From NCBI GenBank assembly GCA_949284545.1, contig CASDVX010000061.1:1-33185 (forward strand): 33,185 nucleotides of DNA, in the 5' to 3' direction. Below the pieces are notes generated by a model, which worked only from the letters and a program-made list of their open reading frames with translations, did not search any database and was not told the origin of the DNA. Within the stretch, counting starts at the first letter, position 1, and the number at the start of each line of letters is the position of its first letter. A program made the position numbers and the translations under genes. The DNA is from an uncultured Eubacteriales bacterium. Lineage in GTDB: Bacteria > Bacillota > Clostridia > Oscillospirales > CAJFTT01. Of the stretch, positions 1 to 33,185 are shown in pieces.

Positions 1-151
1 CCCCTCACAATAACCTTAATCTAAACAGCTATGAATCCTGTTCGGATATATTTTACCAAATTGTTTCCTATTTGTCAATTGTTTTTCAACTCGGCTTACT
101 GTGATCTGTCCTTCGCTGCTTCCCCGTACTTCTGCGCTGCAGGCACGACCG

Positions 152-180
152 TTGTAATTTGCTCTGAAAAATGATATACT
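152..180 (+). promoter_or_regulatory. Putative sigma-A promoter of the alkyltransferase gene
   Basis: TTGTAA (152-157) and TATACT (175-180) are 17 bp apart, and TGA just before the -10 makes an extended -10 element. It would give a leader of about 160 nt before the ATG at 347. Apart from this I see nothing definite in bases 1-346; no convincing gene is present there. Confidence 0.5.
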
Positions 181-346
181 CGAGTCAGGAGAAGAACATA
201 TTGCCGCCCCGCAGCTGCATTGATATCTCTCCGTTTATTTTTTGCACGGCATCGGTTTGATTTGTACGCACATCCGTATGTTGCCGTGGGTAAACTACGA
301 TCATGACTCATGCGATTTTCATTACTTTCAAGAAACAGGTGTAAAT

Positions 347-907
347 ATGGAACTATCGCGCAAAAGAATATACGTTTCGTCCTTCAGTTCCCCGGTTGGC
401 ATGATGACTGTTGCCGGCGACGGCGATCACGTGACCGGGCTCTGGTTCTGCGGCCAGAAGCACTATATGAGCGGCACTGAGACGTGTGATATTGTCCTGC
501 GCGACGATACAGAGCTCTTTGGCCGTGTAAAGGATTGGCTGGGCGAATATTTTGACGGCAAAAACCCGGATGCAGCTGCTATACCTGTTTCCCTTGGCGG
601 AAGTCAATTCTCGCTTGAGGTGTGGGAAGCTCTCAGGGAAATCAAATACGGCTCTACCGCAACATATAAGGATGTGGCGGAGGCTGTAGCCCGGAAAGCC
701 GGAAAAAGCCGTATATCTCCGAGGGCGGTCGGCGCTGCGATAGGCCGCAATCCCGTCAGTATACTGATCCCCTGCCACCGGGTTATAGGTTCGGACGGTT
801 CGCTCACCGGATACGCCGCCGGAACGGAAATCAAGCTCAAGCTTCTGCGTCTTGAAGGGGCTGAGACAGGTATACGGCCCGGTTTGAAAAAACGCACTCA
901 CGGGTAA
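347..907 (+). CDS. ogt: Methylated-DNA--[protein]-cysteine S-methyltransferase
   Basis: DNA repair protein that transfers the alkyl group of O6-alkylguanine irreversibly to its own cysteine. The active-site block IPCHRVIG is present about 40 residues from the end, followed by the GSLTGYAAG segment that lines the guanine pocket. The N-terminal part is a typical Ogt-type ribonuclease-like domain, and the C-terminal winged-helix DNA-binding domain begins near SLEVWEAL. The protein is about 186 residues from the ATG at 347, normal for Ogt. The frame stays open upstream to a TTG at 242, but that extension (HGIGLICTHIRML...) resembles nothing in the family, so 347 is preferred although its ribosome binding site is weak. 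The asparaginase gene follows 94 bp later on the same strand. Confidence 0.93.
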   Translation: MELSRKRIYVSSFSSPVGMMTVAGDGDHVTGLWFCGQKHYMSGTETCDIVLRDDTELFGRVKDWLGEYFDGKNPDAAAIPVSLGGSQFSLEVWEALREIKYGSTATYKDVAEAVARKAGKSRISPRAVGAAIGRNPVSILIPCHRVIGSDGSLTGYAAGTEIKLKLLRLEGAETGIRPGLKKRTHG

Positions 908-1001
908 AAGCTTTTTAATTTGCCTGTATGCCGTGTCCGACAGGTACAGCGGGTGATCATCTTTCCGTATCCGACAAATCGTTTTAAGGGCGGCGATATG
1001 A

Positions 1002-1994
1002 ATGAAAATTCTTTTTGTATTTACCGGGGGTACTATAGGAAGTTCGACGAAAAACGGAATTATTTCCCCCGGCGGCAACGTCCCAGACAAGCTCATAGAC
1101 AATCTTGTCAGGGAAACACGAATGGATTTTGATTATGACGTCTCAGTTCCGGAGGTTATACTGAGCGAAAACAGTTCAGGTGATTTTATTCGCGAAGTCG
1201 TTTCCTGTGTGTCCGGCGCCATAGACTCCTATGACGGTATAATAGTGATGCACGGTACCGATACGATCCAGTACACGGCGGCGGCATTGTCATACTCGCT
1301 GGGACTGTGTCCTGTCCCGGTCTGCCTTGTATCCGCTAACCGGCCGGCAGACTGTCCGGACTCCAACGCGCCGGGTAATTTTTGCGCGGCTCTCAGCTTC
1401 ATACAGAAAAAACGCGGGCAGGGAGTGTTTGTACCCTATCAGAACCGCGAGGGCGAGGTATTGGTGCACAGGGCCTCGCGGCTGCTTCCTCACAGCCCCT
1501 ACTCGCATGAGCTGTACAGTCTCGGCGGGGCTTACGGGGTTTATTTGGCAGGCGAGTTCTCTCTCTCCGAAAGTTATTTCGAACGTGACGACACATGCCC
1601 TCCTCTGCCCTTCGGCAGTCTTTGCCGAACCGCCGGCATACTGAGAGTAGCGCCGTACCCCGGCATGATTTATCCGGAAATTCCGGAAGGAGTGTCTGCT
1701 GTTCTTCACGGCAGCTACCATTCCGGCACTATCGGCGTGTCCTCTCCGGAGGCGGCGGCATTCTTTGAAAAGGCCCGCGAGCGCGGCGTGGCCGTTTACC
1801 TGACGGGGGTTGCTGTCGGAGACATATACGGCAGCAGTCTTGAGTTTAGCCGTTTTCATATCAGGGTTTTGCCGCAGATTGCTCCTGACGCAGCATATAT
1901 GAAGCTTTGGATGTGCCTTTCGTCCGGGCTTTGCCCCGATGAATACCTGGGAATGTCGCTGGGCGGGGATATCCTTTTCCCCCGCGGCCGATGA
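1002..1994 (+). CDS. Type I L-asparaginase
   Basis: Hydrolyses asparagine to aspartate and ammonia, probably in the cytoplasm as there is no signal peptide. The two family signatures are present: TGGTI at residues 9-13, carrying the nucleophilic Thr, and HGTDT near residue 85, carrying the second catalytic Thr-Asp pair. At 330 residues it matches single-enzyme bacterial asparaginases. The start at 1002 is preceded by AAGGGCGG about 10 bases upstream; an overlapping ATG at 998 is in another frame. It lies downstream of ogt without a clear terminator between them, so co-transcription is possible. A perfect 13-bp hairpin (2042-2072) lies downstream. A gatD-like or archaeal-type asparaginase is possible but fits less well. 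Confidence 0.9.
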   Translation: MKILFVFTGGTIGSSTKNGIISPGGNVPDKLIDNLVRETRMDFDYDVSVPEVILSENSSGDFIREVVSCVSGAIDSYDGIIVMHGTDTIQYTAAALSYSLGLCPVPVCLVSANRPADCPDSNAPGNFCAALSFIQKKRGQGVFVPYQNREGEVLVHRASRLLPHSPYSHELYSLGGAYGVYLAGEFSLSESYFERDDTCPPLPFGSLCRTAGILRVAPYPGMIYPEIPEGVSAVLHGSYHSGTIGVSSPEAAAFFEKARERGVAVYLTGVAVGDIYGSSLEFSRFHIRVLPQIAPDAAYMKLWMCLSSGLCPDEYLGMSLGGDILFPRGR

Positions 1995-2041
1995 TGCGCC
2001 CGGGAAGTCGATTTCTTCTTGATACATTTTCATAAAGAGCG

Positions 2042-2072
2042 AAAGTCCGGGCGCAAAATGCGCCCGGACTTT
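2042..2072. terminator. Perfect 13-bp inverted repeat, possible terminator
   Basis: AAAGTCCGGGCGC (2042-2054) and GCGCCCGGACTTT (2060-2072) pair perfectly around an AAAAT loop. The hairpin sits 47 bp after the asparaginase stop. Only short T runs flank it, so termination is plausible but not certain. Its loop and GC core resemble the hairpins of the 96-bp repeats that follow. Confidence 0.5.
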
Positions 2073-2086
2073 GACTTTATAAATTT

Positions 2087-2311
2087 GAGCCCGGAACGCA
2101 AAATGCGTCCGGGTTCTGTCTGTATAGAGGGACTAAAAAAGATGCCGCCATGGACGCGGGCACCTTCTTCATAAACAAAGAAAGAGCCCGGAGCGCTTTT
2201 GGCTCCAGCCCCTGCCTGTAAAGAGGGACAAAAAAGATGCCGGCTGTAAACGCGAGCGAAAAGGCAAAAGAAAAAGCTGAGCTTGGAACGCGAATTGCGT
2301 CCAGGCTCAGC
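2087..2311. repeat. Tandem ~96-bp repeat with terminator-like hairpins beside tRNA-Leu
   Basis: Three copies start at 2087, 2184 and 2279, the last one cut short by the tRNA gene. Each begins with GAGC(C/T)(C/T)GGA(A/G)CGC and forms a hairpin. Copies one and two share AGAGGGAC(T)AAAAAAGATGCCG at about 2127-2147 and 2223-2242. On the minus strand each unit reads as one or more GC-rich stems followed by T tracts, that is, as successive intrinsic terminators downstream of the tRNA. A minus-strand frame of 32-codon units stays open through the array but runs into the tRNA gene and is not called as a protein. No gene is supported between 1995 and 2312. Confidence 0.75.
2265..2311 (-). terminator. 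Intrinsic terminator of tRNA-Leu
   Basis: On the minus strand, immediately after the encoded CCA end, GCTGAGCCTGGACGC pairs with GCGTTCCAAGCTCAGC (one bulge) around an AATTC loop, followed by TTTTTCTTTTG. This is a strong rho-independent terminator and also the last copy of the 96-bp repeat. Confidence 0.85.
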
Positions 2312-2312
2312 C

Positions 2313-2397
2313 TGGTGCGGCCGATCGGACTTGAACCGACAAGGCGGATGCCATACGCCCCTCAAACGTACGTGTTTGCCAATTTCACCACAGCCGC
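2313..2397 (-). tRNA. tRNA-Leu (anticodon GAG)
   Basis: The full cloverleaf can be folded by hand. The acceptor stem pairs GCGGCTG with CGGCCGC, followed by A73 and an encoded CCA. The anticodon stem TACGT/GCGTA has loop TTGAGGG, giving anticodon GAG (reads CUC/CUU). The long variable arm GGC-ATCC-GCC marks a class II tRNA, and the T arm is GTCGG-TTCAAGT-CCGAT. The 85-nt length including CCA fits a leucine tRNA. It has its own consensus promoter and a terminator directly after CCA, so it is a single-gene transcription unit. Confidence 0.96.
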
Positions 2398-2409
2398 GCG
2401 ACAACGATG

Positions 2410-2438
2410 ATTATAGCAATGTCATTTGTATTTGTCAA
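2410..2438 (-). promoter_or_regulatory. Consensus sigma-A promoter of tRNA-Leu
   Basis: On the minus strand TTGACA (2433-2438) and TATAAT (2410-2415) are both perfect and separated by 17 bp. Transcription would start about 7 bp before the tRNA 5' end at 2397. Confidence 0.88.
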
Positions 2439-2445
2439 GACTTTT

Positions 2446-2474
2446 TTATCAAAATGCTGTGTCGACAGTATATT
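2446..2474 (+). promoter_or_regulatory. Putative promoter of the penicillin-binding protein gene
   Basis: TTATCA (2446-2451) and TATATT (2469-2474) are 17 bp apart, about 50 bp upstream of the PBP start. It is divergent from the tRNA promoter, and the -35 boxes are about 8 bp apart. Confidence 0.5.
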
Positions 2475-2528
2475 TTTTACCGCCACAAGTGATACTAAAT
2501 CCGTAAACCATTTAAAGGAGCGGTCGCT

Positions 2529-4139
2529 ATGACGAGCACGCAGAATCTGAGACCGGCTGTGGCGTTTGCAATAGTTATGATCATGCTTTTGATTCCCACG
2601 GCACGAATAGCGGTAATCATCTCTCAGACCGACTATCAGGATGCCGCTGCCGCTCAGTCTGTCTATACCGTAAAAATAGGAACTGAACGCGGCACCTTTT
2701 ATGACAGAAATATGCTGCCCATAACCAACTGTGACGTTAGGTATGTGGGGACTGCAGCATATTACAGTGACCCGGCTGCGCTGTCCTCGGCAATTTATGA
2801 AACCGCCATGGAGCCCACCGCCGCCCTTGAAGCCGCAAGGCTGGGAAAGCCTTTTATTTTTAACGCGCTCAAGGAATATTACGCCGACGGGATTCTGAGC
2901 TTTCCCGTGTTCGTGCGTTATTCCGGATACGCCGCTCACCTGATAGGGTATCCCGCATCCTCGGAAGAAAGCGGGTATACCGGCCTTGAAGCCGCTTTCT
3001 CAGACGTACTTGACAAGTATAGCGGTGAAATCACGGTTTCGTACACGGTGGACGCAAAGGCTCACAATCTTGCCGGATTCTCTCCGGAGATAACCGACAC
3101 GACTTATAAGGCCTCAGGAGGAATAGTCCTGACTCTTGACAGAAGACTTCAGGATTTTGCTCAGCAGCAGCTTGAAGGCGTCAGCGGCGCGGTGGTAGTC
3201 CTGTCTTCGGACGGAGATATATTGGCCGCCGCAAGCTCACCGTCTTTTGATCAGAACGACATTGCGGCGTCTCTGGACGACCAGGACTCGCCGTTTGTAA
3301 ATCGTGTACTTTCCGCTTATAACGTGGGGTCAGTCTTTAAAACCGTAGTGACTACCGCCGCTCTCGAGCTCGGCATACCTGTAAGCAGGACTTACGAATG
3401 CAAGGGCCAAATAGATATAAACGGAGTGGTGATACGCTGCAGCCGCAGAAGCGGACACGGCGTGCTTGATATGAAAGGGGCGCTTATCAATTCCTGCAAT
3501 CCGTATTTTATAGACCTTGCGCTGGAGATAGGCGCGGAAAAGCTCCTTGAAACGGCCAGACTGATGGGGTTCGGTCAGCCAATCGAATTAGCGGACGGCG
3601 TTGCCTCCTCGGCCGGAAATCTTCCCACTGAGGAGGACCTCATTCCTCCCGCGGCAATAGGAAATCTTGCCATAGGCCAGGGCACTTTGCTTGCTACTCC
3701 CCTCCAGATTGCGGCAGCAGTCAACTGCGTCGCCACGGGCGGAATTTACGTTACGCCGCGGCTTGTGTTGGGAGAAAGAGACGAAAACGGCATGTTTATA
3801 CGATACGACGATGACGGCGGCGAACGGATGCACCGGGCTATGAGCGAAAGAAGCGCCTCGCTGCTCCTTGAAAATATGGCCGCCGTTTTTACGGACGGTT
3901 CAGTCTCCGAATATCAGCCGGATTCCTTCCCGGCAGCCGGAAAAACGTCTACGGCCCAAACCGGCATCATTGCTCAGGACGGGCACAGTGTACTGCAGGC
4001 GTGGATAGGAGGCGTATTCCCGGCGGCAAATCCCGAATATACGGTGGTCGTGTTCGTTGAAGACGGTACCTCGGGAAGCGCTTCGTGCGGACCCATATTC
4101 AAATCCGTGTGCGACTTTATCGCCGACACACTCATGTAA
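2529..4139 (+). CDS. Class B penicillin-binding protein (peptidoglycan DD-transpeptidase)
   Basis: Cross-links peptidoglycan stem peptides outside the membrane. A single N-terminal membrane anchor spans residues 10-31, followed by the RGTFYDRN motif (54-61) typical of the FtsI/SpoVD/PBP2 group. The transpeptidase motifs are in order: SVFK at 268-271 (acyl-enzyme Ser268, Lys271), SCN at 322-324, and KTS at 472-474 in AGKTSTAQTG. The last is usually KTG. With 536 residues it is compact: it has no PASTA repeats and a short pedestal region. AAAGGAG lies 8 bases before the ATG. Whether it serves division, elongation or sporulation cannot be told from the sequence; no mra or fts genes are nearby. 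The sugar nucleotidyltransferase gene follows 89 bp later. Confidence 0.92.
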   Translation: MTSTQNLRPAVAFAIVMIMLLIPTARIAVIISQTDYQDAAAAQSVYTVKIGTERGTFYDRNMLPITNCDVRYVGTAAYYSDPAALSSAIYETAMEPTAALEAARLGKPFIFNALKEYYADGILSFPVFVRYSGYAAHLIGYPASSEESGYTGLEAAFSDVLDKYSGEITVSYTVDAKAHNLAGFSPEITDTTYKASGGIVLTLDRRLQDFAQQQLEGVSGAVVVLSSDGDILAAASSPSFDQNDIAASLDDQDSPFVNRVLSAYNVGSVFKTVVTTAALELGIPVSRTYECKGQIDINGVVIRCSRRSGHGVLDMKGALINSCNPYFIDLALEIGAEKLLETARLMGFGQPIELADGVASSAGNLPTEEDLIPPAAIGNLAIGQGTLLATPLQIAAAVNCVATGGIYVTPRLVLGERDENGMFIRYDDDGGERMHRAMSERSASLLLENMAAVFTDGSVSEYQPDSFPAAGKTSTAQTGIIAQDGHSVLQAWIGGVFPAANPEYTVVVFVEDGTSGSASCGPIFKSVCDFIADTLM

Positions 4140-4160
4140 TCTGAATTGTCTCAGACGAGA

Positions 4161-4194
4161 ATGCCCATGAGTGCAGAGATGCGCCCATGGGCAT
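4161..4194. other. Intergenic stem-loop
   Basis: ATGCCCATG (4161-4169) pairs with CATGGGCAT (4186-4194) across a 16-nt loop, between the PBP and nucleotidyltransferase genes. No T run follows, so it is not a typical terminator; it may affect mRNA processing or partial termination. Its role is unknown. Confidence 0.3.
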
Positions 4195-4228
4195 AACGGG
4201 GATTAAAATTAAACGAAAGGATGTTTTT

Positions 4229-6526
4229 ATGAAAGCCGTAATCCTGTGCGGCGGCGAAGGCAGCCGTCTTCGCCCTCTTACCTGTAACGTACCCAAGCCC
4301 CTCACGCGCCTGTGCGGAAGGCCGATCCTGTCATATATACTTGACAGGCTGCATTCCTGCGGAGTTACCGAGGCGGCGCTCACAGTAAAATATCTTGCCG
4401 ACGATATCGTAAACTGGTGTAACGAAAATTCACAAAGCAAAGTGCGTCTGACGTTTTTCAGAGAAGATACCCCGCTCGGCACCGCCGGCAGCGTGGGAAA
4501 CTGCAGGGATTTTATCGGCAGCGAGGATTTTTTTGTAGTCAGCGGCGACGCGCTTTTTGATTTTGACCTGTCTTCCGCCGCCGAATTCCATAAAAAATCA
4601 TCCGCGCTGGCCACCGTTGTAACAAGCCGTGTGGACGATCCGAGAGAGTATGGCTCCGTGATTTCCGGCTCCGAAGGACGGATAGAAAAATTTTGCGAAA
4701 AACCAGACTGGAGTCAGGCCGTGAGCCGAGACGCCAATACGGGAATATATGTGCTCAGCCCCGAAGTGTTCCGCATGATACCGGAGAACACCGTTTTCGA
4801 TTTTGCGGGTGATCTGTTCCCTCAAATGCTTTCCAAAAAGCAACGTCTTTTTTCCTATAGGGCGTCCGGTTACTGGTGCGACATAGGAAGCATAGAATCG
4901 TATAAGCAATGCCAGTTCGACATTCTGGCAAAGCGTGCCGGTAATTTGCCGGAGGCCGTGGGACAGGACGGCGTCTTCTGCAGAGGCGGAAAAATGCCGG
5001 GAGGCGATTTTCGAATAATACCGCCCGTTTATTTCGGCTCGTCGGTGTCGGTGGGTTCCGGGGCATCCATAGGGCCGTATGCGGTCATAGATGACAATTG
5101 CTGTATAGGCTCCGGAACAAGCGTGCGTCACAGCGTCATGCTGGAAAACTCGTATGTCGGCAGCAACTGTGAGCTGCGCGGCGCGCTTATGTGCAAGGGC
5201 TCATCGGCCGAAAGCGCCTCGAGGATGTTCGAGGGTTCTGTTGTGGGCAGCAATTCCAGAGTGGGAGCCGGAGCAAAAATCTCAACAAACGTGCTGATAT
5301 GGCCGGACAAGCTCGCGGAATCGGGGGCCTGCGTCAACACAAACATTAAGTGGGGCAACGCTTTCGCGGGAAGCTTTGACGAGGACGGCATAAGCGGCGA
5401 AGCCGGGACACTGATAACTCCGGAGCTGTGTTCCAGAGTGGGTCAGGCGCTTGCCACGCTGGTCTCCCGCGGGAAAATAGCCGTCTCCCACGACGGTCAG
5501 CTTTCTTCCGAAATCTACTGTCAGGCGTTTGCGTCCGGGGTGTCCTCAAGCGGGGCACGCCTGATCCACACCGGCATGGGCTGGGATTCCCTGCTTTGCT
5601 CGTTTGTGAAACAGATGGGGTTTGACGCGGGAGTTTTTTTCAGCAGCGCTGGAAACAGGACCTCTATTCACATCTGCGGTTCGGACGGACTTAATCTCAC
5701 TCGCAGGCAGGAACGCAAGTTCGACGGCATCCTGCGTGGAAGCGAGTTCGCCCGTTGCGGATTTGACGAATACCGTCCGCCGGAAAAATTCGACGGGTCG
5801 GAGATACTGCTGGCTGACAGGCTGTCTAAAATGTTTTCCGGCAAGCTGTCCGCAGGCTGCAGGGTCACCTGCTGCACGGAGCAGATGGAACGTTTCACGG
5901 CAGATCTGCTGAAAGACATGGGAGTTTCGGAAGGAAGCGTCAGGTTCCACATCGCCTCGTCCGGTCACAGTCTGGCGGGCTTTGACGAGGAAAACAGGTT
6001 TATTTCCGTTCCGCGCATGAATATGCTCATTGCCTACGCCGTGCTCTCCTCAGGAGAAGACCTTGCCGTCGGCACCGACGCACCTCTTACGGTGGATATG
6101 CTGGCGGCCGAACGAGGCAGACAGGTGCTGAGATACGCGCTGTGTCCGTCGGACGACTCGGACGCCGCCGCCAGGGAGCTTGCCGCACGGCAGGGATATA
6201 TGACGGACGCAATAACCGGGATGCTCAAGCTCCTCTCTTTCATGTCCTCCTCCGGTCAGTCTCTTCACGACATCGACATGTCCGCGCCGAGAATGGAAAC
6301 GGAAGATATACGTGTGAGCGTGGACGGCAATGTCCAGGACGCTGTCAAAAGGCTGGCCGAACGCTTCGGCGCTGTTTATGAAAGCGACGGTATACGCATA
6401 TGCGAGAAGGACAAGGACGTTTACTGCCGCCCAACAAGGCGCGGAAACGGGATACACATATGCGTTCGTGCCGGGGACATGGAGGTGGCAAAGGAGTTCT
6501 GCGCTGAGATACGCAAGAGCCTGTGA
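4229..6526 (+). CDS. Sugar-phosphate nucleotidyltransferase / LbH / phosphomannomutase-like fusion
   Basis: Residues 1-235 form a nucleotidyltransferase: LCGGEGSRLRPLT (6-18) is the NTP-binding signature, with GDALFDFD at 106-113. It probably makes an NDP-sugar such as GDP-mannose for glycan or cell-wall synthesis. Residues 265-360 contain hexapeptide-like repeats of a left-handed beta-helix. Residues 385-765 align by pattern with the phosphomannomutase/phosphoglucomutase fold (GLNLTRRQERKFDGI near 487-501). The two mutase catalytic signatures are not intact: the phosphoserine loop region reads FFSSAGNRTSIHI (470-482), and the metal-binding DGDGDR position reads FDEENR (585-590). The mutase part is therefore probably inactive as such. 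The start at 4229, after GAAAGG, puts the protein directly at MKAVILCGG; an ATG at 4187 is in frame but less likely. The substrate is inferred, not shown. Confidence 0.85.
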   Translation: MKAVILCGGEGSRLRPLTCNVPKPLTRLCGRPILSYILDRLHSCGVTEAALTVKYLADDIVNWCNENSQSKVRLTFFREDTPLGTAGSVGNCRDFIGSEDFFVVSGDALFDFDLSSAAEFHKKSSALATVVTSRVDDPREYGSVISGSEGRIEKFCEKPDWSQAVSRDANTGIYVLSPEVFRMIPENTVFDFAGDLFPQMLSKKQRLFSYRASGYWCDIGSIESYKQCQFDILAKRAGNLPEAVGQDGVFCRGGKMPGGDFRIIPPVYFGSSVSVGSGASIGPYAVIDDNCCIGSGTSVRHSVMLENSYVGSNCELRGALMCKGSSAESASRMFEGSVVGSNSRVGAGAKISTNVLIWPDKLAESGACVNTNIKWGNAFAGSFDEDGISGEAGTLITPELCSRVGQALATLVSRGKIAVSHDGQLSSEIYCQAFASGVSSSGARLIHTGMGWDSLLCSFVKQMGFDAGVFFSSAGNRTSIHICGSDGLNLTRRQERKFDGILRGSEFARCGFDEYRPPEKFDGSEILLADRLSKMFSGKLSAGCRVTCCTEQMERFTADLLKDMGVSEGSVRFHIASSGHSLAGFDEENRFISVPRMNMLIAYAVLSSGEDLAVGTDAPLTVDMLAAERGRQVLRYALCPSDDSDAAARELAARQGYMTDAITGMLKLLSFMSSSGQSLHDIDMSAPRMETEDIRVSVDGNVQDAVKRLAERFGAVYESDGIRICEKDKDVYCRPTRRGNGIHICVRAGDMEVAKEFCAEIRKSL

Positions 6527-6540
6527 TCCGCGCCGTATTT

Positions 6541-6558
6541 GCTGTTTTTACAGCTTTT
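6541..6558 (+). terminator. Weak terminator overlapping the aroF stop
   Basis: GCTGT-TTTT-ACAGC followed by TTTT on the + strand, 14 bp after the nucleotidyltransferase stop and overlapping the 3' end of the convergent aroF. The stem is only 5 bp, so efficiency is doubtful. Confidence 0.35.
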
Positions 6559-7576
6559 CCGCAAGGTCAAATATGAGATTTTCCGTCTTTTCCCAGCCCA
6601 GGCACGGGTCGGTGATGGACTTGCCGTAAGTATGCTCATCCATGCTCTGGGCGCCGTCTTCAATGTAGCTTTCGATCATCAGCCCTTTGACCAGACGCTT
6701 TATATCTCCGTTGTGGTTCCTGCTGTGTATCACGTCTTTGGCAATGCGTATCTGTTCAAGATATTTTTTGCCTGAATTATTGTGATTCGTATCCACGATC
6801 ACGGAAGGATTTTGCAGCCCCGATTTCATGTAAAGCTCGTTTACCTTCAGCAGATCCTCATAATGGTAATTTGAAGCGCTTTTGCCTGTGAAATCCAAAT
6901 ATCCGCGAAGTATGGCGTGGGCGTACGGGTTGCCGGAACTCTTGACCTCCCAGCCGCGGTAAATAAAAGTATGGCTGTGCTGAGCTGCGGTTATGGAATT
7001 CATCATTACAGACAGGTCGCCGCCGGTAGGATTCTTCATACCTACAGGTATGTCCAATCCGCTGGCGGTCAGCCTGTGCTGCTGGTTTTCCACGGACCTT
7101 GCCCCCACCGCCACGTATGAAAGCAGATCGGAAAGGTATCTGTGGTTATCCGGATAAAGCATTTCATCCGCGCAGGAAAAATCGTAATCCCTCAAAGCGC
7201 TCATGTGAAGTTCTCGTATGGCCACGATCCCCTTGTACATATCAGGTTTTTCATCCGGGTCTGGCTGATGAAGCATACCTTTGTACCCGTCGCCGGTGGT
7301 CCGTGGCTTGTTGGTATATATGCGCGGGATAATTATGATTTTGTCGGACACTTTATCCTGCACCAGGCGCAAACGTGAAATATAATCCAACACCGAATCT
7401 TTATTGTCCGCAGAACACGGTCCTATAATGAGGATAAATTTTTCGCTTTCTCCACTAAACACGGCTTTTATTTGCTCGTCCCTGGCCGCCTTTACCTCGG
7501 CCATACGCTCTGTCACGGGAAAGTCCTGCTTGACCTGCTGAGGTATGGGTAGTTTCCTGTAAAAGTGCATATTCAT
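6548..7576 (-). CDS. aroF: 3-deoxy-7-phosphoheptulonate (DAHP) synthase
   Basis: First step of the shikimate pathway: PEP plus erythrose-4-phosphate give DAHP. It belongs to the E. coli-like class I-alpha family (AroF/G/H). The signatures are GPCSADNKD (52-60, with the metal-ligand Cys54), PRIYTNKPRTTGDGYKG (84-100, phosphate and substrate binding), VGARSVENQQHR and GMKNPTGG. At 342 residues it is a full-length catalytic barrel with no extra ACT or chorismate-mutase domain. Which aromatic amino acid inhibits it cannot be read with confidence, and the symbol stands for the family. GGGG lies 8 bases before the ATG. It is the last gene of the aromatic operon, 5 bp after tyrA, and ends 21 bp from a convergent gene. 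Confidence 0.95.
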   Translation of the reverse strand: MNMHFYRKLPIPQQVKQDFPVTERMAEVKAARDEQIKAVFSGESEKFILIIGPCSADNKDSVLDYISRLRLVQDKVSDKIIIIPRIYTNKPRTTGDGYKGMLHQPDPDEKPDMYKGIVAIRELHMSALRDYDFSCADEMLYPDNHRYLSDLLSYVAVGARSVENQQHRLTASGLDIPVGMKNPTGGDLSVMMNSITAAQHSHTFIYRGWEVKSSGNPYAHAILRGYLDFTGKSASNYHYEDLLKVNELYMKSGLQNPSVIVDTNHNNSGKKYLEQIRIAKDVIHSRNHNGDIKRLVKGLMIESYIEDGAQSMDEHTYGKSITDPCLGWEKTENLIFDLAEKL

Positions 7577-7581
7577 TTTAA

Positions 7582-8442
7582 TTACCCCTTTATATCAAAA
7601 TTTTTGCGACGCGCGGAGGAAATGCGCATCATTTCACGTATGCCTTCCCTGTCGCCCGTTTTTATATATCCGTACAGCTTGTCAAACGAGCTCCTGTATC
7701 TGTCCATTTCCTCAAGAAGGGATACGCGGTTTGTAAGAAAAAGCTCGCTCCACATAACGTCGTTTATATTGGCTATCCTCGTAAGGTCGCGGAACGAGTC
7801 ACCCGTATATCTGACAAGCTCCGGATCGTCGCACGCGCACATGAGCGAGACCGCTATGCAGTGGGTGAGCTGCGACACAAACGCCACCATTTCGTCGTGT
7901 TTTTTCGGGCTGAGCTCCGTTATGCGCTCAAAGCCAAGAATCTCTCCCAGGTTTCTGCACAGTTCTATTGCCCCTGGTGTGTTTTTTCCCGTGGGCACAA
8001 TGATGTAGTTTGCTCCCTTAAATATGTCCGGATCGCTGTTGCGCACCCCACATACTTCTCTCCCTGCCATCGGGTGAGCCGCAATAAATTCCGCTCCGGG
8101 TTTTAAAAGCTCCTGAATCCTATCTACTATGCCGCATTTAACACCCGTCACGTCCGTCACGACGGCTCCGGTTTTTATAAGATTTCCGTGTTCCCTTACC
8201 CATTCTATAAACGTGTGAGGATACAGTGCGAATATAACCACATCTGCCTCCGATACGATCTTTTCGTCCACTGTCCATGCTCCGTTTTTTATAATTCCCT
8301 TTTTCAGAGCGTATTCAACCGAATCTCTGTCATCGCTGACGGCACTTACGCAATATCCCTCACGAGTGAGAGCGGCAGCGTAACTGCCGCCCATTAGGCC
8401 CAGTCCCACAATGAGTATTTTCATAGACTTGTCAAGCTTCAT
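7582..8442 (-). CDS. tyrA: Prephenate dehydrogenase
   Basis: Oxidatively decarboxylates prephenate to 4-hydroxyphenylpyruvate, the committed step to tyrosine. The Rossmann motif GLGLMGG lies at 13-19, and the conserved AHPMAGRE and SQLTHCIA histidine segments are present. It is 286 residues and has no C-terminal ACT domain, unlike many Gram-positive TyrA proteins, so tyrosine feedback on this enzyme may be weak. The coding region overlaps the end of aroA by 11 bp, with AAGGTGA upstream of the ATG at 8442. A second in-frame ATG at 8424 starts directly at the Rossmann strand, and the true start could be either. Confidence 0.94.
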   Translation of the reverse strand: MKLDKSMKILIVGLGLMGGSYAAALTREGYCVSAVSDDRDSVEYALKKGIIKNGAWTVDEKIVSEADVVIFALYPHTFIEWVREHGNLIKTGAVVTDVTGVKCGIVDRIQELLKPGAEFIAAHPMAGREVCGVRNSDPDIFKGANYIIVPTGKNTPGAIELCRNLGEILGFERITELSPKKHDEMVAFVSQLTHCIAVSLMCACDDPELVRYTGDSFRDLTRIANINDVMWSELFLTNRVSLLEEMDRYRSSFDKLYGYIKTGDREGIREMMRISSARRKNFDIKG

Positions 8443-9637
8443 ATTTCTTCACCTTCACGTTTATCTGCTCTATCCTTTCAAAGAAGTCCGCAAAACTCTT
8501 TGAAACCGCTTCCGCGCCTTCTATTTCTCCGCCCGTGACCGAACAAAGAAGACTTAACGCCATAACTATGCGGTGGTCATTGTGCCCGTACAGCGGTATA
8601 AGCGGTTTTTTTAGAACGCCGTTTTTTATCGTAACGGTGTTTTCCCCTATGTCCGTCTCAATTCCGAATTTAGCGAGTTCTTCCGCCATGGCGGAACTAC
8701 GATCGCTTTCTTTCAGCCTGAGACGCGCTGTCCCGGTGAATTCCGCTCCTCCCGTAGCCGCCGACAGCGCAAACATCACCGGAGCGAGATCCGGGCAGTC
8801 CGAAAGGTCGAAATCTTTTCTCCCCTGCAAAAGCTCTTTAAACATCCGGGCGTATACCCTGTCGCCCTGCAGTGTATCCGCCTTTAAGCCCGTCACCGAG
8901 ACGTTTCCTCCAAGGACGTTAAACCCTGCCAAAAAAGCCGCGTTTGAGCAGTCGCCTTCAACCATATATTCCGTCGGTTTCGGGCGCTGTCCGCCCTTCA
9001 CGGAGAAGCTGCACCCGCTGACGGATATCCTCACGCCGAAATCGGAAAGCGCCTGCATTGTCAGTTCCACGTACGGCCGGCTTTCAAAGCGCCCTGTCAC
9101 CTCTATCGTGCTGTCCGTTGCCACAAGCGGAAGAGCAAACAAAAGGCCCGTGACAAACTGGCTGGAAATATCCCCCGGAACCGTAAACTTCCCGCCCGCA
9201 AGCCTGCCGCGTATGTTTACTCCTTCGCCGTCCCGCCTCATCAGTATTCCTCTTGCTGCGCATATCTCCTCGTAAACTTCCAGCGGACGTTCCATGAGCC
9301 GCTTGCTGCCTGTGAAGCGTATATTTGAGCCGGAAAGCATGCCCAGCGGCATCAAAAAACGCAGAGTGCTTCCGCTCTCTCCGCAGGAAAGCTGTACGTC
9401 TTTCACGTTGAAAGGATCAAGCCCGCCAATGCTGACCTGACCGTCTGAAGCCTCTGTTTGAGCGCCCATGGCCCGCAGACAGGCTGCTGTTGCTTTTATA
9501 TCGTCCGACCACGCTATATTTCTTACGGTGCTTTTGTCCGACAGAGCTGCGCAGATCAGCGCTCTGTGCGCCATGCTTTTTGAGGGCGGCGCGCATACCG
9601 TGCCGGACGCCGTCGATTTTTCCACCGTTACTCTCAT
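8432..9637 (-). CDS. aroA: 3-phosphoshikimate 1-carboxyvinyltransferase (EPSP synthase)
   Basis: Joins shikimate-3-phosphate and PEP to EPSP. The N-terminal PPSKSMAHRALICAAL, GESGSTLRF and C-terminal DHRIVMALSLL segments are the family hallmarks, and the length of 401 residues is slightly short of the usual 425. GESGSTLRF carries serine where many class I enzymes have the NAGTA(M/L)R motif; this resembles other Firmicute sequences, and no inhibitor sensitivity is inferred. It overlaps the aroQ stop by 4 bp and the tyrA start by 11 bp, which suggests translational coupling. Confidence 0.95.
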   Translation of the reverse strand: MRVTVEKSTASGTVCAPPSKSMAHRALICAALSDKSTVRNIAWSDDIKATAACLRAMGAQTEASDGQVSIGGLDPFNVKDVQLSCGESGSTLRFLMPLGMLSGSNIRFTGSKRLMERPLEVYEEICAARGILMRRDGEGVNIRGRLAGGKFTVPGDISSQFVTGLLFALPLVATDSTIEVTGRFESRPYVELTMQALSDFGVRISVSGCSFSVKGGQRPKPTEYMVEGDCSNAAFLAGFNVLGGNVSVTGLKADTLQGDRVYARMFKELLQGRKDFDLSDCPDLAPVMFALSAATGGAEFTGTARLRLKESDRSSAMAEELAKFGIETDIGENTVTIKNGVLKKPLIPLYGHNDHRIVMALSLLCSVTGGEIEGAEAVSKSFADFFERIEQINVKVKKYEA

Positions 9638-10074
9638 TCTGCCTTGCCCGCCTCATCTATAAGCCAGTCAATGGCTTCAGTATACCCGTCAAATCCATGC
9701 CCGCAAATCGTCTTTCCGCAATACGACCTTACATAGCTTATCTGCCTGAAGTCCTCCCTTGCCGATACGTCGGAAATGTGCACCTCCGCCGCGGGCAGCG
9801 AAACCGCCTTGAGCGCGTCCAATATGGCCACGCTGGTGTGCGTGTACGCTGCCGGGTTTATAACTATCCCATCAAAATTGCCGAGAGCCTGCTGGATTTT
9901 GTCCACTATGCCGCCCTCATGATTAGACTGGTATATCTCCACCTCCGCACCGCGCTTTGCGGCGTGCCCTGAAATCGTCCTGCACAGCTCATCGTATGTT
10001 TTCCTTCCGTATATTTCAGGTTCCCTTACACCCAGCATATTTATGTTGGGACCGTTAATCACAAGTATTCTCAT
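9634..10074 (-). CDS. aroQ: Type II 3-dehydroquinate dehydratase
   Basis: Dehydrates 3-dehydroquinate to 3-dehydroshikimate. RILVINGPNINMLGVREPEIYG at the N-terminus, NPAAYTHTSVAI in the middle and EVHISDVSAREDFR near the end are the type II signatures, including the catalytic Tyr and His. The protein is 146 residues, normal for the family. The frame is open to a TTG at 10092, but GGAAGGG sits 7 bases before the ATG at 10074, so the ATG is preferred. The gene starts inside the last codons of the aroE-aroK fusion, with a 20-bp overlap. Confidence 0.95.
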   Translation of the reverse strand: MRILVINGPNINMLGVREPEIYGRKTYDELCRTISGHAAKRGAEVEIYQSNHEGGIVDKIQQALGNFDGIVINPAAYTHTSVAILDALKAVSLPAAEVHISDVSAREDFRQISYVRSYCGKTICGHGFDGYTEAIDWLIDEAGKAE

Positions 10075-11308
10075 AGTAAAATTCCCTTCCAATCATATCG
10101 GCCGCCTGTTCCGGGGTCTCCGGCTCCCGTATCACCGCGTCACTGCTGCTGCAGTACACGACGTAACGCTCTGCGTACCTGCGTTCGAGATCCTCCCTTG
10201 TTGAGGAAAGGGGTCGGTCGGGTGTGGCCGCCAGGTGCTCAGGCGCTCTGTCTAAAAAGTATATTCTCCCGTTTTCCCGAAGCAGATCGACGTTTATTCC
10301 GCGCAGCACCGCTCCGCCGCCTGTGGAGATCACGGTATGCTGAAACCTCGATACATCGGATATCACAGAGCTTTCGATATCTCTGAACGCGGTCTCCCCG
10401 CGGTTTTCAAATATGCTCCGTATACTTTGTCCCTCCCGGCTTACGATTTCGGAGTCCGTATCTATATAAGTGAACCCGTACCGCTGCGCCAGCATTCTGC
10501 CTACTGTGGATTTACCGCTTCCCGGCATACCTATCAGCACGATATTCTGCTTTGCTTTCAGGATACTCCGGTATGTTTCCTCGATTTTTGCCGCCGGAGC
10601 CGGCAATCCGGTGAATTTTTCACCGGCACGCGCCGCCTGGGCCACAAGCATATACAGTCCGCCTACGGCCTTTATCCCCGCTTTTCTCGCATCGCATACC
10701 AGCTTGCTCCTCAGGGGATTGTATATCGCGTCCACAACTCCTTCCGCCTTAGGGAACAAAGATATTTCCGCGGCGCTCCTGCCTATGTCCGGAAACATCC
10801 CGCAGGGGGTCGTATTGACGAGTATGCCGGCGTCGCTGTGTTTTTCCGCAGCCTCCGCGTAGGTAATACATCCGTCCTTTCCGGTACGCGACACGCGCAG
10901 CACCTCGGCGCAACACAGCTTTCTCGCCGCCGCGACGGCGGTTTTGGACGTTCCTCCGCTGCCAAATACCAGTACCTTCCGCCCCTCAACCGCTATGCCC
11001 GCTCTTTTTATCAGCTTGCACATGCCGTACAGATCCGTATTGTATCCTCGCAGTCTTCCCCCGTCGTTCACCACCGTATTCACCGCGCCGATCTCCGCCG
11101 CGGTTTCGTCTATTTCGTCCAGATACGGGATCACCGCCTCTTTATACGGTATGGTAACGTTTATGCCCTTAAACTCACGCCTTTTGAGAAACTCTTCCAA
11201 CTCCCGGCGAGGCAGTTCTTTTAGCTCATAAGAGTATCCGAAAAGGCTTTTGTGTATCTCCGGCGAAAAGCTGTGTGAAAGCTTTTCCGCAATGCATCCG
11301 TATTCCAT
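10055..11308 (-). CDS. aroE-aroK: Shikimate dehydrogenase - shikimate kinase fusion
   Basis: A bifunctional protein of 417 residues. Residues 1-248 are AroE: SHSFSPEIHK (11-20), NVTIPYK with the catalytic Lys56, the GAVNTVV segment (74-80), the NADP-binding FGSGGTSKTA (115-124) and the final GLYMLVAQAA. Residues 254-417 are AroK: Walker A GMPGSGKST (260-268), DTDSEIVSREG, the FRDIE shikimate-binding segment and STGGGAVL (328-335). It would convert dehydroshikimate to shikimate and then to shikimate-3-phosphate. The junction KAKQNIVLIG is continuous with no stop or frameshift signature, so I read it as a true fusion. The ATG directly follows the aroC stop with no spacer; AGGTGAG lies upstream. 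Confidence 0.95.
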   Translation of the reverse strand: MEYGCIAEKLSHSFSPEIHKSLFGYSYELKELPRRELEEFLKRREFKGINVTIPYKEAVIPYLDEIDETAAEIGAVNTVVNDGGRLRGYNTDLYGMCKLIKRAGIAVEGRKVLVFGSGGTSKTAVAAARKLCCAEVLRVSRTGKDGCITYAEAAEKHSDAGILVNTTPCGMFPDIGRSAAEISLFPKAEGVVDAIYNPLRSKLVCDARKAGIKAVGGLYMLVAQAARAGEKFTGLPAPAAKIEETYRSILKAKQNIVLIGMPGSGKSTVGRMLAQRYGFTYIDTDSEIVSREGQSIRSIFENRGETAFRDIESSVISDVSRFQHTVISTGGGAVLRGINVDLLRENGRIYFLDRAPEHLAATPDRPLSSTREDLERRYAERYVVYCSSSDAVIREPETPEQAADMIGREFYYENTCD

Positions 11309-12400
11309 TTACTCACCTAACCAATCCGTTCCGTAATGCGACGCTATGATATCGCAGACCGTAAGCGCCGCGGCGCAGTCTACAACTGTTCTGGCTCTGT
11401 GCACTATGCACGGGTCGTGCCGCCCCGCCGCCTTTATCTCAGCCTCCCTGTTAAGACGGAAATCCACGGTGTCCTGGGAAAACAGCACTGTAGGCGTGGG
11501 TCTGACCGCACATCTGAAAATCACGGGCATCCCGTTGGTTATCCCCCCGTTTATGCCGCCGCTGTTGTTTGTGGACGTTACCACGCGTCCTCCGGAAATC
11601 CTGAACGGGTCATTCGCGTTTTTCCCGGTCATGTCCGCAAACCCGAATCCCGCTCCGAATTCTACGCCCTTTACGGCCGGCACAGAGAACATCATATGCG
11701 CTATCATGCTTTCCACCGTATCGAACCACGGCTCGCCCAGACCTGCGGGGAGCCCTGCAATGGCCGTTTCAAGGGTCCCTCCGAGGCTGTTTCCCTCCGC
11801 TCTGGCGGACTTTATTTTTGCGACCATCTCTTTTCCCGCGGATTCGTCGAGCACTCCGAAGTCCCGCTCGTTGAGGGCGCGGATATCAGCGTCAACGTCC
11901 TCGAAGTCCCTGTCGGAAACGCCGCCGCACCTGAGGATATGGGTTGCGATGCGTATACCCTTTCTTTCAAGCGCGGGAATGACCACAGCTCCCGCAGCCA
12001 CAAGTCCGGCCGTGATACGTCCGCTGAAATGTCCTCCGCCCCGGAAATCCTCATAGCCGTGATATTTGCAGTACGCAGAATAGTCAGCATGAGACGGGCG
12101 CGCCAGCCACCTTGTGGCTTCATAATCGGACGACTTTGTATCGGTGTTTTCTATTCTTATGCATATGGGCGTACCGCTGGTCCGCCCTGAGTAAACCCCG
12201 CTTTCAAAAATAACGGAATCCGTTTCTCTCCGCGGTGTGGATATGTCGGCTGCTCCGCGCCGGCGTAAAAGCATTTTTTTCACATACTCTCCGTCAACTG
12301 GGATCCCCGGCGCGAGACCGTCCATTACAACTCCCACAGAGTTACCGTGACTTTCGCCGTATATCGTAACCAAAACGCTTGTCCCGAAAGTGTTCTTCAT
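11309..12400 (-). CDS. aroC: Chorismate synthase
   Basis: Eliminates phosphate from EPSP to give chorismate, using reduced FMN. The family segments are YGESHGNSVGVVMDGLAPG near the N-terminus, GRITAGLVAAGA, and DPCIVHRARTVVDCAAAL near the C-terminus. The protein is 363 residues from the ATG at 12400. That ATG overlaps the aroB stop as ATGA, and GGGAGAG lies about 10 bases upstream, so this start is better than the TTG six bases earlier. The aroE-aroK fusion begins immediately after its TAA stop. Confidence 0.96.
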   Translation of the reverse strand: MKNTFGTSVLVTIYGESHGNSVGVVMDGLAPGIPVDGEYVKKMLLRRRGAADISTPRRETDSVIFESGVYSGRTSGTPICIRIENTDTKSSDYEATRWLARPSHADYSAYCKYHGYEDFRGGGHFSGRITAGLVAAGAVVIPALERKGIRIATHILRCGGVSDRDFEDVDADIRALNERDFGVLDESAGKEMVAKIKSARAEGNSLGGTLETAIAGLPAGLGEPWFDTVESMIAHMMFSVPAVKGVEFGAGFGFADMTGKNANDPFRISGGRVVTSTNNSGGINGGITNGMPVIFRCAVRPTPTVLFSQDTVDFRLNREAEIKAAGRHDPCIVHRARTVVDCAAALTVCDIIASHYGTDWLGE

Positions 12401-13452
12401 CGGCAATCACTCTCCCTTTTCGTCATCCGCGCATTCCGGCCCAATATGTTTCGGAGCATGCTTTCAAGCTCCGAAAACGGCATTTTGCGCAGCTCATACC
12501 TTCCGATGTCGGGCACGAACACCACAGTTATATCTTTGCCGGACAGTTTTTTGTCGTGTCTGCACGCCTCGAGTATTTTTTCCGGATCACAGCGGATTTC
12601 CGTAGGCAATCCGAGTTTTTTCAGGACCGGTTTCAAACGCGCCGCGACGCTTTCGGAACACATGGGCAGCATTCCCATGCTCACGCATTCACCGTGGAAA
12701 TAGTTGCCCATTCCGTTGACCGATTCTATGGCATGGGCTATGGTATGTCCGAAATTCAGCACCCTTCGCAGACCCGTTTCCTTTTCGTCCGCCTCTACCA
12801 CGTTTTTTTTGATCATCACTGAGCCGAGTATCGCTTTGTCAAGGAAATCTTCAGTAAGTGCATCACAGCTTTCAAACAGGGAAAAAAGCTCCGCGTCGCA
12901 GGTAGCAGCCATCTTTACCGTTTCCGCAAGGCCGTTTGATATCTGACGCGCCGGCAGAGTACGCAATGTATCAGGATCTATGATCACCGCTTCCGGCGGG
13001 TAAAAGGATCCTACTATGTTTTTAAAGCCCATGAAATCAACCGCCGTTTTTCCGCCCACAGACGAATCAACCTGAGAAAGGACTGTGGTGGGAATGTTAT
13101 AAAATTTTATCCCGCGCATATACGTAGCCGCAGCAAAACCCGCCATGTCCCCTACGACTCCGCCGCCCACGGCGATCACACGGTCCGTGCGTGTGAAATC
13201 GTTTTTCACCAGGGCGGCAAGGATCGTTTTATACGTATCCATGTTTTTGTTGGGTTCACCCTGCTCTACCGTAACAATTACCGCCTCAGAGCATCGTTCT
13301 GCTACCCACTCCGAGTACTCTTTGGGTACGCCGCTGTCCGTCACCACAAGAGATTTGCCGGAAAGGTCGATGTATTCGTGTATCGACGCCAGCGTTCCGC
13401 GTCCGAAAATAACATTATACGTTCCGGTTTCAACTTTTACCGGTATTATCAC
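12397..13452 (-). CDS. aroB: 3-dehydroquinate synthase
   Basis: Cyclises DAHP to 3-dehydroquinate with catalytic NAD and a metal ion. The NAD-binding VGGGVVGDMAGFAAATYMRG and the metal-ligand segments NGLAETVKMA, NFGHTIAHAIE and YFHGECVSMGM are present. It is 351 residues long, a normal length. The start is GTG at 13452, with AGAGG about nine bases upstream; the ATG at 13459 is out of frame. It overlaps aroC by 4 bp and follows pheA after 21 bp. Confidence 0.96.
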   Translation of the reverse strand: MIIPVKVETGTYNVIFGRGTLASIHEYIDLSGKSLVVTDSGVPKEYSEWVAERCSEAVIVTVEQGEPNKNMDTYKTILAALVKNDFTRTDRVIAVGGGVVGDMAGFAAATYMRGIKFYNIPTTVLSQVDSSVGGKTAVDFMGFKNIVGSFYPPEAVIIDPDTLRTLPARQISNGLAETVKMAATCDAELFSLFESCDALTEDFLDKAILGSVMIKKNVVEADEKETGLRRVLNFGHTIAHAIESVNGMGNYFHGECVSMGMLPMCSESVAARLKPVLKKLGLPTEIRCDPEKILEACRHDKKLSGKDITVVFVPDIGRYELRKMPFSELESMLRNILGRNARMTKRESDCR

Positions 13453-13473
13453 ATGTCATCGCCTCTTTCTTCC

Positions 13474-14562
13474 TCAGATTTTTATCTCGTCGTCAAAGCT
13501 TCCCAATACTTTGAGCTGCTTGCAGCACTTGCTGAGCTCGCTCATCATGGCCGTGCCCCGCTCGCCGCCTATGTTTCCTTCCCCCTCGGCGTAAAAATAA
13601 TAGTTCCACACAAGTTCCTTCGTGGGCCGGCTCTTAAGCGCCCTGAGGTTGAATCCGTACTCTCCTATCACCGAAACCGCGCGGCCCAGCGCGCCCACGG
13701 AGTTGTTCACGGTAAACAGCATTATGAACCGGTTATCCGTCGGGGACGACGCCTTGCGCGCTCTGGTGAAAACCGCAAATCTGGTTGTGTTTGCGCTGCT
13801 TTCGTTTATATGTCCCTCAAGCTTAATGAGCCCGAATTTTTCCGCCGCCTCCTCGCTGCCTATGGCTGCCGTATCGTATCTTCCCATTTCCGCAACGTCT
13901 CTGGCGGCCACTGCCGTATTTACCGCTTGCACCGTTTCAAAGCCGTGTTTTCTGATATACTCCGCACATTGTCCCAGAGCCTGAGGGTGGCTTATAACAC
14001 GCTTTATCCCGTCTATGGTCGCGCCTTTCACAGCCAAAAGGTTCTGTACTATCTCCGCCTCGTATATACCGCTTACGTAAAGCGAACCGAAAAAGGCAAG
14101 GTCCATCACGCGCTCCACGTCGCCGTTATAGCTGTTTTCAATCGGCAGCAGCGCACAGTCGCATTCCCCGTTGACCACCGCGGAGTATGCTGCGCTGAAA
14201 TCCTGGTATGCCACGCACTCCGCGTCCGGGAACACCTTCCTGGCAACTATATTGGCAAAAGCTCCTTCAACCCCGCTGAAGGCTACCCTCATTCCGTCAA
14301 GCAGCCTGTGCTGAAAGTGTTTAGACAATTCCACGGTGTTTTTAAGAAAATTAACGTAATAGGACCGGTAATCGTCGTCTGTTATGTAAACGGCGTTTTT
14401 TTTCACCATGCTTTCTTCTCTCGACGGATCCTCCACCGGGATTCCGTGCTCCTGCTTGTAGGCTGCAACGGTTCTTACGGCGTCCATCCTTCTGGAAAAA
14501 AGCTCCGCCATCTGCCTGTCAATTTCATTGATTGTTTTTCTGGCTTCTTCAAGTCCTGTCAT
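13474..14562 (-). CDS. pheA: Bifunctional chorismate mutase / prephenate dehydratase (P-protein)
   Basis: Residues 1 to about 85 form an AroQ-class chorismate mutase domain; the conserved basic residues are in EARKTI, SRRMDAV, AYKQEHG and DPSREE, in the same order as in E. coli PheA. A prephenate dehydratase domain follows from MRVAFSGVEGAFAN, with PIENSYNGD and NTTRFAVF, the last carrying the catalytic Thr. The C-terminus is an ACT domain (NSVGALGRAVSVIGEYGFN then LKSRPT, the usual ESRP being KSRP here), which normally binds Phe for feedback inhibition. The start is the ATG at 14562, with GGAAG seven bases upstream; a TTG at 14568 is also in frame. It is the first structural gene of the operon, behind the Phe/Tyr leader. 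Confidence 0.95.
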   Translation of the reverse strand: MTGLEEARKTINEIDRQMAELFSRRMDAVRTVAAYKQEHGIPVEDPSREESMVKKNAVYITDDDYRSYYVNFLKNTVELSKHFQHRLLDGMRVAFSGVEGAFANIVARKVFPDAECVAYQDFSAAYSAVVNGECDCALLPIENSYNGDVERVMDLAFFGSLYVSGIYEAEIVQNLLAVKGATIDGIKRVISHPQALGQCAEYIRKHGFETVQAVNTAVAARDVAEMGRYDTAAIGSEEAAEKFGLIKLEGHINESSANTTRFAVFTRARKASSPTDNRFIMLFTVNNSVGALGRAVSVIGEYGFNLRALKSRPTKELVWNYYFYAEGEGNIGGERGTAMMSELSKCCKQLKVLGSFDDEIKI

Positions 14563-14614
14563 GTGCAATCTTCCTTTTTTGTTTTTTCTATACGTCCCGG
14601 CCCGGACGGGAAAT

Positions 14615-14654
14615 AAAAAAACCGCATACCAAACGTGCGTTTATGCACATGCGG
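14615..14654 (-). terminator. Attenuator terminator of the aromatic operon
   Basis: On the minus strand CCGCAT (14654-14649) pairs with ATGCGG (14627-14622), with an inner stem ATGTGC/GCACGT around ATAAAC, followed by seven T's (14621-14615). A second CCGCAT copy sits directly upstream at 14660-14655, so the 3' arm has two possible partners. It lies 49 nt after the leader-peptide stop and 52 nt before pheA. Confidence 0.8.
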
Positions 14655-14672
14655 ATGCGGACTGTCCGTGGT

Positions 14673-14784
14673 CATATGTCTGAAAGGTTTCATTCCGTCA
14701 GATCAAAATGAATACGGGCAGCGCCTGGTAAAGTAAAAGTAGAAATAACAGGACTCAAAAAACATACCGCCCGCTCCTTTCAGA
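14673..14784 (-). promoter_or_regulatory. Candidate alternative RNA pairings of the aro leader
   Basis: Hand-found complementary segments in the leader transcript: TCTGAAAGG (14784-14776, containing the leader ribosome binding site) with CCTTTCAGA (14687-14679); TTCATT (14712-14707, last leader codons) with AATGAA (14694-14689); TCTGA (14702-14698) with TCAGA (14683-14679); and CATATG (14678-14673) with CATGTG (14651-14646), the last competing with the terminator 5' arm. Several are mutually exclusive, as expected for an attenuator. No folding energy was computed. Confidence 0.5.
14703..14765 (-). CDS. Phe/Tyr-rich leader peptide of the aromatic operon
   Basis: A 20-codon gene reads MFFESC-YFYFYF-TRRCPYSF and stop. 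Six residues are Phe and four are Tyr, with six alternating aromatic codons in a row at positions 7-12 and no Trp. AAAGGAG (14780-14774) is eight bases before the ATG, and the promoter is just upstream. An intrinsic terminator stands between it and pheA. By analogy with E. coli pheL, ribosomes stalling at the YFYFYF codons when charged tRNA-Phe or tRNA-Tyr is short would change RNA folding and allow transcription of pheA to aroF. The composition and position are seen; the mechanism is inferred. The same frame is open upstream for a further 43 codons, but those lie before the promoter. Confidence 0.85.
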   Translation of the reverse strand: MFFESCYFYFYFTRRCPYSF

Positions 14785-14796
14785 TTTAATACTGAG

Positions 14797-14825
14797 ATGT
14801 TATAACATTTTAACCCTAATGTCAA
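14797..14825 (-). promoter_or_regulatory. Promoter of the aromatic operon
   Basis: On the minus strand TTGACA (14825-14820) and TAACAT (14802-14797) are 17 bp apart. The start point would be near 14790, giving about 25 nt before the leader peptide. The -10 lies in a perfect 12-bp palindrome, ATGTTATAACAT (14797-14808). Confidence 0.75.
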
Positions 14826-14919
14826 GTGTTTTTTTCTTTTCCGGCTCTCGGCCCTCTCGCATGAAAATATGTTGCGCCGCGGCTTGACACACATCGCTCA
14901 CCCCACCGACGGGCAGGAC

Positions 14920-14951
14920 AAAAAATGCACGGAAAATCCCCGTGCATTTTT
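14920..14951 (-). terminator. Terminator of the MetRS-like gene
   Basis: On the minus strand ATGCACGG-GGATTTT-CCGTGCAT is followed by TTTTT. The flanking A and T runs make it strong and possibly bidirectional. It separates this gene from the aromatic operon. Confidence 0.85.
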
Positions 14952-14990
14952 CGGTTGCTCTGCTTTCGCGGACTTGCAATACTGTGTCGG

Positions 14991-16970
14991 TCAGTCGAGC
15001 TGCGATTCGTGCTTTGCGAAAAAGTCCACCCTGGGGTACAGGAACCTGAGCTTCCGGCCGGGCTCGACAAAATCGCCCATCGTGTCAAATATCCTGTCCC
15101 AGCTCCAGAAACTCTCGTCGGCCCCGAGATATTCTCTTATCATCTCGCACCCGGCGGGAACGATAGGGTGTGACAGCACGACAGCCGTGCGGAGCATATG
15201 GAACGCGTCTATCAGAGTGTTTTTCCTCAGCTCCCCGTCATCTTCCCTGTCCGCCTGGGTCATGTTTTTGGACCAGAATTTGTTGCAGCCTCTTATATAT
15301 TCGTCCAATATATTCATCACTGAGTGAAATTCCGTCCTATACATTGCGGATTCGTAGGCGAGGACCGTGCGCGCGGCTCCCTCTGAGGTTTCCGCGCTTA
15401 CGCCGCCTTCGGGAATGGTTCCGTCGAAATATTTCTGCGCGGTGTAAAAACATGAACGCGCCAGTCTGTTGAGAACGTTTGTGAAAAGGTTCCCTTCCTT
15501 TACCACCGGGTCCGCGTCCCGCTCGGAGGCGGACGGGTCGTAAACTTTGGGTCTGAACGAAACGCTCTTCATACCGAGGCCGAGAGCCGCAAAATGCGCT
15601 CTGAGCTGCTCCGCCGTGTAATGGTCGAGAAGCTCCGCCGCCATAGGCGGTTTCACTGCGCCGCTGCTCGACGCCTTTTTATCCAAAAACAGTATGTGAT
15701 GGTTAGCTACCACCGTCGTAAGCTGGAGGGCTCCCTCCGGCGGTTCCAGGCTGGGGGCTCCGTTTTGCGTGGCCAGCCACATGGCGGTTTGAGCATTGCC
15801 GTAAAAATAAATGTTGTCCTGTCCTATAATCTGATAGACTCTGGCCTCTTTGCTGCACCAATACTTCTTCCACTCGTCGGCGTCTTTTCCGACGGAGGCA
15901 AGGTACGCCTTCGTAAACGATATGGGCGCCCACAGGGATTCCGGCCACACCCACACCGTGAGGTCCTTTCCGCTTCCGTCAAGCTCCGGCGCTTTGACGC
16001 CCCATGAGATGTTTCCGGTCAGTCTGAACGGCACAGTGGTTTTACCCTCACGATACCTGATTCCCCCCGCTGCAAGAACCGCGCAGGCTCTGTCTCTGTC
16101 CTCAAGGCGGTCAAACGTGAGAACAAAAGACGTCTTTCCGTCGGAAAACACATGCTCCGGCAATGTCTGTCTAACGCGCTCGTAGTCGCTCATGAACTCG
16201 GTCTTTACATACAGCGCCGGCGCGCCGAGAAACTCGCTGATCGTGTCCGGAACTATGCTTCTCACCGATTCGTCTTTTCTCAGCTTTTCCACGTATTCCG
16301 TCATCAGGCCGTCAAACGCCTTCAAATCAAAATACCAGTTGCTCACGTCTCGCATCTCCGGCGTATTTCCGGTAAGGGTGCTTTTCGGGGCGATAAGCTG
16401 GCTGGGCATGTACTGATGTCCCAAATCGCATTCGTCCGCATATGCCTTCTCCGATTTGCATCCCTGTACGGGGCAGCGGCCTACCACCTGCCGGCCGTTA
16501 AGAAACGTTCCCGCTTCGGCGTCGTAGAACTGTTTGTTGGTTATCTTTTTAAGGTACCCGTTTTCGTACAGTTTCGTAATGAACTTATCGGTCACGTCCC
16601 AGTGGAATTTTTTGGTCATTCCTATGCCAGACGCGCCGAACAGGTCCAGGCTGATTTCAAAATCCCTCAGGGTGTTTTTCTGGTCGGTATGGTTGCGCAT
16701 AACATAGTCTTCTATTGTACCGTCAAATTCGCCTGATTCCTTCAGCTTCCGGTATCCCTCTGCTATCGGCGAGCCGTAACAGTCCGTTCCCGAAATGAAT
16801 ATCACATTTTCCTTTCCGATTCGGTCGCGGAGAAACCGCGCCAGTATGTCCGCCTGAACGAACACCCCGCCCACATGACCGAAGTGCAGGCTTTTATTGC
16901 CGTACGGCATTCCGGCGGTAACTACCGCCCGTTTGGGGAATTCCGGTCTTTCGGGAAAATCGACGCTCAT
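14991..16970 (-). CDS. Divergent methionyl-tRNA synthetase-like class I ligase
   Basis: Residues 15-70 hold the class I signature in altered form: GMPYGNKSLHFGHVGG, with HFGH (29-32) for HIGH, and GTDCYGSP (61-68) in place of the MetRS D-A/E-H-G block. A zinc knuckle with C166, C171, C181 and H185 is followed by PKSTLTGNTPEMRD, like E. coli-type MetRS. KMSKS appears as KASSS (432-436), so the second lysine is lost. Residues about 235-315 look like an insertion before the SWGV strand. There is no C-terminal tRNA-binding domain. The ATG at 16970 follows AAGAGG; a TTG at 16979 is in frame but too close to it. MetRS ancestry is clear. Whether this is the housekeeping enzyme or a paralogue with another role is open. 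Confidence 0.75.
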   Translation of the reverse strand: MSVDFPERPEFPKRAVVTAGMPYGNKSLHFGHVGGVFVQADILARFLRDRIGKENVIFISGTDCYGSPIAEGYRKLKESGEFDGTIEDYVMRNHTDQKNTLRDFEISLDLFGASGIGMTKKFHWDVTDKFITKLYENGYLKKITNKQFYDAEAGTFLNGRQVVGRCPVQGCKSEKAYADECDLGHQYMPSQLIAPKSTLTGNTPEMRDVSNWYFDLKAFDGLMTEYVEKLRKDESVRSIVPDTISEFLGAPALYVKTEFMSDYERVRQTLPEHVFSDGKTSFVLTFDRLEDRDRACAVLAAGGIRYREGKTTVPFRLTGNISWGVKAPELDGSGKDLTVWVWPESLWAPISFTKAYLASVGKDADEWKKYWCSKEARVYQIIGQDNIYFYGNAQTAMWLATQNGAPSLEPPEGALQLTTVVANHHILFLDKKASSSGAVKPPMAAELLDHYTAEQLRAHFAALGLGMKSVSFRPKVYDPSASERDADPVVKEGNLFTNVLNRLARSCFYTAQKYFDGTIPEGGVSAETSEGAARTVLAYESAMYRTEFHSVMNILDEYIRGCNKFWSKNMTQADREDDGELRKNTLIDAFHMLRTAVVLSHPIVPAGCEMIREYLGADESFWSWDRIFDTMGDFVEPGRKLRFLYPRVDFFAKHESQLD

Positions 16971-17005
16971 TTTTGCCAAACCTCTTTTTCAAAAAATACC
17001 ATGTA

Positions 17006-17034
17006 ATATTACCATATTGTCCCTTATGTGTCAA
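17006..17034 (-). promoter_or_regulatory. Promoter of the MetRS-like gene
   Basis: On the minus strand TTGACA (17034-17029) and TAATAT (17011-17006) are separated by 17 bp, about 36 bp upstream of the ATG. I see no T-box or S-box between them. Confidence 0.75.
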
Positions 17035-17063
17035 TAAATGCATGGTTATGCAGCCTGCGGAAA

Positions 17064-17091
17064 TAAAAAAAGCGCCTGCATTGCAGACGCT
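17064..17091 (-). terminator. Terminator of the ferredoxin gene
   Basis: On the minus strand AGCGTCTGC-AAT-GCAGGCGCT is followed by TTTTTTTA, a 9-bp stem just after the ferredoxin stop. Confidence 0.85.
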
Positions 17092-17105
17092 CTTTTCCTA
17101 CTGTA

Positions 17106-17279
17106 TTACTCCTTGGAAATCGCTCCGACGGGGCATGTGTCGGCACAGGCGCCGCATTCCACGCAGGAATCGGGATCTATAACACATTTTCCGTCGTTCT
17201 CGCTGATTGCGGACGAGGGACACGCGCCTTCACATGCGCAGCATCCGAGGCACTCATCAGGATTAATCTTGTATGCCAT
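17106..17279 (-). CDS. 2[4Fe-4S] ferredoxin
   Basis: A 57-residue clostridial-type ferredoxin that carries electrons between redox enzymes in the cytoplasm. Cluster motifs are C10-x2-C13-x2-C16-x3-C20-P and C39-x2-C42-x2-C45-x3-C49-P, so all eight ligands are present. Cys14 is an extra non-ligand cysteine next to Cys13. GGGAGGTG lies eight bases before the ATG. It has its own promoter and terminator and is monocistronic; no partner enzyme is adjacent. Confidence 0.95.
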   Translation of the reverse strand: MAYKINPDECLGCCACEGACPSSAISENDGKCVIDPDSCVECGACADTCPVGAISKE

Positions 17280-17309
17280 TATGTAACACCTCCCAAAGTT
17301 GCTGCAACT

Positions 17310-17337
17310 ATAATATCACATTTGGGCGAAAATGCAA
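17310..17337 (-). promoter_or_regulatory. Promoter of the ferredoxin gene
   Basis: On the minus strand TTGCAT (17337-17332) and TATTAT (17315-17310) are 16 bp apart, with TGA before the -10 (extended -10). The start would be about 25 bp upstream of the ATG. Confidence 0.65.
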
Positions 17338-17397
17338 GTCAAATCGTTGCCAAATAGAGAATTTTTTGGAAGCAGTCACTGCACGGCGCACAAATTG

Positions 17398-18414
17398 TTA
17401 CTCCGCAGTTGTTTTATTGCTTTCCCCGGCGGCTTCGCGCGGTGTCCTGTTTCTTCTTCCGCCCCTCCTGCCTCGGCTCCTCTTTCTCTCTTCGGCCTTT
17501 TCGGTTTCCGGATTTTCCTGCTGCGCGCTTTTTATCGGCTCCTTTTCCCTCTCTCCGGCGGGAACTTCTCTCTTGTCCGGCTTTTTCTCCTTGCGTTTCT
17601 CCGGTCTTTTCAAAACGGTCACATCGCCGCTCTTAAAGGTTCGCAGTACCCCGTCTGCCGATGATTCCAGTTTGACCTTGATCATCCCTGTGAGAAGATG
17701 CTGTTCGGCTACGTGCCCTTCACCGTCGGGGGTAGATACATAGGCTCCGACCGGAGCCGTGTTTCGTATGAGATCTTCGTATGCTTCCTGCTCATACTTC
17801 AGGCAGCACATGAGCCTGCCGCAAGTCCCGCTTATTTTCGTGGGATTCAACGACAGCCCCTGTTCCTTGGCCATCTTTATGGATACGGGCTGAAAGTCCG
17901 TCAGAAACGACGAGCAACAAAACGGCCTTCCGCATATGCCCAGGCCACCGAGTGCCCGCGCCTCGTCGCGCACGCCTATTTGTCTGAGCTCGATACGAGT
18001 GCGGAACGTTGACGCAAGGTCTTTGACAAGGTCACGAAAATCCACTCGGCCGTCGCTGGTAAAATAAAACAACATTTTCCCACCGTCAAAAGCGGCCTCT
18101 ACGTCCACCAGCTTCATGTCCAGCCCGTGTTCTTCGATCTTTTTTGTGCATATCCCGTATGCGTTCTTCTCAAGTTCCGCGTTTTCCCTGATCTTTTTTA
18201 TATCTGCGTCCGTCGCTACTCTGACCACCGGCTTGAGAACGGTCTCAATACTGTCGTCCTCCTGCTCCCTCACCGGAGAAACGACCGTGCCGTACTCTTC
18301 TCCCTGTGACGTTTCAACTATCACCGCGGTGCCGACCGGAAGATCAAGTCCGGCCGGATCAAAGGAATATACCCGTCCGGCACCGCGAAACTGCACTCCA
18401 ACTGTTTTTATCAA
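17398..18414 (-). CDS. ricT: PSP1-domain protein RicT (YaaT-like)
   Basis: In Bacillus, RicT forms the RicAFT (Y-) complex, which carries Fe-S clusters and affects RNase Y processing and developmental phosphorelay. The PSP1 core is clear: GRVYSFDPAG near the start, then GLGICGRPFCCSSFL and KISGTCGRLMCCLKYE, which hold the conserved cysteines. Residues from about 270 to 338 form a highly charged Lys/Arg/Glu tail without obvious fold. The start is TTG at 18414, with GGAGGAGG eight bases upstream; no Met codon serves better. It is the last gene of darA-holB-ricT, 25 bp after holB, an order that is common in Firmicutes. Confidence 0.93.
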   Translation of the reverse strand: MIKTVGVQFRGAGRVYSFDPAGLDLPVGTAVIVETSQGEEYGTVVSPVREQEDDSIETVLKPVVRVATDADIKKIRENAELEKNAYGICTKKIEEHGLDMKLVDVEAAFDGGKMLFYFTSDGRVDFRDLVKDLASTFRTRIELRQIGVRDEARALGGLGICGRPFCCSSFLTDFQPVSIKMAKEQGLSLNPTKISGTCGRLMCCLKYEQEAYEDLIRNTAPVGAYVSTPDGEGHVAEQHLLTGMIKVKLESSADGVLRTFKSGDVTVLKRPEKRKEKKPDKREVPAGEREKEPIKSAQQENPETEKAEERKRSRGRRGGRRNRTPREAAGESNKTTAE

Positions 18415-18439
18415 ATTCTTTTCCTCCTCCGGCGCCCTT

Positions 18440-19282
18440 TCACGCGCCGATTATCCCTCTCAGCCGCACGGACATCCACACCGATGCGGACACTCTGTTT
18501 GCGTTTGCGTTCATTTTGGAAACTCCTGCATCACACCACGCGCAAAGCTCTACAAGCTCCTTTTCCGTCAACCCGGCGGCGGCCTCAGACACTCTTGCAT
18601 CCTCACACTCAAGGCCGTTTTTAACCGCCAAAGCCCAACTGAACGCCTTCTTCAGCTCCTCAAACAACCTCGTTGCATCTGTCCTGTCCGACATTTCACT
18701 ATACAGCAGCACCAGGGTATCGTACATTTTTCTGCAGGATATACTGCTGAGGAGTCCGGCGGTACGGCCGGATAACGCTCCGCTCCTCGGAATGCAGCCT
18801 TCGCCGTCAACGTTTATCTGCGTCAGTCTCGACCTCACTGTGTCTATAAGTCTTGACCTCGACGACGCCGCGAGAATGATTGCTGCCGTATCCGGGGGCT
18901 CTTCCAACAGTTTCAGCAACGCGTTCTGAGCTTCCTCATTCATTAACTCGGCGTTTTTAATTACGAAGACCCTTGTTTCTGCCTCGTTCGGTTTAATATA
19001 CGCATTTTTTCTCACGTTACGTATATCGTCCACTCTTATGTTCTTCTGCTTTTCGTCTCCGCCTATTACGGAGATGTCAGGGTGTATGCCCGCCGCGGCT
19101 TTAACGCAGCCCCTGCATATTCCGCAGGGTTTCCGCCCGCCCGTACACACTATTGCCGCCGCGAGATAATCCGCCGAAGAATTCCTAAGTTCCTCGTTGT
19201 ACCCGTCTATAAGAACGCTGTGGGGTATTCTGCCGGATTTCGCAATCTCCACTACCTTTTCCGCTGCTTTCGGCGAACTCAT
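18440..19282 (-). CDS. holB: DNA polymerase III subunit delta' (clamp loader)
   Basis: Part of the clamp loader that places the beta clamp on DNA. The zinc knuckle cysteines are C46, C53, C56 and C59 (CTGGRKPCGICRGC), followed by HPDISVIGG. ALLKLLEEPP and ASSRSRLIDTVRSR (sensor 1 and arginine-finger SRS region) are typical of delta'. The P-loop position reads IDGYNEELRNS and cannot bind ATP, which is normal for delta'. At 280 residues it is somewhat short. The ATG at 19282 lies one base after the darA stop; a TTG at 19297 is also in frame. Confidence 0.9.
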   Translation of the reverse strand: MSSPKAAEKVVEIAKSGRIPHSVLIDGYNEELRNSSADYLAAAIVCTGGRKPCGICRGCVKAAAGIHPDISVIGGDEKQKNIRVDDIRNVRKNAYIKPNEAETRVFVIKNAELMNEEAQNALLKLLEEPPDTAAIILAASSRSRLIDTVRSRLTQINVDGEGCIPRSGALSGRTAGLLSSISCRKMYDTLVLLYSEMSDRTDATRLFEELKKAFSWALAVKNGLECEDARVSEAAAGLTEKELVELCAWCDAGVSKMNANANRVSASVWMSVRLRGIIGA

Positions 19283-19283
19283 A

Positions 19284-19598
19284 TCAGAATTTCTCAAACC
19301 TCTCTATCGGCAAAACAAATATCGTCGCCCCTCCGGCCTTTACTTCAATGGGAAAAGACGCAAAGCTGTCCGCCGTGCCCCCGTTCATTATTTCAAATGA
19401 CGTCTCGCTGTTTGACCGTATCAGGGATATGAGCTCATCCACCCGCTCGTCTTCAACGCCGGTGAGGAAAGTAACGTTCCCGTTTTTCAGATATCCGCCC
19501 ACCGTCGAAAGCTTCGTGGCATAAAACCCCGCGGAGGACATCGCGGCGCCTACCGACTCCGCTATATCGCTGTGAAGTATTGATATGACAAGTTTCAT
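19284..19598 (-). CDS. darA: Cyclic-di-AMP receptor, PII-like DarA/PstA family
   Basis: A 104-residue PII-like protein that binds the second messenger c-di-AMP as a trimer. MKLVISILHSDIA, AGFYATKLSTVGGYLKNGN, TFLTGVEDERVDELISLI and the closing GGATIFVLPIERFEKF match the family from end to end. The output function is unknown even in studied species. GGAGGG precedes the ATG, and a consensus promoter lies about 40 bp upstream. It heads the operon with holB and ricT, the usual context of this family. Confidence 0.95.
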   Translation of the reverse strand: MKLVISILHSDIAESVGAAMSSAGFYATKLSTVGGYLKNGNVTFLTGVEDERVDELISLIRSNSETSFEIMNGGTADSFASFPIEVKAGGATIFVLPIERFEKF

Positions 19599-19639
19599 GG
19601 ATATCCCTCCTCAATATTCTTGACAGCAACTGAGTGTTT

Positions 19640-19668
19640 ATTTTACTCCCGATGTGCTGTTTTGTCAA
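19640..19668 (-). promoter_or_regulatory. Promoter of darA-holB-ricT
   Basis: On the minus strand TTGACA (19668-19663) and TAAAAT (19645-19640) are 17 bp apart, upstream of the GGAGGG of darA. Confidence 0.8.
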
Positions 19669-19686
19669 TCTGTCCGCACCGTCGGC

Positions 19687-20718
19687 TCATTCGTAATTTC
19701 TTACGCAGTCGGCAGTAACCATGCGCGGATCTACGGGAAATCTCACCGCGTCGCCCGCCTGTATGCCGGTTTTCGCTCCGTCAATCAGCACAAGGCCGCT
19801 GCCGCAGGTCCCCTCGGCTTTCATCCTTTTTTTGCCCCAGAAGCACACAATCTGCCTGTCTGTAAAAGGCAATGCCTTGTCAGCTGCCGCTTCCGCTGCC
19901 TGAGGGCAGCCGAGAGACGCCACCGCGTATCTTCGTTCCCGAGGGCTTTTCAGACTCTTATCTTCTTCCGCGGGAATAACGGTAAATCCTATTACATCTG
20001 TTTCCACACATCCTACGGGTCTGAGGTTCCAACGATCCTTTTCTCCCATCCTCCCTATCACTGCATCCCCTGTCCTAACGGCGTTATACGCAAGTTCAGG
20101 GTACCTGAGTGCCGTATACGCCTCTGCCATATGAAGGAGAGGTGTCCGGATACCTGCCGCGTTAATCGCGGCTACCGTCCTGTCAAAGACGTCCTTGCAG
20201 GCGGCAACCGCCTTCCCGCGCGCGCGGTAGCGTGAGCCTATGTGCGTATAGGCGCCGTCTACCTCAATGTTATGGCAGTTCAGAAGCGAAGCCGCAAGGC
20301 CCTCCGCCTGGGAGAAAGATATCCCGCATCCGTCTTTATGCGTGCGTATAAGCAAATGGGCCTTTACCTGCGTGCCTGTCTCTTCCGCCGCCGCGTTCAG
20401 CCTCACGGCGTCTTCGGAATTGCTTATCGTCGCCACCGCCCCGCGTTTTATAATACACGCCAGCTCTTCCCTTCCTATTACGGGACACATGAGCAGCGTG
20501 CTCACCTGAGGAAATTCGTTAAGTATGAGATTGACCGTATATGCGTCGGATGATGCCAGCATCTGCACTCCGGCGTTCACATATGCCCTCGCAAGGAACC
20601 TGTTCCCGCACCCGTATCCGCCGTGTTCCACGGTCCCTATAAGCTGCACGCCGGCATATTTCCGCAACGCGCCTATGTTTGACTTGATATCCGCCGTATT
20701 GATAATCAGCTTTTCCAT
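19687..20718 (-). CDS. Alanine racemase-family protein lacking the PLP lysine
   Basis: The N-terminal 230 residues are clearly the alanine racemase barrel: AYTHIGS for the usual THFA segment, HMAEAYTALRYPELAYNAVRTGD for HxANSAGTLRYPELHFDMVRPG. The PLP-binding block VKADAYGHG, however, reads VEHGGYGCG (30-38), so the Schiff-base lysine is Glu31 (codon GAA), while the tyrosine four residues later (Y35) is kept. The C-terminal beta domain (from about 235) is recognisable only loosely. As written it should not form the internal aldimine, so it is probably not an active racemase; a regulatory or other PLP-independent role is conceivable. GGGTGAT precedes the ATG. A perfect consensus promoter drives it, which argues against a decaying pseudogene. 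Confidence 0.8.
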   Translation of the reverse strand: MEKLIINTADIKSNIGALRKYAGVQLIGTVEHGGYGCGNRFLARAYVNAGVQMLASSDAYTVNLILNEFPQVSTLLMCPVIGREELACIIKRGAVATISNSEDAVRLNAAAEETGTQVKAHLLIRTHKDGCGISFSQAEGLAASLLNCHNIEVDGAYTHIGSRYRARGKAVAACKDVFDRTVAAINAAGIRTPLLHMAEAYTALRYPELAYNAVRTGDAVIGRMGEKDRWNLRPVGCVETDVIGFTVIPAEEDKSLKSPRERRYAVASLGCPQAAEAAADKALPFTDRQIVCFWGKKRMKAEGTCGSGLVLIDGAKTGIQAGDAVRFPVDPRMVTADCVRNYE

Positions 20719-20780
20719 ATTATCACCCGCTGCAGTTTCCTGTAATTTTTAAGCTTCCCGCCCCTTCACGGTACCCTTGA

Positions 20781-20809
20781 ATTATACTATTCTTTTCCCT
20801 TTTTGTCAA
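20781..20809 (-). promoter_or_regulatory. Perfect consensus promoter of the racemase-like gene
   Basis: On the minus strand TTGACA (20809-20804) and TATAAT (20786-20781) are separated by 17 bp. It gives a leader of about 55 nt. Confidence 0.88.
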
Positions 20810-20815
20810 AAGGTA

Positions 20816-20844
20816 TCGACATGCGGTGTGCATGAGGGTATAAT
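20816..20844 (+). promoter_or_regulatory. Promoter of queG
   Basis: TCGACA (20816-20821) and TATAAT (20839-20844) are 17 bp apart. The -35 box lies 6 bp from the -35 box of the divergent racemase-like gene, so the two promoters stand back to back. Confidence 0.75.
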
Positions 20845-20890
20845 TATCCCGGCGGCGATTATAGCTGCCGGAAAGGAGCGTGCGGTTTTG

Positions 20891-21712
20891 ATGACCGTGT
20901 ATAAAAAAGTTCTCCGTGCTCTCGGCGGCGTCGGAATCGCCCACGCCGGAGCGACGGATTTCTCGCCGTCTCTGATTTTTCCCCGCAGCCGCGGGCTAAA
21001 ACGCGTGCCCGCAAATTGCCGGAGCATAATTGTCTGCGTGTTTCCGTATTTTACCGGGGAATTTCCTGACAGAAACGTTTCTCTCTATGCGGTCAGTGAA
21101 GATTATCACGATATCCTCAAAAAATACCTGTCTGACGGCTGCGCGGCTCTTTCAGATTTGTTTCCGGGATTTTCCTTTGTTCCTTTTGCTGATTCGTCCC
21201 CGGTTTCGGAAGTCCGTGCGGCTGCGTCCGCAGGGCTTGGAGTGATAGGATTTAACGGCACCCTTATCACGCGTGAGTACGGAAGCTACGTCTTTATAGG
21301 CGAAATACTCACCGACCTCCCGGTGGAACACGTCGGCGCGCCCGCAGGCATATGTGATATGTGCGGAGAATGTGCAGCTGCGTGTCCAGGCGGCGCTATT
21401 TCCGCCGACGGCGTCTGCACTTCAAAGTGCGCGTCGGCGATAAGTCAGAAAAAAGGAGAGTTCAGCGAGGAGGAGCGCCGCATTTTTCTTTCCTGCGGTC
21501 TGGTCTGGGGATGCGACATATGCCAGCAGGTATGTCCTCTCAACAGGAACGTTGCGAAAACGTACATACCTGAATTTTACGAAAATCCTCGCCCGGTGAT
21601 ATCGCCGGAAAACGCGTTTGAGGATTTTGATCGCCGCGCCTATTCCTGGCGCGGAAAAGAAGTGATAAAAAGGAATCTCGCCTTAAAAAATTCACCTCCT
21701 CCAAACGAATAA
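20891..21712 (+). CDS. queG: Epoxyqueuosine reductase (QueG-like)
   Basis: Reduces epoxyqueuosine in tRNA to queuosine with cobalamin and two 4Fe-4S clusters. FADSSPVSEVRAAASAGLG carries the catalytic-Asp block of the family. The iron-sulfur ligands are CDMCGECAAACPGGAI and CTSKC, then GCDICQQVCPLN, the classic QueG pattern. Where most homologues have GKNT, this one reads GFNG. The protein is about 273 residues and lacks the C-terminal HEAT-like extension, as in other short Firmicute forms. The ATG at 20891 and a TTG at 20888 both follow AAAGGAG (20873-20879) at long spacing. The tgt and queA genes lie 1-5 kb away on the other strand, which supports the call. Confidence 0.88.
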   Translation: MTVYKKVLRALGGVGIAHAGATDFSPSLIFPRSRGLKRVPANCRSIIVCVFPYFTGEFPDRNVSLYAVSEDYHDILKKYLSDGCAALSDLFPGFSFVPFADSSPVSEVRAAASAGLGVIGFNGTLITREYGSYVFIGEILTDLPVEHVGAPAGICDMCGECAAACPGGAISADGVCTSKCASAISQKKGEFSEEERRIFLSCGLVWGCDICQQVCPLNRNVAKTYIPEFYENPRPVISPENAFEDFDRRAYSWRGKEVIKRNLALKNSPPPNE

Positions 21713-21768
21713 CCGCGCCGCCGGTACATAGAATAACTACTGATTTAAACCGAATGGCGTGATGATTT

Positions 21769-22197
21769 TTGAAAGTAAGCGAAATAATGAGCAGCCGCAT
21801 AATTTCCCTGCGGCATAACGACACTGTGCTTCAGGCGGCGGAAATTCTGTCTAAGAATAATATCGGATCCATTCCGGTGATTACTGACGGCGAGCTGGTG
21901 GGGATTATCACGGACCGAGATATAGTTCTCAGGTGCGTTGCCGGGAGGTGCGACGCCTCACAGATGAGGATAGGAGAGATAATGTCCACACGGCTTGTCA
22001 CCGTGTCTCCAGACGACAGCGTCGAGAGCGCCATGGATACCATGGCGCGCAGTAAGGTCCGGAGGCTTCCCGTTACCGAAGGCAAAAAGGTCGTTGGGAT
22101 ACTTACCCTCGCCGACGTAGCCCGCGCCCGCGCGGGCCAGCATCTTTCCGAGACCGTTTGGGAAATAAGTCAGCCCAGGAGCTCATACGGGCGGTAG
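21769..22197 (+). CDS. CBS domain-pair protein
   Basis: A stand-alone Bateman module of 142 residues. Two CBS motifs cover about 1-60 (MSSRIISLRHNDTVLQAAEILSKNN...GIITDRDIVLR) and 70-130 (MSTRLVTVSPDDSVESAMDTM...GILTLADVAR). Such proteins usually bind adenine nucleotides or SAM and act as sensors; the ligand here is unknown. It resembles the YhcV/Hrp1-like small proteins. The start is a TTG (21769-21771) with a weak ribosome binding site; the next in-frame ATG at 21787 would cut into the first CBS motif. It lies 56 bp after queG and before a strong terminator. Confidence 0.9.
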   Translation: MKVSEIMSSRIISLRHNDTVLQAAEILSKNNIGSIPVITDGELVGIITDRDIVLRCVAGRCDASQMRIGEIMSTRLVTVSPDDSVESAMDTMARSKVRRLPVTEGKKVVGILTLADVARARAGQHLSETVWEISQPRSSYGR

Positions 22198-22213
22198 GCG
22201 CCATGGGCCTACT

Positions 22214-22267
22214 AAAAGGGCGTCGCCCGCGGATATTTAAAGATACCCGCGGGCGACGCCCTTTTTT
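22214..22267. terminator. Strong bidirectional terminator
   Basis: AAAAGGGCGTCGCCCGCGG pairs over at least 15 perfect base pairs with CCGCGGGCGACGCCCTTTTTT around an AT-rich loop. The + strand ends in six T's and the minus strand in TTTTAG. It serves the convergent CBS gene and the unknown membrane-anchored protein. Confidence 0.92.
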
Positions 22268-22287
22268 ATGTGTGACTATCTTTTCCC

Positions 22288-22824
22288 TTATATGTGAACG
22301 TACCCGTCAACGCCCATTGCAAGCCCCCACTTTACCCTGTATGACAGTTCTTTTGCCATTTGCTCAAGCTGCTCGTTTGTAAAGTCATTCTGCTTTACAA
22401 TAAGCGTTATGTTGGCTTTCATGTCAGAGGTCTCCGGTTGCGTCATCAGGGGACCGTTGGTAACGCACACAACGGTATCGGCATACTTTTCCGGGATGTT
22501 TTCCACGTCCACCCAGAGCTGTCTGAACTTTACCGGCGTGAATTTGCTCATATCTATGACCACGTATATCTCCCTGTAATCGGAAGCAAGGGCTTCCGGC
22601 GTATAGTCGTCAATGAAGTGATCAACGTCTTCAATATACTCCTGGCTGAATTTGTCCAGATAATACGGCACGACGGTGTCCTTAAACGCCTCGTTGCTTA
22701 TCCTGCTTACAACCACTTCCGATATTTTTGCATTGACAGGAAGCGCGAACAACCAGACAAATATCAAAGCAACAGCCACTGCAGCGGCAGCCGTCCCGAG
22801 CACCTGCTTTTTTGTCATTTCCAT
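22288..22824 (-). CDS. Unknown membrane-anchored extracytoplasmic protein
   Basis: I do not recognise this 178-residue protein. Residues 8-31 form one hydrophobic helix after a short positive N-terminus (MEMTKKQ), so the rest is probably outside the membrane, or the segment is an uncleaved signal. There is no lipobox. The remaining 145 residues are acidic and mixed alpha/beta in character, without cysteine clusters or repeats; YREIYVVIDMSKFTPVKFRQLWVD and KANITLIVKQNDF look like beta strands. GGGGAG lies 11 bases before the ATG at 22824; a second ATG is at 22818. It has its own promoter and a shared terminator. Confidence 0.75.
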   Translation of the reverse strand: MEMTKKQVLGTAAAAVAVALIFVWLFALPVNAKISEVVVSRISNEAFKDTVVPYYLDKFSQEYIEDVDHFIDDYTPEALASDYREIYVVIDMSKFTPVKFRQLWVDVENIPEKYADTVVCVTNGPLMTQPETSDMKANITLIVKQNDFTNEQLEQMAKELSYRVKWGLAMGVDGYVHI

Positions 22825-22877
22825 ATAAATGTCATCTCCCCGATAACCTTTTTGGCCGTATGGTATACCGCAATACG

Positions 22878-22906
22878 ATTATATCAACTGCGCCGCCTTC
22901 GGTCAA
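22878..22906 (-). promoter_or_regulatory. Promoter of the unknown membrane-anchored protein
   Basis: On the minus strand TTGACC (22906-22901) and a perfect TATAAT (22883-22878) are 17 bp apart. The gene therefore can be expressed apart from tgt upstream. Confidence 0.78.
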
Positions 22907-22960
22907 TCGTGATTTGCGGCTGCCCGATGTGCCGACCTGCATTCCGGCGCCCTGCTCTTT

Positions 22961-24145
<1,185 letters not shown>

Positions 24146-24193
24146 TCACAGCCGGCGTTCGTTTATGCACGCCGGTGAGACGCACCAAACACC

Positions 24194-25228
24194 TCAGAGG
24201 ATCATCATTGCGTCCCCGAAGGAAAAGAACCTGTACTTGTTTTCAACGGCCTCCCTGTAAGCTCGCATTGTATTTTCATAGCCCGCGAAAGCAGACACAA
24301 GCATTATCAGGGTGCTTTCCGGAAGATGGAAATTTGTTATAAGCCCATCCATCACCTTAAATTCATATCCCGGATATATGAAAATGTCAGTCCAACCCTG
24401 GCAGGCGCAGACCGAACCGTGGTATTTGACGGCGGATTCCACCGTACGGCAGGCGGTGGTTCCCACGCATATTACCCGTCCGCCGTTCGCTTTTGTTTTT
24501 GTTATCAGCTCCGCAGTCTCCCCGCTTATCTCGTAGTGCTCGCTGTGCATCTCGTGCTTCGTGATGTCGTCCTCTTTCACGGGACGAAACGTCCCGAGCC
24601 CTACATGAAGCGTCACAAACCCTATATTGACTCCCTTTTCCTTCAGACGTTTCAGAAGCTCCGGGGTAAAATGCAGCCCGGCCGTGGGAGCCGCCACGCT
24701 CCCTTTCTCTCTCGAGTATACGGTCTGGTAACGCTCGTTGTCCTTGAGCTTTTCGTGTATGTAGTGAGGAAGCGGCATTTCCCCTATTTTCTCAAGAATG
24801 GAAAAAATATTGTCGCCGCCACTTTTGTCAAAGTTAAAACGGCATACCCGGTTGCCGTTATCCAAAACCTCTGTTATTTCGGCTTCAAGTATGTCCCCGA
24901 AAGAAAACACGGTTCCCTGTCTGGCTTTTTTCCCGGGCCTGCAGAGGATCTCCCACGAGTCTGGCCCCTTCTGGGTCAGAAGAAGAAACTCTATGGGTGT
25001 CCGGTTTTCTTTCTTTACGCCGTAAAGCCTCGCCGGTATTACCCGTGAGTCGTTTAGAATAAGTGTGTCTCCAGGGGCGATGATATCGACTATGTCCGTG
25101 AATTTCCTGTGCTCGATCCCCCCGGTCTCTCTCGACAGATACATAAGCCTTGAGGCGTCGCGTTTCTCAAGAGGGGTCTGGGCAATAAGCTCCTGAGGCA
25201 GATCATAATAAAAATCGCTTTTGTTCAC
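24194..25228 (-). CDS. queA: S-adenosylmethionine:tRNA ribosyltransferase-isomerase
   Basis: Moves the ribosyl part of SAM onto preQ1-tRNA to make epoxyqueuosine, after Tgt and before Que[27 protein letters not shown], the [13 protein letters not shown] core and [16 protein letters not shown] are family signatures. The start chosen is GTG at 25228, preceded by AGGATGA seven bases upstream; it begins the protein exactly where homologues begin (M[10 protein letters not shown]). A TTG eight codons earlier is in frame but unsupported. The gene diverges from the lysine-riboswitch promoter, whose -35 is 32 bp away. Its own promoter is not obvious. Confidence 0.96.
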
Positions 25229-25259
25229 TGTTATTTCATCCTGTTCTGGCAAATATGGA

Positions 25260-25288
25260 TTGACACAATACCCGAATAATGGTAATAT
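25260..25288 (+). promoter_or_regulatory. Promoter of the lysine-riboswitch/asd operon
   Basis: TTGACA (25260-25265) and TAATAT (25283-25288) are 17 bp apart. The start falls just before the riboswitch, leaving a leader of about 250 nt. Confidence 0.82.
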
Positions 25289-25301
25289 ACTGTTACTATC
25301 G

Positions 25302-25452
25302 GATAGAGGCGCGGTGTTGCGTGTAGCTGCCCGGCGAGAAATGCCGCCGGACGCGAAGGACAGTACCGCCGAAGGAGGATGCGGAAAATCCTTCTGGCTG
25401 CCGGGCGCACGGCTCGTCGGCTGTCATCATTGCGTTATGATGGAGAACTATC
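25302..25452 (+). ncRNA. Lysine riboswitch (L-box)
   Basis: The conserved L-box blocks occur in order: ATAGAGGCGCG near the 5' end, GGCGAGAAATGCC, ACCGCCGAAGGAGG (25365-25378), CTGGCTG, and CTGTCATCATTGCG then ATGATGGAGAACTATC at the 3' end. GATAG (25302-25306) and CTATC (25448-25452) close the P1 helix. An intrinsic terminator follows 35 nt later, so lysine binding should favour termination before asd. Placement before asd-dapA-dapB fits exactly. This rests on reading consensus blocks, not on a covariance-model score. Confidence 0.92.
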
Positions 25453-25487
25453 TTTACAAACAGCGTCTCTTATTATATTGCATTGAT

Positions 25488-25516
25488 GACCGGTTTTCAA
25501 CCGGTTTCTTTATTTT
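25488..25516 (+). terminator. Riboswitch-controlled terminator
   Basis: ACCGGTT-TTC-AACCGGT followed by TTCTTTATTTT, between the lysine riboswitch and asd. The 7-bp stem and U-rich tail fit a regulated intrinsic terminator. Confidence 0.8.
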
Positions 25517-25545
25517 CAGCGTTTTTTTGAAAGGATCTGATGCAG

Positions 25546-26628
25546 ATGAAAAAATACAGCGTGGGCGTAATCGGCGCCACGGGAATGGTCGGGCAGCGTT
25601 TTGTCACCCTGCTGGCCGGGCATCCGTGGTTTGAGATAAAGGTGCTCGCCGCGAGCGCGCGTTCAGCCGGTAAGAACTACGGCAGCCTTGTGAGCGGTAA
25701 GTGGGCTATGACATCCCCTATTCCGGAATCTGTCCGGGACATGATTGTTTTGGACGCTCAGGCGGATATGGACCGTATAGCGTCGCAGGTAGATTTCGTA
25801 TTCTGCGCCGTGAACATGAAAAAAGAAGATATCAAGGCTCTTGAGGAAGCGTACGCGCGCAGGGAATGTCCTGTTATCTCCAACAACAGCGCGCACCGCT
25901 TTACCCCCGACGTCCCCATGATAATTCCGGAGATCAATCCCGGTCACGCTGAGGTCATAGCGAGCCAGCGTAAGCGTCTGGGCACAAAGCGCGGGTTTAT
26001 AGCGGTCAAATCCAACTGCTCCATTCAGGGATATGTGGCGGCGCTTGGAGCTCTCAAGGAAAAGTTCGGCATAAAGTCGGTGCTTACCTGCACCTACCAA
26101 GCCATTTCCGGAGCCGGCAAGACCTTTGAGCGCTGGCCTGAAATGGTGGATAATCTTATCCCGTACATCGGCGGCGAGGAGGAAAAGTCCCAGCTTGAGC
26201 CTCTCAAGGTATGGGGAACTTTGGAAAACGGCGTTATTGTTCCGGCGACCAGGCCGGTTATCACCGCGCAGTGCCTGCGCGTTCCGGTTACTGACGGGCA
26301 TATGGCGGCTGTATTCGTCTCATTTGACAGAAAGCCGTCTGAGTCCGAAATACTTGAGTGCTGGAAAAACTATTCCGGCAAGCCTCAGGCTCTCAAGCTC
26401 CCCAGCGCGCCGCAGCAGTACATCACTTATTTTGAGGAGGACGACAGGCCACAGACCAAGCTTGACCGCGATCTTTACGGCGGCATGGGCATTTCGGTGG
26501 GTAGGCTGCGCCCGGATACCCAGTATGATTACAAGTTTGTCTGTCTCGCCCATAACACTCTCCGGGGCGCCGCCGGCGGGGCGGTCCTTCTTGCGGAGCT
26601 TCTCTGTGCGGAAGGGTACATTGATTGA
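25546..26628 (+). CDS. asd: Aspartate-semialdehyde dehydrogenase
   Basis: Reduces aspartyl phosphate to aspartate semialdehyde, the branch point to lysine/diaminopimelate, threonine and methionine. GVIGATGMVGQRF at the N-terminus binds NADP, and SNCSIQ holds the catalytic Cys158. The sequence is of the archaeal/fungal type rather than the E. coli or B. subtilis type, with 360 residues and the TYQAISGAGK segment. GAAAGGA lies 10 bases before the ATG at 25546 and only four before an in-frame ATG at 25540, so the second is preferred. It is the first gene behind the lysine riboswitch. Confidence 0.94.
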   Translation: MKKYSVGVIGATGMVGQRFVTLLAGHPWFEIKVLAASARSAGKNYGSLVSGKWAMTSPIPESVRDMIVLDAQADMDRIASQVDFVFCAVNMKKEDIKALEEAYARRECPVISNNSAHRFTPDVPMIIPEINPGHAEVIASQRKRLGTKRGFIAVKSNCSIQGYVAALGALKEKFGIKSVLTCTYQAISGAGKTFERWPEMVDNLIPYIGGEEEKSQLEPLKVWGTLENGVIVPATRPVITAQCLRVPVTDGHMAAVFVSFDRKPSESEILECWKNYSGKPQALKLPSAPQQYITYFEEDDRPQTKLDRDLYGGMGISVGRLRPDTQYDYKFVCLAHNTLRGAAGGAVLLAELLCAEGYID

Positions 26629-26674
26629 TTGATTCGGTCCGTGTGCGTACATACGATGAAAGGTATGATCATTT

Positions 26675-27562
26675 ATGAAAAAAACCGTTTTTAAAGGAGC
26701 CGGAGTCGCCATAGTCACTCCCATGAACCCCAACGGGTCCGTAAACTTTTCGAAGTTTGCCGAACTTATTGAGGCGCAGATATCGGGAGGGACCGACGCG
26801 ATAATAGTCTGCGGCACAACCGGTGAAAGCTCTACTCTTTCCGAAGAGGAGCACATGGCTGTGATAAAGTTCTGCATTGACAAGGTCGCGGGGAGGATAC
26901 CCGTTATCGCCGGCACCGGCAGCAACGACACCGCGTTTTCGGTAAAGCTGTCCAAGGAAGCCGAAGCCTGCGGTGCAGACGGTCTTCTCCTTATAACCCC
27001 GTATTACAACAAAACCTCCCAGCGCGGGCTGATTGCTCATTTTTCCGCGGTGGCTGACACGGTGAATATCCCGTGCATACTGTATAACGTGCCCGGAAGG
27101 ACCGGTATGAACATTCTTCCGGAAACGTGTCTGGAGCTGAGCAAGCATGAGAACATCTGCGCCGTCAAAGAAGCCAGCGGAAATCTCAGTCAGGTTGCAC
27201 GCATCGCCGCCCTGTGCGGGGATGATCTTGACATTTATTCCGGCGAGGACGGCCAGGTGGTGCCTATTATGTCTCTCGGCGGTATCGGCGTAATCTCAGT
27301 GCTGTCCAACGTGGCCCCGAAAGCTGTCAGCGACATGACAGCTGCGTGTCTTGCCGGGGATTTCAGATCGGCGGCGGCGCTGCAGCTGAAGTATCTCGCG
27401 CTTGTGCACGCTCTATTTTCTGACGTAAACCCCATACCTGTCAAGGAAGCCATGAACATCATGGGTATGGATGTGGGGCCGTGCCGTCTGCCGCTCGTTC
27501 CCATGTCCGGTTCCGGCAGGGAAAACCTGAAAGCGCAGCTTGCTTCCGTGGGGCTTATCTGA
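26675..27562 (+). CDS. dapA: 4-hydroxy-tetrahydrodipicolinate synthase
   Basis: Condenses aspartate semialdehyde with pyruvate, the first committed step to diaminopimelate and lysine. GTTGES (47-52), LYNVPGRTG with Tyr137 and Arg142, and AVKEASG with the Schiff-base Lys165 are all present. The protein is 295 residues, a standard length. GAAAGG lies about 12 bases before the ATG. It follows asd by 46 bp with no terminator. In a spore former it also feeds dipicolinate synthesis. Confidence 0.97.
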   Translation: MKKTVFKGAGVAIVTPMNPNGSVNFSKFAELIEAQISGGTDAIIVCGTTGESSTLSEEEHMAVIKFCIDKVAGRIPVIAGTGSNDTAFSVKLSKEAEACGADGLLLITPYYNKTSQRGLIAHFSAVADTVNIPCILYNVPGRTGMNILPETCLELSKHENICAVKEASGNLSQVARIAALCGDDLDIYSGEDGQVVPIMSLGGIGVISVLSNVAPKAVSDMTAACLAGDFRSAAALQLKYLALVHALFSDVNPIPVKEAMNIMGMDVGPCRLPLVPMSGSGRENLKAQLASVGLI

Positions 27563-27629
27563 GCTGCCTTCGGTCGGACCGGCGACCGGCCGACGTCGTA
27601 TAATTTGCCGGAGAAACGGATGTTAAAAT

Positions 27630-28385
27630 ATGACAAGGATAATTTTGTGCGGGGCCTGCGGAAAAATGGGTAAAGCCGTGGCCATGTGCTGTGAGAACAG
27701 CTCAGAATACCGCGTGGTGTGCGGCGTGGACGTAACGGATGGCGGAAAGTGCGGATTCCCGGTATATCCTTCGATAGACCGGATTACGGAAGCAGCGGAC
27801 GCTATAGTGGACTTTTCGCACCCGTCGGCACTTCCGTCGGTGCTTTCCTATGCGGTGAGCAATCATATTCCCGCTGTGATCGCCACAACCGGTCTATCAC
27901 CGGAGCAGATAAACTCCGTCAACGCTGCGGGCGAATCGGTACCGGTGTTTTTCTCCGCAAATATGTCTTTGGGGATAAATCTCATGATTGCGCTCGCTAA
28001 AAAAGCCACGGAGGTTCTCGGAGATACCTTTGACATCGAAATAATCGAAAAGCATCACAACCAGAAGATAGACGCGCCCAGCGGGACCGCTCTCATGATA
28101 GCGGACGCCGTGGCCGAGACCCTGCCCAACAGCTGTCAGTATATGTATGACCGGCATTCCCGCCGCATCAAACGCAGCAAAAACGAGATAGGCATTCACT
28201 CGGTGCGCGGCGGTACGATAGTGGGCGAGCATGAGATACTTTTTGCCGGTCGCGACGAGGTGCTGAGCATAACGCACAGCGCGGCAAGCAAAGAGGTATT
28301 TGCCACGGGCGCTCTCAAGGCAGCCGCTTTCCTCCGCGGCAGGGAGCCGGGAGTATACGCCATGTCGGATATGATAAGCTTCTGA
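27630..28385 (+). CDS. dapB: 4-hydroxy-tetrahydrodipicolinate reductase
   Basis: Reduces the DapA product with NAD(P)H. GACGKMGKAV (8-17) is the nucleotide-binding loop; ATTGLS, FSANMSLGINL and EIIEKHHNQKIDAPSGTAL (His142, His143, Lys146) are the substrate and catalytic segments. The protein is 251 residues, full length. The 67-bp gap after dapA has no hairpin with a T run, so it is cotranscribed. Confidence 0.97.
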   Translation: MTRIILCGACGKMGKAVAMCCENSSEYRVVCGVDVTDGGKCGFPVYPSIDRITEAADAIVDFSHPSALPSVLSYAVSNHIPAVIATTGLSPEQINSVNAAGESVPVFFSANMSLGINLMIALAKKATEVLGDTFDIEIIEKHHNQKIDAPSGTALMIADAVAETLPNSCQYMYDRHSRRIKRSKNEIGIHSVRGGTIVGEHEILFAGRDEVLSITHSAASKEVFATGALKAAAFLRGREPGVYAMSDMISF

Positions 28386-28424
28386 TATGTGTCACAAAAC
28401 GTTTTTATGAAAGGAATGTGTGCC

Positions 28425-28868
28425 ATGAAAAATGTATCTTTCATTGAGGATGTGGCTCTGGTTACGCTGAAAGGTTGTCCGGCGGACATAGATTTCTTTG
28501 CACGCGTGCTCCGCATGATATCCGCCGCCGGTGTAAACGTAGATATGATTTCCCAGACTCCTCCCAGCGGCGGACACGTGGATATGTGTTTTACCGTTTC
28601 AGACAGCGACGTGCCCTCGCTGCTCACGGTAACCTCCGCTCTGTCCTCGCAGTTTCCGTCTGTCAAAACCTCCATAAACGGGAACAACTGCAAGGTGGCG
28701 GTTTTTGACGAATCCATGGCGAACGAGCCCGGGTATGCCGCCGGTATTTTTGAAAAGGCCGCCGCGGCCGGGGCGGAAATACGGCTCATAACCACTTCCG
28801 AGAACGATATATCCATGCTGATAGTTAACGACGGACTTTATCCGTTGCTGGAAGCTTTGAAGGGCTGA
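28425..28868 (+). CDS. Stand-alone double ACT-domain protein, aspartokinase regulatory-like
   Basis: The 147-residue protein is built of two ACT-like halves. Its start (MKNVSFIEDVALVTLKG...ADIDFFARVLRMISAAGVNVDMISQTPP) resembles the regulatory part of aspartate kinases, but no kinase domain is attached. It could bind lysine or threonine and act as a detached regulatory subunit of an aspartokinase encoded elsewhere; that is inference from family and operon position. The ATG at 28425 follows AAAGGA by nine bases; an earlier ATG in the frame (28407) overlaps that site. Last gene of the lysine-riboswitch operon. Confidence 0.83.
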   Translation: MKNVSFIEDVALVTLKGCPADIDFFARVLRMISAAGVNVDMISQTPPSGGHVDMCFTVSDSDVPSLLTVTSALSSQFPSVKTSINGNNCKVAVFDESMANEPGYAAGIFEKAAAAGAEIRLITTSENDISMLIVNDGLYPLLEALKG

Positions 28869-28900
28869 TCCCTTTTGGGGGGAAGGCTTAGTATTCACAG

Positions 28901-28949
28901 GATACGGCGGCAGCGAGGAATCGCTGCCGCCGTATCTGTTTACTTTTTA
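28901..28949 (+). terminator. Terminator of the asd-dapA-dapB-ACT operon
   Basis: GATACGGCGGCAGCG and CGCTGCCGCCGTATC form a perfect 15-bp stem around AGGAAT, followed by TGTTTACTTTTT. It also separates the convergent spoIVA; on the minus strand no T run follows the stem. Confidence 0.9.
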
Positions 28950-29005
28950 ATTTTGCTGAGTCGGGCTATCCGCTTTTAACTCCTTTTATACCTGCCGCAA
29001 GAGCG

Positions 29006-30484
29006 TCAAAGGATTATGCATATGAGTCCGGAACACCCTTCGTTTATTATCCTCTCAAGGGTATTCTGCAGCTTCATCTGCGCGTCGTCCGGCATTCTGT
29101 AAAGCTTATTGTGAAGCCCCTCGTTGACAAGCTCGTGCAGCGTTTTGCCGAATATGTTGGATTCCCAAATTGAGGCCGGATCCTCCTCAAATTCTTTGAG
29201 TAGATACATGACCAGTTCCTCAGACTGCTTTTCACTGCCTACTATCGGATTTACCTCAGTTTCGATATCGGCGCGCAGCATGTGTATGCTCGGCGCGGAG
29301 GCCTTGAGCCTCACTCCGTATTTGCCTCCCTGATGCATTATCTCGGGCTCTTCCAGAGTAAGTTCGTCAAGGGACGGCATGACTATGCCGTAACCCTTAG
29401 CCTCCACTTCCTTGAGCGCAGTGTCAAATTTTTCGTACCTCTTTTTCTTTTCGTTCAGGTCAAGTATCAATCCCACAAGGTCGGCGTCGCCTTTTATTTC
29501 TATCCCTGTTTCCTCGCTGAGCACCCGGTAGAAGAGTTCGCCGTTAACGTTGACTTTGAGCGTTACATACCCGCTGCCCAGGTCCATTTGCGAAACGTAC
29601 GCCGATTCTATGTTTTCAGCTCGGTTCATTGCGTCAAGAAGCCTGTTGACCTCGCGTATTTTCACTATGCTGTCGGCTTCCTTCATTATTCCGTCCACTA
29701 TGGCAGACCGCAGCCAATGATCGCTGTTGAGGTTGGTTATCCAGCGCGATATATCCACGCCTATCTCGTGCACGGGGAATTCAAACAGGATATCGGTGAG
29801 TATTTCGCGTATCTGTTCCTCGCTTATCTCAAGACAATTTACAACTATTACCGGGACATCGTACTTATCCTCCATCCTGGTTTTCAGGCTCTGTGCGTCG
29901 GAGGAGGTGGGGTCCACTGTGTTTAGTATGATGACAAACGGCTTGTTTATCTCTTTCAGCTCTCCGATTACCCTTTCCTCGGCCTTCTCGTATTCGGCTC
30001 TGGGGATCTCGCTTATGGAGCCGTCCGTCGTAACCACAAGGCCTATCGTGGAATGCTCGTTTATTACTTTCTGAGTGCCTATTTCCGCGGCTTTATCGAA
30101 AGGTATTTCGTTTTCGGACCACGGCGTCATCACCATGCGCGGCTGATCGTTTTCGATATAGCCGAGCGCACTTGGCACAACGTAGCCGACACAATCTATG
30201 AGCCTCACTTTAAGCTTGGCGTTGTCCTCAAGCTCGATACCCACCGCCTCGTTGGGGATAAATTTCGGTTCGGTAGTCATTATCGTCCTGCCCGCAGCGC
30301 TTTGCGGGAGCTCATCCACCGCCCTGTCCAGCTTGTATCTGTCGTCAATATTGGGAAGAACCAATACGTCCATGAACCGCTTGATAAACGTAGATTTGCC
30401 TGTCCTTACCGGTCCCACCACTCCTATGTAAATATCTCCGCCGGTGCGCGCTGCTATATCACGGTAAATGCTTGTATTTGTCAT
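29006..30484 (-). CDS. spoIVA: Stage IV sporulation protein A (spore coat ATPase)
   Basis: Coats the forespore by polymerising with ATP hydrolysis and forms the base of the spore coat. The Walker A GVVGPVRTGKST puts Lys at residue 30, as in B. subtilis, and the protein from the ATG at 30484 is 492 residues, the same as the Bacillus one. The C-terminal CSGLICIIL is the conserved SpoIVM/coat-interaction end. GGGGGAAG lies just before that ATG; the ATG at 30505 would put the ribosome binding site inside the gene. It has its own sigma-E-like promoter. Its presence shows that the organism is, or descends from, a spore former. Confidence 0.97.
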   Translation of the reverse strand: MTNTSIYRDIAARTGGDIYIGVVGPVRTGKSTFIKRFMDVLVLPNIDDRYKLDRAVDELPQSAAGRTIMTTEPKFIPNEAVGIELEDNAKLKVRLIDCVGYVVPSALGYIENDQPRMVMTPWSENEIPFDKAAEIGTQKVINEHSTIGLVVTTDGSISEIPRAEYEKAEERVIGELKEINKPFVIILNTVDPTSSDAQSLKTRMEDKYDVPVIVVNCLEISEEQIREILTDILFEFPVHEIGVDISRWITNLNSDHWLRSAIVDGIMKEADSIVKIREVNRLLDAMNRAENIESAYVSQMDLGSGYVTLKVNVNGELFYRVLSEETGIEIKGDADLVGLILDLNEKKKRYEKFDTALKEVEAKGYGIVMPSLDELTLEEPEIMHQGGKYGVRLKASAPSIHMLRADIETEVNPIVGSEKQSEELVMYLLKEFEEDPASIWESNIFGKTLHELVNEGLHNKLYRMPDDAQMKLQNTLERIINEGCSGLICIIL

Positions 30485-30516
30485 ATGACTTCCCCCGCTA
30501 ATCATTACTTTTGCTT

Positions 30517-30547
30517 ATTCTTATGCTTAGGGAAAGTTTAATATGAC
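30517..30547 (-). promoter_or_regulatory. Putative sigma-E promoter of spoIVA
   Basis: On the minus strand GTCATATT (30547-30540) matches the sigma-E -35 consensus, and after 14 bp CATAAGAAT (30525-30517) resembles CATACAAT. No sigma-A pair is visible. Sigma-E control of spoIVA is established in Bacillus; assignment here is by pattern. Confidence 0.6.
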
Positions 30548-30579
30548 AAAAAATCCCGCCGGTCACCCAGCGGGATTTT
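30548..30579 (-). terminator. Terminator of the beta-helix lipoprotein operon
   Basis: On the minus strand AATCCCGC-TGGGTGACCG-GCGGGATT is followed by TTTTG. It lies directly upstream of the sigma-E promoter of spoIVA and insulates it. Confidence 0.87.
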
Positions 30580-30600
30580 GAATACATCTGACGATTTTAA

Positions 30601-31542
30601 TCACTCGGCAACCACGGTAAGGCAGCCGCTCACTATATCTATGCTTCCGTCGCAGTTAGTGATCTTGTCTTCCGCGCTTGCGGTTATCTTCCCGGCGGTG
30701 ACAACTATGGACGAGAAAGCCTGGAGCGCGTCGTCCCCCGCCTTTATGTCTATTGTGCCTCCTATAACGCTGATATATCCCTTTTCAAGCTCATTGTCCG
30801 ACTTTATTCCGTCGCTTCCTGCGTTGACGCTTATGATGCCGTCCGCAATCACAACGCTGTCCTTACCCTTTATACCGTGATTCTTGGCAACCACGTTTAT
30901 TATGCCGCCGAGTATCCGGATATCGTTCTTGCTGGCGATTCCGTTATTGTAATTGCCCGTCACGTACAGCGTGCCCGATCCGTTTATGGTAAGGTCGTCC
31001 TTGCTGAATACACATCCTGTAGGCTCATTGTCGTTGACAAACTCCGCGTAGGAAGAGGCGTCCGTCATCCTGTTCACGGTTCCGTCAGCCAGCGTGATCT
31101 TTACCTTGTCCGCGCTCATTATGTGAATCGCCGCAGAATCTTTGCTGGTAAGGTCAACGCCGTTAAGCACCAGCTGAACTTTGTCATTCTTGGTGACATT
31201 GACGACTATACGTCCGTCGGAGGAGGTGCCTGATATGACATACGTGCCCGGAGCGGATATTGTGACCTTGCCGCCTGAAGCGGACGCGCCGCTGCCGGTG
31301 GTAACCGCTCCGCTGTCTGAAAACTCAATTTTTACCGCAGACTCATAGTCATAGCTGTCATCAAGGTCATAATCCGAAAACGAACCCATGGTTATATCGG
31401 GAGCTGAATTTCCCGCGGCTCCGGATGAATGTGTGCCTCCTGAACCACTGCCGCCCGTTCCCCCTTCGTCAACCGTACACGCCGTAACCGAAACGGCTGT
31501 CAGTGCGGCTATCAGCGCCGCAAGCAATCTCTTTATTTTCAT
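30601..31542 (-). CDS. Cthe_2159-like beta-helix lipoprotein (carbohydrate-binding domain)
   Basis: Residues 1-22 form a lipoprotein signal ending in the lipobox VTAC, then a Gly/Ser-rich linker (GGTGGSGSGG). From about residue 60 the protein consists of short repeated beta strands (GGKVTISAPGTYVISGTSSDGRIVVN, GTLYVTGNYNNGIASKNDIRILGGIINV...NHGIKGKDSVVIADGIISVNAGSDGIKSDNE), the pattern of the calcium-dependent parallel beta-helix family first seen in Clostridium thermocellum Cthe_2159, which binds acidic polysaccharide. At 313 residues it is shorter than many relatives. GGAGGAG lies six bases before the ATG at 31542. It is the third gene after the VTC and DUF4956 genes. Confidence 0.85.
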   Translation of the reverse strand: MKIKRLLAALIAALTAVSVTACTVDEGGTGGSGSGGTHSSGAAGNSAPDITMGSFSDYDLDDSYDYESAVKIEFSDSGAVTTGSGASASGGKVTISAPGTYVISGTSSDGRIVVNVTKNDKVQLVLNGVDLTSKDSAAIHIMSADKVKITLADGTVNRMTDASSYAEFVNDNEPTGCVFSKDDLTINGSGTLYVTGNYNNGIASKNDIRILGGIINVVAKNHGIKGKDSVVIADGIISVNAGSDGIKSDNELEKGYISVIGGTIDIKAGDDALQAFSSIVVTAGKITASAEDKITNCDGSIDIVSGCLTVVAE

Positions 31543-31618
31543 TCTGCTCTCCTCCTGTCTGTAGTCGCGCCGACGGCCATTATACAATTCCGTGCCCGCG
31601 CCGAAATGCCATGTCAGG

Positions 31619-32299
31619 TCACAGCACCTCCTGCGTATCCTCCACACGCCCGAGAGACACATCCAGATTGCCGTTTCTGCACCTGATCTTGTCAAGCATT
31701 TCCTTTTCTTTTCTGCTGTCTTTCATAACTATATGATAACTCAGCTTATACAGGCTTCCCATATTGGCCGTTCTGACCTGTACCATTTCGGCTGACTGCG
31801 TGTATTCGCCGAATATATCAGCAAATATGTCGGTATAATCCAAGCTCTCCGGTATGAATATTTTCAAAACTCTGACGGCTTTCCTGGGTTCGCCGAAACG
31901 GAGAACGGAATAAAGCAGTGTGAGAAGGCATGCGATGACACACAACATTGCCGCCACCCATACGAACCCGGCGCCGCACGCAAGCCCAATACCCATGGCG
32001 ATAAATATAGCGGCTATCTCCTTTGCGCTCCCCGGGGCAGATCTGAACCTTACAAGATTAAACGCCCCCGCAACCGCGATACCGGTACCTATATTGTTAT
32101 TGACTATCATTATTACTACCTGCACAGCCAGCGGCATGAGCGCAAGGGCAAATGTAAACGATGATGTCGCCTTTCCCCTTACGGTGAAAGTGAGCGCCAC
32201 AATTATCCCCAGGATTATTGCCGTAACCGATGAAATCACAAAGCTTTGAAACGTCACAACTCCGTCGGTCATGACAGACTGTACAAGAAAATCAAGCAC
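31619..32299 (-). CDS. DUF4956 membrane protein
   Basis: A 226-residue protein with probably four N-terminal transmembrane segments at about residues 20-42, 48-68, 72-95 and 98-130, including the conserved AGAFNLVRFRSAPGSAKEIAAIFIAMGIGLACG stretch of the family, then a soluble C-terminal domain of about 90 residues. Function is not established; members sit next to VTC-domain polyphosphate polymerase genes, as here, and may form a membrane complex with them. The start is GTG at 32299 with GGAGGG seven bases upstream, and it overlaps the end of the VTC gene by 8 bp, suggesting coupled translation. Confidence 0.88.
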   Translation of the reverse strand: MLDFLVQSVMTDGVVTFQSFVISSVTAIILGIIVALTFTVRGKATSSFTFALALMPLAVQVVIMIVNNNIGTGIAVAGAFNLVRFRSAPGSAKEIAAIFIAMGIGLACGAGFVWVAAMLCVIACLLTLLYSVLRFGEPRKAVRVLKIFIPESLDYTDIFADIFGEYTQSAEMVQVRTANMGSLYKLSYHIVMKDSRKEKEMLDKIRCRNGNLDVSLGRVEDTQEVL

Positions 32300-33056
32300 T
32301 GGTTTTCCCTCCGATAGTTATTTGTTTCCTGGCCAAGAGAGATCTGTAGGCGTTTCCGTATTTAGAATATGATACGGGACGGATGCCGAGCTCCGTCAGC
32401 GCGCGGACGAGCCATATCGGCATCGCGCCGGGTATTTTGATCTCCATCAGCCAACAATCATCCCCGATGAGCTTATCTCCGTAACTGCCCCTGCAAATGT
32501 CAAGTTCCGTCATTCGGTACGTTATATTCTGATCGAACGTAACGCGAAGATTCGGGTCCTCTCTCGAGGCCATGGCTACGCGTTCGTAGGAAATATACAT
32601 GGCAGGACCTATTCCGGGATAAGCCTTGAAAAACCAATCTATCTCATTGGTTATCTGGCAAGGGCACGGAGGGTCTCCGCCGCTGAGATAACTTAAAGCC
32701 TGAGCGTACTCCATATTCACCCTCCGCTTGTAGACCACGCCCTTAAACTTTTTCTTTATCTCCACAAACACGTTGTGCCCGTCGTCGCATTCCCCGTAAC
32801 AGCGTACGCGCAGTTTTTCCTTGTAGAGGGGCTTCTCAATAGATGCTCTGATAAGACGGAAATCCGGCGTGTCGTAATATATATTCTGTATGAGCGTCCT
32901 CCCGTAGCGATCCACTTCCATGTGCAGATCAAGCACGCGCCGCAGGGCCTCATATTGCTCGGGAGAAAGGATGTACTTCATTTCATACCGCTTGAAAACG
33001 GTTATAAACTTAGCCGTCGGGATCTCCCCCATCAGTGTAAAATTTATGTTAAGCAC
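32292..33056 (-). CDS. VTC-domain polyphosphate polymerase-like protein
   Basis: A tunnel-fold (VTC/CYTH-like) protein; in yeast Vtc4 this domain makes polyphosphate from ATP. VFKRYEMKYILS near residue 20, LIQNIYYDT, KEKLRVRCYG, VFVEIKKKFKGVVYKRR and WLMEIKIPG supply the basic and acidic residues that line the tunnel. It is 254 residues with no SPX or membrane domain. The bacterial function is not settled. The start is uncertain: GTG at 33056 sits at the predicted transcription start and no ribosome binding site is visible there or before the ATG at 33032. First gene of the three-gene unit. Confidence 0.85.
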   Translation of the reverse strand: MLNINFTLMGEIPTAKFITVFKRYEMKYILSPEQYEALRRVLDLHMEVDRYGRTLIQNIYYDTPDFRLIRASIEKPLYKEKLRVRCYGECDDGHNVFVEIKKKFKGVVYKRRVNMEYAQALSYLSGGDPPCPCQITNEIDWFFKAYPGIGPAMYISYERVAMASREDPNLRVTFDQNITYRMTELDICRGSYGDKLIGDDCWLMEIKIPGAMPIWLVRALTELGIRPVSYSKYGNAYRSLLARKQITIGGKTSA

Positions 33057-33061
33057 GTCGT

Positions 33062-33091
33062 ATTATACAATCCGCCGGCATCACAATGCAA
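33062..33091 (-). promoter_or_regulatory. Promoter of the VTC-DUF4956-lipoprotein unit
   Basis: On the minus strand TTGCAT (33091-33086) and a perfect TATAAT (33067-33062) are 18 bp apart. The predicted start point is within a few bases of the GTG at 33056. I see nothing else in the last 94 bases of the window. Confidence 0.65.
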
Positions 33092-33185
33092 TAGTTTTTT
33101 TATAAACTTAACGTAATATTAATATGTCAGGAGATTCTGCACAGCTCCGTACTTGTCACGTGGTTTGCTCGGCGCTCCCCTCATC

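Follow-up and report, generated by a model that had tools for sequence, protein, structure and literature searches.

A conserved, putative phenylalanine/tyrosine leader-peptide attenuator ahead of an aromatic amino acid operon in uncultured gut Clostridia

Introduction

How an uncultured Eubacteriales bacterium might adjust the synthesis of its aromatic amino acids is the question raised by a short region upstream of its pheA gene, in which a small open reading frame rich in Phe and Tyr codons is followed by a terminator. The region lies on contig CASDVX010000061.1 (assembly GCA_949284545.1), of which a stretch of 33,185 nucleotides, here called the window, was analysed. A first-pass annotation of these letters had proposed that a Phe/Tyr leader peptide controls the whole operon by attenuation. 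As set out below, a ribosome-mediated (leader-peptide) transcription attenuator is very likely to be what the region encodes, judging from sequence comparison and modelled RNA folds.

Organization of the operon and its leader

The eight genes downstream of the leader run in the order pheA-aroB-aroC-aroEK-aroQ-aroA-tyrA-aroF, and the identities of all of them were confirmed with NCBIfam. Together they encode the common pathway as well as the Phe and Tyr branches, and the leader is placed to gate the entire set, as had been proposed. The genes and their upstream neighbour are as follows (window coordinates).

ends at 14991, minus strand: methionyl-tRNA synthetase gene, upstream of the leader
13474..14562, minus strand: pheA, chorismate mutase-prephenate dehydratase, first structural gene; best start ATG 14562
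12397..13452, minus strand: aroB
11309..12406, minus strand: aroC
10055..11308, minus strand: aroE-aroK fusion, fourth ORF
9634..10092, minus strand: aroQ
8432..9637, minus strand: aroA
7582..8442, minus strand: tyrA, prephenate dehydrogenase
6548..7576, minus strand: aroF/G-type (AroFGH-type) DAHP synthase gene, last of the operon

All the elements of the leader that had been read from the letters are present: a promoter, AAAGGAG, a 20-codon peptide gene with six Phe and four Tyr codons including YFYFYF, a terminator with seven T's and then pheA.

14820..14825, minus strand: -35 box TTGACA; promoter sites also precede the leaders of relatives
14797..14802, minus strand: -10 box TAACAT, at a spacer of 17
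14774..14780, minus strand: Shine-Dalgarno (SD) sequence AAAGGAG of the leader peptide, assigned from sequence
14767..14773, minus strand: segment 1, CGGGCGG between SD and ATG, partner of segment 2
14703..14765, minus strand: leader peptide gene, MFFESCYFYFYFTRRCPYSF and stop; ATG at 14765, stop at 14705-14703
14730..14747, minus strand: control codons TAT TTC TAC TTT TAC TTT (YFYFYF), codons 7-12
14708..14726, minus strand: segment 2, the codons right after the aromatic run, pairing with segment 1 or 3; core CTGCCCG at 14721-14715
14659..14669, minus strand: segment 3, ACGGACAGTCC, antiterminator partner of segment 2, overlapping the base of the terminator 5' arm
14622..14660, minus strand: intrinsic terminator hairpin (segments 3 and 4), -20.9 kcal/mol
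14615..14621, minus strand: U-tract of the terminator, seven T

The promoter (TTGACA-17-TAACAT) is of the sigma-A type and matches the consensus at 10 of 12 positions. In MFFESCYFYFYFTRRCPYSF, Phe occupies residues 2, 3, 8, 10, 12 and 20 and Tyr residues 7, 9, 11 and 18. The sequence TCTGAAAGG (14784-14776, minus strand), which holds part of the leader SD, is the exact 9-base complement of CCTTTCAGA (14687-14679, minus strand).

The first-pass annotation had seen no T-box at the leader, and this agrees with the model searches: RF00230 gives eight places in the organism's own genome, none of them in the window's contig, and all 4227 Rfam models together return no match in 14560-14900 even at E<=10. 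Reading the leader for a GAG/UAG triplet array (TRAP) revealed none that was obvious, and regulation by TRAP is unlikely.

Conservation of the leader and the question of chance

Relatives of PheA were gathered from genomes of the same order, from larger regions and from the GTDB collection, and the 1,600 bases upstream of pheA at 69 loci (108 kb) were scanned for the combination of a promoter, an SD, a small ORF (at least four Phe/Tyr in seven residues, both amino acids included) and a terminator. The full combination gave 22 candidates in 22 of the 69 loci, whereas the same scan of the remaining DNA on both strands (2.17 Mb) gave one; with 0.05 expected upstream, the enrichment is about 440-fold. 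Two of the 22 (L071 and L079) are doubtful, and L041 is a clear member missed by the SD filter. No fewer than 20 related loci have this arrangement before their orthologous operon, and it is not due to chance. The sole background candidate, L094, encodes MNYKKTTDNFFFFFINAMDFKL with promoter, SD and terminator, and may represent a Phe leader belonging to a different operon. Aromatic ORFs at L068, L073, L074, L076 and L079 were set aside as look-alikes, several being the T-rich tails of upstream terminators.

That the aromatic run merely reflects T-rich sequence behind an upstream terminator seems true for L068, L073 and L074, and five consecutive Phe/Tyr codons taken alone are indeed at background in the organism's own genome (22 matches vs 32 for the reversed control pattern). 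For the window this explanation is scarcely credible, as the leader has its own promoter and SD, its codons alternate, and relatives are found at the same place. It is also very improbable that the small ORF goes untranslated or has no function, with the region acting simply as a 5' terminator or as some other RNA switch such as a T-box or riboswitch: the Rfam searches described above speak against such a switch, and the ORF with its SD is kept in many lineages at the enrichment found in the pheA-upstream scan.

The attenuator reading is further favoured by the composition of the peptides. Comparison with related genomes, a check of the kind that the first-pass annotation had suggested, shows residues that vary between species within a preserved Phe/Tyr-rich composition, as in MFFKAYYFYYFKKGCPSSACRT (L047), MFGKEFYFYYYFSTDCLPSFKNAAE (L039), MYINRFYYYSYTDCLCAKAA (L041), MNKAFYYFYYFVQDCPLSLMTIA (L066) and MMFFYCYYFYFFKNAID (L064). 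Across 22 leaders (the doubtful L104 included), 540 residues comprise 79 Phe, 80 Tyr and 2 Trp, with both Phe and Tyr in every one of the 22. Such conservation in composition only, not in sequence, bears on the idea that the hydrophobic peptide arrests its own ribosome in the manner of TnaC by sensing a small molecule (free Phe/Tyr or other) instead of codon supply. Residues outside the run do recur, for example (D/G)CP after the run and NRFYYY in another subgroup; the recurring DCP codons, however, are explained by RNA pairing with segments 1 and 3, and arrest of this kind is very improbable.

A sub-case of the attenuator reading, with which it shares part of its probability, is that only Phe shortage matters, with the Tyr codons acting as spacers or contributing only slightly. 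It draws on the aroR leader of Corynebacterium glutamicum, which precedes the aroF operon and contains Phe-Tyr-Phe; in the account of Neshat 2014 given by PMC11802643, readthrough into aroF rises on Phe limitation and the availability of Tyr is without effect. The equal use of the two amino acids in the leaders counted above, their joint presence in each, and the occurrence of tyrA as well as pheA in the operon argue against it, and this sub-case is rather unlikely. Sensing of both Phe and Tyr is, from the codons, plausible.

The leader stays in front of the operon although the gene next to it varies, three gene orders being seen: pheA directly (the window, L041, L047, L049), a PLP aminotransferase and then pheA (L039, L040, L042, L043), and DAHP synthase (aroF) and then pheA (L156, L157, L167). 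The last three were retrieved with the segment 3 motif ACGGACAGTCCGC, which is blind to the peptide, and thus provide an independent check on the leader family. Over 394 genomes, matches to ACGGACAGTCCGC are near background and mostly due to chance, with four true leaders retrieved including that of the window.

Co-evolution of the pairing segments

For comparison between species, each leader was divided into segment 1 (the last 22 bases ahead of the start codon), segment 2 (the first 36 bases beyond the aromatic run), segment 3 (the terminator's 5' arm together with some 20 bases preceding the terminator) and segment 4 (the 3' arm). The pairing energy of cognate partners was compared with that of partners swapped between species, with the doubtful L104 and L065, as well as L071, excluded. 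Cognate partners pair better for 1:2 (-13.9 vs -10.0 kcal/mol, z -6.4), 2:3 (-19.4 vs -13.6 kcal/mol, z -7.3) and 3:4 (z -9.8), with p < 5e-5 in each case. The 1:3 control, a pairing that the model does not predict, is flat in the same comparison (z +0.13), so base composition is no explanation of the result. The signal persists in a reduced set of 17 less related leaders (z -5.4 for 1:2 and -6.1 for 2:3) and in the set without the window (z -6.3 and -7.5).

The 1:2 helices are built from quite different letters in different species, examples being GGUGAGCAGA/UCUGUUUACC in L040, GCACGGACA/UGUCUGUGC in L041 and GAGUUCCG/CGGAACUC in L058. Against shuffled sequence, p < 0.05 is reached by 1:2 in 9 of 21 leaders and by 2:3 in 15 of 21. 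In the window, cognate 1:2 pairing (CGGGCGG/CUGCCCG) amounts to -19.8 kcal/mol and exceeds shuffles (p = 0.025); its 2:3 helix contains an A-C mismatch and, taken alone, is no better than shuffles (p 0.46), so that the predicted antiterminator of the window rests on its relatives. Judged over the family, the leaders form a classical four-segment attenuator, with predicted antiterminator (2:3) and protector (1:2) helices that exclude one another. The original proposal of a leader-peptide attenuator is supported, with no fewer than 20 relatives keeping a mixture of Phe and Tyr codons and with co-evolving 1:2, 2:3 and 3:4 helices.

Folding with the ribosome in different positions

The first-pass annotation had also called for folding of the stalled and unstalled states, and the outcome depends on transcript length. 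Equilibrium folds of full-length RNA with ribosome masks place the terminator in nearly all states and do not separate them, which means that the switch must be kinetic. Such an outcome would be anticipated for a decision taken before the polymerase has left the terminator. As the terminator nearly always wins at full length, truncated transcripts ending at the terminator loop were used, with an assumed footprint of 12 bases, counted from the start of the A-site codon; the resulting probabilities depend on this footprint and on the position of the polymerase. In these transcripts the states do separate. The terminator 5' arm is paired upstream with a mean probability of 0.67 or 0.65 when the ribosome is at the first or middle aromatic codon, compared with 0.31 at the stop codon, and 17 of the 21 leaders show more sequestration in the stalled state (p 0.0005 and 0.0014). 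Between the released and stalled states, no clear difference was seen over the whole 21-leader set (p 0.13).

For the window, the terminator arm was set by hand, since the automatic pick used in the 21-leader sets was unsuitable for it. Stalling at codon 2, 7 or 10 gives a segment 3/5' arm pairing of 0.88, stalling at codon 12 (F12, the last of the run) gives 0.42, with the antiterminator already weakened, and a ribosome at the stop codon or after release gives 0.00. In the predicted fold of the released state, the 1:2 hairpin forms and the SD region pairs with the downstream CCTTTCAGA; this modelled TCTGAAAGG/CCTTTCAGA pairing may shut off re-initiation on the leader.

Proposed mechanism

In the proposed attenuator, RNA polymerase would begin at the promoter and a ribosome would load on AAAGGAG and translate MFFESCYFYFYFTRRCPYSF. 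A shortage of charged tRNA-Phe or tRNA-Tyr would stall the ribosome on codons 2-12, with segment 1 behind it and segment 2 ahead, leaving segment 2 free to pair with the nascent segment 3; the base of the terminator could then not close, and the polymerase would read through into pheA-aroB-aroC-aroEK-aroQ-aroA-tyrA-aroF. When both charged tRNAs are plentiful, the ribosome would reach the stop codon and cover segment 2 or, alternatively, leave so that segments 1 and 2 pair. In either case segment 3 would be free, the 3:4 terminator would form and transcription would end.

Distribution and exchange with a putative operator

In a PheA tree, 14 of the 17 rows in the window's clade carry the leader. 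The clade members L050 and the identical pair L044/L059 have no detectable leader, and in L044/L059 it is possible that the leader was lost or replaced within the clade. Upstream of their aminotransferase gene, L044/L059 still show a GC-rich hairpin resembling a terminator and a site resembling a promoter, but no aromatic ORF is seen. Outside the clade, leaders occur in scattered lineages, including L077, which is labelled Treponema. Members of the same PheA family, 46-51% identical to the protein of the window, are encoded on contigs labelled as other phyla, namely L077 (Treponema), L065 (Spirochaetia) and L082, L083, L085, L088, L089 and L091 (Bacteroidales), reflecting either horizontal transfer or mis-binning.

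Five leaderless loci carry the palindrome GTTAACANTGTTAAC at the promoter of an aminotransferase-pheA operon, at about -1220 from pheA in L054, L055 and L056, at -1254 in L067, and at -1246 and -1358 in L070. It is absent from 616 kb downstream of pheA starts, and is probably a repressor operator that substitutes for the attenuator. With four RNA segments that co-evolve rapidly, one of which lies within coding sequence, and with an apparent exchange of leader for operator, the evolution of attenuators becomes directly testable.

Comparison with known leaders

Among known leaders, E. coli pheL uses Phe as its control codon and gates pheA alone. The likeness to the window leader lies in a leader peptide before pheA, a terminator and the sensing of charged tRNA-Phe (PMC11802643), which is proposed for the window leader; the latter differs in having no match in Rfam. 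By its description in PMC11802643, the aroR leader of C. glutamicum also resembles the attenuator proposed for the window, being ribosome-mediated, with mixed Phe/Tyr codons before an aromatic operon in a Gram-positive organism. It is found in Actinobacteria and by that account has three consecutive aromatic codons upstream of aroF, whereas the window leader is clostridial, has ten Phe/Tyr codons of which six form an unbroken run, and precedes a whole shikimate-Phe-Tyr operon. The uORFC-13-1 motif of Acholeplasma, a predicted Phe uORF before aroF, is similar by description in that a uORF with Phe codons is accompanied by a promoter, an RBS and a terminator upstream of a gene for DAHP synthase; it differs in being defined by at least one Phe codon only, with no Tyr codons mentioned, and in occurring in Acholeplasma and environmental sequences (PMC8632094).

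Leader-peptide attenuators of his in Bacilli (PMC2965389) and of ilv-leu in S. aureus (PMC5794164) and Listeria (Rli60, PMC5864092) are demonstrated or argued cases of ribosome-mediated attenuation operating in Firmicutes, and Rli60 follows the same 2:3/3:4 segment logic as the window leader. They serve other amino acids and pathways, and belong to Bacilli in contrast to the Clostridia of the window. With aroR, these Firmicute leaders and the Acholeplasma uORF already described or predicted, the initial statement that such a leader would be new is too strong. No report of leader peptides with both Phe and Tyr codons in Clostridia was found in the open-access literature; the attenuation principle is classical, and its conserved two-amino-acid version in an uncultured gut Clostridia lineage appears to be undescribed. 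Classical trp/phe-type attenuation would thereby be extended to Clostridia as a conserved family, in which a putative two-amino-acid sensor gates an entire pathway.

Genomic context of the putative sensor

One of the eight T-box matches in the organism's own genome lies before pheS (L033, C16:12660-12887, minus strand) and has an apparent UUC (Phe) specifier. With this T-box at pheS and the leader peptide at the aro operon, tRNA-Phe is probably read in two ways, which would offer a natural case of one genome using two RNA devices for the same tRNA.

The chorismate-binding family (TrpE, PabB, MenF; PF00425) was not detected in this genome, which is 94% complete, so the absence is no proof. It likewise went undetected in the other five leader-bearing genomes of a set of 59; as 45 of these 59 have no PF00425 member, there is no special association with the leader. 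With the family undetected, Phe and Tyr are the sole chorismate products found in the window's organism, which fits a sensor of exactly this pair, and the genome content suggests that Trp is not synthesized from chorismate. A TrpB-like gene with a weak T-box match is present in the same genome (L035).

The evidence is evenly poised over the fullest reading, which is of an undescribed family, widespread in uncultured gut Clostridia and extending to one Treponema-labelled contig, in which Phe shortage and Tyr shortage would each independently open the whole shikimate-to-Phe/Tyr operon, with the genome also reading tRNA-Phe by a T-box at pheS and the leader replaced by a repressor operator in related lineages.

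Elsewhere in the window, a Lysine riboswitch (RF00168, 58.8 bits) is found at 25296-25458 on the plus strand before an apparent asd-dapA-dapB, placing a second biosynthetic operon of the window under RNA control.
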